Shown in pieces: positions 1 through 64,000 of a stretch of DNA of 64,000 nt. The position numbers were made by a program, and so were the translations under genes. Source of the stretch: Deltaproteobacteria bacterium (GTDB taxonomy: Bacteria > Desulfobacterota > Syntrophobacteria > Syntrophobacterales > Syntrophobacteraceae); the NCBI GenBank assembly GCA_021777755.1, contig JAJYDE010000015.1:1-64000 (forward strand), read 5' to 3'. Below the pieces are notes generated by a model, which did not search any database, was not told where the DNA came from, and worked only from the letters and a program-made list of their open reading frames with translations. How positions within the stretch are numbered: the stretch's first letter is position 1; every line of letters begins with the position of its first letter.

Positions 1-645
1 AACCATCTGCACATGCAGCGGGTTACCGAGCGGTTCAAATTTATTGAAACCGGCCTGGAGATAGATTTGATGCCCCAAGAGGCCTTCGCTCGTGAAAACA
101 GTTCCGCCGGCCGCGTTACTTCGCTCGTGGCATTCCGGTGTTATCTTCCCAAGCCGCATACGGTTTATCTGCCTCCCGTGTATGAAAACAGCCTGCGAGC
201 CATCTATTCCCGGCTCGATGATCGGCGCACCATACGTGTTTCGGACAAGAGGCCGCCCGAGGGTTCGACCTCCGAGGCTTCCCGGCAAATTTTTGATTTC
301 GCTCAGGTGGCGCGGCTTACCATCACGGCGACGGGAGAAGATTTCGAGTCTTTTTTCCGGGAGTTGGAAACGGATATTTTAAAGGGCACAATCAAAGTGC
401 TCCAGGTTCATCTGAACCTTTCCCTGCCATGGGTGGGGAGCGCGGTGGAAGTGCTGCGCGCCAGGGGCTATTTTTTTGGAGCGCTTCTGCCGCGCTGGTT
501 TGGCGAAGACGCCATAATGATGCAAAAGCTCACAGACAACCCCGTATGGGAAAACATTCTATTATTTTCCGACCAGGCCAGGGAACTCCTGGAAATAATC
601 AGGAATGACCGGGAGGCGGTTGCCTCTTTTCAAACCAGGCCGTGA
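1..645 (+). CDS. Hypothetical protein, C-terminal part (cut by window edge)
   Basis: The frame is open from base 1, so the gene probably begins before the window; the first in-window ATG is at 13. The visible 214 residues carry no motif that I can assign with certainty. The last 60 residues (LPWVGSAVEVLRARGYFFGALLPRWFG, split here as LPWVGSAVEVLRARG then YFFGALLPRWFG) resemble the end of GNAT-type acetyltransferases that often sit beside partner-switch kinases in related bacteria; that comparison is from memory. The 3' end overlaps the 3' end of the convergent kinase gene by 47 bases. The overlap and the shared neighbourhood suggest a link to the signalling operon, but this is inference. Confidence 0.55.
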   Translation, partial: NHLHMQRVTERFKFIETGLEIDLMPQEAFARENSSAGRVTSLVAFRCYLPKPHTVYLPPVYENSLRAIYSRLDDRRTIRVSDKRPPEGSTSEASRQIFDFAQVARLTITATGEDFESFFRELETDILKGTIKVLQVHLNLSLPWVGSAVEVLRARGYFFGALLPRWFGEDAIMMQKLTDNPVWENILLFSDQARELLEIIRNDREAVASFQTRP

Positions 646-1027
646 GAACGTTTGCCCCGTTCAGGTATTGGTAGGTCAGATCGCTTGTCATTTGCTTTAC
701 AAGGAAAATTCCGACCCCTCCGATTTCGCGGCTGTCGATGTCCAGGGTCAAGTCCGGGTCCGCCCGCTCCAGGGGATTGAAGGGCCTGCCCCAATCTTTT
801 ACGGTCAGGCGGAACTTTTCGGAACTTAGGATTTCACAGGCGACTTCAATTTCGCCTTCTCGATCCGGATAGGCGTAGTGAATGACATTGACAAGGATTT
901 CCTCCAACACCAGCTCGGCCATCGGGATCAACTCCAGCAGACCCTCTTCGCGCTCCATTTCTTCGGCGACGAAAGATCGCAGAGGTCCAAACGAATCCAT
1001 GCGGGCGGGCAGGCGCAAGGTCACCAT
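599..1027 (-). CDS. RsbW-like anti-sigma regulatory kinase (HATPase_c_2)
   Basis: A 142-residue single-domain GHKL ATPase. The N box is ELVLEEILVNVIHYAY, the G1 box is VKDWGRPFNP and the G2 box is IGGVGIFLVKQM, all in the order expected for RsbW/SpoIIAB-type serine kinases. Family members phosphorylate a STAS antagonist and sequester a sigma factor or other partner. It starts 7 bases after the stop of the STAS gene, so the two are almost surely translated together. It is the last gene of the minus-strand operon that begins with the binding protein at 4348. No sigma factor lies next to it, so the output partner is unknown. Confidence 0.9.
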   Translation of the reverse strand: MVTLRLPARMDSFGPLRSFVAEEMEREEGLLELIPMAELVLEEILVNVIHYAYPDREGEIEVACEILSSEKFRLTVKDWGRPFNPLERADPDLTLDIDSREIGGVGIFLVKQMTSDLTYQYLNGANVLTAWFEKRQPPPGHS

Positions 1028-1034
1028 GAGAGTC

Positions 1035-1367
1035 TCACGAATTGGCTAGAGCCGTTTCCAGGCAGTCGTGGATCTTAAACATCGAACCAAAGCCGGAAAT
1101 GGAGAAAACATGTGCCACATTGGGGGTAAGCGAGCTGAAAGAAATCGTTCCTCCGGCGGCCTTAACCTTCTTGCCCACCACGAGGATGCTCCGTAGACCC
1201 GCGCTGCTCATATATTCGAGCTCCTTGAGGTCTACGATGAAGGCCGATTCCCCCTGCCCGATCCATTCCAGGCAAGACTTTTCGAATTCGGGTGCGGTGG
1301 TGGCGTCCATTCGGCCCGCCACCGTAACGATAAAGAAGCTGTCCTGCTTTCGGCCGTTTACATCCAT
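1035..1367 (-). CDS. STAS-domain anti-sigma factor antagonist
   Basis: A 110-residue STAS protein of the SpoIIAA/RsbV type. The phosphorylation loop reads LEYMSSAGLRSIL, placing the acceptor serine at about residue 55. The frame is open further upstream, but that stretch lies within the 3' end of the phosphatase gene; the ATG at 1367 has a strong AGGGAGA ribosome site just before it and gives a normal STAS length. In the family the unphosphorylated form binds the kinase and frees its partner; the phosphatase upstream would dephosphorylate it and the kinase downstream would phosphorylate it. Confidence 0.92.
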   Translation of the reverse strand: MDVNGRKQDSFFIVTVAGRMDATTAPEFEKSCLEWIGQGESAFIVDLKELEYMSSAGLRSILVVGKKVKAAGGTISFSSLTPNVAHVFSISGFGSMFKIHDCLETALANS

Positions 1368-1410
1368 GGCATTTCTCCCTTCTTGCGCCTTCTTTAAGAA
1401 CGCGTCATTA

Positions 1411-3348
1411 TCAAACTTTGGGTCCGGTGAACCAGATGGCGAGCAAGGTGATGTCATCGGCCTGTGGAACTCCGGATGAAAAGGTTTTAACCGATTGCAA
1501 AATCCTGCTCGCAATCCCGTCGGCGGAAAGCGAGGCGCAGGACTCGATTTGGTCAAGCAGCTTCGAATCGGAATAGAACTCGCCGGCGCTGTTAATCGCC
1601 TCGGTCACCCCGTCCGTATAGACGATGAGTTTATCTCCGGGCTGCAGCAGGGTCTCCATGGTCTCGTAAGAGGCCTCCTCGTTTACTCCCAGCAGAAAAC
1701 CATCCGGAACGATGAGCCTTTCGGGCCGAGCTCCCCGCCTTAGCAGAAAAGGGTGCTCGTGGCCCGCGTTGGAATACCTGAGGCGGCCCGAGCGCAGATC
1801 GAGAATCCCGCAAAAAAGAGTCACGAACATCATCGAGTCGTTGCCGCCACACAGCTCGTGATTGCACTTGAGCAGCACCTCGGAGGGCGACATGCCCTTT
1901 TCGGCAATGCCTTTCAGCAGCGTCTTGGTCACCGCCATGAAAAGAGCCGCGGGAATGCCTTTATCCGAAACATCGCCCACGGTGAAAAACAACTGGTCCT
2001 CGTCGATAAGGAAGTAATCGTAGAGATCCCCCCCGATGTGTCTTGCCGGTTCGAGCCTTGCGGCTATATCCACCCGGGCGTTGCCCGGCAGGGGCGGGAA
2101 GACCTTGGGTAGAAAGCTCATTTGAATTCGGCTGGCGATTTTCAGTTCCGACTCCATCCTCTCCCTGGCCGCCGTGGTCTGGGTGAGGTTTTCGATGTAG
2201 TCCTTCAGAGCTACCCGCATGCCTTCGAAAGAACGCGCAAGCGCTCCGACTTCATCCCTTCTTTTGATGTCCGGAAGAGTGGCGTCGAGATTTCCGCGGG
2301 CAATCTCAAGTGTGGTGGCGGAAAGATCTATTATCGGTTTTGAAATCCGCCTGGCGATCAAAAGGACGATCAGGGCCAGGAGCAAGACCCCGCAAATCCC
2401 GATAACGATCACCATGCGGCCGAAGCGCAATACGTCCGCGAGCAGTTCATGTTCGGGCGTGACGATCCCGATGGACCATCCTATCGAAGGAAGAGGCGTG
2501 TAGTAGAGCCAGCATTTGCCAGAATAGAGGAGCCCCCGGGGTAGTTCCACGAATCCTTCGCCGCCCGCGATCATCTTCTGGCCGATCAGGCGAAGAAAAT
2601 TGCTGTGTTTGGCCTCGGCAATACTGAATATGGAATTGGTCATGATCATGCCGCTTATCGGATGGGTTACGAACACCCCGTTTCGCGAGATGAGAAAGGC
2701 GTAGCCGGATTTGTAGATCCGGGTGGAGGAGACGATTTTTCTCAGCCCGTCGAGGGCCACATCGGCGGTCACAACACCCTGAAATTTCCTTTTGCCGTTC
2801 AGTTCCTTGTGGAAAGGAACTGAAAAAGTGGCCATCAGTTTGTTCCCCCCGCCTTTGTCGTAATAGGGCTCGGTCCACTGCGGGCGGTCGAGTTCCCTTG
2901 GAATCTGATACCAGTCCATGGTGAAATAGTCGTAGTGAGCGCCACCGAGCATTATGTCGGTAAGAACCCCGTTTTTCCCCCTGTAGCAATAAGGGGCGAA
3001 GTAGTGCTTCCCCGGTTCGAAAGCCTCGGGTTCAAAGGCAATGGCCGCCCCGAAAATTTCAGGATTTGTGGCAAGCATTTGCCGCGGAAGCAAGCTCAGA
3101 TCCGAAGCCTTATAGTAGCCCGAGGTAAGAAGGGCCGCATAGTTTAGAGGAACTTTTTCCACGCCCCGCAACACCGACTCGATTTGATAGGCCGCCGCAT
3201 GGGTTGCATTTCGCCCGTTCATCTCGACAAAATGCATCATGGAGGATTTGGATGAAAAATAGACATAGGCGAAGGCGGACACAAAAACGGCCATTGTGCC
3301 CGAGAGGGTGAAAAGGACGAGTTTGAATGCGATGCCTCTATTTTTCAT
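1411..3348 (-). CDS. Membrane SpoIIE-type PP2C phosphatase with Cache sensor and HAMP
   Basis: A 645-residue sensor phosphatase. Order: a transmembrane helix at about residues 7-27, a large periplasmic dCache-like domain to about 300, a second helix (VIVIGICGVLLLALIVLLIA, about 315-335), a HAMP linker starting ARRIS, a short coiled region, then a SpoIIE/PP2C catalytic domain. Catalytic motifs include GGDLYD, VGDVSDKGIPAALFMA, YSNAGHEHP, VYTDGVTEA and QADDITLLAI. It would dephosphorylate the STAS protein encoded 43 bases downstream in response to a periplasmic cue. An ATG twelve bases further upstream (3360) is equally in frame; either start overlaps the stop of the binding-protein gene, so the two genes are translationally coupled. 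Confidence 0.9.
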   Translation of the reverse strand: MKNRGIAFKLVLFTLSGTMAVFVSAFAYVYFSSKSSMMHFVEMNGRNATHAAAYQIESVLRGVEKVPLNYAALLTSGYYKASDLSLLPRQMLATNPEIFGAAIAFEPEAFEPGKHYFAPYCYRGKNGVLTDIMLGGAHYDYFTMDWYQIPRELDRPQWTEPYYDKGGGNKLMATFSVPFHKELNGKRKFQGVVTADVALDGLRKIVSSTRIYKSGYAFLISRNGVFVTHPISGMIMTNSIFSIAEAKHSNFLRLIGQKMIAGGEGFVELPRGLLYSGKCWLYYTPLPSIGWSIGIVTPEHELLADVLRFGRMVIVIGICGVLLLALIVLLIARRISKPIIDLSATTLEIARGNLDATLPDIKRRDEVGALARSFEGMRVALKDYIENLTQTTAARERMESELKIASRIQMSFLPKVFPPLPGNARVDIAARLEPARHIGGDLYDYFLIDEDQLFFTVGDVSDKGIPAALFMAVTKTLLKGIAEKGMSPSEVLLKCNHELCGGNDSMMFVTLFCGILDLRSGRLRYSNAGHEHPFLLRRGARPERLIVPDGFLLGVNEEASYETMETLLQPGDKLIVYTDGVTEAINSAGEFYSDSKLLDQIESCASLSADGIASRILQSVKTFSSGVPQADDITLLAIWFTGPKV

Positions 3349-4348
3349 GGGCGGCGGCACAATTGCGGATCAGGTTGGAAAAAGTCGGAACGCGTTGAAT
3401 CATTGCGTTTCTCATAAGTTCACGACAGATAGCCATGTAGTCGCTTTTCTTCACTTGCTCGGGACAACCTCCGGGCGGGGGCAGGTCGATGACCTTGCGC
3501 ATGTGGGAGAGCATCCACTTTTGATGGGGCCGGTTGGTAGCTATTTGAGCTTTCCTGACATATTTCATGACGATGTCGAGGGCCTTCCGCGGATGAGCAA
3601 AAGCGTATCTCCAGCCCTGAAGGGAGGCCTGAACGAACAGCCGGCAGGTTTGGGGGTCTTTTTTAAGCGTGGCCTCCATGCAGTAAATACCATCTTCGGG
3701 CACATTGAACCCCAGGCCGGAAAGATTGAACACCCGCAGCTGGCTGGAATCCACGCCCGCCTGCAAAAGGGTGTGATACTCGTTGTAGAGCATGGCCGAG
3801 ACCACATCCACCCCGCCGCGCAGGAAAAGATTGACCGACCATGACTGGGGAACAACTTTTACGTGCACGCCATATTTTTTGAAAAGAGCCTTGGGCATGA
3901 TACTGAGTTCCCCGCCCCAAAGGCCGACTCTTTTCCCGTCCATGTCATGAATGGTCTTGATACCGGAGTCCCGTCTGGCAATCAGCACTTGAGAGGAACC
4001 GGTGACAATCTGCCCTATGTTGACAAGTTTGGCCCCCTTTGCCCTCTCCACGATAGCGGTTGAAAGAAACATAGTTGCAAACTCGACCGAACCCTTTTCA
4101 AGCAGGGCGGCCGAAGGCATGGTCGGGCCGCCTTCAAGGATTTTGACATTGAGGCCTCGGGCGGCGTAGAAGCCCTTTTCAAAGGCCACGTAATAGCCGG
4201 CGAACTGCGCCTGGGGCGCCCAGTGGGGTACAAAAAGAATCGGTTTGGCATCGGGTGCGGCCGGTGGCAGCGCGGCCCAGACACGGACGGCGGCCATTAA
4301 AACCACGACCGGCAAAAAACCGGCTAGGCCGCGCAAGAGTCGCATCAT
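3338..4348 (-). CDS. Periplasmic NMT1/THI5-type substrate-binding protein
   Basis: A 336-residue ABC-type solute-binding protein. The ATG at 4348 gives a typical signal peptide (MMRLLRGLAGFLPVVVLMAA, cleavage near VWAA); an upstream in-frame ATG at 4408 would put 20 polar residues before it. The mature part has the NMT1/THI5 pattern: PILFVPHWAPQAQFAGYYVA, EKGFYAARGL, VEFATMFLSTAI and MDGKRVGLWGG. Members of this family bind pyrimidine precursors, taurine, sulfonates or similar small ligands. No permease or ATPase gene is nearby. Instead the gene overlaps the phosphatase gene, which suggests a ligand sensor feeding the partner switch and not a transporter part. Confidence 0.88.
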   Translation of the reverse strand: MMRLLRGLAGFLPVVVLMAAVRVWAALPPAAPDAKPILFVPHWAPQAQFAGYYVAFEKGFYAARGLNVKILEGGPTMPSAALLEKGSVEFATMFLSTAIVERAKGAKLVNIGQIVTGSSQVLIARRDSGIKTIHDMDGKRVGLWGGELSIMPKALFKKYGVHVKVVPQSWSVNLFLRGGVDVVSAMLYNEYHTLLQAGVDSSQLRVFNLSGLGFNVPEDGIYCMEATLKKDPQTCRLFVQASLQGWRYAFAHPRKALDIVMKYVRKAQIATNRPHQKWMLSHMRKVIDLPPPGGCPEQVKKSDYMAICRELMRNAMIQRVPTFSNLIRNCAAAHEK

Positions 4349-4515
4349 TCCGTTTGCCCCCGTGTCGCCGTAATGGATGTGTCCGCGGTGGTAAAATGAC
4401 CCGGTCAAGGTCGAAGTGCCACTCTACAACATGCCGGCCACTAAAGCAACAGGGGCAACCCGGCACGCGGGGCAATCGTATGAAATTGAACCTTGGGCCG
4501 GTTTCCGGACGGACT

Positions 4516-5286
4516 CTAGCGCGGATGTAGTGATCGAAAAAGACTTAGAAGGTTTTGCGGGAGCACTCGTATCAATCCTCCGCGCGGACAGTCGATGTCG
4601 GCAATGAGCAGGAATGCAACAGAGACCACCAGGGGGAAAATGATGAGAAACACGGCTTTTCGGGGGGACCTCGCACCATAGCCGATCATGAGGTTGGATA
4701 AGGCGGCGATGGCAAACATGAGTGCCCATGCCGCTGCGGGAATCCGGTTGATCCAGGCCGCCAGGGTGTACCCCCTGGAGTTCAAGACGTCGTTCATACC
4801 TTTTGCCGCCAGGGCGGTTACCGCCTGGGGCCGGGCCACGGCATCGGCCCGAACCACCTCCCACATCCCGGACTCCAATTTGGCAGTTCGGGCGCCTATT
4901 TGCCGAAGGCGGCGCCCATCCAGTGTTTCATAGAATTCAATACGTTTATCGAGGTATTCGAGTAGCAAGGCCCTAGCCCTCGCCGAATCCGCCGCAGACA
5001 GCAACTCAACTCCCAGGTATTCCGTGCCGATGGCGTTGGCTTCTTCCGCTTCGCAATTTCTACGCAGGTCGTAGCGACCGAGGGCCATCGAAAAGCTGAA
5101 CCCGATGATCAACCCGAGCAATGTCAGGGTTGCGGCCAGGACAACATCGAAATCCTTGCGGGTTTCACTTTCCAAGGGGTGGCGGCCGGCACCGACGGCC
5201 TTTCCAACCCACACGGAAAATGACAGTGACAAATAAGAGAGGGCGAAAAGGAGCAGTGGATGATCCGTGAGTCTAAGCATGCGCAT
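4516..5286 (-). CDS. Bestrophin-like membrane protein (DUF4239 type)
   Basis: A 256-residue integral membrane protein with two hydrophobic segments near the N terminus (LLLFALSYLSLSFSVWVG and VVLAATLTLLGLIIGFSFSM) and two near the C terminus (AAWALMFAIAALSNLMIGYG and AVFLIIFPLVVSVAFLLIAD), separated by a soluble helical stretch. The motif IIGFSFSMALGRYDLRR followed by EEANAIGT is characteristic of the DUF4239 / bestrophin-like family. The family may form anion channels, but its function is not established. The gene is monocistronic as far as can be seen. Confidence 0.78.
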   Translation of the reverse strand: MRMLRLTDHPLLLFALSYLSLSFSVWVGKAVGAGRHPLESETRKDFDVVLAATLTLLGLIIGFSFSMALGRYDLRRNCEAEEANAIGTEYLGVELLSAADSARARALLLEYLDKRIEFYETLDGRRLRQIGARTAKLESGMWEVVRADAVARPQAVTALAAKGMNDVLNSRGYTLAAWINRIPAAAWALMFAIAALSNLMIGYGARSPRKAVFLIIFPLVVSVAFLLIADIDCPRGGLIRVLPQNLLSLFRSLHPR

Positions 5287-5670
5287 AAACCCCGCAGGTA
5301 TTTACCTTGCGATTTGTAACGGCGTTTGAAACGCCCCCCCCCGTCCCGGCAGTTTTGAAAGGGGAAGGAGCAAGAGCCACAAGTCCGCACTTGAAAGTTG
5401 AATCGTATCGCACCGCATGTGAAGCCGGTGGTTCCGAGAAATTAAACATTATTTCCGCCTTCGCCCGCGGGTTTAAGCTCATCGGGCCAGGAGCGGACAT
5501 GCCGCAAAGGTGCCCCGCTACGTTTCGCCCCGGCCCGAGTCTGTCAAGGCGCCCCTATTCCTTCCGGTTTTGCACGAGTTTTGCGAGAATTAGAAATCCC
5601 CCCGGCCCTCGGTTGATTGGGGACGGGGGGATGATCGCGCGCCTGCCGGGCCGATAAAACGACAGATCGT
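5287..5670. other. Intergenic stretch without a convincing gene
   Basis: Between the start of the bestrophin-like gene and the stop of the selenoprotein gene. A short C run occurs near 5333-5342. Open frames on both strands here look compositional, and I see no clear terminator. Confidence 0.5.
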
Positions 5671-7035
5671 CTAAGACCTGCCGAGTTGATGTAATTTCTG
5701 CAAAGCCTGTTCGGCGGCAATCGTGATGGGTTCGGCGCTTGGTTCCGAGGAGATGTCGGGGTTGCAGGCGGAGGTGAAGGTCGTAAGCTCCGCAATGGTT
5801 TTTCCCGCGAGGATGAAGGCGGTGACGGCGTCGATCTCTCTTGCCGGGGCCACCGCATGGCTCACAATCTGGCCGCCGAGGAGCTTCTGAGTCTTTTTGT
5901 CGAAAACGAGCTTGATTTTCCAGGGTTTCATCCCGGGGATCATCGCGTGCTTGCTCCTCGAGTCAACGGTTGCGCTCACGGTCTCGAAGCCTTCCCGGGC
6001 GGCATGTTCCTCGGAAAGGCCGGTGGCGCTCACCGTCATGTCAAACATCTTGCACCCCCCGGCATCCAACACCCCCGGGAACTCTACATCATAGCCGGCA
6101 AGGCGTTTGGCAGCCAGGCGCCCCTGCATTACCGCGGGTCCGCGGAGTCTGCCGGGAGTCGGTTTTCGGGTAATGAAATTGATTTTTTCAACGCAATCGC
6201 CACCGGCCAGAATATCCGGATCGGAGGTCTCCTGATATTTGTTGACCTTTATGCCAAACCGGCCCATCTCCAGCCCGATTTGTTCGGCCAGTTCGACGTT
6301 TCCGCGAGCGCCAACGTTTACAACCACCATATCGGCATCGAGGGTTTCCCCCGATCCCAACAGGACGCCGGTGACTTTGCCATTGCGTCCGAGCAGTTTT
6401 TCGGCTTTTTGATTGGTGAGAATTCCAAGCCCCTTGTCTTCGAGGTAGGACTGAACCAGGTCGGCCATATCCTTGTCGAGCATCAGGGGAAGCGTACGGT
6501 TCATGAATTCCACCACGGTGATATTGAGCTTTCGCTCCATGTTTTCAGCCAGAAGCGAGGCGATTTCCATGCTGATGAACCCCGCGCCTATTAATACGAT
6601 ATTGACGACCTCTTTGTCGGCTATGCGGGATTTGATTTTCTCCGCATCCGGAAGACCTCGCAAGGTCATAACGCCATCGAGGTCTATTCCTTCAATGGGC
6701 GGCATGATGGGGCTTGCCCCGGTGGCCAGATAAAGCTTGTCGTAGCTGAATAGGTCGCCACCGGAGACAAAAACATTTTTGGCCACTGGATCGATCCTGG
6801 TCACTTCGCCTTTTACGACCCCGATTCCGGCGCCTTCGAGCATTTTGTCCGCAACAACGATGGATTGTCCTGTGGCCAGCCCGGCCACAACGTGAGGAAG
6901 AGCTCACCTTACGATAAAGAACTCTTCTTTGCGAATAACTGTAACGTCAACTTCAGGCATGAGCTTTTTTGCCAGCATGGCCGCCGGTCCGCCTGAACCG
7001 CTGCATCCAACGATCACCAATTTTTCTCCGCTTTT
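5671..7035 (-). CDS. Selenocysteine-containing FAD/NAD(P) disulfide oxidoreductase (CoA-disulfide reductase/NADH oxidase family)
   Basis: Two abutting frames joined by one TGA (6904-6906) make a single 454-residue protein. The first part has the FAD-binding start LVIVGCSGSGGPAAMLAKKL and ends FFIVR; the second resumes at once as ALPHVVAGLATGQSI and continues through VFVSGGDLFSYDKLYLATGASP, the NAD-binding VLIGAGFISMEIASLLAE, ILAGGDCVE and a C-terminal dimer domain. In CoA-disulfide reductase and NADH-oxidase relatives the codon at this place (about residue 43) encodes the redox-active cysteine, so TGA at codon 44 is best read as selenocysteine. A hairpin fitting a bacterial SECIS follows. The start is GTG at 7035 with an AAGGAG site six bases upstream. 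Downstream of a DUF5320 gene on the same strand. Confidence 0.88.
6871..6906 (-). promoter_or_regulatory. Selenocysteine UGA codon and SECIS-like hairpin
   Basis: TGA lies at 6904-6906 on the minus strand. Twenty-one bases after it begins the loop of a perfect hairpin at 6889-6871: stem TGTGGCC, loop GGGCT, stem GGCCACA. A guanine at the first loop position and a UGA-to-loop distance between about 16 and 37 nt match the accepted description of bacterial SECIS elements read by SelB. Seen in sequence; the function is inferred. Confidence 0.8.
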
Positions 7036-7153
7036 CACGTCAATCTCCTTCGAATCGCAGCCCCTTAAACCCATGTCCCCCCCCCCTCCCATTGTGCGCA
7101 GGGGAGCACCACACCGCTTGCAAAAACACCTTCCCGGCTAATGAACGTCCCGT

Positions 7154-7498
7154 TCAGCCCTGGTCCAGCTTTTGAATACGCCGCCTGATGCCGTCGAGGA
7201 TTTTTTCAAAATATCCGGCCATGGCCTTCAGGGTGTCCAATCCGGTTTCAGACTCGACGTCGAGGGCCGAAGCCGCATCGGGGCCGAAGCCGAATCCGGG
7301 CGAGCGCCGCTGTCGGCCGATACCGTTACTGAAGAACCTGTTTTTCCAACCACGGCCCCCGCCACCGCCCCTACCGGGGAAACCCTCATTTGAGAAACCG
7401 TTGACCGCCCCGCGCCCGCCAAAGCCCGTGCAGGCACCTCTCATGGCGCCCGTCATGGGGCCCGCCCCCCTCGGTCCACTTCCATCAAAACCAGGCAT
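7154..7498 (-). CDS. Small glycine-rich DUF5320-type protein
   Basis: A 114-residue protein that opens MPGFDGSGPRGAGPMTGAMR, the typical start of DUF5320 proteins (MPxxDGTGPxGxGPxTGR), then a Gly/Arg-rich middle and a charged helical tail ending DGIRRRIQKL. The family is common in anaerobes next to NifX/NifB-like iron-molybdenum cofactor proteins; one such gene is divergently transcribed at 7875. Biochemical role unknown. The selenoprotein gene lies 118 bases downstream on the same strand and may share its transcript. Confidence 0.82.
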   Translation of the reverse strand: MPGFDGSGPRGAGPMTGAMRGACTGFGGRGAVNGFSNEGFPGRGGGGGRGWKNRFFSNGIGRQRRSPGFGFGPDAASALDVESETGLDTLKAMAGYFEKILDGIRRRIQKLDQG

Positions 7499-7874
7499 TT
7501 CGAATTCCTCCTTTCGTAAAGATTTCCCGCCGAGGGATAAGATTTACAATCTTCGTGCCATAGGCCGCTGCATCCCGGAAAGGGAAGCCAAAGGAGTTAC
7601 CACGGCCACCGAAGCCAAACTTGCCCAACACCTTTTGCAAACGGGGTCGATCGGACTTGGCCCCGCCATTTGCCCGTAAATTCGGGCGCGTTTAAAGTGG
7701 AAACAATTTGCACTCCTTACAGGGGGCGACAGGCGCCCTTCCCTGCCGCGCCGGTTTGAACAGATAAGGTTGGAGAAGGCTGCCGGCAAGTCGGGCGGCA
7801 GATGGCCCGCTTTTTGATACTTTCGGAACAACCCGGACGGGGGCTGTGGGAAATCGGAATTGAAGGAGATGCGT
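7499..7874. other. Divergent intergenic region with a repeated 14-mer
   Basis: Promoter region between the DUF5320 gene (minus) and the NifX-like gene (plus). It contains GGAAACAATTTGCA at 7699-7712, which differs by one base from GGAAACAAATTGCA at 9543-9556, also upstream of a plus-strand gene. The GG and GC doublets are nine bases apart, one fewer than a normal sigma-54 promoter. No gene is apparent. Confidence 0.4.
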
Positions 7875-8432
7875 ATGGTGGCCATCCCGGTCTTTCGCGG
7901 CCGCGTAGCGCCCGTACTCGATTGGTGCTCGAAGATTCTGATAGTCACGGAGGAAGGGCCGGACAGCACGGCAGGCCGCGAATTCGACGTGAAGGAAGAC
8001 AGCCGTTTCGGCCTGATGCGAACCCTTAAACAGCAGGGCATCGATACGGTGATCTGCGGGGCGCTCAGCCCGGAGATGCTCATCTACGGCGAAGGCATGG
8101 GCATTAGAATCATCCACGGAATTGCCGGGGATGTGGGAGAAATCCTCGGGGCATATCGCCAAGGCGTACTCGACAGCCCCCGCTACTGGCTCCCTGGATG
8201 CCGGGGGGTGCGACGCTACAAGGGCGGTGGTAAATGCGCGGCGGGCCTTGAAGGTGGCGGGTCAGGATCAGGGAGGAAGGCAACCGGAGGGCCGGGGGGC
8301 CGATGTATCTGCCCGAAATGTGGCAAATCAGTTGTCCATGAACGTGGAATTCCGTGCTCCCGGCTGCGCTGCCCCGAGTGCTCGACCGCCATGGCCAGGA
8401 AGGCGGATTGGATGTCCGGCCAAACCTCATGA
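7875..8432 (+). CDS. NifX/NifB-like iron-molybdenum cofactor domain fused to a zinc ribbon
   Basis: 185 residues. The first ~105 are a dinitrogenase iron-molybdenum cofactor-binding domain (MVAIPVFRGRVAPVLDWC, REFDVKEDSRFG, TVICGALSPEM, GIAGDVGEIL). A Gly/Lys-rich linker follows, then a C-terminal ribbon with two cysteine pairs (CICPKCGKS and CSRLRCPECST). The ATG at 7875 is favoured because AAGGAG at 7863-7868 sits six bases before it; in-frame TTG (7860) and ATG (7869) are alternatives. Proteins of this family bind Fe-S/Mo clusters or their precursors; here no nif genes are near, so a general metal-cluster role is likelier than nitrogen fixation. Confidence 0.8.
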   Translation: MVAIPVFRGRVAPVLDWCSKILIVTEEGPDSTAGREFDVKEDSRFGLMRTLKQQGIDTVICGALSPEMLIYGEGMGIRIIHGIAGDVGEILGAYRQGVLDSPRYWLPGCRGVRRYKGGGKCAAGLEGGGSGSGRKATGGPGGRCICPKCGKSVVHERGIPCSRLRCPECSTAMARKADWMSGQTS

Positions 8433-8466
8433 AGTTTCGTCGATTCCAACCAGGAGTTACATCGTT

Positions 8467-8721
8467 ATGCCCATATTCGAGTTTGCATGCGCAACGTGCG
8501 GCAATATCTTTGAAAAGATAGTGTATGGGAAAAGCGAGGCGGTAAGCTGCGATAAGTGCGGCAGTTCGGAGCTGACCAAGCTTTTTCCCAGGCCCTCGAG
8601 CCTGTCTGGGGCAAAAACCGAAGGCGGACTCCCCGGACCGGGAGATACGGGGTGCCGCGGAGGCTCTCCGTCCTCGAAAGGATGCGTTCCCGGCAGTTGC
8701 CGCGGAAGAGCCATTTCCTGA
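8467..8721 (+). CDS. FmdB-family zinc ribbon protein
   Basis: An 84-residue protein with the FmdB/putative regulatory protein signature: MPIFEFACATCGNIFEKIV, then SCDKCGSSELTKLF, giving two CxxC knuckles. The tail is Gly/Ser-rich with three further cysteines (GDTGCRGG, SSKGCVPGSC). The ATG at 8467 follows CAGGAGTTACATCGTT, an AGGAG site at suitable spacing. FmdB proteins are widespread and of unclear function. It lies 34 bases after the NifX-like gene and is probably co-transcribed. Confidence 0.85.
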   Translation: MPIFEFACATCGNIFEKIVYGKSEAVSCDKCGSSELTKLFPRPSSLSGAKTEGGLPGPGDTGCRGGSPSSKGCVPGSCRGRAIS

Positions 8722-8786
8722 CAGACCGCCCGAGCGGGTTGGAAGATGTCCAAATGGGCGCCCCGGCGACTTCCAGCGCCCAGCCT

Positions 8787-9416
8787 TCATACCGTTGCTT
8801 CTTTACGCGCGCCTTCGCGGGCAACGCTCACGGGGACGCCCTCATAGGGAGTTCTGCGGGTATGTTTGAGGCTCTTGGGATCTCTGAACTGCTTTAGCAC
8901 CTCGATGCTGTCTTTGAGTCCCTTGTAGAGCCTGGCCATCTCGATAGCCATACCGGCCATGGAAGCCATTGCCTGAACGAAATTGACGTCGTCGAGGGTA
9001 AACTCCCAGGGCTCGGCGGTATAGACGCGCAAAACCCCAATCGATTGTCCGCCCGAAACGACAGGAACGGAAAGAATGGACACAATCCCTTCTTTGCGGG
9101 CCTCTTCGGGGTATTGAATTCTCGGATCGTCGGTCACATCGTAGATGGCCACCGGCCCCTCTTCGAGAGATTGTTTTATGGAGCGCGAGGCGTTGAGCGG
9201 CCCTTTTTCGATGTACTGTTTACTCAACCCGAAGGAGGCCGCCAGGTCGAGCTGGTCGGTGCGCCGATCCACCAGAAACAGCGCGCAGCCTTTGACATCG
9301 AGGGCGCTTTTAATGCTTTCCACGGTCAGGAGCACGACTTCCTCCGGGTCTTTGGAATGGGAGATGGCGCCGGCGACCCTGAGCAGAGTGTCATAGTTAA
9401 GAACTTGTCTTTTCAT
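8787..9416 (-). CDS. GAF-domain protein
   Basis: 209 residues with one GAF domain spanning about 10-165 (GAISHSKDPEEVVLLTVESI, GCALFLVDRRTDQLDLAASFGL, EGIVSILSVPVVSGGQSIGVLRVY, FVQAMASMAGMAIEMARLY). No catalytic or DNA-binding domain follows; the tail is basic. GAF domains bind small ligands or sense redox state, so this is a stand-alone sensor or adaptor. The ATG at 9416 has a perfect AGGAGG site; an upstream in-frame ATG at 9449 lacks one. Confidence 0.85.
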   Translation of the reverse strand: MKRQVLNYDTLLRVAGAISHSKDPEEVVLLTVESIKSALDVKGCALFLVDRRTDQLDLAASFGLSKQYIEKGPLNASRSIKQSLEEGPVAIYDVTDDPRIQYPEEARKEGIVSILSVPVVSGGQSIGVLRVYTAEPWEFTLDDVNFVQAMASMAGMAIEMARLYKGLKDSIEVLKQFRDPKSLKHTRRTPYEGVPVSVAREGARKEATV

Positions 9417-9542
9417 GACTTTTCCTCCTACGAGTTTATTGCAAACCATCCGCGGGTGTCCGAAAGAGATGCTTTAACAGGGAAAAAGGCCATTTTGTTG
9501 GTGGTATTGCAAAGGAAAGCATTGTATCGAGGTCTGTAAAGG

Positions 9543-9556
9543 GGAAACAAATTGCA
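9543..9556 (+). promoter_or_regulatory. Second copy of the GGAAACAAnTTGCA motif
   Basis: Matches the copy at 7699-7712 at 13 of 14 positions, same strand, 66 bases before the methyltransferase start at 9622. It could be a shared promoter element; the case rests only on the repetition. Confidence 0.3.
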
Positions 9557-9621
9557 TCCCCGCATTGGACATGAGGGGACTAAAAGCGCCTATTAGAATC
9601 TAAAGATAGTGGAGAACGAGC

Positions 9622-10437
9622 ATGGATGAGTGGGAGAGCAAGGCGATCATAAGAGATACCTTCAATCTGGTTTCGAACGGCTACGATAATGATGCGCTGA
9701 GATTTTTTCGAGATAGCGCGGAATATATGGCCGCCTGCTTCGATCTAAGAGGGGACGAGTTGGTGCTCGACGTTGCAACGGGGACGGGAGGGCTCGCCCT
9801 GGAGTTGGCCGAACGACTGCCGCGCGGCCGGGTTACCGGAGTCGACTTTTCGGAGGGGATGCTGGGGCAGGCGACGAAGAAAGCCGCGGGGCGCAATGCC
9901 CGCAATGTCGATTTTATCGAGATGGACATGCAAGCGCTCGAGTTTGGCAACGATTACTTTGACGCGGCGAGTTGCGCCTTCGGGATCTTTTTTGTGGAAG
10001 ATATGGCCGGCCAGCTAAACCACATCGCCGATAAGGTCAAGCCTGGCGGGAAGATCGTGGTGTCATCGTTTTACAAAAATTCTTTTCTACCTCTGCTCGA
10101 GTGTCTCTACAGTCAAATCGAAGCTTATGGGGTCCATCTGACAACGCCTGCATGGGACAAACTCTCTACGGAGGAAAAGTGTGCGACGCTTTATGAAAAG
10201 GCCGGCCTGCAAGAGGTCCGGATTGTTCGCAGGGCTGCCGGCTATTATTTGAGTAGCCCCGACGATTGGTGGAGCGTGCTCTTTGACGCCGGGTACCGCA
10301 GAGTACTCAACCGGCTCTCACCGGCGGCTCTGAATGCATTCAAGCGGGAACACCTCGATAAAATAGAAGAGTTTAGTACGAAAGACGGCATATGGCTCGA
10401 TGTGACAGTGTTGTACGCGACAGGTTCGAAGCCATGA
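9622..10437 (+). CDS. Class I SAM-dependent methyltransferase (UbiE-like)
   Basis: 271 residues. The SAM-binding motif I is LVLDVATGTGGLALELAERL, with the acidic residue after strand 2 in VTGVDFSEGMLGQA, motif II in NVDFIEMDMQALEF and a post-motif SCAFGIFF. The layout is that of the Methyltransf_11/UbiE group. The C-terminal third (YYLSSPDDWWSVLFDAGYRR) is typical of small-molecule methyltransferases. The substrate cannot be told from the sequence. It stands alone between convergent or divergent neighbours. Confidence 0.85.
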   Translation: MDEWESKAIIRDTFNLVSNGYDNDALRFFRDSAEYMAACFDLRGDELVLDVATGTGGLALELAERLPRGRVTGVDFSEGMLGQATKKAAGRNARNVDFIEMDMQALEFGNDYFDAASCAFGIFFVEDMAGQLNHIADKVKPGGKIVVSSFYKNSFLPLLECLYSQIEAYGVHLTTPAWDKLSTEEKCATLYEKAGLQEVRIVRRAAGYYLSSPDDWWSVLFDAGYRRVLNRLSPAALNAFKREHLDKIEEFSTKDGIWLDVTVLYATGSKP

Positions 10438-10553
10438 ATCACGGGCACGTCCCGAATGGGTCGCATCGGCGGGGCCAATCAAGATCGGGACGATAAATCG
10501 GTCGCCTCGGTGTACGAAAAGAAAGGGCGGCGAGGACAATCCTGGAAGAACCT

Positions 10554-10587
10554 GGCGGCGCCGGCCGCCAGCACGCCCGGCGCCGCC
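10554..10587. repeat. GC-rich inverted repeat between convergent genes
   Basis: GGCGGCGCCGG at 10554-10564 and CCGGCGCCGCC at 10577-10587, a perfect 11-base stem with a 12-base loop. It lies between the ends of the methyltransferase and CGGC-domain genes. No T run follows on either strand, so any terminator role is a guess. Confidence 0.6.
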
Positions 10588-10606
10588 CGAGAGTTCTCTT
10601 GCGCGA

Positions 10607-10951
10607 TCAATGATAGTCGTGTGTGCCGAGAATTACCGGGATTCCGGTCTTGTCTTTCAAGATCGAGGCAAGCTCCTCCGCGGTCGCATAAGGACAGCCT
10701 GGCTTGGCGCCCGCAAGGCAGGAACTCAAATAGACGGCATCGGGTTTTATCCCGGCCAGCTTTACCGCCATACCCAGGTTGGGCGCCGCACTTCGCCCCG
10801 GACATTCGCATTTGACAAAGGCGATCACCCGGGCAGGCTCGGTAAATTTACCTTCCCCGAGGGCGGCGGCTTTCAAACACCTCCATTCCCCGGGACAGCC
10901 ATACCCACTGTCCATGTAAGCCCCACAGCCCACGACAGCCACGTTCTTCAT
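10607..10951 (-). CDS. CGGC-domain (cysteine-rich metal-binding) protein
   Basis: 114 residues beginning MKNVAVVGCGAYMDSGYGCPG, with further cysteines in EWRCLKA, FVKCECPGR, LSSCLAG and KPGCPY, and the C-terminal VILGTHDYH. Spacing and order fit the CGGC domain family, thought to bind metal but not characterised. The ATG at 10951 is chosen over 10981 because it directly starts the conserved beta strand. Divergent from the Mrp-type gene at 11283. Confidence 0.8.
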   Translation of the reverse strand: MKNVAVVGCGAYMDSGYGCPGEWRCLKAAALGEGKFTEPARVIAFVKCECPGRSAAPNLGMAVKLAGIKPDAVYLSSCLAGAKPGCPYATAEELASILKDKTGIPVILGTHDYH

Positions 10952-11129
10952 CGGTCCTTTTCTCCTTTTCCGCTCCAGCAATTATTGATTACAATGATAA
11001 GATATCTTAAATCCGGCTTGCAGTCCGAGCAATGGTCGTGCCATGGAGAGGAAACGGACTTTCGGGGGCGCATCCATCCTTTCGCCTTGCCTTTTGCATA
11101 GTGCGGTCCGCACCCGCGAAGGGGAGCCG

Positions 11130-11261
11130 ATGGAACCGAATGTCCCCGGGCAGCCGGCCCTGGAGATTAAAAACGCCTCCCGGTCCAACGCGGGCATTCA
11201 TCTCTTTTTTTGCAATCCGATGGCACGGAGGTTGCTCGAATCGAGCATTATCAATCAATAA
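11130..11261 (+). CDS. Possible 43-residue small protein ahead of the Mrp-type gene
   Basis: ATG at 11130 is preceded by GAAGGGGAG and the frame runs to TAA 21 bases before the Mrp-type gene. The product (MEPNVPGQPALEIKNASRSN at its start) matches nothing I recognise. It may be a leader peptide, a remnant, or chance. Confidence 0.25.
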   Translation: MEPNVPGQPALEIKNASRSNAGIHLFFCNPMARRLLESSIINQ

Positions 11262-11282
11262 TGAAGAAAGGGGAATCATTTC

Positions 11283-12170
11283 ATGAGTTCATCCGAAGGG
11301 GTACAGTGCGGCCACGGTCAACAGCAGACGGCGGAGGAAAACGCCCGAATCCAGGATCAGTTGAGCCGTATAGGCCACAAGCTGCTCGTCATGAGCGGCA
11401 AGGGCGGGGTTGGCAAGAGCAGCGTGGCGGCCTACCTGGCTCTTGGTTTGGCGAAGCTGGGTCGCAGGGTAGGCTTGATGGACGTCGATCTTCACGGACC
11501 GAGCATCCCGCGCATGTTCGGCTTGGAGGGGGTTTTCGGCTTCAGCCCCGACAAGCGCATGATTCCTCATGCCTACAATGAGCGGCTGCACATCGTCTCG
11601 ATCGAATGCCTTCTGGAAGACAGGGATGCGGCGGTTATCTGGCGCGGCCCGATCAAGCACGGGGTGATCAAACAGTTCATTTCGGATGTGGACTGGGGGA
11701 ATTTGGATTTTCTGGTCATCGATTCGCCTCCCGGAACGGGAGATGAACCGCTTAGCGTGATTCAAACCATCCCGGACGCCAAGGCTGTGATTGTCACCAC
11801 CCCGCAGGAAATCGCCCTGGCGGACGTGAGAAAGTCGATAAACTTCTGCAAACAGGTCCACATGCCGATGCTGGGGCTTGTGGAAAACATGAGCGGCTTC
11901 GTCTGCCCCCACTGCAACACCGAAACACCTCTTCTGGGAAAGGGCGGAGGAGCACGAACCGCGGCGCAGATGGACATTCCCTTTCTGGGAAGCCTGCCGT
12001 TCGATCCACGCATGGTGGAGGCATCGGACAAGGGCAGGCCTCTTTTGGAAAACCCCGACGACAGCCCTCTTTTGACCGCCCTGGAGCGCTTTACGAATGA
12101 AGTGGTGAATCGCTGCGGGACGGCCGGCGCCAGGCTTAAAATGTTTTCGGGCGGAGGGTGTCCGAAGTAG
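11283..12170 (+). CDS. Mrp/NBP35-type P-loop Fe-S carrier ATPase
   Basis: 295 residues. Deviant Walker A MSGKGGVGKSSVAAYLALGL at about 37-56, switch I GLMDVDLHGPSIPRMFG, Walker B region FLVIDSPPGTGDEP, and TTPQEIALADVRKSINFC. The pair C-P-H-C in GFVCPHCNTET is the cluster-bridging CxxC of the family. The N terminus has one cysteine (GVQCGHG), and the C terminus another near FSGGGCPK. Members carry and transfer [4Fe-4S] clusters in the cytoplasm. ATG at 11283 follows a GAAAGGGG site. Confidence 0.92.
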   Translation: MSSSEGVQCGHGQQQTAEENARIQDQLSRIGHKLLVMSGKGGVGKSSVAAYLALGLAKLGRRVGLMDVDLHGPSIPRMFGLEGVFGFSPDKRMIPHAYNERLHIVSIECLLEDRDAAVIWRGPIKHGVIKQFISDVDWGNLDFLVIDSPPGTGDEPLSVIQTIPDAKAVIVTTPQEIALADVRKSINFCKQVHMPMLGLVENMSGFVCPHCNTETPLLGKGGGARTAAQMDIPFLGSLPFDPRMVEASDKGRPLLENPDDSPLLTALERFTNEVVNRCGTAGARLKMFSGGGCPK

Positions 12171-12430
12171 GACTGGGAGCGGGGAGCAGCAGGAACCGCC
12201 CCCCGCGACCTCCATTGCCAAGCATCGAGCAAGGAGGCTTTTCAGCTCCCACCTTATAAGCCGCTCCAGGGTGTTTCCCGGCGGAACTTGCCTTCTTTTC
12301 TCCTGATTTTAGGCCGATCATCCGCGCAGGCGGGAAAAAATTGCATTGAAAGCCGGTCCGAATTGTAATAACAAGTTGCCGAACGAAGCGCTTAATCGAG
12401 TTACACAGCCAAAGAATTCGGGAGACCCAA

Positions 12431-13111
12431 ATGAATCTATGGGCGGATTTTCTCACGAACAAGCAACGCGTGATCCATAAATGGAAACACTATTTTCCCG
12501 TGTACGAACGTCACTTTGGAGCGTGGCGAGACAGATCCCTGGTCTTCATCGAGATCGGCGCAGGCAACGGCGGTTCCCTGCAAATGTGGAAGCGCTACTT
12601 CGGACCAAACGCCACGATAATCGGGATCGATAACAGGGAAGAGTGCAAGAATTTCGAGGAGGATCAAATTGAGATACGCATCGGGTCCCAACAGGATCAT
12701 TCTTTTCTAAAAAAGGTAGTCGACGAGTTTGGACAACCGGATATTGTTCTCGACGATGGAAGCCATATAATGGAGCACATCTCCGCTTCATTCGAATTTT
12801 TTTATCCTCTGGTCACCAAGAATGGCGTTTATATGGTGGAGGATCTGCACACGTGCTATTGGGATGAATTCGGAGGCGGACTGGGTAATCCGTCTACGTT
12901 TATCGAAATTTCCAAGAATCTGATTGACAAGTTGAATGCGGAGCATACGCGCGGAGTTCTTTCTCCGGATCAGTTTACCGCAACCACATTGTCCATGCAT
13001 TTTTACGACAGCATGATAGTGTTTGAAAAAGGCACGCATACTAAAAAATTCGCGCCAAGAATAGGGGCATCTTCCAGTTTAGGCCAAAGACTTGAGGGGC
13101 TCTTCAAATGA
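12431..13111 (+). CDS. Class I SAM-dependent methyltransferase (glycan/antibiotic type)
   Basis: 226 residues. Motif I is LVFIEIGAGNGGSLQMWKRY, followed by TIIGIDNREECKNF, IEIRIGSQQD and IVLDDGSHIMEH; this pattern matches methyltransferases found in surface-polysaccharide and macrolide clusters (Methyltransf_24-like). The substrate is not evident. Downstream on the opposite strand are a GT2 glycosyltransferase and another methyltransferase, which suggests glycan decoration. GGGAG precedes the ATG. Confidence 0.8.
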   Translation: MNLWADFLTNKQRVIHKWKHYFPVYERHFGAWRDRSLVFIEIGAGNGGSLQMWKRYFGPNATIIGIDNREECKNFEEDQIEIRIGSQQDHSFLKKVVDEFGQPDIVLDDGSHIMEHISASFEFFYPLVTKNGVYMVEDLHTCYWDEFGGGLGNPSTFIEISKNLIDKLNAEHTRGVLSPDQFTATTLSMHFYDSMIVFEKGTHTKKFAPRIGASSSLGQRLEGLFK

Positions 13112-13224
13112 GTACACCTCGCGTTGTCGCGATTCGCAATCTCCCTGGCTTCAGAGGCCGCAACCATTCCGGCCCGCGCACCGGGTCGATGGAGAACTCA
13201 TTTTTTTTGACCAAAAAGACCTAA
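13108..13224 (+). CDS. Short frame coupled by ATGA to the methyltransferase (possibly a remnant)
   Basis: An ATGA overlap (13108-13111) would couple this 38-codon frame to the gene before it, as for true operon partners. The product starts MSTPRVVAIRNLPGF and ends in ENSFFLTKKT inside the end of the convergent gene. I think a longer gene once followed here and was cut off, but no homology can be shown. Confidence 0.3.
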   Translation: MSTPRVVAIRNLPGFRGRNHSGPRTGSMENSFFLTKKT

Positions 13225-14253
13225 CAACCGAACGACACTGTCACAGCAACGTTTTGCAAATCCATCGGGCGGAAAAGAACCGGCGGGGCAGGCTCGGTGT
13301 TGAGGGCGATTGCGCGATCGGCGAATAAATTTGGAAGATTTGGCGCCGCCATTCATCGCTTTTCTGGCTGATTGCTCGATCATTGGCATGACCTGCGGAG
13401 CAAGAGTCCCGAAATACCAAGGCCTGATAGAAGCCTGAGCAAACGGTTTGCCTCGCAAGCGAACATATTCCTTATGGAATTCTTCCCAGGGCGAGGTTTG
13501 CGAATTGGTGGCAACTCCATTGTGGACTTGATGGAAAGTCCCTTCCCCCAGCAAAATTATGAGCTGGGCATCCTGCAATGTGCAAGCGCGCACATAGGTA
13601 TCCAGATTCACGAGGCCGCCCCCGGGACAGGCAAAATTTTGATCGAAGCCGCCAAGTTCGAGCCACATATCTCTATTCATAAAGAGAGCATTCGATTCAG
13701 AAATAGGCAAAAAGAACCCTTTATTCGACGAGCTTGCAAAAACCGATATATCGAAAAGCCTGTATCCATCGGCAGTCCAGTCCACGTCGTCCAACAATTT
13801 GTCCTCTATGTCCTGATTGTACCCTTTCTTGATACTAACCATCTGTTGTTCTCTGCCAAGATGAAATCCAAGCGTTGATACCACAGGTCTATGATGAAGT
13901 TTAGAGGCCAGCAGCACATTTTGTAAAAGCCCTGGAGATGCTATTCTTGCTCCATCTATCATTACACCTATTATGTTGGCTTTTGCATGTCGAATACCTT
14001 TGTTGACAGCTGCTGAAGGAGATTGGGAGGCATTATCCATGTTAATCACTATAATATTGGATTCAATAGATCGGCAGTCTTCAAGATAGGCAGTATCCAG
14101 CGATCCATTGTCTACAACTATTATCTCATACTGAGATTTATTAATTCCAACTTGCATCCTGGTTGACAGAGAGTAAAGGGTGCGTTTGAGCTCCCGTGCC
14201 ATATTATAAGAAATTACAACCACGGATACAGAGGGTAAAGTCTCTTGGACCAT
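13198..14253 (-). CDS. GT2-family glycosyltransferase
   Basis: 351 residues with an N-terminal GT-A fold: SVSVVVISYNMARELKRTLY, YEIIVVDNGSLDTAYLEDC, IIVINMDNASQSPSAAVNKG and NIIGVMIDGARIASPGLLQN (the DGA replacing a DxD). A later WLELGGFDQNFACPGGG matches the acceptor-side motif of GT2 enzymes. The C-terminal 100 residues are basic. The second half is noticeably AT-richer than the window average, a sign of possible transfer. It lies 36 bases after the methyltransferase at 15069 on the same strand. Confidence 0.85.
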   Translation of the reverse strand: MVQETLPSVSVVVISYNMARELKRTLYSLSTRMQVGINKSQYEIIVVDNGSLDTAYLEDCRSIESNIIVINMDNASQSPSAAVNKGIRHAKANIIGVMIDGARIASPGLLQNVLLASKLHHRPVVSTLGFHLGREQQMVSIKKGYNQDIEDKLLDDVDWTADGYRLFDISVFASSSNKGFFLPISESNALFMNRDMWLELGGFDQNFACPGGGLVNLDTYVRACTLQDAQLIILLGEGTFHQVHNGVATNSQTSPWEEFHKEYVRLRGKPFAQASIRPWYFGTLAPQVMPMIEQSARKAMNGGAKSSKFIRRSRNRPQHRACPAGSFPPDGFAKRCCDSVVRLLGLFGQKK

Positions 14254-14289
14254 AATGGGTAATCCTTTTTACATTCCGAGGGTAGCGAG

Positions 14290-15069
14290 TCAGGCGCGGA
14301 ATTGTTTTTTCAGCGTCGAACCTGCTATGCCACTGTCGCGCGCTCCGCGGAGTTCTTTGAGGAGGGCTCGAATCATCCTGTCATCGGGGGCCAAGGCGCT
14401 AGTACGCTCCAATATTTCCCGCGGAGGTGCCTGGCGGTATTCATCGGTCAATCCTCGCGCGAGGTCGCTGTAACACTGGCCGAGATGTCGGTTGCCCGGA
14501 TCGAGTCCGACGACCATCAACAGTCCAGTGGGATGGGTATCGACAGGCAGAAGCAGCAAGTCGGGCCGTTGAGTTTGGAGACACGGGATGATCTTCCAAA
14601 TGTCGCCGGTCCAGACCCGGCTCTGACGGTGGCGTTGAGACTGCACCGGATGATTGGGGAAAATGTCGTCAAAGACGATAAGCGAAGCTGAATGTGCGTA
14701 TTGCTCGATATGCAGAAAATCGCGCAGGGCAAATTCGGCGAGATGCATGCCGTCAATGAAGGCCAAATCGATGGACTCTTTCAGGGCCGAAGCTGCCTCA
14801 ACTTCAAAAAACTTGTCACTGGTCATCGGATAAATCCGGGTTTTTCTTGAGAGCCGGGCGGTGATATCAGGGGCTGGATCGATGCCGATGGCCTGGCATT
14901 TGCTCAGTTTGAGGCTGGCGCCATTGCGGACACCGATTTCCACATACAAACGCGGAGAGAGCATTTTGTGCACAAACCGAAGAAACTTCAGGTAGGGCAT
15001 GGCGCCTGACATCAGATCGATATCCTGAGTCGATGCACCTTGAAAAACAACATGCTCTTGTGGGGAGGG
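14290..15069 (-). CDS. Class I SAM-dependent methyltransferase
   Basis: 259 residues. It contains SPRLYVEIGVRNGASLKLSK (motif I), QAIGIDPAPDI and SIDLAFIDGMHLAEFALRDF, then LIVFDDIFPNHPVQSQR, the Methyltransf_24 pattern of enzymes acting on sugars of surface glycans. The ATG at 15069 has GAAAGGA before it; the frame is open to 15132, but that stretch is polar and poorly conserved-looking. Probably works with the adjacent glycosyltransferase. Confidence 0.78.
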   Translation of the reverse strand, partial: PSPQEHVVFQGASTQDIDLMSGAMPYLKFLRFVHKMLSPRLYVEIGVRNGASLKLSKCQAIGIDPAPDITARLSRKTRIYPMTSDKFFEVEAASALKESIDLAFIDGMHLAEFALRDFLHIEQYAHSASLIVFDDIFPNHPVQSQRHRQSRVWTGDIWKIIPCLQTQRPDLLLLPVDTHPTGLLMVVGLDPGNRHLGQCYSDLARGLTDEYRQAPPREILERTSALAPDDRMIRALLKELRGARDSGIAGSTLKKQFRA

Positions 15070-15614
15070 CATGGATTTTTTCCTTTCATCGGATTGAGTT
15101 TGCCCCGCCTCGAGTTCGGCAAGCGCTCTCAAAGCGATGTCATTTTCACATGGTCATTTCGAAATAGGGTTTTCTAAGACTACAGGATGTCAGAAAGATT
15201 TTCAACAAGCCGGAGTGAGGTCCTTGAGGGCCGGTGGTTCAAACGGGCGGCAAAACGCTTTCCCCGATCCGGTTGAGAGCATGGTCGAACCTGCCCGACA
15301 TGGAAAGGACCTGGAAGTGGAGCCGCCTGGCTTTGGCCGACTTCCGGGCTTAAATTACAGGAAACAACATGAATGGCGGATGTAATGGCGGGCAAAACGA
15401 CGGAGGCTCAGGTTTCGGGCGCGGGGCCAACCGGAGTTGCGACGGCATATTTTCAGGCCAGTGCGGGCATGGGGGTCCAGGTGTGATAGAGCGTGGGGCC
15501 GGCCCGGCCCTGGAGACCACCTGCGCCAAAGGAGGTTTGAGATCGACCTCGCATGCCGAGCCCCGGCACATCCCGGCGCGCCCCGGCAAGTGCTCGCGTG
15601 GCAGTCGTACCCGC
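15070..15614. other. Intergenic region, no convincing gene
   Basis: Very GC-rich. A plus-strand ATG at 15369 opens a Gly/Cys-rich frame (MNGGCNGGQNDGGSGFG) with no homology I know; it continues antisense into the DUF3618-like gene, so it is probably not real. Confidence 0.4.
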
Positions 15615-16241
15615 TCAGGGGCTCAATCTTTCCTTGAGGATCCTTTCGGTGCTCTTTATGAACTCTTCGCCCGTTTCAACCGCCTTGTAGAAAAGATCGG
15701 TTTTGAGTTCTTCGACCTTTTCGGAATTGATTCCGGGAAGAACGCCCGACATCGCCACGCCCAATGCCAGAACCGAAAGGCCCAGCGCCATGGAGCCAAA
15801 AGAAGCGACCCCGGGCTTTGTTTTCCCAAAGCCCCGGGTTTCTTCCTCCACAGAACCCGTCATGGCCTCTTCTTCCATCTTTTCTTCCACATTTTCCTCC
15901 CAGCCGACTTCGCTGTCGGATTTTCTTCCGGAATAAAGGCTCAAAAGCACCAGCCCCGCCCCGGCTCCCATAATAAAGACGGGCAAGGGATCCCGGCGTA
16001 CGGAATCCAATACTTTGTTCAAGGTTGCCTTCATTGTAACTCCTAACCCGCTGATTGCCGGTTTTAGCCGTTCGGTGAAAAATTCGCTCCCCCTGGCCGC
16101 CAACATCCGTGAAAGGGATTCGACGGAAAGCCCGCCTCCTATTTGACGCAGATTTTCCTCGATCTGAATTTCAGTTCGTTCGATCTCCTCCCTCAATCGG
16201 CCGATCGTATCTTCTCCGTTGAGAAAAAGTTTCTCCATCAT
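15615..16241 (-). CDS. DUF3618-like membrane-associated protein
   Basis: 208 residues. An N-terminal helical region (TIGRLREEIERTEIQIEENL) resembles DUF3618, followed by two hydrophobic stretches (LPVFIMGAGAGLVLLSLYSG near 90-110 and FGSMALGLSVLALGVAMSGV near 148-168) separated by an acidic linker. Proteins of this kind usually lie after a DUF1469/holin-like gene and may shape the envelope or membrane stress response; here the expected partner survives only as fragments at 16355-16492. Function unknown. Confidence 0.65.
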   Translation of the reverse strand: MMEKLFLNGEDTIGRLREEIERTEIQIEENLRQIGGGLSVESLSRMLAARGSEFFTERLKPAISGLGVTMKATLNKVLDSVRRDPLPVFIMGAGAGLVLLSLYSGRKSDSEVGWEENVEEKMEEEAMTGSVEEETRGFGKTKPGVASFGSMALGLSVLALGVAMSGVLPGINSEKVEELKTDLFYKAVETGEEFIKSTERILKERLSP

Positions 16242-16354
16242 GCCGCCTCCTCCCCGACCTCGCTCCGCGGTTGCATGGTTTCCGTGGAACGGCCAGGGGT
16301 GAAATGGCGTGTTGATTGGAAATTCCCATCCCCGTAATCAATAGGCCAACAAGC

Positions 16355-16492
16355 CGAAGCAAGGAGTCCTCCGCGCATTGCGGCCTTGAACTCCATTTCC
16401 ATCTTTGCCGGTTCGATTTCCTGCCGAATCAGTTTGGCCTCGCTTTGCAAAAAGGTCGTGGGATAGCCTTTCCAAAGGCTTATCGATACCAT
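16355..16492 (-). pseudogene. Remnant of a DUF1469 (YqjE/holin-like) gene
   Basis: The frame from 16492 encodes a stretch containing SEAKLIRQEIEPAKMEMEFK, the conserved amphipathic helix found in DUF1469 proteins, then GGLLAS and loses similarity before the two membrane helices that should follow. It directly precedes the DUF3618-like gene, the usual gene order. Read as a 3'-deleted remnant. Confidence 0.55.
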
Positions 16493-16544
16493 TTGGCCGC
16501 ATCCGCGGCCCCCGGGAAACAGTTCTCAACTGTCGGGTTCAAAA

Positions 16545-16742
16545 TCATCCCTTATGGCGCCAAGAGCATCTTTTGCCTGTATCACGCAGGTCCTGTGAAT
16601 CCCGGATAAGACAGTCGCGCAAGCGGGCAGCGTTTCTTTGCGCCTCATCGACTTCGCGCTCCAGTTGGTCCGGGGTGCCGGCTCCAGGGTTGTGGTCATA
16701 ACGGCGTTTCCGGACCTTGGGGAAGGGTTGGTGGCCGCGCAA
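16545..16742 (-). pseudogene. Remnant of a DUF3618-like gene
   Basis: The frame includes TPDQLEREVDEAQRNAARLR, which matches the DUF3618 opening helix (PEELEREIEETR pattern), but there is no credible start and the frame soon becomes unrelated (KRCSWRHKG). A second, degraded relative of the family at 15615. Confidence 0.45.
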
Positions 16743-16802
16743 GCAACCAAGAGGCGGACAATGCCAAAAGGAATGGATATCCCGAAAACCCGATCGTGGA
16801 GG

Positions 16803-16994
16803 TCAGGGGCCCTTTTGTACTTCTTGCATCAAAAGATCATGAGTGTTCCGCTTGGACTTCTTCGCGTCCATGTCGAATGCTTTTCCGGCCGCCTCGAAGG
16901 TTTTGGTCGTGATGGCTTTCCCGTCGGGACTCGTGCCCGCATGGCCCTTTCCGTGATCGTCGTCCGGTTTCCCGCACCCACAGTTGTAGCACAT
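16803..16994 (-). CDS. Small conserved cysteine-bearing protein
   Basis: 63 residues starting MCYNCGCGKPDDDHGKGHAG, then a short helical tail (KKSKRNTHDLLMQEVQKG). The CYNCGCG start with PDDD is a pattern I recall from small uncharacterised proteins in many anaerobes; three cysteines in six residues suggest metal binding. GAGGAG precedes the ATG by six bases. Function unknown. Confidence 0.7.
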   Translation of the reverse strand: MCYNCGCGKPDDDHGKGHAGTSPDGKAITTKTFEAAGKAFDMDAKKSKRNTHDLLMQEVQKGP

Positions 16995-17319
16995 TGATTT
17001 GACTCCTCTTCGAGCTGATTCGGTGGGAGGAACAATCTGAAAATGAGGTTAAGGAGCGCCCCGGGGATAGTCAAGTGCGGGGTCCGGAGTGTATCTCCTC
17101 AAGGCGGAAACCGAGAAGATGCAGAAATGCTCCTCCCGAATAATAGTTCAATGCGAATTGTTTGGCGGCTCGGTCCATCGAGTCGTGAGGGCTCCCCGCG
17201 TGCACGCCGCGCCACACTAATACGTCAGGCCACGGGTTTCCACGGATTAGGCGGAGCGCATTCGCATTGAAGACGAAGTGCGCTCCGTTCAGGCTATATC
17301 TGGTGTGCGGTCTTTGAGT
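16995..17319. other. Intergenic region with an inverted repeat
   Basis: No gene seen. CGGAGCGCA at 17252-17260 pairs with TGCGCTCCG at 17279-17287, a 9-base stem just past the end of the alcohol dehydrogenase gene; no T run follows on the minus strand. Confidence 0.45.
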
Positions 17320-18372
17320 TCAGCTTTTCAACGAAGCCATATCGATGACGAAGCGATATTTGACGTCGCTTTTAAGCATGCGCTCATAGGCTTGGTTGAT
17401 ATCCCGAATCTTGATCATCTCGACATCCGCGGTGATGCCATGGGCGCCGCAAAAATCCAGCATCTCTTGCGTTTCCTGAATGCCGCCGATCAGCGAGCCG
17501 GCAACGGCCTTGCGCTGAAGAACCATGGGCATGGAGTTCAAGGACGGCGTCAGTTCGCCAAGATAGCCGACGAGAACAAGCGTTCCATCCACGGCCAAAG
17601 TCGGGACATAAGGGTTCAGGTCATGGGCGTATGGAACCGTATCGACAATCAGATTGAACTTTCCGGCAACCGAGGCCATCTGATCCTCTTTGGTCGAAAG
17701 CACGATATGGTCGGCGCCCAGGCGCCGCGCGTCCGCCTCCTTGCCCGGTGAGCGGGTAAAGAGCGACACTTCCGCGCCCATGGCCTTGGCGAGTTTAAGA
17801 GCCATGTGCCCGAGCCCGCCGAGACCTACAACGGCGACCTTGTCGCCTTCGCCCACATTCCAGTGCCGCAAGGGCGAGTAAGTTGTAATCCCGGCGCAAA
17901 GAAGCGGGGCCGCTCCTTTCAAATCCATGCCCTCGGGAACTTTGAGCACGAACTTGTCGGAAACCACAATTTTTTCGGAATAACCGCCCCGGGTCGAGGA
18001 ACCGTCATGACGATCCTTGCCACCATAGGTGGGGACAAAAGCGGGGCAATATTGTTCGTGTCCATGATGGCATGAATCGCATTCCTGGCACGAGTCGACC
18101 AAACATCCAACGCCGACCGTATCGCCGATTTTGAAGCGCGAAACGGCCGAACCGAGGCCGATCACGCGACCGATGATTTCATGGCCGGGAACAACAGGGT
18201 AAACCGTCCACCCCCAGTCGTTGCGAACCGTGTGCAAATCCGAGTGGCAAACGCCGCAATAGAGGATTTCGATACTGACGTCGTCCGGGCGTGGATCACG
18301 GCGGTCGAATTGAAACGGAACCAGATCATCTTTCGGTGAATGGGCCGCATAGCCATTGACGTTGGCGGGCAT
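17320..18372 (-). CDS. Zinc-dependent NAD(P) alcohol dehydrogenase (YahK/cinnamyl type)
   Basis: 350 residues of the MDR superfamily. Catalytic zinc ligands lie in YCGVCHSDLHTVRND and VPGHEIIGRV; the structural zinc site is CQECDSCHHGHEQYC. The cofactor motif is KVAVVGLGGLGHMALKLAKA. This arrangement is that of class C, NADPH-preferring aldehyde reductases such as YahK. Together with the neighbouring cupin and aldo/keto reductase genes and the divergent AraC regulator it suggests reduction of reactive aldehydes in the cytoplasm. Confidence 0.92.
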   Translation of the reverse strand: MPANVNGYAAHSPKDDLVPFQFDRRDPRPDDVSIEILYCGVCHSDLHTVRNDWGWTVYPVVPGHEIIGRVIGLGSAVSRFKIGDTVGVGCLVDSCQECDSCHHGHEQYCPAFVPTYGGKDRHDGSSTRGGYSEKIVVSDKFVLKVPEGMDLKGAAPLLCAGITTYSPLRHWNVGEGDKVAVVGLGGLGHMALKLAKAMGAEVSLFTRSPGKEADARRLGADHIVLSTKEDQMASVAGKFNLIVDTVPYAHDLNPYVPTLAVDGTLVLVGYLGELTPSLNSMPMVLQRKAVAGSLIGGIQETQEMLDFCGAHGITADVEMIKIRDINQAYERMLKSDVKYRFVIDMASLKS

Positions 18373-18384
18373 AATTTTTTCCTT

Positions 18385-18783
18385 TCACGATTTGAATTGT
18401 TCGTCTGTTACTTTTTCTTGCCAGTCGGCCAACGAGCCGTTTGACTCTTCCTGAATGGCAATATGAGACATCCCCGTGGTTTCGGATGCGCCGTGCCAGT
18501 GGCGCTCATGCGGGACAAACCGGATCGTGTCGCCCGGACGAATTTGCTCCACAGGGCCGCCTTCGCATTGAACCCGCCCGCAACCGGATGTCACAATAAG
18601 GATTTGCCCGAGGGGATGAGCATGCCAAGCCGTCCTTGCTCCCGGTTCGAAAGTGACATGGGCGCATGTCACACGGGAGGGAGCCTTCGTCTCCAAAAAA
18701 AAGGGATCGACGCGCACCGCGCCGGTGAAGTATTCTTCCGGTCCTTTGCCCGAAGGCTGGGAGCCGCAACGTTTAATTTCCAT
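18385..18783 (-). CDS. Cupin-domain protein
   Basis: 132 residues with the two cupin motifs: GARTAWHAHPLGQILIVTSG (two metal-ligand histidines) and PGDTIRFVPHERHWHG. It follows the pattern of small cupins annotated as quercetin 2,3-dioxygenase-like or mandelonitrile lyase-like, none of which proves an activity here. The ATG at 18783 has a TTGGAGG site; the frame extends 43 codons further upstream without a good start. It lies 12 bases before the alcohol dehydrogenase gene on the same strand. Confidence 0.85.
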   Translation of the reverse strand: MEIKRCGSQPSGKGPEEYFTGAVRVDPFFLETKAPSRVTCAHVTFEPGARTAWHAHPLGQILIVTSGCGRVQCEGGPVEQIRPGDTIRFVPHERHWHGASETTGMSHIAIQEESNGSLADWQEKVTDEQFKS

Positions 18784-18785
18784 GA

Positions 18786-19861
<1,076 letters not shown>

Positions 19862-20008
19862 TCAGCTTTTTGGGGGAAGCGTCTTTCTTGTCATTATAGG
19901 AATACAAAAAGATGGAACCATGCCGGATACTGGAAATTTCTTGCCTACTTCTGCAAATGCTCGCGTTTACGGTTGTTCGGGCCGCCATGTTTTGCGTACA
20001 ATGAGCCC

Positions 20009-20941
20009 ATGACCATAAAAAACGATGGACAAATACCGTACGCCGACGATGCGGGTGGCCCGACGACCGAATTGATCCGACTGATCGAACGTTGGACGAA
20101 GGAGGCTAACGCTCCCTATCAGACGGCAATAGACGGCCTTCGTTTCTCCCGCTTTACCGAACAGACCCGGCCCACTTTCTACATTCAGGAAACAGCTGTG
20201 TGCTTTGTCCTGCAGGGCCGCAAAACAGTCATGCTCGGCAAGGAATCTTATGTCTACGAAGCCGCAAGCTGCCTGGTCGCAACGGTCGAGCTCCCGGTGG
20301 CAGGATGTGTCTCACCGGAGTCTGCGGACAAGCCCTATTTGGGAATCGTTTTGAACGTAAACTCAAAGGACCTGGCCGCGCTTATAATAGAAACCGGCAA
20401 ACAGTCGTCACGCCGGGATGAAAACGCATCGCAGCCATTATCGATCACCAGAATCACGTCCACATTGGCCGATCCTTTGCTTCGGCTCGTCAAACTTTTG
20501 GATGCTCCGGCCGACATTGCGGTTATGGCTCCAATGATTAAGCGCGAGATCAATTTCCGGCTTCTTCAAACCGAACAGTTCGCTCTTCTTTCTCAAGCCG
20601 TCGTAGGCGACGGCAAATTGGGCCGTGTCGCGCATGCGATTTCCTGGCTCAAGGAAAATCTGACTTTGACGTTTCGGATTGAAGAACTTGCGGGGCAAGT
20701 ACATATGAGTCCGTCGAGCCTGCATCATCAGTTTAAGGAAGTGACCACCTTAAGCCCCGTGCAGTTTCAAAAGATGCTGCGTTTGCAGAAAGCGCGGCAG
20801 ATGATGATGACCGATAAGACCAGCGCCGAAAAAATTGCCTACCTCGTCGGCTATGAAAGCCCATCCCAATTCAATCGCGAATATAAGAGGCTGTTTGGAG
20901 AGCCGCCCAAACGCGACGCCAACAGGATCAGAGGACAGTAG
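20009..20941 (+). CDS. AraC-family transcriptional regulator
   Basis: 310 residues: an N-terminal AraC_N cupin-like domain (PTFYIQETAVCFVLQGRKTV, GCVSPESADKPYLG) and a C-terminal double helix-turn-helix (EELAGQVHMSPSSLHHQFKE and KIAYLVGYESPSQFNREYKR, ending RLFGEPPKRDA). The ATG at 20009 marks where the similarity begins; the frame is open far upstream only because it runs antisense to the aldo/keto reductase. It is divergent from the AKR/cupin/ADH genes, as YqhC is from yqhD-dkgA, so it probably activates them under aldehyde stress. Confidence 0.88.
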   Translation: MTIKNDGQIPYADDAGGPTTELIRLIERWTKEANAPYQTAIDGLRFSRFTEQTRPTFYIQETAVCFVLQGRKTVMLGKESYVYEAASCLVATVELPVAGCVSPESADKPYLGIVLNVNSKDLAALIIETGKQSSRRDENASQPLSITRITSTLADPLLRLVKLLDAPADIAVMAPMIKREINFRLLQTEQFALLSQAVVGDGKLGRVAHAISWLKENLTLTFRIEELAGQVHMSPSSLHHQFKEVTTLSPVQFQKMLRLQKARQMMMTDKTSAEKIAYLVGYESPSQFNREYKRLFGEPPKRDANRIRGQ

Positions 20942-21109
20942 TTCGAGGTTTGCCACGGGCGAATCCTCACCGGCAAACCTCAGGCTCTCGCCTTGACCTC
21001 AGATTGAAGTATTCTCCAAATTTTAGTTTCGCTCCGATGCCTTATGTATTTGGAGCCTCCCCTCGCTCTTCAAGCCGAGCGGGCAAGAAGATTATTTTCA
21101 TTATATGTC

Positions 21110-21140
21110 TTGACTCCGTAGTTAGGTACGGCCCTTAAAA
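21110..21140 (+). promoter_or_regulatory. mer-type promoter/operator
   Basis: TTGACT (-35) at 21110-21115 is followed by the dyad CCGTAG-TTAG-GTACGG (21116-21131) and a -10 of TTAAAA/TAAAAT with a 19-20 base spacer. This is the long-spacer geometry and the CCGTAC..GTACGG dyad used by MerR to twist mer promoters open; one inner base differs. It drives merR itself. Confidence 0.85.
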
Positions 21141-21163
21141 TATCAAGAAAGAGGGAAGGAGCG

Positions 21164-21616
21164 ATGGAATCGCTGACAATCGGAAAGATCGCCCGGCGCG
21201 CCGAGGTCGGGATCGAGACTATCCGTTTTTACCAACGCGAAGGGTTGATTGACGAACCGCCCCGGCGGGAGTCGGGGTACAGGCAGTATCCCGAAGAAAC
21301 CGTTTCACGGCTTCTCTTTATCAAGCGCGCCAAGGAGATCGGTTTCACCCTGAGGGAGATCAAGGAACTCTTGGAGCTGCAGATCGCTTCGCCCTCAACT
21401 TCTACTTGCGACGAGGTTCGAAAGCTGGCCGAAGAAAAAATCGCGGATATCCGCAGCAAGACAGAGATGCTTCGGCGCATGGAGGCGGCTCTCGTAGAAC
21501 TGGTGGACAGCTGTCGCGGGCGTGTGGTCGCCAATAGCTGCCCCATACTGGATGTGCTCCAAGAGGAGAAACCGGATGGAGCAAAGGAAATCGAATCAAA
21601 TCCATCCGATAAATAG
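21164..21616 (+). CDS. merR: MerR, mercury-responsive transcriptional regulator
   Basis: 150 residues. N-terminal winged helix LTIGKIARRAEVGIETIRFY and the QREGLIDEPPR stretch, then a long dimer helix. The three cysteines that bind Hg(II) in the Tn501 protein (C82, C117, C126) occur at exactly those positions here (TSTCDEV, VDSCRGR, NSCPIL). The regulator thus looks fully functional. It is preceded by a mer-type operator and a GGAAGGA ribosome site. The merA-like gene it should control is destroyed just downstream. Confidence 0.95.
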   Translation: MESLTIGKIARRAEVGIETIRFYQREGLIDEPPRRESGYRQYPEETVSRLLFIKRAKEIGFTLREIKELLELQIASPSTSTCDEVRKLAEEKIADIRSKTEMLRRMEAALVELVDSCRGRVVANSCPILDVLQEEKPDGAKEIESNPSDK

Positions 21617-21651
21617 GGCTGGAGCCGGAAAAGAGTGTTGCGCGGTGCCAG

Positions 21652-21870
21652 GCATGAAGGCCTTCACGATCAAAAAGCCATGCAAGGTCATGCTCCCGAT
21701 CATTACCGTCTTCGTGCTCGCGTTCCTGCCGAATTACTCGGGGTTTTCACGCCAAGCTTCAGGACTTTATCGATCTGATCCATGTTTATTCGACAATGGC
21801 CGAAGCGCTAAAAATCGCCGCCATCTCGCGCTACAAGGGCCCCTGGAAGCTCTCTTGTTGCCCCGATTGA
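21652..21870 (+). pseudogene. merA: Mercuric reductase gene with large internal deletion
   Basis: The start at 21652 gives a basic then hydrophobic N terminus (MKAFTIKKPCKVMLPIITVF), which drifts out of meaning near 21740. In the next frame the end of a MerA-type reductase appears: KLQDFIDLIHVYSTMAEALK, then ISRYKGPWKLSCCPD and TGA at 21868. LSCC plus two residues is the vicinal cysteine C terminus that delivers Hg(II) to the MerA active site. About 400 or more residues with the FAD and NADPH domains are missing, so a deletion fused the two ends with a frame change. Confidence 0.8.
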
Positions 21871-21904
21871 AGGAAGCGGAATAAGGAATTTGTGGGAGAA
21901 GCCA

Positions 21905-22141
21905 ATGGAAGACCTGATTTGTTCCTGTTTCAATTACACCGCCTTGGATATCGAGAGGGATGTCCTGCAAAACGGCAGATCCACCATCATGGATAAAATT
22001 GTATCCGAAAAGAAGGCCGTGGGATGTCAGTGCGCCCTCAAAAACCTTAAAGGTCGCTGATGCCTCGCCGACGTCCGCCAGGTGGTGGAAAACACCATGA
22101 GACGCAACGGGATCGCCTCGGGGATTCTTGACCAATCTTAG
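21905..22141 (+). CDS. Small BFD/CopZ-like [2Fe-2S] selenoprotein
   Basis: 78 residues if TGA at codon 52 (22058-22060) is read as selenocysteine. Before it: MEDLICSCFNYTALDIERDV and VGCQCALKNLKGR; after it, CLADVRQVVENTMRR to TAG. In related [2Fe-2S] domains of the BFD/CopZ group the motif is NPxGRCCLGDV, so the TGA replaces the first cysteine of the CC pair that ligates the cluster. Similarity continues smoothly across the TGA. A SECIS-like hairpin follows and GGGAGAA precedes the ATG. Its place behind merR and the broken merA suggests a role in metal (mercury or copper) handling. Confidence 0.82.
22058..22089 (+). promoter_or_regulatory. Selenocysteine UGA codon and SECIS-like hairpin
   Basis: After TGA (22058-22060) come 13 bases, then TCCGCC (22074-22079), loop AGGT (22080-22083) and GGTGGA (22084-22089), a six-pair stem with one G-T pair. 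The loop begins 19 nt after the TGA and has G at its second position, as in the fdhF SECIS loop of E. coli (AGGUCU). Confidence 0.72.
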
Positions 22142-22489
22142 GGCTGCCGGTCAGGGGGATGTTGCGCGGGTTCCCTGCCCGCCACCATGGGCGTTTGCCA
22201 ATCCCAAGCGTGCCATTTTTCCCGTTTCGTGAGCTGACACCATGAATCCCGCGCCCCCGCCCCTGAGGAGATGCATCGGGAAAATCTCCTTTTCTTCAGA
22301 AGGACCTGATCACCGAAATTCGATTGTTCATGAATCCTCAACGGCCGGGGAAAAGACCATGGGCTTTGAAAAACTGTCCAGCCGGCACCGAGAGACAGCC
22401 CGCCCGAATCGCAGATGAACAGGGTATTTTCAGTATTTTCAGCAAATTAGCACCCCAACATTTTTCAATAATAAATTCGAACGGTTGAC
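22142..22489. other. Gene debris between the selenoprotein and the sigma remnant
   Basis: No intact gene. A short frame at 22360-22418 starts MGFEKLSSRHRETARPNRR, reminiscent of a region-4/HTH opening but stops at once. The last 80 bases are AT-rich. Confidence 0.35.
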
Positions 22490-22879
22490 TTGGCGCAACG
22501 AAAGGATCAGCGTCTCAATAACCGGGAGGTCTCCCTGGACAGCCCGCTAAAGGAGGACACGGAGGACACCTGCCTGTCCTTTTTGCCTTCCGAGGAGCGG
22601 CCCGTCGATGATCAGTTGGCCGACCGGGAGGCCAAGGCGATCATTTACGGCAAGCTGCGCCACTTTCGAGCCCAACTGGAAGGCAAGGACGCGGTGATAT
22701 TCGACAGCAGGCTTCTGGCCGAAGCACCTGTAACGCCGCGGGAGATCGGGGGCAAACTCGGGGTTAGCCGGGAGCGGGTGCGCCAGATCGAAAGCCGCCT
22801 TAAAAAAAGGCTCAAGGATTACCTGGAGGAGGAAATCGAGCAGATGGACCTTCTTCAGGAAAGCATCGTTTCGGTCTAG
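22490..22879 (+). pseudogene. Truncated sigma-32-like factor (region 4 only)
   Basis: 129 codons from TTG. The product contains REVSLDSPLKEDTEDTCLSF, then VTPREIGGKLGVSRERVRQI and ESRLKKRLKDYLEE, the region 3-4 half of an RpoH-type sigma factor. The conserved REVSLDSPL lies at residue 12, so the core-binding and -10-binding region 2 is missing. A strong terminator follows at once, so the 3' end is original and the 5' half has been lost. It might survive as a DNA-binding fragment, but a remnant is likelier. Confidence 0.75.
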
Positions 22880-22887
22880 AAGCGAAG

Positions 22888-22930
22888 CAAAACAGCCGCG
22901 AAGGAGCAGTTCCCCGCGGCTGTTTTGTCT
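22888..22930. terminator. Rho-independent terminator (bidirectional)
   Basis: A perfect 13-base stem, CAAAACAGCCGCG (22888-22900) with CGCGGCTGTTTTG (22915-22927), flanked by A and T runs on both sides. It lies between the sigma-32 remnant and the convergent gene ending at 22958 and can serve both. Confidence 0.9.
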
Positions 22931-22957
22931 ACAAGGCCGACCGAATCGGCTCAATGG

Positions 22958-23260
22958 CTATTCGGACGAATTTCCCGGATCGGAGTTGGAGTTGTTGGTT
23001 CCGGATGGATTGTTGGAGTTCATCCCGCCGCCCATTCCCGGATTGTCGGGGTTTTGGGTGCCCATGCCGCTGGAGCCGGGCATGTTGTTTTGTGAACCGC
23101 CATAACCGGGCGAGCCGCCGTTTACACCGGCTCCGGCACCCCCGGCGGCTCCTCCTCCGGCACCGCCCGCTCCTCCCTGAGCGTAGGAAACGATCGGAAA
23201 GACGCCAAAAAGTACGAATACCGAGAGCACTGCGAGAATTTTCCTCATTTTCAATCTCAT
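22958..23260 (-). CDS. Small secreted glycine/asparagine-rich protein
   Basis: 100 residues. A signal peptide (MRLKMRKILAVLSVFVLFGV, cleavage after VSYA) leads to a low-complexity mature part, first Gly/Ala (GGAGGAGGGAAGGAGAG), then Gly/Asn/Pro/Ser. No cysteine in the mature part. The ATG at 23260 follows AAGGAGA. The product may be a surface or periplasmic filler protein; function unknown. Confidence 0.65.
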   Translation of the reverse strand: MRLKMRKILAVLSVFVLFGVFPIVSYAQGGAGGAGGGAAGGAGAGVNGGSPGYGGSQNNMPGSSGMGTQNPDNPGMGGGMNSNNPSGTNNSNSDPGNSSE

Positions 23261-23643
23261 TGGGTTCTCCTTCTGCGTTGGCTTACGGGGAAGGATTGTC
23301 TCCGGTCGATGAACCATTCGAAGAAGCTAACTACTGCGGGTGGAAAGTTCAATGTTTGCTCGAAAGGAGGCCGGGATCGGCCGGCCGGGCCCCCCCCTCT
23401 TGACAGCCCTTGCCCGAGATCATATCAAAAGCGCATAGGAAGCCGATGGATCGATCGGAGAAGCGGGAGTGGACCTCCCTTCGAGATGGCCGCCCGCATC
23501 TTGTTTTCAGTTCGACCTTCCAAGTTCGGGCGCGTCGTGCGCAGCTTTGCCTTTTTTGACACAGTCATTTCAAACATGCCAATTTCGAGAATTCACAGAT
23601 CCGTGGAATCCGTGTTGGCGGAAAAGACGCTGAGAGCCGGGCC
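23261..23643. other. Intergenic region upstream of the terpene cyclase
   Basis: Divergent spacer between the small secreted protein and the cyclase. No gene or clear promoter recognised; a seven-C run lies near 23390. Confidence 0.4.
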
Positions 23644-25620
23644 ATGTCGGTTGCCATGACGGATCGGATGTACTCGTTTAGGGATTGCCTGGGTCCGATA
23701 CTGGAGGACATGCGGGATGTGATCTTGTCGCAACAGTCGGAGGACGGAAGCTGGCGCTATCCGCTTGAGGGCACGGTACTGGCAAATGCTTACCTCATCA
23801 TGGTGGAGGCTCTTTTCCCCCCCGGGGATAAAACCCTTGTCGAAGGTCTTGCGCGATCGATAGAGGGTCGTCAACTTCCCAATGGCGGCTTTGGTCTATT
23901 TCCCGAACATTGCGGCGATTTCAGCACGACACTGGAGGCCTATGTCGCCTTGCGGCTGGCCGGGCGCACCCCGAGCGCCGAAGCGATTGCGAGGGCGGAA
24001 AAGTTTCTTCTGGCGACCCGCCACGAGAGCAATCTATCAAATTTAACGCGGGTAACGCTGGCCATCCTGGGTGTCATCCCCTGGTCGTCCGTACCGGTTC
24101 TGCCCCCCGAAATCATGTTGCTCTCGGGCAGAGCGCCTTTGAGCATTTATGATCTGGCAAGCTTTACGCGGGTGCATATGCCTGCCATCATGCTCCTTGC
24201 GGCCATGAATGTCGGATGCGGGTTTCGCCTCGCCTCGGAAATAAAGGCTCTTCTTTCGCCACACCATTTTCGCTCAACCCGAAGCATTCACCCCGGCCTT
24301 GGCCGGTTGGAGCGGCTTGCAAGGCCCCTGGGGAAAGGTTTGGCCGTTTTCAGCCGGGCAACGGGGGCAAGAAGACGCTCCATGGAGTTGTGCCGCCTTT
24401 TCATTCTGGAGCGGATGGAAGAGGACGGCACACTCGGAAGCTACTTGTTGTCAACTATATTTTCGATGTTTGCGCTTTCCCTGCTTGGCAGGCCGGAGGA
24501 TGCGCAAGCGGTGCGGTCCATGAAGGCGGGTCTTCGAGGCTTCACAGTGGAGCAAGACGGCGAGTTGCACATGCAGCCGTGTACGTCAACGGTCTGGGAC
24601 ACCGCGTTAAATGTCTTGGCTTTGCGGCAACTGGGAATTCCGGACACGGAGCCCTCGGTTGCCAGGGCGGGCGAGTGGCTTTTGGATCGCGAGATTACAG
24701 TCTTTCCGGACCTGAGGCAGCATTCGCCCGGAATTGGAGGCAGCGCCTGGGGATTTCAGGCCGTCAACCGCTTCTACCCCGATGTTGACGATACCTGCGC
24801 GGTCCTCTCGGCGCTAAGAGACTTCAAGGGGCGGTTGGGGCCAAGGGCGAACCAGGCTTTTTCCAGGGGAGTCGGCTGGGTCTTGGCGATGCAAAATCGT
24901 GACGGGGGCTTTAGCGCTTTCGACGTGAACAACTCCAAGCAATTTCTCGAGCGACTGCCCTTTAATGATATGGGCCGCGCGATGATAGACCCGAGTTCGG
25001 CGGACATGACGGGGCGCACGGTGATGTTTCTGAGCGATCTCGATGATGCGCGGACCGCCGTATCGGTACGAAGGGGCCTTGGCTGGCTCGACTCCCACCA
25101 GGAAAAAGACGGATCGTGGTGGGGGCGCTGGGGGATCAGCTTCATTTACGGAACTTGGGCGGCTCTTATCGGTTACGGGGCGGCCGGGGTGAATCAACAT
25201 GACCGCGGGGCCGTGCGGCGAGGATGTGTGTGGCTACGTTCGGTGCAAAACGGTGACGGGGGATGGGGGGAATCCTGCGCTTCGGATCTTGCGGGGTCTT
25301 TCATAGCCCGGTCCGAGAGCACGCCTTCACAGACCGCCTGGGCGCTGGAGGGTCTTCTGGCCTCGGGGACAAGCCTGCGGGAAGGGGCGATAAGGCGCGG
25401 GATGGAGTTTTTGATCGAACGTTACCGCAGGGGAAAGGGCTGGGAGGAAAATTATCCGACGGGGGCGGGATTTGCCGGAAAACTTTACCTCATTTACCAC
25501 AACTACGGAAACCTGTGGCCGACAATGGCCCTTTTACGGGCAAGCCGCATGCTGGGAATACGTTTATCGCCACCCGGGGCCGAGCAACAAACACGCATAG
25601 GTCGATGCGCAGCCCTGTAA
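23644..25620 (+). CDS. Squalene-hopene cyclase-type terpene cyclase
   Basis: 658 residues, close to the usual 630-650. The catalytic acid motif DVDDTC lies at 380-385, matching DxDDTA of squalene-hopene cyclases (374-379 in Alicyclobacillus). QW repeats occur as QSEDGSW, QNRDGGFSAF, QEKDGSWWGRWGISFIYGTW and QNGDGGWGESC. The N-terminal part (LEGTVLANAYLIMVEALF, GDFSTTLEAYVALRLAG) recalls the Bacillus sporulenol/tetraprenyl-curcumene type more than proteobacterial Shc; that comparison is from memory. It would cyclise squalene or a similar C30-C35 polyprene at the membrane. The HpnP-like gene begins 70 bases downstream. Confidence 0.88.
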   Translation: MSVAMTDRMYSFRDCLGPILEDMRDVILSQQSEDGSWRYPLEGTVLANAYLIMVEALFPPGDKTLVEGLARSIEGRQLPNGGFGLFPEHCGDFSTTLEAYVALRLAGRTPSAEAIARAEKFLLATRHESNLSNLTRVTLAILGVIPWSSVPVLPPEIMLLSGRAPLSIYDLASFTRVHMPAIMLLAAMNVGCGFRLASEIKALLSPHHFRSTRSIHPGLGRLERLARPLGKGLAVFSRATGARRRSMELCRLFILERMEEDGTLGSYLLSTIFSMFALSLLGRPEDAQAVRSMKAGLRGFTVEQDGELHMQPCTSTVWDTALNVLALRQLGIPDTEPSVARAGEWLLDREITVFPDLRQHSPGIGGSAWGFQAVNRFYPDVDDTCAVLSALRDFKGRLGPRANQAFSRGVGWVLAMQNRDGGFSAFDVNNSKQFLERLPFNDMGRAMIDPSSADMTGRTVMFLSDLDDARTAVSVRRGLGWLDSHQEKDGSWWGRWGISFIYGTWAALIGYGAAGVNQHDRGAVRRGCVWLRSVQNGDGGWGESCASDLAGSFIARSESTPSQTAWALEGLLASGTSLREGAIRRGMEFLIERYRRGKGWEENYPTGAGFAGKLYLIYHNYGNLWPTMALLRASRMLGIRLSPPGAEQQTRIGRCAAL

Positions 25621-25690
25621 GGACAGCTTCCCAGATAAAGGGTTTTAGAAAAGAAGCTTTTGGCAAATTTGAACTCAGGAGGGCCGGAAA

Positions 25691-27340
25691 ATGAACCTTC
25701 GAAATTCGGCGACTTACCACCCACCCGAAAACGAGCGCCGTATCTTGTGCGTATTTCCCGAATACGGCATCTCTTTTGGGACCTTCAACCACTCGTTTCC
25801 CCTTACCCCTTCGGTCAGGGCCTTCATGCCCCCCCAGGGGCTTCTGCTGGTTGCCGCGCTGATACCGCAAAACTGGGAGGTCCGATTTATCGATGAAAAC
25901 AATGAAGCTGCGGACGAAGAGGATTTTGGCTGGGCCGACGTGGTGTTCACCTCGGGGATGCACATCCAGCGGGAGGCCATTCGCGATGTGATAGACCGGG
26001 GGCACCGGGCCGGAAAACCGGTCGTATTGGGCGGCGCATCCGCCTCGGCGGCGCCCGAATGGTATCCGGAGGCCGACATTATCCATGTCGGCGAAGCCGG
26101 GGACGCGACCTTCAGGATATTCGACATGATCGATCGGGCTCCCTCGCGGCCGCCCGAGCAGGTTGTCTTTCACACCTCCGATCGGCTTCTTATGACCGAG
26201 TATCCGCCGCCAGCCTATCACCTGATCGACTTGTGCCACTATTTTCTGTGTTCGGTGCAATTTTCAAGCGGATGCCCCAATGTGTGCGAGTTTTGCGACG
26301 TGCCGGTTCTCTACGGACGCCGGCCGCGACACAAGAGCACAGCGCAGGTGATCCGGGAACTCGATATCCTGGCGGCCGGCGGAGCGCCTTCGGTGCACTT
26401 TCTCGACGACAATTTCTTCGGAGATCCCGAGGCGGCCCGCGAATTGCTCCACGCCCTGGCGGCCTGGCAGGACAAATGGGACTGCCTGGTGCGGTTGTCG
26501 TTGGAGGCGACCCTTGAAATATCTCAACACCCCGACCTTCTCGAACTTCTGAAAAAAGCCTACTTCACAAACATCTTCTGCGGGGTTGAAAGCCCCGAGG
26601 CCGAAGCGCTGCGGGCGATAAAGAAATCCTTCAACACAAAGACCCCCATCCTCGAGGCGATCGACACCTTCAACCGGTACGGAATGGAGGTGGCCGTGGG
26701 TCTTATCATGGGCTTCGATACGGACACACCGCGGACTCCGCGGGTGCTAGCCGAATTTATCCGCGCTTCGCAAACCCCCGTCCACACGCTCAACATCCTC
26801 TACGCGCTTCCCAAAACCCCGCTCTACAACCGGCTGGAAAAGGAGGGGCGGATCGTCTCCGACGAGGGCCGCGACTCCAATGTCAAATTTTTAAGACCCT
26901 ATGAGGAACTGATAGGCGACTGGCTGAGACTGATCTCGGAGGTCTACGAACCCGAAGCTCTCTATGAGCGCTACGAGACACAGACGATCAGGACCTATCC
27001 CAATCGCCGGCGCCCGCGATTTCCACTGCGCCAGGTGACACCGCGAAATCTTCGCCGAGCCTTTTCCATTCTCTCCCGGCTGATCTGGCAGGTGGGAATA
27101 CTCTCGAATTACCGCCGGGTTTTCTGGCGAATGTTTCGAAACCAGTTACGCCAGGGGCTGATTGAAAACATCTTTCAGATAGCGCTGGTGGGCCACCATC
27201 TCATCATGTACACCCAGGACACGGTCGCGGGCCGCATCCACGCGTGCCACTTCGCGCCCCGGCTCCGGTGGCAGGCCAGCGAGGAAAACATAAACGGCGC
27301 CGGATCAGGTCAAACGATGCCCGCCCCGACTCCGAAGTGA
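25691..27340 (+). CDS. B12-binding radical SAM protein, HpnP (hopanoid C-2 methylase)-like
   Basis: 549 residues. The N-terminal cobalamin-binding domain contains RILCVFPEYGISFGTFNHSF, VRAFMPPQGLLLVAAL, WEVRFIDENNEAADEEDFGW and VVFTSGMHIQREAI, a run I associate with HpnP and close relatives. The radical SAM cluster motif is CPNVCEFC near 195-202. The C-terminal region (DUF4070-like) follows. Linked to a squalene-hopene-type cyclase, so methylation of the cyclase product is likely. Related DUF4070 proteins have other or unknown substrates, so C-2 specificity is not proven. The last 36 bases overlap the convergent MMPL gene. Confidence 0.82.
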   Translation: MNLRNSATYHPPENERRILCVFPEYGISFGTFNHSFPLTPSVRAFMPPQGLLLVAALIPQNWEVRFIDENNEAADEEDFGWADVVFTSGMHIQREAIRDVIDRGHRAGKPVVLGGASASAAPEWYPEADIIHVGEAGDATFRIFDMIDRAPSRPPEQVVFHTSDRLLMTEYPPPAYHLIDLCHYFLCSVQFSSGCPNVCEFCDVPVLYGRRPRHKSTAQVIRELDILAAGGAPSVHFLDDNFFGDPEAARELLHALAAWQDKWDCLVRLSLEATLEISQHPDLLELLKKAYFTNIFCGVESPEAEALRAIKKSFNTKTPILEAIDTFNRYGMEVAVGLIMGFDTDTPRTPRVLAEFIRASQTPVHTLNILYALPKTPLYNRLEKEGRIVSDEGRDSNVKFLRPYEELIGDWLRLISEVYEPEALYERYETQTIRTYPNRRRPRFPLRQVTPRNLRRAFSILSRLIWQVGILSNYRRVFWRMFRNQLRQGLIENIFQIALVGHHLIMYTQDTVAGRIHACHFAPRLRWQASEENINGAGSGQTMPAPTPK

Positions 27341-29572
27341 AGAACAAAACTCATAGATCCTGCCGACCGGGGAAGGCGCCCACCAATTCCAGCGCCCGAG
27401 CAGCCGCATGGTGGCGGGAACGAGCAGGCAGCGCACGATTGTGGCGTCAATTATGATGGCAAGCCCCATCGCCACGCCTATTTCCTTTATGACCGTAAGG
27501 GCTGCGAAGGCGAAGGCGAAGAGCACAAGGGCCATGATCGCCGCGGCACCCGTAATGACCCGCCCGGTGCGCTCCAGGCTGAGCGCCACCGCGCGGGTGT
27601 TGTCGCAAGTTTTTCGATACTCCTCGCTGGCCCTGCTCAGCAGCAGCACTTCATAGTCCATGGAAAGCCCGAAAAGCATGCAGAACATCATTATGGGGTT
27701 CATCGCCTCGATGGGGCGGGGGGTAAAATGGAGCCAGGACGCCAGGTGACCGTACTGGAATATCCACACCAGGGCGCCGAATGAGGCGCTAATGGACAAA
27801 AGGTTCATCAGCACGGCCTTTAGAGGCAGCAACAATGATCGCAGCATCAAGAAGAGCACGAGATAGGTCACGACGATCATGGAGCCGATCACATAGGGCG
27901 ACCGGTCTCTTATCGCCCTGATGAAATCGACGTGGAAGGCACTTTCTCCGGTAACCATGACTTGGCCTCCCACCGGGGGGTGTGATCGGTCGATGGTTCG
28001 AACAAGGTTCAGTGCCCTCTGGCCGCCGGCGTGCAGAGAGGTTTGAGCGACCAGCATCACGATATCGGCTCCGACCATTTTTTTTACGGCAAGACGCATC
28101 CCCTTCGGAAGGCTCGTCAGGGGCCGGGAGTAGATTTTTCGATATTGGTCGAGGTTTATGGCCGGGTTCAGGTCCACTATGCTTTTTACGGAATTTACGC
28201 CCGGAAGTCGTGCGAGCCATCGGCTGAAATCGTAGAGCCGGGCGAGATGGCCGGGACCAAGGGGTGGAGAATCCGAATATCTTACTACTATTATGACAGG
28301 ATTGGAATCGGGGTCCGTAAAGTAACGGTGCAACTGCTCGAAGCCTCTTCGCGACTCGGCCGATTGGGGCAGTGCGGATACGTCGGTCGCCCCGAGTTGG
28401 ATATTTGCAAACGGAATTCCCAAAACAATCAAGAAAATGGCCGACGGGGCCAGAATTCGCCAGGGATGGGACATCACCGAGGAGGAAAGAGCGCGCCAAA
28501 AGCGTGTGGACTCTCCCGGCTGTCCGGCGCCGGCGAAGGGCAGCCTCCAGCTGTTTATTCCTGGCCCCAAAACCGCCAGAACGGCAGGCAGAAGAGTCAG
28601 GGCGCAGATGACGGCGATCGTGACCACGATGGTCCCCGCCATACCTATGGAGCTGACATGGCCGACGGGCAGCCACAACAAGCCGAGAAATCCGATGGCA
28701 ACAGTTGCCCCCGAGAAAAGAACCGCCCGCCCGGTGGTGGAGACGGCTTTCGCCAGGGCGTCGGGGACTGGGAGGAACCTGAGTTCGGCACGAAACCGGC
28801 TGGAGATGAAAAGCGAATAATCGATGGCTACGCCCAGCCCGACCATGACGATGACATTTTTAGCATAGATCAGAACGGGGGTGAAGTGGGCCAGGACCAA
28901 TACGGCGGCAATACCCGCGGTTACCGCCAGGACTCCGATCACAAGCGGTATCAGTGCCCCGACCACCGAACCGAACACGAAAACCAAAACCAGCCCCACG
29001 GCGGGAAGCACCCTGATTTCCCCCCGGCTTGCGTCCCGTTCGGCAAGCCTTGTGAGGTCGTAGTTGCGCGGGTACTCCCCGAATGCGGTAATTTGCAGTG
29101 CTTTTGAATGGATTTTGGCGCGCAACTTAGGATAGATGTCGGTTACGAGTCTGTTTTGGTTCGCCCCCTCGTCCCTCATTTCCACCCTTGCGATTACCGC
29201 CCGCCCGTCGCGGGATATGTAGCGCCCGTCAAACCCCGCACCCGATCCGTCGTAGGCGGTTTTAACCGCGGCCACATGGGGGGCGTTCCGCAATGGTTTC
29301 AGGGCACGCAGGACTTGGAGCTTGAATTCGGGGTCGGAGGCCTTGAGGGTTTTGCTTCGAAAAATGAGGCCAAAGGAGGGCAAGGTTGAGGCGGGCAGCT
29401 GCTTCTTTATAAGTTCGAGCGCCTTTCCGGATTCGGAGCTGGAAGGGATGATCACCGACCGCAGCTCCCCTCCCCGGCTCGTCATCCAGGCGGCGGGGGC
29501 CAAGAAAAGCATTGAAACGGCGATTATCCACCAGCGGAGACGGTAAACCGCGTATCCCCAGGATTTCAGCAT
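27305..29572 (-). CDS. MMPL/RND-family lipid transporter
   Basis: 755 residues. One N-terminal helix (WWIIAVSMLFLAPAAWMTS), a periplasmic loop, a bundle of five to six helices, a second helix near 380 (ILAPSAIFLIVLGIPFANIQ), a second loop, and a final bundle. The signature VGLGVAIDYSLFISSRFRAE and its partner FGLSMDYEVLLLSRASEEYR show the MMPL type, with Asp-Tyr pairs of the proton relay. It ends AIIIDATIVRCLLVPATMRL, also typical. HpnN, the hopanoid transporter, belongs to the same superfamily; the position next to the cyclase suggests a similar task here. An in-frame ATG at 29617 is an alternative start. Confidence 0.85.
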   Translation of the reverse strand: MLKSWGYAVYRLRWWIIAVSMLFLAPAAWMTSRGGELRSVIIPSSSESGKALELIKKQLPASTLPSFGLIFRSKTLKASDPEFKLQVLRALKPLRNAPHVAAVKTAYDGSGAGFDGRYISRDGRAVIARVEMRDEGANQNRLVTDIYPKLRAKIHSKALQITAFGEYPRNYDLTRLAERDASRGEIRVLPAVGLVLVFVFGSVVGALIPLVIGVLAVTAGIAAVLVLAHFTPVLIYAKNVIVMVGLGVAIDYSLFISSRFRAELRFLPVPDALAKAVSTTGRAVLFSGATVAIGFLGLLWLPVGHVSSIGMAGTIVVTIAVICALTLLPAVLAVLGPGINSWRLPFAGAGQPGESTRFWRALSSSVMSHPWRILAPSAIFLIVLGIPFANIQLGATDVSALPQSAESRRGFEQLHRYFTDPDSNPVIIVVRYSDSPPLGPGHLARLYDFSRWLARLPGVNSVKSIVDLNPAINLDQYRKIYSRPLTSLPKGMRLAVKKMVGADIVMLVAQTSLHAGGQRALNLVRTIDRSHPPVGGQVMVTGESAFHVDFIRAIRDRSPYVIGSMIVVTYLVLFLMLRSLLLPLKAVLMNLLSISASFGALVWIFQYGHLASWLHFTPRPIEAMNPIMMFCMLFGLSMDYEVLLLSRASEEYRKTCDNTRAVALSLERTGRVITGAAAIMALVLFAFAFAALTVIKEIGVAMGLAIIIDATIVRCLLVPATMRLLGRWNWWAPSPVGRIYEFCSSLRSRGGHRLT

Positions 29573-30045
29573 AAATCTCTCATTGACCTCCGGCGCGAAA
29601 CCGCACACCAGCCGCAACGGCTTTTTCGAAGCACCGCGCGGGAGCGGAAAACCCCGTCAGGAGAGCACGGCGTGGCTTATGCTCATCCTGCGCGAAATCA
29701 GCTCGTGGCGTAGCCCCCGGCCCCGACTAACATGGGTTCCGAATAGGCGTTAAGTATAACTTAAGGTGAAATTTGGCTCTTTTCCAGTCCGAGAAGGCCC
29801 GATGGAGGCCCATGGATATGCGGAACACCCGCTTTATCGGCCGCTGGAAAACATGACTGTTGCGAGTTCTTTTGGACGTATCGGGTGCGGATTCAACAAT
29901 GTTGGTCGATAAATGTATAATCCTTGTCGATGTGTACGGATAATTCCAGATTATTCGGGCTGAAATTGGAGGTTGTTCTTTTGAGGATCGGGGGAAAAAT
30001 AAGGGGAAGAAAAAAGAGGCTCAACTTATTTGCTGCGTAGCAACA
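29573..30045. other. Intergenic region between the MMPL gene and the integrated-element remnant
   Basis: No gene seen. Composition changes to AT-rich after about 29750, which may mark one edge of the element remnant. TATAAT at 29917-29922 could be a -10 box. Confidence 0.4.
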
Positions 30046-30441
30046 TTATTTTTGCATCATTCGGAACTTATCTTCTCTTTCCTGCTTTCGGGCTCGGGTC
30101 CCGTAAACGAAAACCCCCACCAACGCGGCCAAACCGGTGCTTCCCAATGCGAAGCCAGCCCATTCCTTGCCCGCATAAGCCACGATACACCCTCCAACGA
30201 CTGTAGCAATCCCGATTATGAAGCCCGAGATTATTCCGAGGGTACTATTGATACTCTCCGTCTGTACTACCTTGGCTTCCAAGCGGTGACGATGGGCCTG
30301 CTGTTCTTCAGCCATCCGCAAGATACGCTCCGCAGCGCACGGGATAATGTTTTCGTAATTCCGCAATAATTCAGGAGGAGGCAACGGTCCCTGATGCACC
30401 TGGATACTGGACCGGGCATGGATTAAGGCATTCCGGTCGGG
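30046..30441 (-). CDS. DUF2335 predicted membrane protein, start unclear
   Basis: The product contains GPLPPPELLRNYENIIPCAA, ERILRMAEEQQAHRH and two hydrophobic segments (STLGIISGFIIGIATVVGGC and AGFALGSTGLAALVGVFVYG), then a charged end: a DUF2335 protein. No ATG lies between the stop of the upstream gene (30443) and the conserved domain. A GTG at 30399 would start only three residues before it. The frame is continuous with the +1 frame of the 73-residue gene upstream, and an A6 run sits at the junction. The gene may start at GTG, be made by slippage, or be damaged. Confidence 0.6.
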   Translation of the reverse strand, partial: PDRNALIHARSSIQVHQGPLPPPELLRNYENIIPCAAERILRMAEEQQAHRHRLEAKVVQTESINSTLGIISGFIIGIATVVGGCIVAYAGKEWAGFALGSTGLAALVGVFVYGTRARKQEREDKFRMMQK

Positions 30442-30442
30442 T

Positions 30443-30664
30443 TTATTTTTTGAGGGCTGAGGCTGCTTTTGCCTGAGAAGCCTTGAATTTACCCAGCGCG
30501 ACCTCCATGTCGCGTCCAACCGCCAGCCAATCCGATTTAGTCGCCAATCGGTCGGCCTCTTCTCGGCTGGCGTTTTCATTGTAGCCAGTCGGCGTGTCGC
30601 CCAAGTCAAGGCTCCTGGCCAGACCGCCGATAAAACCGATATGTGCAAATAAATAATCGGTCAT
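30443..30664 (-). CDS. Small conserved hypothetical protein
   Basis: 73 residues: MTDYLFAHIGFIGGLARSLD, then LGDTPTGYNENASREEADRL and SDWLAVGRDMEVALGKFKAS. I recall similar small proteins beside DUF2335 genes, often in mobile regions. GGGAG lies just upstream of the ATG. It ends in ALKK-TAA within an A6 run that overlaps the open frame of the DUF2335 gene. Function unknown. Confidence 0.6.
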   Translation of the reverse strand: MTDYLFAHIGFIGGLARSLDLGDTPTGYNENASREEADRLATKSDWLAVGRDMEVALGKFKASQAKAASALKK

Positions 30665-30849
30665 TTCGGAAACTCCCTTTCCAGGCTTTTTATGGAAAGG
30701 GCAACCTGCCCCGTAACATCAGAGCTTCCCTGTTGAAAGTACACAGGCCCCGCCATTCGTCAATTCAATTTCGGAGATCATCGCTTCGCCCACCCCGCCA
30801 GGCCACTCGCCCCACGACATATTTCCGGCCTTCGTGCGCAGGCATGTGA

Positions 30850-31065
30850 ATCGCCGAGTCCTTTCGGGCGACAGGGTTGGAACTTCTCGGGCACAAGCAC
30901 ATCAACATGACCGCGCGGTATGCCCACCCGAGCCATGAGGGCAAGAAAAAAGCGGTAAACCTGCCAAAGGATTTACCGCCGGAAATGCTCCCTCGGAATC
31001 TGCCTGTCACAAAAGTGTCACAACCCTTGGTGTCACTCCCCAAGCAAACTCAATCGGGGCGATAG
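30850..31065 (+). pseudogene. C-terminal remnant of a tyrosine integrase
   Basis: The frame encodes ATGLELLGHKHINMTARYAH then PSHEGKKKAVNLP: the LLGHK box and the TxRYAH box with the nucleophilic tyrosine of phage-type integrases. Upstream, the frame is interrupted and only traces remain (for instance HDIFPAFVRRHV in another frame). The 3' end runs 12 bases into the 3' end of the tRNA-Pro gene, the standard arrangement for an element integrated at that tRNA. Confidence 0.8.
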
Positions 31066-31127
31066 GATTTGAACCTACGGCCCCCTGCTCCCAAGGCAGG
31101 TGCGCTACCAGGCTGCGCTACGCCCCG
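31054..31127 (-). tRNA. tRNA-Pro(UGG)
   Basis: Read on the minus strand it begins CGGGGCG and ends CGCCCCG plus discriminator A, a perfect 7-pair acceptor stem. The D arm is AGCGCAGCCTGGTAGCGC, the anticodon stem-loop CCTGC-CTTGGGA-GCAGG gives anticodon TGG, and the T arm GTAGG-TTCAAAT-CCTAT is normal. CCA is not encoded. Its 3' end is the likely attachment site of the element whose integrase remnant overlaps it. Confidence 0.96.
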
Positions 31128-31252
31128 ATAAGAGATGAGCTTTTACCACGCGCGGCGCATTTAGACAAGTCCGGTGCGCGGTCCTCACAAGGCAAAACAA
31201 GAAAAATTCATTATGAAGAGGCGGGTCCGCGGGCAATCAATCGCTCAGAGGG

Positions 31253-32425
31253 CTAAGATCGAGCGGGGGCATCATTTGCAACTCCACGGCGCAATTTTAT
31301 GTCGTAGAGTTCGGCACAGGCCGCATCGACCAGGTCCCCGGCCCCCGATGCGCCTTCGTCAAGAGTCCCGACCCCGATGGCCGTGGTTATGATGGTGGCC
31401 GTGTTGCCTTCCCGGTAGGGAGACTTCCTCATGGTGGATGAAATGTAGGGGATGACCTCGCGCGCTTCCTCCTCGGGCACCCCGGGAAGCACGATCAAGA
31501 ATTCATCGCTTCCGTACCGGCCCAGAAAGCAGCGCTCCTCGGGAAGGATCTCTTCGAGCAGGCGGGCGGCATGCTTGAGCACTTCCATGCCGCTGCCCGA
31601 TTCGTCCCAGTCCTGGACGAAGTTGAGATCGACCACCAGGACCGAAAGCGGGCCGCCCGAGCGGCGGGCCTTTCTGAATTCCTTATCGAGGATGGTGTGG
31701 ATCTGGAAAAAATTGAGAACCCCGGTCAGTTGATCTTTTACCGCGAAGTCGCGCACCTTTTCATAGGTCAGGCAGTTGTCCATCGAAAGGGCAATATTTA
31801 TACCCAGTTGCTCCAAAAAGTCGGCGCCGTCTTCGGGATGGTAACGGTCGGGGTCGGGGCTGCCAAGCAGAAGCGCCCCGAAAAGAAGATCGCCCATCTT
31901 CATGGGGATGAGCGCTCCCGAGGCCATCGAACCGGCGCTAAAACCGAGCATGGCGGGATAGCCGTTTCGATCGGAGACGAAAAGCAGCGGTTTTGGCGCC
32001 GGCCCCAACAGAGCCTGGGCCGAATCGGGATCAAGCGGTGAAATCCAGGCACCGGGGGCCGTTTCGCGGCTCATTGGCGGCTCGCCCTGAAAGAGCCTGT
32101 CCAAGAGCTCGGGATGCGAGAGAAACAGGACCAAAAGCCCCGTCTGGAACCGCTCCTTGATTTCGCCAAGCAGTTCTTCCACCAGACGATCCATATCGCG
32201 TGTCCTGAAAAGCACCCGCTCTATGGCCGCAAAATGCCTCCAGGTCACCTCGTTTTCCAACGCATTGGCGACCACGGCGGCAAGCTCACCACGCAGGACC
32301 CGGTTTTCCCGAATCACTTCCTCCAGGCCGGGGCCCGGCGTTTCGGGCACCTGTTCGCCCTCAACGGAGGCTTTTGGCCCCTTTTTTTTCCAACCGCGTT
32401 TCGAGATGGGTTTCAATAAAGTCAC
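31253..32425 (-). CDS. DUF484/GAF-GGDEF protein, probable diguanylate cyclase
   Basis: 390 residues. After a charged N terminus, a DUF484-like helix (NALENEVTWRHFAAIERVLF) and GAF-type domain run to about 220; a GGDEF domain follows (DQLTGVLNFFQIHTILDKEF, then FLGRYGSDEFLIVLPG). The signature is GSDEF, with Ser for the second Gly. Some enzymes tolerate this change, others lose activity, so c-di-GMP synthesis is likely but not certain. No transmembrane helix: a cytoplasmic sensor. Confidence 0.85.
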   Translation of the reverse strand: MTLLKPISKRGWKKKGPKASVEGEQVPETPGPGLEEVIRENRVLRGELAAVVANALENEVTWRHFAAIERVLFRTRDMDRLVEELLGEIKERFQTGLLVLFLSHPELLDRLFQGEPPMSRETAPGAWISPLDPDSAQALLGPAPKPLLFVSDRNGYPAMLGFSAGSMASGALIPMKMGDLLFGALLLGSPDPDRYHPEDGADFLEQLGINIALSMDNCLTYEKVRDFAVKDQLTGVLNFFQIHTILDKEFRKARRSGGPLSVLVVDLNFVQDWDESGSGMEVLKHAARLLEEILPEERCFLGRYGSDEFLIVLPGVPEEEAREVIPYISSTMRKSPYREGNTATIITTAIGVGTLDEGASGAGDLVDAACAELYDIKLRRGVANDAPARS

Positions 32426-32443
32426 CTGTCAGTGAGCAAGTCC

Positions 32444-32953
32444 TCAGGCCTCGGAGATTTGCAGCAACCTGCGGCCAAGTTCGACGAGCGTGAGGGCTTC
32501 GTCGACGGCCGCTGCCGGCGAGAGGGCCAGGATCACCCCCGGGATCTGAAAGGTCGGCTGAAGGGCCACCACTCCCTTTCCCAGTTTCAGCGCCAGGGCA
32601 ATCTCCGACAGGGTGCCGTAGGCGCCTCCTATGGCGATCAGGACGTCGGCCGTATGCGCGATGATCGAATTGCGGGCAGCCCCCATATTGGTCGCAATGG
32701 GAAAATCGATGAATTCATTTGCATCGGTTGTGTTTGCTCCGGGAAGAATCCCCAGGGTGGTACCGCCGATCTCCTTGGCCCCTCGGGCCGCATCGGTCAT
32801 GACGCCGCCAAGGCCACCGCATACCAGGACCGCGCCCTTGCGCGCGATTTCGCGGCCGACCTCCTCGGCCACCGCTCTCAACTCCGGTTGACTGATCCCT
32901 CGTCCCACCACACCGATAATCGGAGTGCCGATCTCTATTCTTTCCATCCCCAT
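32444..32953 (-). CDS. TIGR00725-type LOG-like Rossmann protein
   Basis: 169 residues. The nucleotide-binding pattern is VLVCGGLGGVMTDAARGAKE, then GTTLGILPGANTTDANEFID and DVLIAIGGAYGTLSEIALAL with the GGxGT motif of lysine decarboxylase-like (LOG) proteins. The subgroup (TIGR00725) has no proven function. It overlaps the pcm gene by 19 bases, so they are probably co-translated. Confidence 0.85.
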   Translation of the reverse strand: MGMERIEIGTPIIGVVGRGISQPELRAVAEEVGREIARKGAVLVCGGLGGVMTDAARGAKEIGGTTLGILPGANTTDANEFIDFPIATNMGAARNSIIAHTADVLIAIGGAYGTLSEIALALKLGKGVVALQPTFQIPGVILALSPAAAVDEALTLVELGRRLLQISEA

Positions 32954-33579
32954 TTCCCCACCAGGTTTACGAATCTTACCCCGCCCAAATTTGTTTTCCT
33001 GATTGCCTCAGGCGCCCGTTCGACCAGGATGAGTTCCTGGGAAGTCCGGTCGCCGACCGGAACGATCAGCCGCCCGCCCTTTGCGAGTTGATCGATGAGC
33101 GGCTGAGGAATCTTCGGAGTGCCCGCCGTGACAATGATTCCATCGAAGGGCGCATCGTCGGGCCAGCCAAGAGAACCATCTCCGACCCTTATTATGACAT
33201 TGTCGTAGCCAAGACCGCGCAGAACCGAGTTCGCCCGGTAGCCCAGATCGGGATATCGCTCGATGGAGAAGACCCTGTCGGCCAGTTCGCCAAGCACCGC
33301 GGTCTGGTAACCCGAACCGGTTCCTATCTCCAGGACCTTTTCCCCGCCTCGCAGTTGCAGGCTCGCGGTCATGATTCCCACGATATAGGGCTGGGAGATG
33401 GTCTGGTTTTCCGCAATCGGCAGGGGATGATCACTGTAGGCCTGGTCCCGCAGGGCCTCGTCTACGAAAAGATGCCTCGGCACTTTCCGCATCGCCTCCA
33501 GGACCCTTTCATCGTGAACGCCACGAGCCATTACCTGAACTTCCACCATCCGTTCACGGGCCTTTTTGAAATTCACCAT
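32935..33579 (-). CDS. pcm: Protein-L-isoaspartate O-methyltransferase
   Basis: 214 residues. Hallmarks: VPRHLFVDEALRDQAYSDHP, the PIAENQTISQPYIV motif that contacts the isoaspartyl substrate, and motif I VLEIGTGSGYQTAVLGELAD. The end ESLxGG-type strand is replaced by VRFVNLVGKWGWKE, a normal Pcm terminus. The enzyme methylates damaged aspartyl residues for repair. The ATG at 33579 gives the usual length; the frame is open to 33648. Confidence 0.93.
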   Translation of the reverse strand: MVNFKKARERMVEVQVMARGVHDERVLEAMRKVPRHLFVDEALRDQAYSDHPLPIAENQTISQPYIVGIMTASLQLRGGEKVLEIGTGSGYQTAVLGELADRVFSIERYPDLGYRANSVLRGLGYDNVIIRVGDGSLGWPDDAPFDGIIVTAGTPKIPQPLIDQLAKGGRLIVPVGDRTSQELILVERAPEAIRKTNLGGVRFVNLVGKWGWKE

Positions 33580-33734
33580 ACGACCGTTTCCACTCCAATG
33601 CACGCCCCGAGGCCCCAATTCGACAATCTTTGCCGAACCTGTCGGCACTAAAGACTTTTCATATATTCAAAAAGATAAAGCAAGAAGAGAATTAATGCGC
33701 GCAGGAATTAGCCCGGGGTGTGGCTCCATCCTTT

Positions 33735-35378
33735 TCATAAAAGATTGGCCCAGGAGCAGTAGAGCCCATCGAGCCCTCCGGCCGGCTCATGGTCGCCTCC
33801 AAGCGAGAGCCGGCGAAGAACGCCTCTAAACCAGGCGCCAAAAGCCCATCGTTTCCCCCGAAGCACAACCGCGGGACAGATCGTTTCCATCTCCGCCTGG
33901 GTCCCGAGAAGAGCCATCACCCGCGTTCCCGCATAGAGAAAAGCGAGGTTGTCCTTCCAGGAGGAATCGTAGTTCAAAAAAAAGCTTTGATCGAGATCTT
34001 CGAAAATCTGTCGGAAGGCTCCGGGACAGTGGTTTTCATTTATCGGGCGAAGGGCGAAAAGCGCTTTTTGCGGATAATCCCTGCGGATGATCGAGGCGGC
34101 CCTCGCCCGCTCCGCCGCCCGCCCCTTCGAAAGGCCTGCGTTAAAAATGCCGAGGCCCCTGAAAGGCAGCCCCCCTTCGGACATGCTCGCAAGAGCCAGT
34201 GCAAGACTTGGCGCCCCGGCATGGATGGTGTCATCCCAAAAAAGGACCAGTGGACTTTCGATATTGGCCGACACGAACCGGAACAGGGCGTCCAGATAGC
34301 CGATATCCGCCCGCCTTCGAGACGAAATGAAAAACTTGTCGATCCAGGGAAGCACCAATGAGTCGATTTTGCCCGCATCGAGCAGCCGCTGCCCGAGGTT
34401 CACCAGGGAAAAAAGCAGCACCAGTCCTTCGGCCCAAGCCTTTTCGCCGCTTTGCATCCATTCGCGAAGTTGCCGGCGCGATACTCGTTGGTGAGGAGAA
34501 AGCGCGCCCGGCCATTCCCGTTTGTCCGTATCAGAACCGCGGTAGGCTTCAGGGGCGAAGAGGCGATCGACCCTCATGGACCAAAGCTCCATAGCCGCGA
34601 CCCGGTCGAAAGAGCCCCGAAGCCTTGTCATCTCCCGCCGAAGCTCGGGGTCGAAATCCGCGGCAGCCGCGCGCAGCATGGCGCAAGGGGCTTCAAAGGC
34701 CCACCCCCCGGCGGCCCCGAGGGTGGCATTGTGCCAGCTCAGCACAACGCGACCGGTTCGCCTGCCCGCTTGCTCGGCAAGATGCCTGATTGCGCTCAGC
34801 TCCTCCGCCTGGAAGGAAACGAGCCTATCCCAGAAAACAATGGTTCGGCGCCGGGCACCTCCCCAGTAGAGGTGCTTGACAGGAGGCGGCACCCTCCCGG
34901 GATCGGCGGGGCTTGCGGCAATCGCCCTTGCGTGGATTTTCCAGGCGGATTTGCGGCGCCGGGCGGGGCTTTTCGGGTTTACCAGGGGCCGCAGGTCGCA
35001 AAGCGTCACAACAAGGGCGCTGTCAGCCTCGGCAGCACAAGGCAGCAGGTTTTTAAGAAGCCTCCATCTCTTTCTAAGAACCGGTGAAACGGCGCCTGCG
35101 CCCGGGAATATCCTCTTCGGATCGATAAAATCCACGAAGGGACGCAGAGGAAATCTCTTCTCGAAAAGCCAGGCTAAAAGGTCGCCGTCAATTCTCGATG
35201 CGAGGCGCAGGAAGAACTTTTCGGCGCAAGGATGGTCCAGGGCCGTATCGCAAGAGGCCACCAGTTCGCAGAAAAGCTTCAGGACCTCATGCGGAATATT
35301 TCGAAGAGGCCTTGGGAAAAGCTCCGGGATGAGTCCCCCGAAGACTTCTCCCTCCAGCTGAAGGTCAATACTTTTCAG
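33735..35378 (-). CDS. Large protein of unknown function without an ATG start
   Basis: About 547 residues, cytoplasmic in character, rich in Arg, Leu and Trp, with no domain I recognise. Recurrent features are DLLAWLFEKRFPLRPFVDFI, WRLLKNLLPCAAEADSALVV, WDRLVSFQAEELSAIRHLAE, SPLVLFWDDTIHAGAPSLAL and ESFF-like acidic stretches. The frame is open to 35546, but that would overlap the preceding gene by 172 bases. No ATG, and no GTG or TTG, occurs in frame near the end of that gene; a CTG at 35376-35378 overlaps its TGA in a CTGA arrangement. That is my preferred, unproven, start. Confidence 0.65.
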   Translation of the reverse strand: MKSIDLQLEGEVFGGLIPELFPRPLRNIPHEVLKLFCELVASCDTALDHPCAEKFFLRLASRIDGDLLAWLFEKRFPLRPFVDFIDPKRIFPGAGAVSPVLRKRWRLLKNLLPCAAEADSALVVTLCDLRPLVNPKSPARRRKSAWKIHARAIAASPADPGRVPPPVKHLYWGGARRRTIVFWDRLVSFQAEELSAIRHLAEQAGRRTGRVVLSWHNATLGAAGGWAFEAPCAMLRAAAADFDPELRREMTRLRGSFDRVAAMELWSMRVDRLFAPEAYRGSDTDKREWPGALSPHQRVSRRQLREWMQSGEKAWAEGLVLLFSLVNLGQRLLDAGKIDSLVLPWIDKFFISSRRRADIGYLDALFRFVSANIESPLVLFWDDTIHAGAPSLALALASMSEGGLPFRGLGIFNAGLSKGRAAERARAASIIRRDYPQKALFALRPINENHCPGAFRQIFEDLDQSFFLNYDSSWKDNLAFLYAGTRVMALLGTQAEMETICPAVVLRGKRWAFGAWFRGVLRRLSLGGDHEPAGGLDGLYCSWANLL

Positions 35379-35650
35379 GACAATTTTCCCGCTTTCCGTA
35401 ACAACTTCAAGGCCTTTTCGGTATCCATCACGGGGATGATTTCCGTAACGCCCAGATCGCTCCAGCCAAAGACGGACGAAGCAAGATGCGCATCGTCTTC
35501 GGCTTCGAACAACCGAAACACCCTGTGGCCGGAAATATCGAACCACTCGCCAAACACTTTTACTCCGGCAGATTTATCCGCCCCCATTCCACGTTCTATG
35601 ACCAGATTTCTATCCTCGGGAGAGTAACTGAAAATAGCCATGAAAAGCAT
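35375..35650 (-). CDS. DUF3303-like small protein
   Basis: 91 residues in a ferredoxin-like alpha/beta pattern: MLFMAIFSYSPEDRNLVIER, VKVFGEWFDISGHRVFRLFE, SVFGWSDLGVTEIIPVMDTE. This matches the DUF3303 group of small dimeric alpha+beta barrel proteins, function unknown. AAGGAGAT precedes the ATG. The gene appears to be translationally coupled to the large unknown gene downstream. Confidence 0.75.
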   Translation of the reverse strand: MLFMAIFSYSPEDRNLVIERGMGADKSAGVKVFGEWFDISGHRVFRLFEAEDDAHLASSVFGWSDLGVTEIIPVMDTEKALKLLRKAGKLS

Positions 35651-35754
35651 AAAATCTCCTTATCGCGCCTGTTGGCGCGAAGTCCTGAGAGTCACCGCAC
35701 AGCCAAGAGCCGAATCACTACAGATAGGGCCAAAGGCCAAACGCAAGCAATTGG

Positions 35755-35788
35755 GGCCGGGGGCCAAAGGTTCCTCCCGGCCTTTTTT
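35755..35788. terminator. Hairpin at the end of the GT2 gene
   Basis: GGCCGGG (35755-35761) pairs with CCCGGCC (35776-35782) and TTTTTT follows on the plus strand. It stands right after the stop of the minus-strand glycosyltransferase; the T run is on the wrong side for that gene, so termination there would be weak. Confidence 0.55.
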
Positions 35789-35791
35789 ACA

Positions 35792-36619
35792 TCAATCATC
35801 GAGAGCCTGGCGCACAAGCTCTTCGATCCTTTCGGCCTCGATAAAATTTCCCCGCTTGAGGCAGCCGTTGCAATAAATCCGGCGCTTGCCATCCAGCGCC
35901 TTTCGAGCCGCCTGCCTCTGCGCGAAATCGAGGCGCCCGGATCGGATCGATTTGACTATAGCCTCGATTCGGAACCTGTCAAGACCGGGAGTTGAGGCCG
36001 AGAGCTGGTCGGCCCGGCCGCCGCGCTTAATCACAAGGGGCCTGTCCACGAGGCCGAAGGGAAAACGGCAGCCAATGCGCAACCACAGATCGTAGTCTTC
36101 GCAGGCGGGAAAAGATTCGTCGAAAAGGCCCACGGAGTCGAAAATACGCCGGTGGATTACCACCGCCGAAGGGCTTACGAGACACCTTTCGAGCAGCAAA
36201 GGGAAACAGTGTCCGCGAGGCTTTTCGTGATATTTTTTCGGATTTATCCGCTTTCCGTCTCTTATCCAGATCTCTTCGGTCTGGCAAAGAGACATGTCGG
36301 GATGAGCGGCAAAAAAATCCATCTGAGCCCGAAGCTTGCCCGGAAGCCAGAGATCGTCCGAATCGAGAAAGGCTATCCATTCGCCGCCGCAAACCGAGAG
36401 CCCGAGGTTTCTTGCCGCGCTCACTCCCGCATGGTCGCGCCGGATGTATTCAATCTTTGCGGCCACCGTGGCGAGAGCCTTCAGGGTATCATCTGTTGAA
36501 CCGTCGTCCACCACGATGATTTCCACCCGGTCATGCACACCCTTTTGGCCCAGAACGGAGTTCACCGCCTCCAAAAGCAGCCATGCCCTGTTAAATGTTG
36601 GAATGATAACGCTTACCAT
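35792..36619 (-). CDS. GT2-family glycosyltransferase
   Basis: 275 residues. GT-A motifs: MVSVIIPTFNRAWLLLEAVN, RVEIIVVDDGSTDDTLKALA, GVSAARNLGLSVCGGEWIAF with LDSDDLW as the DxD metal site. A later FPACEDYDLWLRIGCRFPFG is the acceptor-binding ED region. It may add a sugar to surface polysaccharide. No partner glycan genes are adjacent; the nearest lie beyond 46 kb. Confidence 0.92.
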   Translation of the reverse strand: MVSVIIPTFNRAWLLLEAVNSVLGQKGVHDRVEIIVVDDGSTDDTLKALATVAAKIEYIRRDHAGVSAARNLGLSVCGGEWIAFLDSDDLWLPGKLRAQMDFFAAHPDMSLCQTEEIWIRDGKRINPKKYHEKPRGHCFPLLLERCLVSPSAVVIHRRIFDSVGLFDESFPACEDYDLWLRIGCRFPFGLVDRPLVIKRGGRADQLSASTPGLDRFRIEAIVKSIRSGRLDFAQRQAARKALDGKRRIYCNGCLKRGNFIEAERIEELVRQALDD

Positions 36620-36723
36620 GGTCTTTCAAAAGACTCCAAACCGTGCTCCGATCAAGCTTGTTGACAGCGAAGTCCAAATCCACTACTCAGACCACCGTAG
36701 CGGAAAAATGCGGCAACCGATGA

Positions 36724-36753
36724 CGCCAGGGGGGCGGGCCCGCCCCCCTGGCG
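36724..36753. repeat. Perfect 30-base GC palindrome
   Basis: CGCCAGGGGGGCGGG (36724-36738) is followed directly by its own reverse complement. With no loop it can form a cruciform or a strong RNA hairpin. It lies between the divergent GT2 and hemerythrin-like genes, 41 bases before the latter's start. Confidence 0.9.
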
Positions 36754-36794
36754 GTTCGTCCCGAAATAGTATCTCATAGTTTGCTGGAGAATCG

Positions 36795-37496
36795 ATGTAT
36801 TCCAAAGAAGTTCTTTCCAGACGCAAATTTTTCATCCTGGCCGGAGCAAGCGGCGCCGGTCTGCTGGAGGGGTGCTCCCGGTCGGCCAAGCCGGCGGGGT
36901 CCACCTACACCGCGATCGAGACGCTCGGGCGCCAGCACGCGGTCACCCGCCGGGCTTTGGCCGTAATGGAAAAGATCAAAAACAGCCTCAACGCCCAGAT
37001 GGTCCGCTCCCCGGAAATCGCCGGGGGGGCCGTGGCGATCATCTCCGAGTTCATGATCAATTATCACCAGTTGATGGAGGAAAAATACATTTTTCCGGCC
37101 TTCGCATCTTCGCAAAAAACCGCCGATCTCATCGCGACCCTTCGCCGCCAGCATGGCGCGGCCTACAGGCTAACAGAAATTTTAAAGCCTCTTTGCGCCG
37201 ACCTTTCTAAAAAAGATCAGGAAAACCGCCGAAAGGCGGTAAACATGATTCACCTTTTGACCCGCATGTCGCTCGCCCATGAATCGTGGGAAGATACGGC
37301 GCTTTTGCCTCTGCTGCGGGTCGTGGCCCCGGGGAAGGCCTACGAGCAGCTCGGATACACCCTGGAGAGCGCCGAGACCCAATTCCTTGGCCCGGGGGGT
37401 ATCGAGCCGACGATTCAAAAAATCGCCGGCTTTGAAAACAGTCTCGGAATCGGCAATCTCGACTCCTTTACGCCACGACCGGAGGATTTCAGCTGA
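36795..37496 (+). CDS. Tat-exported hemerythrin-domain protein
   Basis: 233 residues. A twin-arginine signal (SRRKFFILAGASGAGLLEGC) ends in LEGC, which could also be a lipobox. The mature part has hemerythrin ligands in RQHAVTRR, NYHQLMEEKYIFP, RRQHGAAYR and AHESWEDTALLP, the H-HxxxE-H-HxxxxD pattern of a di-iron four-helix bundle. It may bind O2 or NO, or protect periplasmic targets, in an anaerobe. Export by Tat suits a cofactor loaded in the cytoplasm. Its end overlaps the convergent radical SAM gene by eight bases. Confidence 0.87.
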   Translation: MYSKEVLSRRKFFILAGASGAGLLEGCSRSAKPAGSTYTAIETLGRQHAVTRRALAVMEKIKNSLNAQMVRSPEIAGGAVAIISEFMINYHQLMEEKYIFPAFASSQKTADLIATLRRQHGAAYRLTEILKPLCADLSKKDQENRRKAVNMIHLLTRMSLAHESWEDTALLPLLRVVAPGKAYEQLGYTLESAETQFLGPGGIEPTIQKIAGFENSLGIGNLDSFTPRPEDFS

Positions 37497-39225
37497 CCCT
37501 GGCGCAAGGCTCGTTGGAGGCATACAGCAGCATGTGTTCCCGCAACTGTGCGAACCAGGGCGAGCGCTCCAGCCCGGAGAGCCGTGAAAGGCTCTGCCTG
37601 AAAAGCTTCGAGACCTCATCCATGCCGAGCCCCTCGGCGACCTCGTAGTCGTAGGCTATGGAGACGGGGTCTCTTTGAGGCCGGTCGATTATCCGGCGGA
37701 TCGCGTAGCGGCCGGGGTCGAGGAAAACCCTGGAGCCTTCGAGTAAAATGAAACGGGAGCGTGACAGCGCATCGACCGCTTCCCGGCATGAGTCGAGGAA
37801 ATCGAGCGTGCTCAGCCACTCGGCTTCGGTTTCCGTCGGGAAGCCAAACATGACGAAGAGCAGGTTCCATATGCCTGCGCGGTCGGCGTTGTGGAGAATG
37901 TTTTTTACCGCCCGAGGCTCGGTCCCCTTGCCCATGAGATCGAGCAGCCGGGGGCTGGCCGATTCGACCCCCCACATGAGCAGGCGCAGCCCCGCCCTGT
38001 GGGCCTTTTCGAACACTTCCGGGCAAAAGCCCGCAGGCCTTGCATAGGCGGAAAATCGCAACCCTGCGGACCTTTGGACCAGTTCCTCCGAAATTTTTTC
38101 GAGCCTTCGCGGGGTCAACATTTCATCGACCAGGCAAAAATGAGCCGCGCCGTAGCTTTTGCTCAGTTCGACCATCCTTGCCGCCGAAGCCCCCGCCCCC
38201 TCCTCCCGGTAGTGCAGGTAAGTCTTCTGATGGGTGCAAAAAGCACAACGCCTCCAGGGGCATCCCCGGGAGGAGAGGTAGGGTAAAACGGGCACGGGGG
38301 AATGGTAAGCGCCCGGAGGTGTATCGGAAAAATCTGGAACCGGGAGGCTGTCCAGGTCGAAAACGGCTTCAGGCGGGTTTGACACTATTTTGCCATCCAT
38401 TTTACAGACCAGCCCCGGTATGCCGGTACCGGGGCGAAGCCCCGATTTCACAAGCGCTTCCAATCCCTTTTCCCCTTCTCCAACGAAGAGATAATCGATG
38501 AGCGCCCCGGCATCGACTCGGGCTGCCCGCTCATTACCCACGGGAACCGGGATGGGGGAAAGAATACGCCCCGGATCGGGCATCACTGAAAAAGTGGCGC
38601 CACCGAAAGCGATCCGGGTTTGCCGGTCGAGGCAATTCTGCCGGCCCTTGCAAAGCTTTGCGAGAGCCAGGGCAAAATGGAGCTGCTGGCTGAAAAGAAT
38701 GGAAAAGCCCGCCAGGTCTGGTTCGAAAGCCCTTACCGGTTCCAGCAGGTCGTCGAAAAATTTGCCTGCCAGGGCCGGCGTAGGGAGGCCGTGAAGAATC
38801 TTTCGGGCAAAATTATCGAAAAGCCCGTTTAAAACGGAACCAAATCCGGTATAGACGGCCGCATGACGATTGTATGAATCGAGTTCGAAAAAGGCTTCGC
38901 CCTCTTTACCCCGGAAAAAATCCAGGGCCTCTCCGACTTCGCGGGCCGTGGTTTCAATGTCCGTTTTTCGCAGGCTCATCCGCAGGCGTCCCTCGCCGAG
39001 CCAGCGCGCAGCCTGCTCGAAGTAGGAAAGATTGAGGTCGAAGGCGCGCACCTCAAGGCCCTGGCCGCAACAGGCCGCTCCAAGCCATGCCTTGAGGCTC
39101 GCGATTCCAAGCGGAGGGCTCGTGGGCAAAACCGCGGGGGGAAATATCAAGGCGATGCGCAACGGGCTGCTGGCGTCCTCCCGCGCCTTCAAGCCGACCG
39201 AACGATCGAGCAGATGAGCATGCAT
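37489..39225 (-). CDS. B12-binding radical SAM protein, substrate unknown
   Basis: 578 residues. A cobalamin-binding-type N domain (RIALIFPPAVLPTSPPLGIA, LEVRAFDLNLSYFEQA, DLAGFSILFSQQ) is followed by the SAM cluster motif RGCPWRRCAFCTHQ, a CX4CX2C variant common in this class, and by LLMWGVESASPRLLDLMGKG. It probably methylates or rearranges an unactivated carbon. No clue to the substrate is given by neighbours. GAGGAAA precedes the ATG. Confidence 0.85.
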   Translation of the reverse strand: MHAHLLDRSVGLKAREDASSPLRIALIFPPAVLPTSPPLGIASLKAWLGAACCGQGLEVRAFDLNLSYFEQAARWLGEGRLRMSLRKTDIETTAREVGEALDFFRGKEGEAFFELDSYNRHAAVYTGFGSVLNGLFDNFARKILHGLPTPALAGKFFDDLLEPVRAFEPDLAGFSILFSQQLHFALALAKLCKGRQNCLDRQTRIAFGGATFSVMPDPGRILSPIPVPVGNERAARVDAGALIDYLFVGEGEKGLEALVKSGLRPGTGIPGLVCKMDGKIVSNPPEAVFDLDSLPVPDFSDTPPGAYHSPVPVLPYLSSRGCPWRRCAFCTHQKTYLHYREEGAGASAARMVELSKSYGAAHFCLVDEMLTPRRLEKISEELVQRSAGLRFSAYARPAGFCPEVFEKAHRAGLRLLMWGVESASPRLLDLMGKGTEPRAVKNILHNADRAGIWNLLFVMFGFPTETEAEWLSTLDFLDSCREAVDALSRSRFILLEGSRVFLDPGRYAIRRIIDRPQRDPVSIAYDYEVAEGLGMDEVSKLFRQSLSRLSGLERSPWFAQLREHMLLYASNEPCARVS

Positions 39226-39445
39226 GGCGTTTCCTCGGGTTGAAGCCTCTTAGAAATCTTTTAAATATATACCCGCAAGCAGTTGCTTTGCATATGCGCA
39301 TTCTTAACAATTGCATTGGAGAAGAGGGCAAAATTTGGCTTCAGGAGGTGAGGAGAGCGATATTGACAGCCTCAACCAGCAGTCTTAGCTTGTGGCTGCT
39401 AACAAGGAAAACGCAAAGTCCAAAACATCAAAGAGGAGGTTGACC

Positions 39446-39907
39446 ATGGCCATTTTTAGGTATCCCGGTTGGCGCTGGCCCGATATGCCGGGGGCGCTGG
39501 AAGACTTTGAAAAGGCCCGCAGGCAGATGGACCGTCTTCTCTCGGCTTTTACGGGAGGCTCGGAGGCGGTGACCTCTTCCGGTGTATTTCCGCCGTTAAT
39601 CGTGACCGAAGAGGAGGACAAGATTTGCGTGGAGGCGGAAATCTCGGGAATCAAGGCCGAAGACCTGGACATATCGATTGTGGGCCGCACGCTCACCATA
39701 AGTGGCGAGCGAAAACCCGAGGAGGCCCAGGACGTCAACTATCACCGCAGGGAGCGTAAGTGGGGCAGTTTCCGCAAGGCGCTCACTTTACCCGAAGACG
39801 TCAGCGGTGACGGGGTACGGGCGGAATGTAGAGACGGTTTGCTGCGCCTGGTTTTGCCCAAGCCCGAGCACGTCAAGCCGCGAAAAATAACAATCCAGGG
39901 TCAATAA
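39446..39907 (+). CDS. Hsp20/alpha-crystallin small heat-shock protein
   Basis: 153 residues. Alpha-crystallin domain from about 48 on: PPLIVTEEEDKICVEAEISG, IKAEDLDISIVGRTLTISGE, GSFRKALTLPEDVSGDGVRA, CRDGLLRLVLPKPE, then RKITIQ. The holdase binds unfolding proteins in the cytoplasm. The ATG at 39446 follows AGGAGG; the frame is open to 39392 but there is no site there. First of a tandem pair. Confidence 0.94.
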   Translation: MAIFRYPGWRWPDMPGALEDFEKARRQMDRLLSAFTGGSEAVTSSGVFPPLIVTEEEDKICVEAEISGIKAEDLDISIVGRTLTISGERKPEEAQDVNYHRRERKWGSFRKALTLPEDVSGDGVRAECRDGLLRLVLPKPEHVKPRKITIQGQ

Positions 39908-39929
39908 GGACGGTTGGAGGAGGTTTACC

Positions 39930-40328
39930 ATGGCGGAAACCGATTTGCAGATAGAGGAAAAAAAGGCGGTGCAGGCGGCCGGGGAAAGCACCCGAGACGT
40001 TCCGGTATTTGTCCCCCCGGTGGACATTTATGAATCGGAAAATGCCCTGACTCTTCTGGCGGACATGCCGGGAGTTCCGATCGACAAAATCGACATCGAT
40101 CTTGATTCCGATCAACTTACCATACGGGGTATGGTGGATCATGAGGAATCGAAGGGCAAGGTAATTTTCAAGGAATTTACCTACGGGGATTACTACAGGC
40201 AGTTCACCCTCTCAAGCGACATCGACCGGTCGAGAATTCAGGCTTCGATGAAGGACGGGGTGCTAAAACTCGTGCTTCCCAAGGCCGAGGCGGCAAAGCC
40301 GCGTAAAATCACCGTTCAGTCGATGTAA
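39930..40328 (+). CDS. Second Hsp20/alpha-crystallin protein
   Basis: 132 residues. The domain runs from about 30: VDIYESENALTLLADMPGVP, IDLDSDQLTIRG, EFTYGDYYRQFTLSSDIDRS, KDGVLKLVLPKAE, RKITVQSM. It has a short acidic N terminus unlike its neighbour, so the two may form hetero-oligomers. It starts 22 bases after the first gene and has GGAGGAGG at its start; a strong terminator follows 108 bases downstream. Confidence 0.94.
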   Translation: MAETDLQIEEKKAVQAAGESTRDVPVFVPPVDIYESENALTLLADMPGVPIDKIDIDLDSDQLTIRGMVDHEESKGKVIFKEFTYGDYYRQFTLSSDIDRSRIQASMKDGVLKLVLPKAEAAKPRKITVQSM

Positions 40329-40435
40329 GGGGGCTGGCCGCGAGGCACCCTGGTGATTTACCCGGTCGCTAGCGGACCGGAGAGCTCGGGGCGGGTTTTT
40401 TGAGTCGAGCATCAAAACCTGGCCCGGCGGGCCTG

Positions 40436-40474
40436 CAAAAAACCCGCGTACGGCAAAAGTGCGCGGGTTTTTTT
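40436..40474. terminator. Rho-independent terminator (bidirectional)
   Basis: AAAAAAACCCGCG (40436-40448) and CGCGGGTTTTTTT (40462-40474) with a 13-base loop. It stops the Hsp20 operon on the plus strand and the helicase gene, ending at 40515, on the minus strand. Confidence 0.92.
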
Positions 40475-40514
40475 GCAGCAACAGGGAAAGCCTTTCAGGT
40501 GCGTTACCGAGGGC

Positions 40515-41963
40515 TCAGCGCATCGACTCCCTGGCTTCCACCCGGTTGTCGAGCAGAAGGTCGGGGTGGACCCCGTAGTTGTAGCTGCGCATGCGAAAAT
40601 AATTGTCCAGTATGGCCACCTTCGTATCGACGTAATCGTAGATGGTCAGGCGGCTGTCGGCGGTATCTCCTTCCTGGGAGATATCCCGTATGGCATTGGA
40701 GAGGTTCTTTTGGAAATAGACTGGAACGGCCAGGAAAACAACGTGCGATTTAAGGCTTCGAAAGCACTGAAGCACGGCGCTCGGGGGCATGAGGAGCACC
40801 TTCGCCTCCGATGTCGTGCCCGGCACGGCCTTGCCTTCCGCCCCGTCGCCGCCTTCCCTGCAAGCGCCGTTAGCAGCCAAACCGGGGCCGTAAGTCACAC
40901 TGATGCCCCGTCGGCTCAATTCCTCGCCCAGCGCCCGGTCATGATCTTCTCCGCCCGAAAGAATCAGGACGCGCTCCTCGCCTTTGCCCAGTTCGCATTC
41001 CACATCGTCGGCAATCTTGTGATTTCTTTCGGAGTCAAGCATGAGACCTTTTAACATGGACGCGTAGTCGGCCCTGGAGTTGTAGGGATACTCGAAATCG
41101 GTGCGGCGCGCTACCACCGTGCCGGGTATTATCCCTCGCCCCTCCCTGGCGTCCCTTTCGTCGATCGAATAGACCACATCGCCCAGGTAGAAGTGAATCA
41201 GCTTCAAGAGCCGGTCTTTGCGTTGCAGCGTGTTGGACAGACCCAGTACATAGCGGCAATCGAAATTGGGGAGCAGGTTGGTTAGAATCTTTGACGGTGA
41301 ACGCTGGGACTCGTCGAAAATGATGTAGCCCACCTTATCGAAAATCTTTCTCCAATGGCGCATTATTTCGCCAATGTGGCCGATGGTAATTCTTTTTCCA
41401 ACCTGCTGGGCGCCGCTTGAAAAGATTCCGATTTCCGAGGCGGGAATCTGCAGAAAACCTTCAATTTTTCGGATCCAGCCGTCGAACAGATCCGCTTTGG
41501 GGACCACGATCAGCGTGGGCTGGCGCCTTTGGGCGGCCGTGTAGAGGGCGATGACCGTCTTGCCGCTCTTGTGGCCTCCCACAAGGGTGCCGCAATCGTG
41601 TTCCAGCACCGCTTCGGCCGCCTCCTGCTGATAGTTTTTCAGCTCGCCGTGGAACTCGATGTCAATCGGATCGAAATGGCGCCTTCGATCGATCAGACGG
41701 TAGGCGACCTGATACTTTTTGCACAAATCCAAAAACTGATCGAGAAATCCCCGGGGGATGAGATAATTTCTGCCCTTCTGCTTCAAGCAACTGATCTGGG
41801 CGGGAATGTTGCCGATCCATTCCCCTCGGTTGTGGCGCATCTCATATTCGGGATTGGTAAAAACGAGGCGCTCGTGCAACTTCTTTTCGAGCAGCGGAGG
41901 CAGACCGTCAACAGGCAACTTGATCGACTCGGCAAGCAGGACATTGATATTTTTGCTGAACAT
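40515..41963 (-). CDS. SF2 DEAD/DEAH-like helicase with altered motifs
   Basis: 482 residues. Motif I is GTLVGGHKSGKTVIALYTA, motif II IIFDESQRSPS where DECH is usual, motif III VLGLSNTLQRKDR where relatives have GLTATPYRKD. Motifs V/VI of the second RecA domain are poorly kept (CFRSLKSHVVFLAVPVYFQK), and a Gly-rich insertion (CREGGDGAEGKA) sits before them. Resembles the UvrB/ResIII-type helicases. The loss of the His of motif II and of TAT in motif III suggests weak or absent unwinding. ATG at 41963 has GGGGAGG before it. Confidence 0.8.
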   Translation of the reverse strand: MFSKNINVLLAESIKLPVDGLPPLLEKKLHERLVFTNPEYEMRHNRGEWIGNIPAQISCLKQKGRNYLIPRGFLDQFLDLCKKYQVAYRLIDRRRHFDPIDIEFHGELKNYQQEAAEAVLEHDCGTLVGGHKSGKTVIALYTAAQRRQPTLIVVPKADLFDGWIRKIEGFLQIPASEIGIFSSGAQQVGKRITIGHIGEIMRHWRKIFDKVGYIIFDESQRSPSKILTNLLPNFDCRYVLGLSNTLQRKDRLLKLIHFYLGDVVYSIDERDAREGRGIIPGTVVARRTDFEYPYNSRADYASMLKGLMLDSERNHKIADDVECELGKGEERVLILSGGEDHDRALGEELSRRGISVTYGPGLAANGACREGGDGAEGKAVPGTTSEAKVLLMPPSAVLQCFRSLKSHVVFLAVPVYFQKNLSNAIRDISQEGDTADSRLTIYDYVDTKVAILDNYFRMRSYNYGVHPDLLLDNRVEARESMR

Positions 41964-42235
41964 CTTCAAACCTCCCCGCCCGGCGCTCATTTCCATCGAC
42001 AACCCCCTCTGGGCAGAAAAAAGCTGAAACATGGGACTGAGCGCCGACCGGACACAACAACACCTCGCCCGCACAGGCCCGACCTCGCCCGCTGCCAACC
42101 GGTCGTTTCGGCCTCAATGAGCGTATCCGCTGAAATGTCGTTACCGTCCGCTGGATGCACAGTTGATAAAAATTATGCCGTTCACATTACGGAAAGTGCT
42201 ATATGGATTTAAATTAATCTCCAAAGGAGTCTTCG

Positions 42236-42541
42236 GTGAAAGATGATCCCCCGCAACTGATTACTATAGAACAACTATCTCGCGAATACGACGAAAAATA
42301 TCGAGATCTGGAAAAACTTATCTCAGAAAATGGAACGGAGGATATTGCGCCTCGGTTGATGGAACTCGCAGAACGGGCGGCCGCACGGTTTCGCTACGCC
42401 CAGGGGGCGATACTGTCGCTACCCGGGCTGTTTGAAGCCGATACGGGCAAAAAGCTCGTTCCTTTTCTTATCGAACTGTTCCGGACCTTCGACGAGATGC
42501 GGATACTTTTCCAATCTCTTTTTGAAAACCGCGCGCAATGA
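42236..42541 (+). CDS. Small hypothetical protein
   Basis: 101 residues from a GTG with AAAGGAG ten bases upstream. The product is fully helical and acidic (LSREYDEKYRDLEKLISENG, ELAERAAARFRYAQGAILSL, FLIELFRTFDEMRILFQSLF). No known domain recognised. It stands divergent from the helicase gene. Confidence 0.6.
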   Translation: MKDDPPQLITIEQLSREYDEKYRDLEKLISENGTEDIAPRLMELAERAAARFRYAQGAILSLPGLFEADTGKKLVPFLIELFRTFDEMRILFQSLFENRAQ

Positions 42542-42681
42542 GCCTGGCTACATGGGGTTGATAGCTTTGGACAAGCTCCGCGGGCAAGAACTCTCAAACA
42601 AAGAGCACTCCCCGCGGGGCCTGCGGGTGTTCGCAACGATCCTGAAATGAGAGCCGCTAATCTTGCGGATTCAAAGAGCTT

Positions 42682-43875
42682 TCAACATTTGCACACATTG
42701 CCGTGGTTTAAACCCGCTCTTTCCCGAAGGGTATCGACCATATCGGTTTTTTCCCATGTAAAATCGGGATCGGTTCTGCCGAAATGCCCCCCGCTGGCGG
42801 TTTTTCTATAGATCGGCCTCTGGAGTTTGAGGTACTTGATCATGTTTGCGGGCTTGAAGCTGAAAAGCTCCTGGACAAGCTCCTGGATTTTTTCGTCAGG
42901 AACACGCCCCGTGCCGAAGGTATCGATCATGAGGGAAACCGGTTCGGCCACACCGATGCTGTAGGCGACCTGAACCTCGACCCGGTCGGCGAGTTCGGCG
43001 GCGACGATGTTTTTGGCCACGTAGCGGGCCATGTAAGACGCGGTCCGGTCGACCTTCGAGGGGTCTTTGCCCGAAAAACCGCCCCCGCCGTGGCTACCCT
43101 GCCCGCCGTAGGTGTCGGCGATAATTTTTCTTCCCGTAAGGCCGCAATCCCCGAGCGGACCGCCGATCACAAACCGCCCCGTGGTATTGATGTGGAATTT
43201 CGTTTTTGCATCGAGCAAATTTTCCGGTATGACCTTCTTTACGACCTCTTCGATGATCGCCTCGCGCAGTGTGGCGTGGCTGACCGAGGGGGTGTGCTGG
43301 GAGGCAACGACCACGGTGTCCACCCTCTTGGGCTTGTGGTCGCAATATTCGACCGTAACCTGGCTTTTCCCGTCGGGTCTGAGAAAATCGACCACGCCGT
43401 TTTTACGAATTTCGGCCAGCCTCCGCGAGATGCGGTGGGCATAATAGATGGGCATGGGCATGAGAACCGGGGTTTCGTTACAGGCAAACCCGAACATGAG
43501 CCCCTGGTCTCCGGCGCCCTGCTCTTCAAAAAGGCCCTCACCGGCATTGACGCCCACCGCTATATCGACAGACTGCTTGTCAATGCTGCTGATCACCGCG
43601 CAGGTTTCCCAGTCGAAGCCCATGGAGGAATCGTTGTAGCCGATATCTTTGATCGTATCTCTAACGATGTGTGGAATGTCCACATAGGTGGAAGTGGTGA
43701 TTTCCCCCGCCACGAAGGCAAGTCCGGTGGTGACCAGGGTTTCGCAAGCCACACGCGCGGTTCTGTCTTCAGCGATGATGGCGTCCAGAACTGAATCCGA
43801 GATCTGGTCGGCCACCTTGTCGGGATGGCCCTCGGTCACCGATTCGGAAGTAAACAGATAACTTCTCATCGACAT
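42682..43875 (-). CDS. metK: S-adenosylmethionine synthetase
   Basis: 397 residues, full length. Signature blocks: [38 protein letters not shown], the P-loop-like [18 protein letters not shown] and [20 protein letters not shown]. The enzyme makes SAM from methionine and ATP. The ATG at 43875 has AAGGAG ten bases upstream. It lies 47 bases after panD in the same direction, an unusual but tight pairing. I see no SAM riboswitch. Confidence 0.98.
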
Positions 43876-43922
43876 CTGCAAACATCTCCTTGTCGCAAAG
43901 GCAAGATTTCAAAACCCGGAGG

Positions 43923-44306
43923 TCAGCCGACCACCGCAAGACCCGCGGGCGCTTTTTTGTCGCACTTCCTGTTGCGGGAATCGACGAGCACCACCACGGG
44001 TTTATGCGCCACGATTTCGGCCTGATCGAAATTGGCGTAGGTGGCGATAATTATAAGATCTCCCGGAGCACCCATCCGGGCAGCCGCTCCGTTAAGGCAG
44101 ATATCGCCCTTTCCCGAAGGTCCGGCGATGGCGTAGGTATCGAAGCGAGCCCCGTTATTGATATTATAGACTTTTATCTGCTCGTAGGGCAAGATATCGG
44201 CCGCCTCCATAAGATCGGAGTCTATCGTCAGGCTGCCTTCATAGTTGAGATTAGCGTCGGTTATAGACGCACGATGGATTTTGGACTTGAGCAGCGTCCT
44301 TTGCAT
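43923..44306 (-). CDS. panD: Aspartate 1-decarboxylase precursor
   Basis: 127 residues. The self-cleavage site is Gly24-Ser25 in [16 protein letters not shown], the same position as in E. coli; cleavage yields the pyruvoyl cofactor. Other conserved blocks are [35 protein letters not shown] and [10 protein letters not shown]. It makes beta-alanine for pantothenate and CoA. The ATG at 44306 is seven bases after GGGAG; another ATG two codons upstream is too near that site. Confidence 0.96.
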
Positions 44307-44750
44307 GGCCATTCTCCCGGCAATTGTTTGTTAACTTCCAACTTGAGCAGGTGGAGACCAGGAACGGGAGTTGGCCTCAAAGCCGCACGACCCGCAATCG
44401 GCGCATTGGCACGAGGTTCGCCTCTAAAAAAGCTTTTTCCCAACTTTTTCTTCGCCTGCTGCATCTCGCCAAGCTCACTGATGATGCGCAATGTTGCTTT
44501 TTTTGGCTCTTCGAGATCCGACAAATCGCGGCAAAGGCTCCCCCCGGGAGCGCCGCGCAGGAAGACTTGCGCTTGTCCCGCTCCGCTTATGAAGCGGATA
44601 CGGGCAAACCCGATCAAAGGATAACAAAAAAATCAACCGGCAGTCAATATTTTATCCTCAGCCGGCGCCCACTGGCGAGGCCCTGTTGCCGGGCGATGGA
44701 TTTTTTCCTTTAAACCCCGACCGTACCTCTTTATACTCCCGCAGAATCGA
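44307..44750. other. Divergent region between panD and msbA
   Basis: A minus-strand frame (44261-44617) includes DLSDLEEPKKATLRIISELG and EMQQAKKKLGKSFFRG, which looks protein-like but overlaps panD and has no clear ribosome site; I leave it undecided. The last 130 bases before msbA are AT-richer and could hold its promoter. Confidence 0.35.
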
Positions 44751-46547
44751 GTGAAGAGCAGGAGTCGGCAGTCAAGAAAGGATTTCATTTTGCAAGGTGT
44801 CTACCAAAGGCAGCTCAGGCTGGTCCTTCCGTACCGCAACAAGGTTTTACTGGCAATGCTGTGCATGGCGGTGGCCGCCGGCTCGGCCACAGCGAGCCTC
44901 TATCTGATCAAGCCTGTTTTCAATCAATTGATCGTGGATAAAAACAAGCAGATGCTCGACCTGTTGTGCGTGGCCGTGCTTGTGGTCTACGCGGTAAAAG
45001 GCGCATGCCTTTGCGGCAACGCCTATCTTATGAACTATGTGAGCCAGCAGATCATAACCGCTCTTAGAGGCGCGGTCTACAAGCACATCCAGCACCTGCC
45101 CGTCCCGCAGCTGGACCGGTTGAAAACCGGAAATCTCATGTCGCGAATCAGCAGCGACGTGGGGGCGGTGCAAAACACGCTTTCTTCATCGGTTACCGGA
45201 GTGGTCAAGGAATCGTTCAGCTTTATCGGCTGCATCGCCATCATGTTTTACATGGATTGGCGATTGGCAGGCGTATCGATGGCCATCGTACCTCTGGCCT
45301 TTCTGCCGATCTTCAAAGTGGGCAAGATGATGCGAAAAATCAGCGCGAGGACCCAGCAGGCCATGGCCGACCTCTCGGTCATAATGCATGAAACGATTCA
45401 GGGCAATCGCATCGTCAAGGCCTTCGGCATGGAAGCCCACGAAGAGGAAAGATTTCGCATCGAAAATGAAAAACTTTTGACGTTTTCCATGAAATCGGTG
45501 CTCGTAAATTCGGTAAACAGCGCCTCGATGGAGTTTCTGGGTGGAGTGGGCATCGTGGCCATCATGCTCTACGGGGGCTATCGGATCATAGACGGCAAAA
45601 TGAGCGGAGGCAGTCTATTCGCCTTTCTGGCCGCGCTTATAAGCCTCTATACTCCGGTAAAGCGGCTTGCCTCCTATTATTCTTCCATTCAGCGAGGCCT
45701 GGCCGCCGCGGACAGGGTCTATGACATTCTCGATTCGCCCGTGGAGATAGTCGAACAACCCGGCGCAAAGCAACTCGCCCCCATACGGGAATCGATCGAA
45801 TTCAGGAATGTCTTTTTCAGCTACGACGAAGAGCCGATCCTTTCGGATATAAGCTTCGGGGTGGAGGCGGGCCAGGTTATGGCCCTGGTGGGCATGAGCG
45901 GGGCGGGAAAGACCACCCTCGTCAATCTCATCCCCCGGTTCTACGAAGTAACCCGAGGCGCCATCCTGATCGACGGAACCGACATCCGGGAGGTAAGCCT
46001 TTCATCGCTTCGCTCCCAAATCTCGGTTGTCACCCAGCAGTCCATTCTTTTTAACGACACTTTCAGAAACAATATCGCCTACGGCGATATCGGCAAAAGC
46101 GACGAGCAGATCATCGCCGCGGCCAGGGCCGCAAATGCTTACGATTTCATCATGAAGCTGCCAAAACGATTCGACACGATTGTGGGCGAGCAGGGAGTAA
46201 GGCTTTCGGGGGGAGAGCGCCAAAGAGTCTGCATCGCCCGCGCCCTGCTAAAGGATGCCCCGATCCTGATACTCGACGAAGCCACCTCCGCCCTTGACAG
46301 CGACTCGGAACTCGAGGTGCAAAAGGCGTTGGAAAACCTCATGGCGGGTAGAACAACACTGGTTATCGCCCACCGGCTCTCCACCATCCAGAACGCCGAC
46401 CGCATCCTGGCCTTGGCTGGGGGCAGGATCGTCGAACAGGGGCGCCACTCGCAGCTTCTGGCCCTCGACGGCGAATACCGCAGGCTCTACGAACTGCAGT
46501 TCCACCAGTTTGAAAAGAGCCGCCCGGCGCGGCTACCGGCTCTTTAA
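44751..46547 (+). CDS. msbA: MsbA-type lipid A/phospholipid flippase (ABC exporter)
   Basis: 598 residues from GTG. Six membrane helices in the first half (KVLLAMLCMAVAAGSATASL first), then the nucleotide-binding domain: Walker A ALVGMSGAGKTTLVNLIPRF, Q loop VTQQSILFNDTF, signature RLSGGERQRVCIAR, Walker B APILILDEATSALD and H loop VIAHRLSTIQNADR. The coupling region ESIEFRNVFFSYDEEPIL is as in MsbA. It flips core-lipid A across the inner membrane as a homodimer, which marks the cell as Gram-negative. The start codon is a guess; an earlier or later start is possible. Confidence 0.92.
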   Translation: MKSRSRQSRKDFILQGVYQRQLRLVLPYRNKVLLAMLCMAVAAGSATASLYLIKPVFNQLIVDKNKQMLDLLCVAVLVVYAVKGACLCGNAYLMNYVSQQIITALRGAVYKHIQHLPVPQLDRLKTGNLMSRISSDVGAVQNTLSSSVTGVVKESFSFIGCIAIMFYMDWRLAGVSMAIVPLAFLPIFKVGKMMRKISARTQQAMADLSVIMHETIQGNRIVKAFGMEAHEEERFRIENEKLLTFSMKSVLVNSVNSASMEFLGGVGIVAIMLYGGYRIIDGKMSGGSLFAFLAALISLYTPVKRLASYYSSIQRGLAAADRVYDILDSPVEIVEQPGAKQLAPIRESIEFRNVFFSYDEEPILSDISFGVEAGQVMALVGMSGAGKTTLVNLIPRFYEVTRGAILIDGTDIREVSLSSLRSQISVVTQQSILFNDTFRNNIAYGDIGKSDEQIIAAARAANAYDFIMKLPKRFDTIVGEQGVRLSGGERQRVCIARALLKDAPILILDEATSALDSDSELEVQKALENLMAGRTTLVIAHRLSTIQNADRILALAGGRIVEQGRHSQLLALDGEYRRLYELQFHQFEKSRPARLPAL

Positions 46548-47375
46548 AGTGTGCCCCCCGAGCGCCCTTTCCTTAAATGTCCAAAAAAGACCCCTGGCCT
46601 TGCAGACATGCCGTTCGACAAGTCTTTTCGGCCATGACAGCTTCCATTTGCGGCGATAGTAGGCGCGATTGGCGGCCTCGTAGGAGTTTTGCCGATCCAG
46701 GCCCCGAATGTGGTTCTGGGTCACCGAGCCGAAGTGGTGAATGAAGGCCCGACCGGTGATGGCAAGGCGAAAGCCGGCCATGCGAGCTCTTCGGAAAAAA
46801 TCGACATCCTCGAACTGCCCGATACGGAAATTCTCATCGAATCGACCGATTTTTTCAAACACCTCTTTTTTGACCAGAAAACATATCCCGTCGGCCACCC
46901 CGTTTCTTGCGTGGCGCCCCATGGCGGCCACAAACTCTTCGGCATGGCGCTCCAAGTCATAGTCGGCCAGTCCTTCCCGGATGGCCGGGCTCACGATATC
47001 CACCCGATTTTCAGCGGCAAAGTCCAGCATTCCTTCGATCCAACCGGAAGTAACGATCACGTCGTTATTTAAAAAAAGCACCCACTGCGAAACCGAGGCC
47101 TCGTATCCCTGGTTCCATGCCGCCGCACATCCGAGGTTTTGAGGGTTTGCAATCACCCTGGCGCGCTCGAGTGAGGCCAGATACTCCGCAGTGCCGTCCG
47201 AAGAGCCGTTGTCGATGATGATCATCTCTTCGATCAAGCCACCATGGGCATGAAGACTGCCGATGCATTGCCTGGTGTAGTCGAGTTGGTTGTAGACCGG
47301 CATCACTACGGAGATCCGCGGCCCGAAGGGGCGAGGTGAGGATGCCCCATCACTTTGTTGCCGAAATGAAATCAT
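46533..47375 (-). CDS. GT2-family glycosyltransferase (rhamnosyltransferase-like)
   Basis: 280 residues. ISVVMPVYNQLDYTRQCIGS, EMIIIDNGSSDGTAEYLASL, NLGCAAAWNQGYEASVSQWV and FLNNDVIV (N-D in place of DxD) are the features of rhamnosyl/galactofuranosyl-type GT2 enzymes. Then IGRFDENFRIGQFEDVDFFR is the acceptor motif. The ATG at 47375 overlaps the stop of the previous gene by four bases (ATGA). The 3' end overlaps that of msbA by 15 bases. Confidence 0.9.
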   Translation of the reverse strand: MISFRQQSDGASSPRPFGPRISVVMPVYNQLDYTRQCIGSLHAHGGLIEEMIIIDNGSSDGTAEYLASLERARVIANPQNLGCAAAWNQGYEASVSQWVLFLNNDVIVTSGWIEGMLDFAAENRVDIVSPAIREGLADYDLERHAEEFVAAMGRHARNGVADGICFLVKKEVFEKIGRFDENFRIGQFEDVDFFRRARMAGFRLAITGRAFIHHFGSVTQNHIRGLDRQNSYEAANRAYYRRKWKLSWPKRLVERHVCKARGLFWTFKERALGGHTLKSR

Positions 47376-48343
47376 CGACGAACCTTTCCGGGGGGGGTGG
47401 ACTGGCGCATGAGGAAGAAAAGCTTGTTCAAGGGCTTGAAGAGCTTGTAGAGTGGATATCCCGACACAAAACGCCCCCAGCCATATCCGGATGCAATCTT
47501 TTCCCTGGCAAGGGAGCGCTCCAGCACGCCCTGCCTCTGCAGCCTCCAAATCTGGTAATTGTAGTCGTAGAGGAGGTAAATTTTACGCAAAGGCGACAGA
47601 TCTATATAGTGCTTCACATCATTAAAAGCATACTCGGCCAGAAGCCGCTCCGTGTCCTCCATGACGAGTGGATTGAGGCTGTTGGAGACGGTCTGCTGGC
47701 CAATGTGCTTTCTGAAAGCCACAAGGGGCCGGCCAATATATGCAAGGCCGCCCTTCTCAAGCAGGCGAAACCAAAACTCCATATCCACGATCTGTCGCAA
47801 CTTCGGGTTGAACCCATCGCCCGAGAAACACTTTCTGAACATCACCGCCGTGGGCTCTCCGATCAGGTTTTTCTGCCACCCGAGGCACCGGCTGATCACC
47901 CACCCGCCGTCAATAAGAGCCGAATCGCCAAAGGGAGCCATCACGGTGTTGCGCCTGCCCGCGGAATCGATGATCGACCTTGCCGAAGCGACCATCGAAG
48001 CGGCCGGCTCCTCATCGAGGGCCGTAACCATAAGCCGCAGGGCATCGGCGGAACAGAGCAAATCGTCGGCGAAAAGATATTTGACATACTCTCCCGCGGC
48101 CTCCCCGAGGCATTTGTTCCAGTTGCTTACCATGCCAAGGTTGTGCGGATTGATTTTAAACGAGATCCGGCCATCTTGCGCGGCATACCGGGCGAGGATT
48201 TCGGCGGTCTCGTCGGTGGAATGATCATCCAGGATAATCAGTTCGAAATCGGTAAAGCTCTGGGACAAAACGGACTCTATCGCTTCGGGCAGGTAGCGGG
48301 CATAGTTGTAGGTCGGGATCAATACGCTTACTTTAGGGGCCAT
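47372..48343 (-). CDS. GT2-family glycosyltransferase
   Basis: 323 residues. KVSVLIPTYNYARYLPEAIE, FTDFELIILDDHSTDETAEI, NPHNLGMVSNWNKCLGEAAG and YVKYLFADDLLC (ADD as the metal site). The C-terminal 100 residues (YIDLSPLRKIYLLYDYNYQI) are basic and may contact the membrane. The ATG at 48343 begins the conserved part; translation is coupled to the next glycosyltransferase by ATGA. Probably acts on lipopolysaccharide or another lipid-linked glycan. Confidence 0.9.
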   Translation of the reverse strand: MAPKVSVLIPTYNYARYLPEAIESVLSQSFTDFELIILDDHSTDETAEILARYAAQDGRISFKINPHNLGMVSNWNKCLGEAAGEYVKYLFADDLLCSADALRLMVTALDEEPAASMVASARSIIDSAGRRNTVMAPFGDSALIDGGWVISRCLGWQKNLIGEPTAVMFRKCFSGDGFNPKLRQIVDMEFWFRLLEKGGLAYIGRPLVAFRKHIGQQTVSNSLNPLVMEDTERLLAEYAFNDVKHYIDLSPLRKIYLLYDYNYQIWRLQRQGVLERSLAREKIASGYGWGRFVSGYPLYKLFKPLNKLFFLMRQSTPPGKVRR

Positions 48344-48640
48344 TTTAAATCGCACATCCCCCCTCTTATCGGGGCGAGCGCACGCTCTCCCGCGGGACAT
48401 TTTTCCTCGTCTTCCCTGGAAGGCGCAGGGCTTAAAATATCTACCTCATACAGCATCAAAGAGCAAAAATCAAACCCGATCGCGGCTCCAACAAGCGGCC
48501 CGCAACGGTTTTGCCCGACCCCGCCCATCGGCCCTTGCGGCCTTGACAACAAACCCGACTTTCGCCATAGTGCCCTTCACTTTCATAGCCGAGGCTTCCG
48601 CACCGCTGCCTGTTCATCCAGCAAATGGAGTCAACCGTCT

Positions 48641-49630
48641 TTGCAAATTAAGCGAAAAATAGTCGTAATACTGGGCGTGCACCGCAGCGGGACTTCCCTC
48701 GCAGCCAATTTTTCTCATGCCCTGGGTGTGGAATTTGGGCAAGACCTGCTTCCCGCCGATGCGAGAAATGCCAAGGGATACTGGGAATCTCGAACGATTC
48801 GTAAGATTCAGGATCAGATTCTGGCAAAATTGAACTGCCAGTGGCACAACCCCCCGCTTTTTTTTCCGTCGAACTGGCAACACCGGCCCGACATTGAGAA
48901 ACTCAAGAGCGAACTGCTCGAACTGGTGCGGTCCGAATCCGGGAAGACGGAAGGTTTATGGGGCTTCAAGGACCCGAGGACTGCCATACTATTGCCGATG
49001 TGGCAGGAAATTTTCGATGAGTTGGACCTCGAACCCTGCTATCTCCTTAGCGTGCGAAACCCCGCCTCCGTGGCGGCTTCCTTGAAAAAACGCGACCGCA
49101 TCGACGTCTATCAGTCCCAGGCGCTTTGGCTAAAGACCAACCTGGAAGTCTTTTCGCGGGTTGGAAGCAAACTCAAGGCCATCCTGGACTATGACCGCTG
49201 GTTCGATTCAGGGCTCGATCAGGGCAGAAGGCTCGCCAATTGCCTGGCTCTGGACCCGCCGCCCGGGGAAACCCTGCTGGGCGAGGCGGTCGCCCGACTC
49301 ATCCGCCCCGAACTTCGGCACCACGCGAGCAGTCAAGAACAGCCTTGTTCGCCAATTGTGCAGAGATTCTATTCAGTGCTGCGCGATGCGGCGATCCAGG
49401 GCAAAATTGGTGAAGAATCAGGCGAAATTCTCGATAGATTTAAAAAATCCAGAGCTCTTCTCGAAATCTGGGATGCCGTCGTTTTAGAACGCGATTCAAT
49501 TATCAATCAAAACAACACCGCGATGAAACGACTCAAAAAGCAAAAAAATCTGTTCTTATACGCGACCTTCACCTTGGCCGCCTTACTGTTGGGGCTTTCT
49601 TCATTCGTATTTTTTTCAGGCAAATTTTGA
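48641..49630 (+). CDS. Sulfotransferase-family protein with C-terminal membrane helix
   Basis: 329 residues. The PAPS-binding P-loop is VVILGVHRSGTSLAANFSHA; WGFKDPRTAILLPMW is the 3'-phosphate-binding motif. A single helix, FLYATFTLAALLLGLSSFVF, anchors the C terminus. It starts at TTG 48641, ten bases after GGAG; no in-frame ATG lies nearby, and the much longer open frame upstream is antisense to two glycosyltransferase genes. It may sulfate a surface glycan. Confidence 0.8.
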   Translation: MQIKRKIVVILGVHRSGTSLAANFSHALGVEFGQDLLPADARNAKGYWESRTIRKIQDQILAKLNCQWHNPPLFFPSNWQHRPDIEKLKSELLELVRSESGKTEGLWGFKDPRTAILLPMWQEIFDELDLEPCYLLSVRNPASVAASLKKRDRIDVYQSQALWLKTNLEVFSRVGSKLKAILDYDRWFDSGLDQGRRLANCLALDPPPGETLLGEAVARLIRPELRHHASSQEQPCSPIVQRFYSVLRDAAIQGKIGEESGEILDRFKKSRALLEIWDAVVLERDSIINQNNTAMKRLKKQKNLFLYATFTLAALLLGLSSFVFFSGKF

Positions 49631-49730
49631 TCGGCGTTTTCCGCTCCTCAGCGATGCAAATCCGATAAGGCCACAGGGTATGTTCGCAGGATTGTATCTT
49701 TTTCGAGGTTTGAGGAAGCTTTTCCCTTGA

Positions 49731-50354
49731 TTACGCGCCGCGATAAGTCTTGTAAACAGGATAACTACCGCCGTCCACCTCATTCCCCCACTGCATCCAT
49801 TTCGGCCTTTGCTGCCGAGCAAACAATTCCAGGTATGGACCGGGGCTGCATTTTTCTATGATCGGATAAAGTTCATCCGGCTTGCGCGAATGTTCGCGCT
49901 TTCTGGTTTGGATGATGTTGGTTTGGGTTCGCCCGGGCTGAAGAGTTCTCAGGTTTCCCAGGACGCCGAACAATATCAACTCGGTGACATTCCGATAGTA
50001 GAACCCCACGCCGCGGCCGTCCGGTCCGCCATCTTTACGGATTTTGTACCAAACGATGTTTGTTTTGTACGTAAATCCCCATGCCTCCATGGTTTCGAGC
50101 CCTTCTTTAAGCAGGGCGTTTGGAATCCAAAGGTAAAGATGGGATTGAGGCAAAACCAACTCCCGCACCGGGAGTTCTTTTATTTCATCGAAAGTCATGG
50201 TGCCGTACCGAGAAAGCCTTTTGTGTTCTGGCGCCATCTTCCCTGTGCGATTTGCGAATCGCCAAGGGGGATCCGCAAGAATGGCCCCGAACTTACCAAG
50301 GTTGGCCGACCTCAAATCTTCCGCTGCCGGCGAAATATTGAGAGCCGTTTTCAT
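49731..50354 (-). CDS. MT-A70-type adenine-N6 DNA methyltransferase
   Basis: 207 residues. The catalytic DPPW lies in FGAILADPPWRFANRTG; SHLYLWIPNALLKEGLETME and REHSRKPDELYPIIEKCSPG followed by YLELFARQQRPKWMQWGNE complete the MT-A70 fold. Such enzymes are often the M partner of BglII/BstYI-like restriction systems. Its start overlaps the old stop of a decayed endonuclease gene upstream, so it is now an orphan methylase. ATG at 50354 or 50363. Confidence 0.9.
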   Translation of the reverse strand: MKTALNISPAAEDLRSANLGKFGAILADPPWRFANRTGKMAPEHKRLSRYGTMTFDEIKELPVRELVLPQSHLYLWIPNALLKEGLETMEAWGFTYKTNIVWYKIRKDGGPDGRGVGFYYRNVTELILFGVLGNLRTLQPGRTQTNIIQTRKREHSRKPDELYPIIEKCSPGPYLELFARQQRPKWMQWGNEVDGGSYPVYKTYRGA

Positions 50355-50355
50355 T

Positions 50356-50608
50356 TTAGACATCCTCCACATACAATTCAGGGGTAATTCCGAAAACCAA
50401 GATCGGGCAGCCCCCCCCCTCCGCCTTCAATCCGGGGCGGAAGCTTCTTCATCCAAGTTGTGTACCACCCATATTTTTCACAATTTTTTGGCCCAAGGCT
50501 TTTGAATGTCAAGCTCAATTCGTCGTTCTTGGTTATGATGACACCGACGCTGATCGCTCGCAAATCAAAATGGCCTTACGACGATCTCAATAGCTCGGAT
50601 TTTGTCGG
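50356..50608 (-). pseudogene. Decayed BglII/BstYI-like restriction endonuclease, 3' part
   Basis: Three frames together rebuild the end of such an enzyme: DKIRAIEIVVRPF, then RAISVGVIITKNDELSLTFK and KYGWYTTWMKKLPPRIEGGG, then, after a nine-G run, CPILVFGITPELYVEDV and TAA at 50356. Removing one G from the run would join the last two. Stops and frame changes upstream mean that more than one mutation is present, and no N-terminal half is recognisable. The family match is from memory of the VGVIIT..DEL and STTHMGKLLPRIEGG patterns seen next to MT-A70 genes. Confidence 0.65.
50411..50419. repeat. Nine-G (C on plus strand) homopolymer inside the endonuclease remnant
   Basis: C9 on the plus strand. 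In the remnant's reading direction it encodes the poly-glycine turn; eight G would keep frame with the conserved end, nine does not. Confidence 0.9.
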
Positions 50609-50707
50609 TCAAAAAGTGTGTAGTGGTGGGAAACTTTGATCTGGCGGTCATCTTCCCAAACTATCTGGTTTAGCCGGTCAGAAGGCTGGATCATTGTTTG
50701 AAGCGGG

Positions 50708-51562
50708 CTAAGTGAAATTCTCCAAATAATAGGCCTTTGCGTTTTCTTCCGCCATGTCGTACAGTTCCTTTTTGCGCTGTGTGGGATAACCGGCGATATT
50801 CGACCAGTAGGGGTGATTATAGTTTTTCTTATAATATGCGAATTTATAACCTTTGAGATGAAGACTTTTAAACCACCGTTCCCCGACATCGACCCCCGTT
50901 TGCCCGAAAAGCGGGCTGTTGCCTCTTGGACGACATTCCCTCATCACCGATTTTCGATTTATTAGACACGCCCATTCATTCAATCTACATTCAGGCAATG
51001 GTTTAGGGTGCTTTTTATCTATCATTTTTTTATGTGTTCTTACATGCGGCAGGCCAAGTTTTATTACATCGTCATAAGTCGGATTCCATTGATAAAACTT
51101 TTCTCCGCTACAAACATTTTCATGTTGTGCGGGACAATTCCAACATTGCCCTATTTGACCGATTCCGATATTTTCTCCAATTTCACTCAACATGTCTCCG
51201 ACAATATCGCCAGTATACAATACATCATTGTGGGAAAGGAAAACATAATCCTTATCACTATTTTCAATTCCGTATTGATATCTGACCCGGTATCTATATT
51301 TTTTAAAAAGCCAATTGACTCGTTTGTGCCAGAAGGTGTATTTATCAGGTGTGAATATGATTAAATTGTCGAAATGATCGAAGATCCAATCAACGTTTTC
51401 TTCATAGGGTTGGCATTTTTCTTTGATCAGGAAAATTTTATCAATTCTGCCCCCGGAATGCTTCAGCAAGCTTTTCAGGGTACACACGGTTTGCCAGGGT
51501 TTGCCGAAGACGTTAATGACAACATCGGCTCTGCTCTTTTCAAAAATCTGCGAGTTCATCAT
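50708..51562 (-). CDS. Glycosyltransferase-like protein of the surface-glycan region
   Basis: 284 residues. The start ADVVINVFGKPWQTVCTLKS, then IDKIFLIKEKC and DKDYVFLSHNDVLYTGDIVG, looks like a distant GT-A glycosyltransferase with HND as the metal motif. Four cysteines cluster in GQCWNCPAQHENVC. The gene is much more AT-rich than the average of the window and has many AAA/ATA codons, suggesting recent transfer. ATG at 51562 overlaps the stop of the FkbM gene (ATGATG), so the two are coupled. Confidence 0.65.
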   Translation of the reverse strand: MMNSQIFEKSRADVVINVFGKPWQTVCTLKSLLKHSGGRIDKIFLIKEKCQPYEENVDWIFDHFDNLIIFTPDKYTFWHKRVNWLFKKYRYRVRYQYGIENSDKDYVFLSHNDVLYTGDIVGDMLSEIGENIGIGQIGQCWNCPAQHENVCSGEKFYQWNPTYDDVIKLGLPHVRTHKKMIDKKHPKPLPECRLNEWACLINRKSVMRECRPRGNSPLFGQTGVDVGERWFKSLHLKGYKFAYYKKNYNHPYWSNIAGYPTQRKKELYDMAEENAKAYYLENFT

Positions 51563-52404
51563 TTCACCAGCGCGGAATTTACCGGATTCAGCCTCCTGAT
51601 GCAAGCGCGGCTCCTTGCCAGATAAATGTTTTCACCCTGGCACCACTCATGGTCGAACCCGCCTCTGATGTTATCAAAGCTGCTGTTGCACCCCGGCTTC
51701 ATTCTCTCATGAAGTTCCACTATTAAACAACCAACTTTTTCAATCCAAGAAGATGGTTCCAATAAAACCTCGCGCTCCGAACCTTCTATGTCCATCTTTA
51801 AAATATCAATGTGATCGATGGAATATTCATTCATCAGCGTATTAACAGTAATGGCACGAGTTTTATTTCGAATCTCGAAATGATCTTCACCGATACCTGA
51901 ATGCGACCGGGTCATGTAAGCCCATTCTCCCCTGCCGATATCAACGACTTCAAGGATTGTATCCATATGCCATAACGCCGCGCAAACAGGTACGACATTT
52001 ACGTATTCCGCAACATTTTGTTTAAGAATCCGGTAGTTATTTTCTTCCGGCTCTATCGCGATGATTTTGGTATCGGGAAATCGGTTGGCAAAATATATTG
52101 ACGCAAGACCTATATTCGCCCCCGCATCCACTATTACTCGCGGAGTAGTGGACATATCGCAACGGTAGGCCCTGTTTAGAAAAACCTGTTGAAATACCCT
52201 TATATCGCTTGATGGAATCCTTAAAAAAACTGGAAATTTCAATTCCTTATAACATACCCGGCGCACAAAGGACTTTCCTGTGACTGAACCTGTCATATAT
52301 TGAAGCAGGCCCCCGATACCGGTCAAACGGCCATGAGCCTTCGAGCTTCTTAGAAAATAGCTCAATTTGGACACTCTGAGCACTCTCCCTTCCCGGCCGG
52401 ACAA
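51559..52404 (-). CDS. FkbM-family methyltransferase
   Basis: 281 residues. The domain covers about 85-260: RVIVDAGANIGLASIYFANR (motif I), KIIAIEPEENNYRILKQNVA, VNTLMNEYSIDHIDILKMDI and EGSEREVLLEPSSWIEKVG, all typical of FkbM-type O-methyltransferases. It probably methylates a sugar hydroxyl in a surface glycan. The gene is AT-rich like the one downstream and probably arrived with it. Confidence 0.88.
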   Translation of the reverse strand: MSGREGRVLRVSKLSYFLRSSKAHGRLTGIGGLLQYMTGSVTGKSFVRRVCYKELKFPVFLRIPSSDIRVFQQVFLNRAYRCDMSTTPRVIVDAGANIGLASIYFANRFPDTKIIAIEPEENNYRILKQNVAEYVNVVPVCAALWHMDTILEVVDIGRGEWAYMTRSHSGIGEDHFEIRNKTRAITVNTLMNEYSIDHIDILKMDIEGSEREVLLEPSSWIEKVGCLIVELHERMKPGCNSSFDNIRGGFDHEWCQGENIYLARSRACIRRLNPVNSALVK

Positions 52405-52443
52405 AAAAATTCATCGCCTGATGAAAAACAGCCGGCCCGGGCA

Positions 52444-53355
52444 TTACGCGGATCCGTCAGGATCGAGGAGTTCTTCGATCAGTCGTTCAAGACTCTTTTC
52501 CCAGGCGGGCGGCCTCACGCCGAAAACGGCCTCGATCTTACCGCAATCGAGGACCGAATATTGCGGCCTTGCCGCAGCCGTTGGATAGGCGCCGGTCGCA
52601 ACCGGCAACACCTTCGCCATGCCGCCAGGACGGGGTTTCCTCCGTTGGGCCTCGGCGAGAACGGCCGAAGCGAACTCATACCAGGTCGCCACCCCTTTTC
52701 CGCAGAAATGATATGTACCCCAGCCAACGCCGCCGGAATTTCCCGAAACGCCCTCGGCCAGACGCACCAGGCAGTCGGCCAGGTCCGAAGACCAAGTGGG
52801 ACAACCATGCTGATCGCAAACGACCCGCAGTTCATCTCGCTCCATGCCGAGCCCGAGGATGGTTTTCACAAAATTTCGTCCCCCCGCGCCGTAAAGCCAT
52901 GAAGTCCGCACGATGATATGCCGGCCGATCCCGCGGCGAATGGCCGCCTCTCCCTGCTCCTTGCTAAGACCGTAGACGTTTACGGGATTTACCGGGTGTT
53001 CTTCCTTGTACGGCAGGCGAGACTTCCCGTCAAAAACATAATCGGTGGAGATGTGGATGAGCGGTATTCCAAGTCTCGCGCACTCGCCGGCCAGATTGGC
53101 GGCCCCGTCGCGGTTGACCGCAAAGGCCGCCCCTGGCTCGGATTCGGCTTTATCAACAGCGGTATAAGCCGCGCAGTTAATGACCAGATCGACCGCATCC
53201 ATCGCCCCCAAAGCGGAGCGCACACTTTCGGGCCGGGCGATGTCCATCACGGAGCGGCTCAGCCCGACGGCTCTAAAACCGGCGCGCCGCAGCGCCCCGA
53301 CAGTTTCCGCCCCGAGCATTCCGGCGCTGCCGGTGACGACGATTCTTGGATTCAC
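52444..53355 (-). CDS. rfbD: dTDP-4-dehydrorhamnose reductase
   Basis: 303 residues. N-terminal Rossmann motif RIVVTGSAGMLGAETVGALR, DLVINCAAYTAVDKAESEPG, LIHISTDYVFDGKSRLPYKE and the catalytic YxxxK in VNVYGLSKEQGEA. The last step of dTDP-L-rhamnose synthesis. GTG at 53355 is preferred because it starts right at the first strand; a TTG at 53385 would add ten residues. It follows rfbC on the same strand, but rfbA and rfbB are not in the window. Confidence 0.93.
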   Translation of the reverse strand: MNPRIVVTGSAGMLGAETVGALRRAGFRAVGLSRSVMDIARPESVRSALGAMDAVDLVINCAAYTAVDKAESEPGAAFAVNRDGAANLAGECARLGIPLIHISTDYVFDGKSRLPYKEEHPVNPVNVYGLSKEQGEAAIRRGIGRHIIVRTSWLYGAGGRNFVKTILGLGMERDELRVVCDQHGCPTWSSDLADCLVRLAEGVSGNSGGVGWGTYHFCGKGVATWYEFASAVLAEAQRRKPRPGGMAKVLPVATGAYPTAAARPQYSVLDCGKIEAVFGVRPPAWEKSLERLIEELLDPDGSA

Positions 53356-53436
53356 GGGAGGCAAACCTTTGAGTATCAACAGCAAGAAAGGGGATGGACC
53401 CCTTTTTTGCGCCTTTGCCTAAGCGGCCTGGAATTT

Positions 53437-53976
53437 TCAGGCCAAATCGGCCTCGGGCAAAAAACGGCCCTCGGCGTCCTTGGGCGAGACGATCAGATCG
53501 CAGCCACCGGGCCAGTCGATGGCCAGGTCGGGATCATCCCAGCGGATGCATCTCTCATTTTCAGGGGCGTAATAATCGCTTGCCTTATAGAGCACTTCGG
53601 CCGTTTGGGAAAGAGCCAGAAATCCATGGCCAAAGCCCCGGGGAATAAAGAACTGGAGTTTGTTCGCCGCCGAAAGAACCACTGCGAACCAGCGGCCGAA
53701 GGTCGCAGAGGAGCGTCTGAGATCGACCGCGACGTCGAAAATCTCTCCGGCGCCGACCCGAATCAGCTTCGCCTGGGGAGTTCGCACCTGGTAATGAATG
53801 CCTCTCAAGGTCCCGCGCAATGAAAGTGAGTGGTTGTCCTGCACGAAAGCGGTATCGATGCCGAGAGCGGCCAGCGTTTTTCTATTATAGCTTTCGAAAA
53901 AAAATCCACGAGTATCGGCAAAGACTTGCGGCTCCAAAATGAAGAGCCCTTCAATGGGAGTGGGGGAAATTTTCAT
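53437..53976 (-). CDS. rfbC: dTDP-4-dehydrorhamnose 3,5-epimerase
   Basis: 179 residues of the RmlC cupin fold: PTPIEGLFILEPQVFADTRG, FFFESYNRKTL, FVQDNHSLSLRGTLRGIHYQ with the catalytic histidine, KLIRVGAGEIFDVAVDLRR and IPRGFGHGFLALSQTAEVLY. The ATG at 53976 gives the normal family start; the frame is open to 54162 in low-quality sequence. Second-to-last step of dTDP-rhamnose synthesis. Confidence 0.95.
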   Translation of the reverse strand: MKISPTPIEGLFILEPQVFADTRGFFFESYNRKTLAALGIDTAFVQDNHSLSLRGTLRGIHYQVRTPQAKLIRVGAGEIFDVAVDLRRSSATFGRWFAVVLSAANKLQFFIPRGFGHGFLALSQTAEVLYKASDYYAPENERCIRWDDPDLAIDWPGGCDLIVSPKDAEGRFLPEADLA

Positions 53977-53984
53977 GACACCCC

Positions 53985-54368
53985 TTACTGGCTGCGGATA
54001 ACGAAAAAAACGCCCGAACATATGAGCAGTACGCCCATGACCCTGTAAAAGTTGACATTTTCGTGAAAAAGAAAACGTCCGATAAAAAGAGCCAGCAGAT
54101 ATGATACGCTTACCAGGGGAAAGGCCACGCTGAAATCGAGCTTCGTAAGAACCTCGAGCCACAGGATCGCGCTTGCCCCGTAAGCCCCGAACCCCAGAAA
54201 GATGTAGGGGACCTCAAGACATTTGCGGACAACTCCCCCCAGCCCGATCTCGAGGACCGGCATGCCTCCGGAGCGAACGATGGCCAGTTTCATGAATGTT
54301 TGCCCGATCACCGCAAGCAGTATGCAAAACAGCGCCAGTCCAAGAGCCTGAAGGTGCAGCCTTGGCAT
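53985..54368 (-). CDS. Small EamA/SMR-like membrane transporter
   Basis: 127 residues with four membrane helices (LGLALFCILLAVIGQTFMKL, VPYIFLGFGAYGASAILWLE, VAFPLVSVSYLLALFIGRFL, VMGVLLICSGVFFVIRS). The half-size EamA form with FxxHE (FLFHENVNFYRV) resembles flippases for aminoarabinose-phosphoundecaprenol (ArnE/F). Its place ahead of rfbC and rfbD hints at moving a lipid-linked sugar. AAGGAGAT precedes the ATG at 54368. Confidence 0.82.
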   Translation of the reverse strand: MPRLHLQALGLALFCILLAVIGQTFMKLAIVRSGGMPVLEIGLGGVVRKCLEVPYIFLGFGAYGASAILWLEVLTKLDFSVAFPLVSVSYLLALFIGRFLFHENVNFYRVMGVLLICSGVFFVIRSQ

Positions 54369-54559
54369 TATATCTCCTTCCATATAGCTCAAAAAATTAA
54401 GCAAGCGGTCTCCACCGCGTCATCTCGTTTAGCATTTTCGCGGTTCCTTTGCAAGGCAACCGGCAAAGTGAACGGAAATATGGAATTTTATCCAAATTTA
54501 TTACAATACCGTTTAGAATTAAGATTACGCTATCATCCATTTCGCCTGGCGGGAGTATA

Positions 54560-55951
54560 ATGCGCGAAAAACACAAGATCCTTATCGTAGATGACGAAGA
54601 CCACTTTCGCTCCGCGTTGCGCCGTTTTCTGGAAAAAACCCACATAGTCGTGGAGGCGGACAACGGAACGGCAGGGCTTAAGCTTGCCGAAAGCGAAGAA
54701 CCCGACCTGGTACTTCTCGATATAGGGCTGCCCGACGCAAGCGGGCTCGAACTGCTGCCCCGCTTCAAAGAAATGCGCCCTTCCCCGGCCGTTGTGATGA
54801 TTACAGCCTATGACCGGGTAAAGGACGTCGTTTCGGCCATAAAACATGGCGCTTTCGATTACCTGGTAAAACCCGTCGATCTCGACGAATTCGAAGTGAC
54901 GGTCAAAAACGCCCTCGAACACGCCGGGATGAAAAATGAAGTCAACCGACTGCGCAATGAAGTGCAAAGACTCCAGGGCGTGGGCCAACTGATCGGAAAA
55001 GACCAGTCGTTTCTCGAAGCCCAGATGCTTGCCATAAAAAGCGCGCAAAGCCGGGATGCGGGCGTTTTGATTCAAGGCGAAACCGGGGCGGGCAAGGAAC
55101 TTTTCGCAAGACTCATTCACACCAGGAGCCCCAGGGCTCAGTACCCATTCGTTGCACTCAACTGCGCCGCCTTTTCCACCGAAATCATTGAAAGCGAACT
55201 GTTCGGATATGAAAGGGGCGCTTTTACCGGCGCAAAGCTGGAAGGCAAAGAAGGGCTGCTCGAGGTGGCCCATGGCGGCACCCTGTTTTTGGACGAAATC
55301 GTCGATCTGCATCCCGAAATCCAGGCCAAACTGCTTCGGGTCCTTGAAGAAAAACAATTTTTCCCCATAGGCGGCACCCGCAAAAAAAAGGTCGATATCC
55401 GCATAGTCTCTGCCTGCAACAAGGACTTGTGGCAAGTCGCCGAGGATGGCGGCTTCCGAAAAGACCTCTATTTCAGGCTTTCCACCATCAAGATCAACCT
55501 GCCCGCCCTGCGCCAACGCCAGGAGGACATACTGCCCCTGGCCCGGATTTTCATGGAGGAGTTCAACGACAAGTACGGCAAAAAATTCCGCGGCATGAAC
55601 CCCAAGGCCGAAAAGCTTCTGGTGGGCCATTCCTGGCCCGGCAACGTGCGGGAGCTGCGCAACAGCATCGAACGAGTCGTTTTGCTGGAAAATGAAGACA
55701 TGCTCCTGGGGCGCCATCTCCATTTTCTCGACCACGACCCGCCGCAACACAACCCCGACGGCCCCGAAAAATTCAATATCGTTCTGCCCGAAGGGGGCAT
55801 GGCCCTCGATGAGATCGAAAAACAGGTCATTATTCAAGCCCGCGAAAAATGCGGGGCCAATAAATCCAAGATGGCCAGGTTTCTTCGGCTTCCCCGACAC
55901 GTGCTCTTATATCGCCTCAAAAAATATGAGATGGAGCTGTCGGGTAAATAA
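54560..55951 (+). CDS. Sigma-54-dependent response regulator (NtrC family)
   Basis: 463 residues. Receiver domain: KILIVDDEDHFRSALRRFLE, acceptor Asp in LVLLDIGLPDASGLELLP, Thr in MITAYDR and Lys in LVKPVD. AAA+ domain: Walker A GETGAGKELFARLIH, GAFTGA in YERGAFTGAKLEG for sigma-54 contact, Walker B GGTLFLDEI. A Fis-type HTH ends the chain (AREKCGANKSKMARFLRLPR). No kinase gene is next to it. It has GGGAG before ATG 54560. Confidence 0.94.
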   Translation: MREKHKILIVDDEDHFRSALRRFLEKTHIVVEADNGTAGLKLAESEEPDLVLLDIGLPDASGLELLPRFKEMRPSPAVVMITAYDRVKDVVSAIKHGAFDYLVKPVDLDEFEVTVKNALEHAGMKNEVNRLRNEVQRLQGVGQLIGKDQSFLEAQMLAIKSAQSRDAGVLIQGETGAGKELFARLIHTRSPRAQYPFVALNCAAFSTEIIESELFGYERGAFTGAKLEGKEGLLEVAHGGTLFLDEIVDLHPEIQAKLLRVLEEKQFFPIGGTRKKKVDIRIVSACNKDLWQVAEDGGFRKDLYFRLSTIKINLPALRQRQEDILPLARIFMEEFNDKYGKKFRGMNPKAEKLLVGHSWPGNVRELRNSIERVVLLENEDMLLGRHLHFLDHDPPQHNPDGPEKFNIVLPEGGMALDEIEKQVIIQAREKCGANKSKMARFLRLPRHVLLYRLKKYEMELSGK

Positions 55952-56025
55952 TCTCGCCAAAACTTTGAGCCGAAAGCTGCGCAGGGGAGTATCGGTACGG
56001 ACCGTTCAGCTGAAAGTCGTCCGTT

Positions 56026-57030
56026 TTATCGGTTTTTTAGAGCAAGGGCATAGTCGTCCATGGAGGAGTCGCAAATGAGGCTCTCCAGTCCGTAGAGCCG
56101 CACGGTTTGCTTGATGTACTCGATCTCCCCGGCGTCAAGATGAGCTCTGTCCTTTCTCCGCAGGGCGCCCGGGCGAGAGACTCTCGACGGCTTCAGGCTT
56201 TCACGTTCCAGCAGGCCGGCATCGTAGTCGGCACAGCCCAAAAACTCCATTACCCGGGCCCACTGCCGCCGATCGGCCCTCAATTTTTCATAGCGCACGG
56301 GCAACACGTTCGGCCGGTCTTTCACACCCTGCTTCAAGGGCACGAATTGCTCGATGCACCATCTGTGAGCCAACCGACGGGCAAGACTCTTCGCGGCCTC
56401 CATTTCGGGGAGGAAGGGCGCCAGCCAGTCGCCAAGAAGTTCAGGCCGAGACTTGATGCTTTCCACACTCCAATCAAAACCGTACCCCGCCTTCCGCATT
56501 GCCACCATGGATTCGACCACGTCAACAGGATTTCGCAGGATCCACAAAATTTTCAGTGAAGGCCAATTCCAGGCCACATAGCCCATGAAAAGGTTTGCCC
56601 TTATCGATTTTACCAATCGGCGTCGATAGAAGCCGTGCCGGCACATTTGATCGCACCAGGAATTCCTGTGCCGCCTGAATAAAATTTTGGCTATCTGTTC
56701 TTTAGGAATACAGTCCGAACATTGCGGTCTGAGGTAGAATTGATAATTCATGTCACGGCTTTCCAGGTCGGACTCTCCGCCACATGCATATAAAAAATGT
56801 CCGGATTTGTGCCAGATGAAAGGCTCGAATATCTGGCGAGACTTCGTAATGCTTGAAAGAACGTTTGCCACCCATGTGGTCCCGCTCCTCCCGCTTCCGA
56901 CGACCAAAACAGGTTGCGCCCCAGCATCGATTTCAATAATAGGCTTGTGGGCCATCAAACGGACCCATCGAAAAGCATCTCTTATCTTTTTAAAATAACA
57001 CTTTTTTTTGCATGTTGTGATTTCCTGCAT
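56026..57030 (-). CDS. Sulfotransferase-family protein
   Basis: 334 residues. P-loop QPVLVVGSGRSGTTWVANVL for the 5'-phosphosulfate and KILWILRNPVDVVESMVAMR for the 3'-phosphate (RNPxD motif). WNWPSLK and the tail SSMDDYALALKNR have no clear counterpart. Cysteines cluster in CSDCIPKE and CDQMCRHG. No membrane helix. Likely transfers sulfate to a surface carbohydrate or a secondary metabolite; the glycan region ends here. Confidence 0.82.
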   Translation of the reverse strand: MQEITTCKKKCYFKKIRDAFRWVRLMAHKPIIEIDAGAQPVLVVGSGRSGTTWVANVLSSITKSRQIFEPFIWHKSGHFLYACGGESDLESRDMNYQFYLRPQCSDCIPKEQIAKILFRRHRNSWCDQMCRHGFYRRRLVKSIRANLFMGYVAWNWPSLKILWILRNPVDVVESMVAMRKAGYGFDWSVESIKSRPELLGDWLAPFLPEMEAAKSLARRLAHRWCIEQFVPLKQGVKDRPNVLPVRYEKLRADRRQWARVMEFLGCADYDAGLLERESLKPSRVSRPGALRRKDRAHLDAGEIEYIKQTVRLYGLESLICDSSMDDYALALKNR

Positions 57031-57175
57031 TTTCGCTCCGAAACCGCTTGATGCTGATTGTTATACTGTTCGCATAATAGCGGATTTGCCAGTTTCACGC
57101 AATGGTATGTATGAGATTTGGGATGTCTAAAATTCCATTCGGGACAATAGCCCCCTTCGGGGCTTTGGAAAAGCG

Positions 57176-57445
57176 GTGCCCTCCGAATTAGACAAAATTC
57201 TCCAATCCAGACCGGAGCTGAACAATATCCTGCACATTTGCGTTAAATCGTTACTCAATAAGGATTTGGGACTGGTGCCACTTTACTGCAACCTCTCAAA
57301 TCGCAGAATATTGTCCATACTGGTCACCTCCGCCGATCGGGTCTTCTCCCCCGATATGGCTTCCAAGCTTGGATGTGAGGCGGACCGATTCCGTGGCATG
57401 ATGCTTGCTTTAAAGAAGGGCAACGGAGGCGACAGTGGGCAGTAA
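57176..57445 (+). CDS. Small hypothetical protein upstream of the pseudo-receiver
   Basis: 89 residues from GTG, opening MPSELDKILQSRPELNNILH, then LVPLYCNLSNRRILSILVTS and a basic end. No known domain recognised. It overlaps the receiver gene by 11 bases, which argues for a functional pair. Confidence 0.5.
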   Translation: MPSELDKILQSRPELNNILHICVKSLLNKDLGLVPLYCNLSNRRILSILVTSADRVFSPDMASKLGCEADRFRGMMLALKKGNGGDSGQ

Positions 57446-57836
57446 AAATTTGGTGCTTCTTGTCGAAGATGACGCCCCGTTAAGACGCTCTTTGGAAAAA
57501 TATCTTAATACGGCCGGATACCCCTTTCGAAGCTGCTCGACCGCCGCTCAAGCTCTTACTCTCGCTCAAGAACACTTTCCCCGTGTTGTTGTACTTGAAT
57601 ATCATCTCCCGGATGCCAACGGATGCTCTCTTGTGAAGAAACTTAACCTGGTTGATCCTCAAATTGCCGCGATTGTTCTTTCCGAGTTCAATTTTCAAGC
57701 TGTAGCTGGTGATCTGGATCGGGTGGAGATCCAAACGTTCTTGCAGAAACCCTTTGATCTTGTTGATTTTGAAGCTGCTCTACGTTCCGCTTGTTTAGAA
57801 TCCGGCAAAATTGTCAGGAGACTCGATTCTTGTTGA
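57435..57836 (+). CDS. Stand-alone receiver-like protein with Glu at the phosphorylation site
   Basis: 133 residues. The fold is that of a response-regulator receiver: LVLLVEDDAPLRRSLEKYLN (acidic pair at 12-13), VVVLEYHLPDANG, AAIVLSEF and FLQKPFDLVDFE (Lys). The acceptor aspartate is replaced by Glu55 in LEYHLPD. Such D-to-E change often mimics phosphorylation, so the protein may be locked on. GTG start with GGAGG upstream. A long leaderless tail of 170 bases leads to a terminator. Confidence 0.82.
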   Translation: MGSKNLVLLVEDDAPLRRSLEKYLNTAGYPFRSCSTAAQALTLAQEHFPRVVVLEYHLPDANGCSLVKKLNLVDPQIAAIVLSEFNFQAVAGDLDRVEIQTFLQKPFDLVDFEAALRSACLESGKIVRRLDSC

Positions 57837-58235
57837 TTCAAATTCCAGACGCAATCGAACGCTCAAAAAACTCGGCTTGGTTCCTGTTCATGTTCGCTTT
57901 CGAAATTTCTCGACTCGATTCCTTTTCATGCTGTAGCTGACTTCGACCTCTCAAGTCCAACGCGAATTTTCCGGTTCCTATTTCTGGCACGAGTCTCCAC
58001 AGTTTGGAAGGCCATAAGGTAACCCCTTGTGGCCTTTCACTTTTTTAGGGCATGGCATTTTTGAATCAACTAAATAGCTGGAAATCGAACTCACTCACCC
58101 GCATTCCGGTGCGGCCAACGGGAGAAAAGATCCCTGCCACCCGCACCTCCGCTCCGCTTTCCCCTCTTGCCTTCTTTGCCTGATTAGTGCAATATTGCTC
58201 ATGTTTTTGACTTGTCCACCACACAGGAGTCGCAA
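57837..58235. other. Untranslated region with terminator
   Basis: No gene seen on either strand. The terminator at 58008-58047 lies inside; the 170 bases before it could be a long 3' end or hold a small RNA. Confidence 0.4.
58008..58047 (+). terminator. Rho-independent terminator
   Basis: AAGGCCATAAGG (58008-58019) pairs with CCTTGTGGCCTT (58025-58036), one G-T pair, and TCACTTTTTT follows (58037-58046). It ends the pseudo-receiver transcript. Confidence 0.88.
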
Positions 58236-58409
58236 ATGGAACGGAAGCTGGAATTGATTGAGAAAATGGAAACAAAGGGAATGAGCGTTGCGCAGGCGGC
58301 CGAAGCCATTTCCTTCGATCCGAAAATCCTTGGCCTCTATCTCGTAAAAGACGCCTATCCTGTTCCCAAAAGGATACTCGACAAGCTCGAAGGAGCTCTG
58401 GCCAACTGA
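58236..58409 (+). CDS. 57-residue hypothetical protein, possible small HTH
   Basis: The product is MERKLELIEKMETKGMSVAQ, then AAEAISFDPKILGLYLVKDA and PVPKRILDKLEGALAN. The middle (MSVAQAAEAISFDPKILGLY) has helix-turn-helix-like spacing, as in small DNA-binding or anti-toxin-like proteins, but no family can be named. AGGAG lies eight bases before the ATG. Confidence 0.6.
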   Translation: MERKLELIEKMETKGMSVAQAAEAISFDPKILGLYLVKDAYPVPKRILDKLEGALAN

Positions 58410-58497
58410 GAATCGACATCGGGTGCCCGATGGCGCAATGGGCTGGCCAGGGCATCCGAAACCTACCCCACACGGCAATTCGCAAGGCAGCAGGCAA

Positions 58498-59829
58498 ATG
58501 GCAATTATCGCGATCGTTGGAAGGCCCAATGTGGGCAAGTCTACCCTTTTCAACCGGATTAGCAAAAGTAGCCGAGCGCTTGTGGACGACTTGCCGGGGG
58601 TCACCAGGGACAGAAATTATGCCCGCTCCTCATGGGATGAAAAGAGTTTTACGCTCGTCGACACTGGCGGTTTTGTAAGCACCGATATCTCGGTTTTTGA
58701 CAAAGGGGCGCGGGAGCAAATCTTCCATGCCATCGAGCAAGCCGATATTCTTCTTTTTGTCGCCGACGGCAGGGCGGGTCTTCATCCCGAGGACGCATCG
58801 ATTTTCGACATTTTGCGTCGCTCTTCAAAGCCCCTTTTCTTCTCGGTAAACAAGATCGACGGGCCGGAGCAACAGGGAAAGCTGGCCGATTTTTATGCCC
58901 TGGGGGTCCAGGACCTCTATCCCGTCAGTGGGGCCCATGGTTTCGGGGTGGGAGATCTGCTCTCGGACATTGTCAAACTGATAGCCGAGCCGGTTGAGGC
59001 CGACACCGAATCCGAGGTCCGGGAAATCCGCATATCCATTCTCGGCCGTCCCAACGTGGGCAAATCCACGCTTGTGAACCGAATCCTGGGTGAGCCGCGC
59101 GTTATCGTCTCCCCCATAGCCGGGACCACGCGCGACGCGGTGGACACCCCCTTTGAGCGCGACGGCGGCAAGTATCTTCTGATAGACACCGCGGGAATAA
59201 GACGGAAGGGAAAGACTCACGAAAAACTGGAAAAAATAAGTATTGTCAAGGCACTCCAAAGCATCGACAAAAGCCACGTCTGCATTGTGCTGATCGATGC
59301 GGTCGAAGGCCCGGCCGACCAGGACCTCCACATCGCCGGCTATATCCAGGAGAGATCCCGGGCCTGCATTGTCGGGGTAAACAAATGGGACGCGTTCGAC
59401 TCGACACCCAAAGCCACGAAGAACTTCCTCGAAGATCTCAAGTACCGCTTTCGCTTCATGCCCTTCGCTCCCATACTGCCCCTTTCGGCGCTCACCGGGA
59501 AAGGCGTCCGGAAAGTACTCCCCTCAGTGCGCGATGTTTTCACCCAGTACAACAGCCGAATTTCGACCGGCATCCTCAACCGGGCACTCCAGGAAGCCTT
59601 GGAAACCCATGAACCGCCATTGGTGCGCGGTAGAAGACTGAAATTTTTTTACGCCACCCAGGCCGATACCCGTCCTCCCACCTTCGTTCTCTTTTGCAAT
59701 TATCCGGAAAGCATTCATTTTTCCTACGAACGTTTTCTGGTCAATCAATTCAGAGAGAGGTTCGGGCTCGATAAAACTCCCCTGAAGCTGGTATTCCGCG
59801 GCAGAACCCAGCGTGAGCCGAGGCAATAG
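58498..59829 (+). CDS. der: Ribosome-biogenesis GTPase Der (EngA)
   Basis: 443 residues with two tandem GTPase domains: IVGRPNVGKSTLFNRISKSS and LVDTGG at the start, then ILGRPNVGKSTLVNRILGEP and LIDTAGIRRKGK in the middle; NKID and NKWD are the two G4 motifs. The C-terminal KH-like domain (LKFFYATQADTRPPTFVLFC) is complete. It helps assemble the 50S subunit and is essential in most bacteria. ATG 58498 begins the first domain at once. Confidence 0.97.
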   Translation: MAIIAIVGRPNVGKSTLFNRISKSSRALVDDLPGVTRDRNYARSSWDEKSFTLVDTGGFVSTDISVFDKGAREQIFHAIEQADILLFVADGRAGLHPEDASIFDILRRSSKPLFFSVNKIDGPEQQGKLADFYALGVQDLYPVSGAHGFGVGDLLSDIVKLIAEPVEADTESEVREIRISILGRPNVGKSTLVNRILGEPRVIVSPIAGTTRDAVDTPFERDGGKYLLIDTAGIRRKGKTHEKLEKISIVKALQSIDKSHVCIVLIDAVEGPADQDLHIAGYIQERSRACIVGVNKWDAFDSTPKATKNFLEDLKYRFRFMPFAPILPLSALTGKGVRKVLPSVRDVFTQYNSRISTGILNRALQEALETHEPPLVRGRRLKFFYATQADTRPPTFVLFCNYPESIHFSYERFLVNQFRERFGLDKTPLKLVFRGRTQREPRQ

Positions 59830-59831
59830 GC

Positions 59832-60929
59832 TCAGGAGGCCCCCCCCCGGTGCTCAAGAAGCGATTCCACAGCCCAGCAGGCCGTAATGGTGGTCCCCGC
59901 TTCGCGGCTGGATTCGATTTCGAATTTCCCCCCCGACAGCTCGGCGCGCTCCCGCATGGACGTAAGCCCGAAGCTGGCGCCCCCCGCCCCGGCTGCCGCC
60001 GCATCCCGATCAAACCCGATTCCGTCGTCTTTTACGCACAAATGGATCGATCCATCCAGCCGGGCAAGGCTTAGAGAAATTTTCCCCGCCCTGCTGTGCT
60101 TGGCTCCATTGTTCATCGCTTCCTGGATGATACGAAATATGATTATCTTGAGGCTTTGCGGAATTTGAGCCTCATCGATGCGGATATTCTTTTCCACACC
60201 GATGGCCGAGTAGATGGCTTCAAACTCCCGGCAGAACCACCCGAGCGTGGAAACAATCCCCAGGTCATCGAGCATCGAGGGCCTTAGATCGCTCATGATG
60301 CGCCGGGTTTCGTCTATGGCCTGCTCCATTGCCCGCGACAGCATCGAGAAAGACTCCGTGATCGCCGGCTCGTTTTTGAGCCGTCCGGCCACATTGTCGA
60401 TACAAAATTTGACGGCGCTAAGCGATGAGCCGATACTATCGTGAAGCTCTCTGGCTATACGTTTTCGCTCGTCTTCCTGAGCGCTCAAAAGCTGCGAGGC
60501 AAGCAGCCTCAGCTCTTCCTTGGATTCGTTGAGTTCCCCCATGATGCGCTTGTTCATAATCGAATAGCGTATCGAACGCTCAAGGATGGGGGCCGAGATT
60601 TGCCCCTTGACGAGGTAATCCGAAGCGCCAGCCTCCATGGCCTTTAAATCCAGCGCATAGTTTCCGTGGGCTGTCAGAAATATTACCGGCGCCCGGCAAC
60701 CCGTCTCGGCGACCCTTTCGAGCAGTTCCAGGCCGTTACGACGCCCCATGAAGTAATCGAGCAGGCAGACATCGTGTTCCTGTCTTCTGATCGCCTCCAA
60801 CCCGGCTTCGTAGGTGCGCACCCACTCGAGCTTGAACCGGGAGTTCTTGGCCTCTGCAAGCATATCGGAAACTATGAGGAAATCATCTTCGTCGTCATCG
60901 ATCAGCAACACGCGAACAGGCTCCGACAT
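59832..60929 (-). CDS. Receiver-histidine kinase fusion (receiver first, HisKA_3 type)
   Basis: 365 residues. An N-terminal receiver (VRVLLIDDDEDDFLIVSDML, acceptor Asp in VCLLDYFMGRRNGLELLERV, Lys in SDYLVKGQ) comes before a kinase of the NarX/DegS class: RKRIARELHDSIGSSLSAVK holds the phospho-His, RIIQEAMNNGAKHSRAG the N box and FGLTSMRERAELSGGKFEIE the G2 box. No membrane helix. The receiver may gate kinase activity in response to another kinase. Confidence 0.93.
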   Translation of the reverse strand: MSEPVRVLLIDDDEDDFLIVSDMLAEAKNSRFKLEWVRTYEAGLEAIRRQEHDVCLLDYFMGRRNGLELLERVAETGCRAPVIFLTAHGNYALDLKAMEAGASDYLVKGQISAPILERSIRYSIMNKRIMGELNESKEELRLLASQLLSAQEDERKRIARELHDSIGSSLSAVKFCIDNVAGRLKNEPAITESFSMLSRAMEQAIDETRRIMSDLRPSMLDDLGIVSTLGWFCREFEAIYSAIGVEKNIRIDEAQIPQSLKIIIFRIIQEAMNNGAKHSRAGKISLSLARLDGSIHLCVKDDGIGFDRDAAAAGAGGASFGLTSMRERAELSGGKFEIESSREAGTTITACWAVESLLEHRGGAS

Positions 60930-60996
60930 AAGACTCCATCTCCCGTATCACAAATCCCGGAGCGGCCCGTGCGGCCTCCGGGCTTAAGTGCCCGTC

Positions 60997-61797
60997 TTAA
61001 AATCTGTAAAACTCATGAAAGTGATGCAGCGGCCCCACCCCGCCTCCCAGCGCAAGCCCCGGGGCGATTGCCGCCGAAACGTAGGCTTTCGCCCTTCCTA
61101 CGGCCTCTTCCACCGCCAGACCTCGCGCCATGAAGGCCGCTATGGCCGAAGCGAAAGTACAGCCCGTCCCGTGAGTGTGGACCGTTTCACGTCGAATCCC
61201 TCCATACTCCCGAAATTTCTCGCCGTCAAAGAGCAAGTCGACGGGAGCGCCCTCGAGATGGCCGCCCTTGATAATGACGTACTTGCAACCCGAGCGCCTC
61301 AGGGCAACCGCGGCCCGCTTCATATCATCCACGCATCGGATGGACATTGCCGTAAGCGCTTCGGCCTCCCGCAGGTTCGGCGTGACCACCAGGGCCAGCG
61401 CAAACAGTCTGCCAACAAGGGCCTCCACCGCCTCTTCATCCAGAAGCCTGCGGCCGCCGGTCGAGACCATTACGGGATCGACGACCAGGTTTTTCACGCC
61501 AAGCTCCTCCAGGTCCGAAGCCACCCTGGACAGGATGGCCCCGTTGCAAAGCATGCCAGTCTTAACGACGTCAACCCCGATGTCCAGGATAACCGAGCGA
61601 ATCTGGGAAGAGACGAAATCCGGGTCTATTTCGACAATTCCTCGTATCCCGAGCGTATTTTGAGAGGTAAGGGCGGTTACGGCGCACGTCCCGTAGACCC
61701 CCAGGGCCGAAAAGGTCTTGAGATCGGCCTGAATGCCGGCACCTCCGCTTGAATCCGAACCGGCTATGGTTAGCGCCCTGGGAATTTTCACACTCAT
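60997..61797 (-). CDS. thiD: Hydroxymethylpyrimidine/phosphomethylpyrimidine kinase
   Basis: 266 residues. ALTIAGSDSSGGAGIQADLK, TAVTALTSQNTLGIRGI, VVDPVMVSTGGRRLLDEEAV and HTHGTGCTFASAIAAFMARG, the last with the catalytic Cys and the anion hole. It phosphorylates HMP and HMP-P for thiamine. ATG 61797 overlaps the stop of thiL by four bases (ATGA), so both are made together. Confidence 0.96.
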   Translation of the reverse strand: MSVKIPRALTIAGSDSSGGAGIQADLKTFSALGVYGTCAVTALTSQNTLGIRGIVEIDPDFVSSQIRSVILDIGVDVVKTGMLCNGAILSRVASDLEELGVKNLVVDPVMVSTGGRRLLDEEAVEALVGRLFALALVVTPNLREAEALTAMSIRCVDDMKRAAVALRRSGCKYVIIKGGHLEGAPVDLLFDGEKFREYGGIRRETVHTHGTGCTFASAIAAFMARGLAVEEAVGRAKAYVSAAIAPGLALGGGVGPLHHFHEFYRF

Positions 61798-62855
61798 CCC
61801 CCGAAATGGTCCCAGCCTTTTGCTCCCGCAACAACCCGCGCACCGGCGGCATTTCGAAGACTTACACCCGTGCCGGCGGTAATTATGCCAATTTTGGCGC
61901 ACGAAGTCCCGGTTTGTTCGCTCAACATTCTTTCAATCTCGGGGAAATTTTTCTCCGCGCAGGTAAAAAGCAGCTCGTAGTCTTCTCCCCCCGCAAGGGC
62001 CCACTGCAACGGATCGGCCCCGGCCGCAAGGGCGGCTTCCGAGAGTTCCGGGCTGACGGGAAGGCTTTCGACCTCGATTTGGGCCCCCTTGCCGCTTGCT
62101 TTGCATATGTGGGAAAGATCGGCGATCAACCCGTCGCTTACGTCGATCATGGAGGACACAAGACCCGAGCCACCCAGAAGCCGCCCTTGGGCAAGCCTGG
62201 GCCGAGGGGTCAAATGCCTTTCGATAAGTTTTTGCCCGCCGGGGCAAACCAGGGCGGCCTCCGGGCGCCGAATCAGTTCAAGCCCCGCCCGGGATTCTCC
62301 CGTGGACCCCGTAAGCACGACGGCATCTCCAAGCCTGGCGGTGCTTCGACGCACCAGCCGCCGCGGCTCCACTTGCCCGAGAAGCGTAAGATCGACGACC
62401 ACCAAGGATTCCATTCGGCTCAAATTCCCTCCGACAATCGAGGCGCCCGCAAGGCTCATCTCTTCCCGCAGCCCGAGATAGAACTCTTCAATATATCCGA
62501 CCTCCATCTGCCCGGGAATGCAAAGACTTACGAGCCCCCAGCACGGCTCGCCTCCCACCGCGGCGATGTCGCTCAGGTTTATGGCCGCGACTTTGCGCCC
62601 CAACTGGAAGGCCGTAATGGCCTCCCGCGTGAAGTGGACGCCTTCGACCTGCGTGTCGCAGGTGGCCAGAAGATATTCGGGCCCCGAGGTGTCGAGCACG
62701 GCCACATCGTCGCCGATACCCTCGATCACCCCTCGGGGCCTTTGCGGGAGCATGGCCGCTATACGGTCTATCAGCCCGAACTCTCCGAGTTCTTTAACCA
62801 GCACCTTGTTTCTCCTGAACAGCCTGTTTCGCGCTCCCCGGGCCGGGAGAGCCAA
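61794..62855 (-). CDS. thiL: Thiamine-monophosphate kinase
   Basis: 353 residues as drawn from 62855. ELGEFGLIDRI, GIGDDVAVLD, LATCDTQVEGVHFTREAITA, INLSDIAAVGGEPCWGLVSL, GASIVGGNLSR, MIDVSDGLIADLSHICKASG and LAGGEDYELLFTC are all signature blocks. It makes thiamine diphosphate. The first 17 residues are unlike the family and the true start may be a GTG or TTG near residue 18. First gene of the thiL-thiD pair; no TPP riboswitch seen upstream. Confidence 0.95.
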   Translation of the reverse strand: MALPARGARNRLFRRNKVLVKELGEFGLIDRIAAMLPQRPRGVIEGIGDDVAVLDTSGPEYLLATCDTQVEGVHFTREAITAFQLGRKVAAINLSDIAAVGGEPCWGLVSLCIPGQMEVGYIEEFYLGLREEMSLAGASIVGGNLSRMESLVVVDLTLLGQVEPRRLVRRSTARLGDAVVLTGSTGESRAGLELIRRPEAALVCPGGQKLIERHLTPRPRLAQGRLLGGSGLVSSMIDVSDGLIADLSHICKASGKGAQIEVESLPVSPELSEAALAAGADPLQWALAGGEDYELLFTCAEKNFPEIERMLSEQTGTSCAKIGIITAGTGVSLRNAAGARVVAGAKGWDHFGG

Positions 62856-62875
62856 ACAATCCGCTTATAATTATG

Positions 62876-64000
62876 CTACGGATGCCGACCTTTTAGCATC
62901 ACGCATGCCTTCTTATTGCCGAGAGCGCACGCATGGTTGAGGTCCGAGTAGGCGTTTTTCAGATCCCCCTTTCCCCAGTATGTGTGAGCCCTCTCAAAAT
63001 AGGCATCGGCGTTATTTGGTTCCAGGGCCAGGAATCCGTTCAAGTTCCCAAGCATCTCATCCCACTTCCGGTCGGCTGACAACAAGTAGTCCAACATTTG
63101 ATACGCTTTGAAGTCACGCGGATTGCTCTTGATGGCTTGCTCCAGATCCGCACGGGCAAGATCGGTCTTATGCAACTTGGAGTAGGCCACCCCCCTCCAG
63201 TAGTAGGCATCCCCGTAGTCCGGCTTGACCTCCAAGGCCAGGCTGAGCTTCGCCGCCGCCTGTTCGAGGTCGGTCTTGAACAGAGGGCCCGACTCGTTGA
63301 CGAGCGTTCCGGCCGCCCAAGCCCGCCACTGCCCGACATTGCCATCCCCCGGGAATTGAGTCTCCATGAAGGTGATCATGTCGAGTGCTCCCTTGAGGTC
63401 ACCCTTTGAAAACAGAACGTCCGCCTTGATCCTGTATAGCTCGGGAGTGTGAGGACGCAGTTGGATGCCTCGGTCCAGATCCTTTAGAGCTTTATCGTAT
63501 TCCTTCAAATCGTAGTAGATATAAGCCCTTCTTTGGAAAAAATCGTAAAAATCACCGTAACTGATTGCCTTGTCCATTAGAACCAGCGCCTTACGATTCT
63601 CATGATTTTCATTCATAACATGGGCCTGGTCGGAATAGATCTCGCCAAAGAGCACATAGAACGCGGGGTTTTCATGGATATGACGGTAACCATCCATGGC
63701 AATCTTCTCAGCTTCGCGATAGCTTCCGCCCCATCTGGGCAGTTTCGATACAAGCATTCTGAAGTAGAGCAGAAAAGAGTCGGGGAAGCGGGACTTCGCT
63801 TCACGGTATATGGCGTCGATTGCCGGCTTTCCACCAAACATGTGTTCACCCGAATCGGGCTGGTCGGCCTCCGGCCCATCGGTCATGACTATGTCCAGCC
63901 TGGTGAGATATGCTGGCAATAGATTCGGGTTGATAGCCAGAGCGGCCCGAGCGTCCGTGGCGGCTTCCCTGAAATAAAAGTGCATTTGCTCGAACCGCTT
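62876..64000 (-). CDS. TPR-repeat protein, N terminus outside the window
   Basis: At least 369 residues. The frame stays open past 63985 to the window edge, so the N terminus is missing. Repeats of 34 residues are visible: QRRAYIYYDLKEYDKALKDL, KPDYGDAYYWRGVAYSKLHK, NPRDFKAYQMLDYLLSADRK and EPNNADAYFERAHTYWGKGD. The C terminus is ALGNKKACVMLKGRHP. TPR proteins are scaffolds for complexes; partners cannot be guessed. It ends 20 bases before thiL begins on the same strand. Confidence 0.85.
   Translation of the reverse strand, partial: KRFEQMHFYFREAATDARAALAINPNLLPAYLTRLDIVMTDGPEADQPDSGEHMFGGKPAIDAIYREAKSRFPDSFLLYFRMLVSKLPRWGGSYREAEKIAMDGYRHIHENPAFYVLFGEIYSDQAHVMNENHENRKALVLMDKAISYGDFYDFFQRRAYIYYDLKEYDKALKDLDRGIQLRPHTPELYRIKADVLFSKGDLKGALDMITFMETQFPGDGNVGQWRAWAAGTLVNESGPLFKTDLEQAAAKLSLALEVKPDYGDAYYWRGVAYSKLHKTDLARADLEQAIKSNPRDFKAYQMLDYLLSADRKWDEMLGNLNGFLALEPNNADAYFERAHTYWGKGDLKNAYSDLNHACALGNKKACVMLKGRHP

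Follow-up and report, generated by a model that had tools for sequence, protein, structure and literature searches.

Behind a merR-family regulator gene in the window, by which we mean the entire 64,000-nucleotide stretch analyzed here, lies a short open reading frame containing an in-frame TGA codon. This raises the question of whether the codon terminates a 51-residue protein or encodes selenocysteine (Sec) and, in the latter case, what a small selenoprotein might do in such a place. An earlier note, made from the DNA letters, had proposed a small Fe-S selenoprotein of the BFD/CopZ type, embedded in a mercury-resistance locus and serving soft-metal binding. The gene and its immediate signals are:

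21905 to 22141, forward strand: predicted CopZ/Bfd-like selenoprotein gene, 78 residues with Sec52; conserved C6, C8, C41, C43, Sec52 and C53
22058 to 22060, forward strand: in-frame TGA at codon 52, predicted to be decoded as selenocysteine; 71 of 75 homologous loci carry TGA here and three a Cys codon
21894 to 21898, forward strand: Shine-Dalgarno-like GGGAG, 6 nt 5' of the ATG, by direct reading of the sequence

A conserved TGA codon in a genome with selenocysteine machinery

Translated with TGA as Sec, the frame reads MEDLICSCFNYTALDIERDVLQNGRSTIMDKIVSEKKAVGCQCALKNLKGRUCLADVRQVVENTMRRNGIASGILDQS, in which the motif GRUC opens the conserved end GR-U-CLADV. The earlier note had read the frame in the same way, and this reading is borne out by the translation and by the conservation of the TGA. 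Homologs were collected from 56 genomes of the class and 395 genomes of the phylum, and the codon aligned with the Sec site was read in 75 distinct homologous loci. The note had suggested looking for UC and CC versions of the motif; across the phylum the UC version, with TGA, is found in 71/75 loci and a Cys codon in three (TGC in L132, TGT in L133 and TGC in the distant L134), the remaining locus having CGA. Cys is also present at the Sec-aligned site of plasmid and CopZ homologs. The CGA locus (L080, G000:C1:2194-2409, outside the window) belongs to the same genome, which thus carries the gene twice; here TGA is replaced by CGA (Arg), one Cys is lost and an early TAG is found, so that this copy is apparently a decayed paralog of the window gene. 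L076 (6007-6225) and L075 (around 844-1017) are two more copies, divergent or frameshifted (CDG in place of CYC; frame disrupted past the Sec region), and are possibly decaying as well.

Two findings had been named as arguments against selenocysteine, namely homologs ending at the TGA and a genome lacking Sec machinery. Neither was observed. In an alignment of 61 protein sequences, no variation is seen at C6, C8, C43, the Sec site or C53, and 60/61 sequences have C41. Pairwise identity averages 0.535 over residues 6-51, ahead of the TGA, and is no lower beyond it, at 0.592 over residues 53-64. The codon survey, the invariant C53 and the identity beyond the TGA thus indicate that homologs do not end at this codon. 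The genome from which the window derives encodes a tRNA-Sec (74 bits; ARAGORN anticodon TCA) together with SelA (605 bits), SelB (358 bits) and SelD (373 bits), and its SelD gene itself contains one TGA. It should be noted that each of the 64 genomes tested has a SelB above the cut-off, the three genomes carrying Cys forms among them, and its presence can therefore not separate Sec carriers from Cys carriers.

A covarying SECIS-like hairpin downstream of the TGA

A six-pair hairpin with loop AGGT had been described downstream of the TGA, and it was confirmed at the following position:

22073 to 22090, forward strand: SECIS-like hairpin, core stem 22074-22079 / 22084-22089, loop AGGT 22080-22083

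The core stem (TCCGCC/GGTGGA at 22074-22089) begins 13 nt after the TGA and the loop 19 nt after it, so that the distance of 19 nt originally given for the start of the hairpin holds for the loop and not for the stem. The outermost pair of the family's hairpin, 22073-22090, is lost in the window, with G-A where the family has G-C. As set out in a recent review (PMC13188914), bacterial SECIS elements are constrained to a loop of 3-9 nt with a G in the first two loop positions, a stem of 4-16 bp, a UGA-to-loop spacing of 16-37 nt and a minimum free energy of at most -7.5. The window hairpin falls within all four of these limits (loop AGGT of 4 nt at 19 nt, stem of 6 bp, -9.1 kcal/mol). An Rfam scan of positions 20900-22600 returned no match.

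When the window sequence was recoded synonymously 20,000 times, 472 of the variants formed as many pairs at the hairpin site, which makes the hairpin of this single sequence suggestive and the family decisive. Covariation was analyzed on 69 aligned sequences, the irregular copies L075 and L076 being excluded. The seven-pair helix consists of standard pairs in 91.6% of cases, with compensatory changes on both sides in 5/7 pairs. The covariation signal exceeds that of all 500 shuffles on each of five measures, and it collapses when the hairpin alignment is slid. A G is found in the first two loop positions in 69/69 sequences, and the core five pairs are kept in 68/69. In one covarying case, seen in L086, L094, L095 and L122, a silent change in codon 57 is coupled with an Asp-to-Asn change in codon 62. 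Taken together, we consider the family almost certainly to be a family of selenoproteins; by its sequence the window gene is one of its members, with Sec predicted in the product.

Relationship to CopZ and Bfd

The assignment of the protein to BFD/CopZ-like domains, made originally from its motif, agrees with several lines of comparison. Against the NCBIfam model CopZ_Nterm_CC (NF047645), annotated as a putative iron-sulfur cluster-binding metallochaperone, the window protein scores 41.2 bits, below the cut-off of 100; the match covers the C-terminal half of the model, and this half is matched by 61/61 aligned family members. The N-terminal half of that family, about 80 residues long, is lacking in the window protein, and at the Sec site the family has a Cys pair. 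Pfam Fer2_BFD yields 17.3 bits, below the gathering threshold of 26, and matches 29/61 members at E <= 0.001. The sole significant sequence match in the PDB is the N-terminal domain of Archaeoglobus fulgidus CopZ (2hu9), where C6, C8, C43, U52 and C53 align with CopZ C75, C77, C109, C118 and C119, respectively. Sec therefore occupies the first of two adjacent Cys positions of CopZ-type proteins, as had been proposed. In comparison with A. fulgidus CopZ, the window protein has Sec at the C118 site and an extra Cys, C41, unmatched in the alignment, and lacks both the N-terminal region and the copper-binding domain.

The AlphaFold model of the window protein (pLDDT 87.4, pTM 0.77) has Bfd (4e6k) as its best match among solved structures (Z 6.0, rmsd 2.3 over 53 residues in VIA-align), the next unrelated row in this comparison having a Z of 2.4. 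A direct Foldseek search of the model gave weak E-values, the best being 0.98, also to Bfd, so the predicted Bfd fold draws on the second look with VIA-align. CopZ was absent from the Foldseek and VIA-align match lists of the predicted model. The model nevertheless suggests a Bfd-type fold shared with the A. fulgidus CopZ N-terminal domain (2hu9) and bacterial Bfd (4e6k, 6e6r).

Related selenoproteins have been predicted before. Two reviews (PMC9312934, 2022; PMC13188914, 2026) list a "(2Fe-2S)-binding protein (copper chaperone CopZ family) form 1" as a predicted selenoprotein (cd10141, example WP_245779778.1), given as a prediction without function, and the latter review assigns it the motif GxUC. 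The domain type is shared and GRUC in the window fits this motif, so that the window gene, by motif and domain, very likely belongs to this group. CopZ_Nterm_CU (NF045877; Csac_0668 family 2Fe-2S cluster-binding (seleno)protein) has the same C-terminal domain and is likewise a selenoprotein family, but its name puts Sec second in the pair (CU), whereas the window protein has it first (UC); the window protein scores 16.4 bits against this model, below the cut-off of 190. The name of a third family, MerT_CopZ_Se (NF045683; MerT/CopZ fusion-like heavy metal transport selenoprotein), connects mercury transport to a selenodomain of the CopZ-like type; the window protein, in contrast, is stand-alone and does not match the model at E <= 1. 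Given the listed form 1 and the MerT/CopZ selenoprotein in NCBIfam, the protein type itself is already known. The consulted portions of the two reviews do not mention a mer or ars linkage for form 1. As far as the available literature shows, what is added here is the family-wide SECIS covariation, the mer/ars linkage and the fusions with MerA and MerT.

Arsenic and mercury genes in the neighborhoods of relatives

Genes within 6 kb of 71 loci were compared with those in 40 control stretches centered on SelB. An ArsP_1-type permease is found at 19 of the 71 loci, ArsR at 17 and ArsC at 12, each being absent from all 40 controls. Any core ars or mer gene occurs near 24/71 loci versus 0/40 controls; this count is partly circular because these very loci supplied the reference proteins, although the proteins were named via Pfam and NCBIfam. 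Roughly two thirds of the 71 loci lack a core ars or mer neighbor, and linkage may therefore capture just a part of what the family does.

Six loci have a mer context: the window, L009 and L093 (both with MerA), L128, L129 and L131. The gene order in L128 and L129 is MerR-MerB-MerT-MerP-selenoprotein, no MerA being seen within the fetched stretch, while L131 has an SO_0444 exporter, MerR, MerT, a MerP-like protein and the selenoprotein gene, in this order. On the gene tree, which is poorly resolved, the mer label requires four changes. The exporter gene of L131 (3688-4761), located upstream of merR, merT, merP and the selenoprotein gene, encodes a Cu/Zn efflux transporter of the SO_0444 family (418 bits when its TGA is translated as Cys). 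This TGA lies in frame within a Cys-Gly-TGA linker, so that the mer-like cluster probably encodes two selenoproteins.

Cys-type relatives also occur with mercury genes, in some cases fused to their products. In genome G110, a single open frame behind MerT combines a Cys-type CopZ/Bfd domain with MerA (L133, 4530-6560). On plasmid CP036351.1, a frame annotated as mercuric reductase (L182, 3689-4924) reads not as MerA but as a triple fusion of CopZ-N, MerT and a MerP-like part, the MerT and MerP parts being assigned by eye. Cys-type plasmid homologs adjoin merR, merB, merT and merF. Mercury genes (merA, merB, MerT, MerF, a mercury-annotated merR, or a fusion) were found in 8 of 14 inspected plasmid neighborhoods, with a MerR-family regulator directly upstream in two others and ArsR or metal-transporter genes in three.

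The soft-metal theme of the original proposal is thus supported by gene linkage and by the Cys-type fusions, whereas mercury as the main association is not, with ars-type permeases at 19 loci and mer contexts at six. A purely mercury-specific role for the whole family was rejected, since the ars-type context is the commoner one and most loci have neither.

A possible role of the Sec-Cys pair

We hypothesize that the family represents CopZ/Bfd-like selenoproteins whose Sec-Cys pair binds soft metal(loid)s in order to deliver them to a partner or to assist in their reduction. As a whole, this statement appears to us rather probable; for the metal hand-over role taken by itself, our judgment is evenly divided. 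The Sec machinery of the cell, guided by the downstream hairpin, would decode UGA 52 as selenocysteine, giving a 78-residue product with a predicted Bfd/CopZ-N fold. This product would offer six soft ligands, i.e. two CxC pairs (C6xC8 and C41xC43) and the vicinal Sec-Cys (U52C53), and the alignment suggests that a [2Fe-2S] cluster is most likely held by four Cys, as in CopZ and Bfd. The Sec-Cys pair, possibly together with C41, may then capture a soft metal(loid), presumably Hg(II) in mer loci, while in ars loci the same site would take As(III) or related species. The captured metal(loid) would be passed to a reductase or exporter (MerA; an ArsP_1/SO_0444-type permease), with electron donation also being possible. 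According to a review, CopZ-type selenoproteins come in two forms, GxUC and CU, with Sec first or second in the pair. That either member can be Sec fits a Sec-Cys pair working as a unit.

The main rival to metal hand-over is a [2Fe-2S] electron-transfer selenoprotein, in which Sec would tune or ligate the cluster and electrons would go to a metal(loid) or disulfide reductase without any metal being carried. The Bfd fold of the predicted model is consistent with such a role, as are the Cu(II) reduction mediated by the Fe-S domain of A. fulgidus CopZ (PMC7558416), the flavin reductase-like gene immediately upstream in L120, L124 and L125, and the many loci outside resistance operons. However, the fusion of Cys-type domains to MerT-MerP and MerA points to metal hand-over, and the existence of GxUC and CU forms, as listed in a review, suggests that the pair matters and not one cluster ligand. 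On balance, we regard pure electron transfer as unlikely, though clearly worth consideration.

A broader version of metal hand-over is speculative, and we think it improbable: Sec-Cys beside a [2Fe-2S] cluster might be a general device for soft metal(loid) hand-over, swapped between the Hg and As operons of anaerobes, which in mer operons with no MerA seen (MerR-MerB-MerT-MerP-selenoprotein) would do part of the mercuric reductase role.

The reduced mer locus of the window

The selenoprotein gene of the window follows merR and would stand under a MerR-type operator, in a locus mostly stripped of merA:

21110 to 21140, forward strand: MerR-type operator/promoter, with TTGACT, the dyad CCGTA-N6-TACGG, a spacer of about 19 nt, and TTAAAA
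21164 to 21616, forward strand: merR-family regulator gene, 150 aa (TIGR02051 MerR, Pfam MerR_1 and MerR-DNA-bind)
21745 to 21870, forward strand: merA 3' remnant, last 41 codons plus stop, sharing 90% identity with the C-terminal end of MerA from Desulfoferrobacter suflitae

The operator sequence upstream of merR is TTGACTCCGTAGTTAGGTACGG, at 21110. When 1.6 Mb of sequence from the fetched loci was scanned for the operator pattern, it was found only in the window and upstream of merR in L128, L129 and L131. The best NCBIfam match of the regulator is TIGR02051, with 138.3 bits slightly below the cut-off of 150.85. In D. suflitae, a MerA that passes TIGR02053 is encoded immediately upstream of the selenoprotein gene. 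Between merR and the selenoprotein gene of the window only the last 41 codons of merA are left, and no MerA over the cut-off was found across the whole genome, so that the locus is best described as a reduced mer locus. Its description as a mercury-resistance locus is accordingly right for the intact merR behind a MerR-type operator and does not hold for merA.

Farther downstream, a short frame at 22490-22879 resembles region 4, the C-terminal part, of a sigma-70-type factor, the rest of which is absent. Next to a squalene-hopene cyclase gene (23644-25620, 492 bits) come a radical-SAM-like gene and, on the other strand, a gene for a large MMPL-like transporter; this region looks like a hopanoid cluster.

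At three conserved positions the window protein differs from its family (Y7S, G39V and P48L), and these changes, together with the position behind a merA remnant, mean that this copy may be decaying. The family being real, the window gene could then be a dying relic of a decayed mer locus that no longer works, which would also fit the lost outer hairpin pair and the paralog L080, which is already broken. Nevertheless, the gene retains its five Cys, its TGA and its core hairpin, and the ribosome-binding site, merR and the operator are intact as well; we regard a relic as unlikely, though worth consideration. That the TGA is a true stop, with downstream similarity being incidental, can be dismissed as extremely improbable even though a 51-residue product would keep four Cys, given that protein conservation is higher downstream than upstream, that 71 loci have TGA where other homologs have Cys, and that covariation ties a synonymous change to an Asp-to-Asn change.

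Implications

Standard gene calling stops the protein of 21905-22141 at its UGA, and many annotations therefore probably lack this small selenoprotein, widespread in sulfate-reducing and syntrophic bacteria, or show it in truncated form. The occurrence of its gene in mer and ars loci, together with the Cys-form fusions to MerA and MerT-MerP, suggests a testable link between selenium and the handling of mercury and arsenic in anaerobes.
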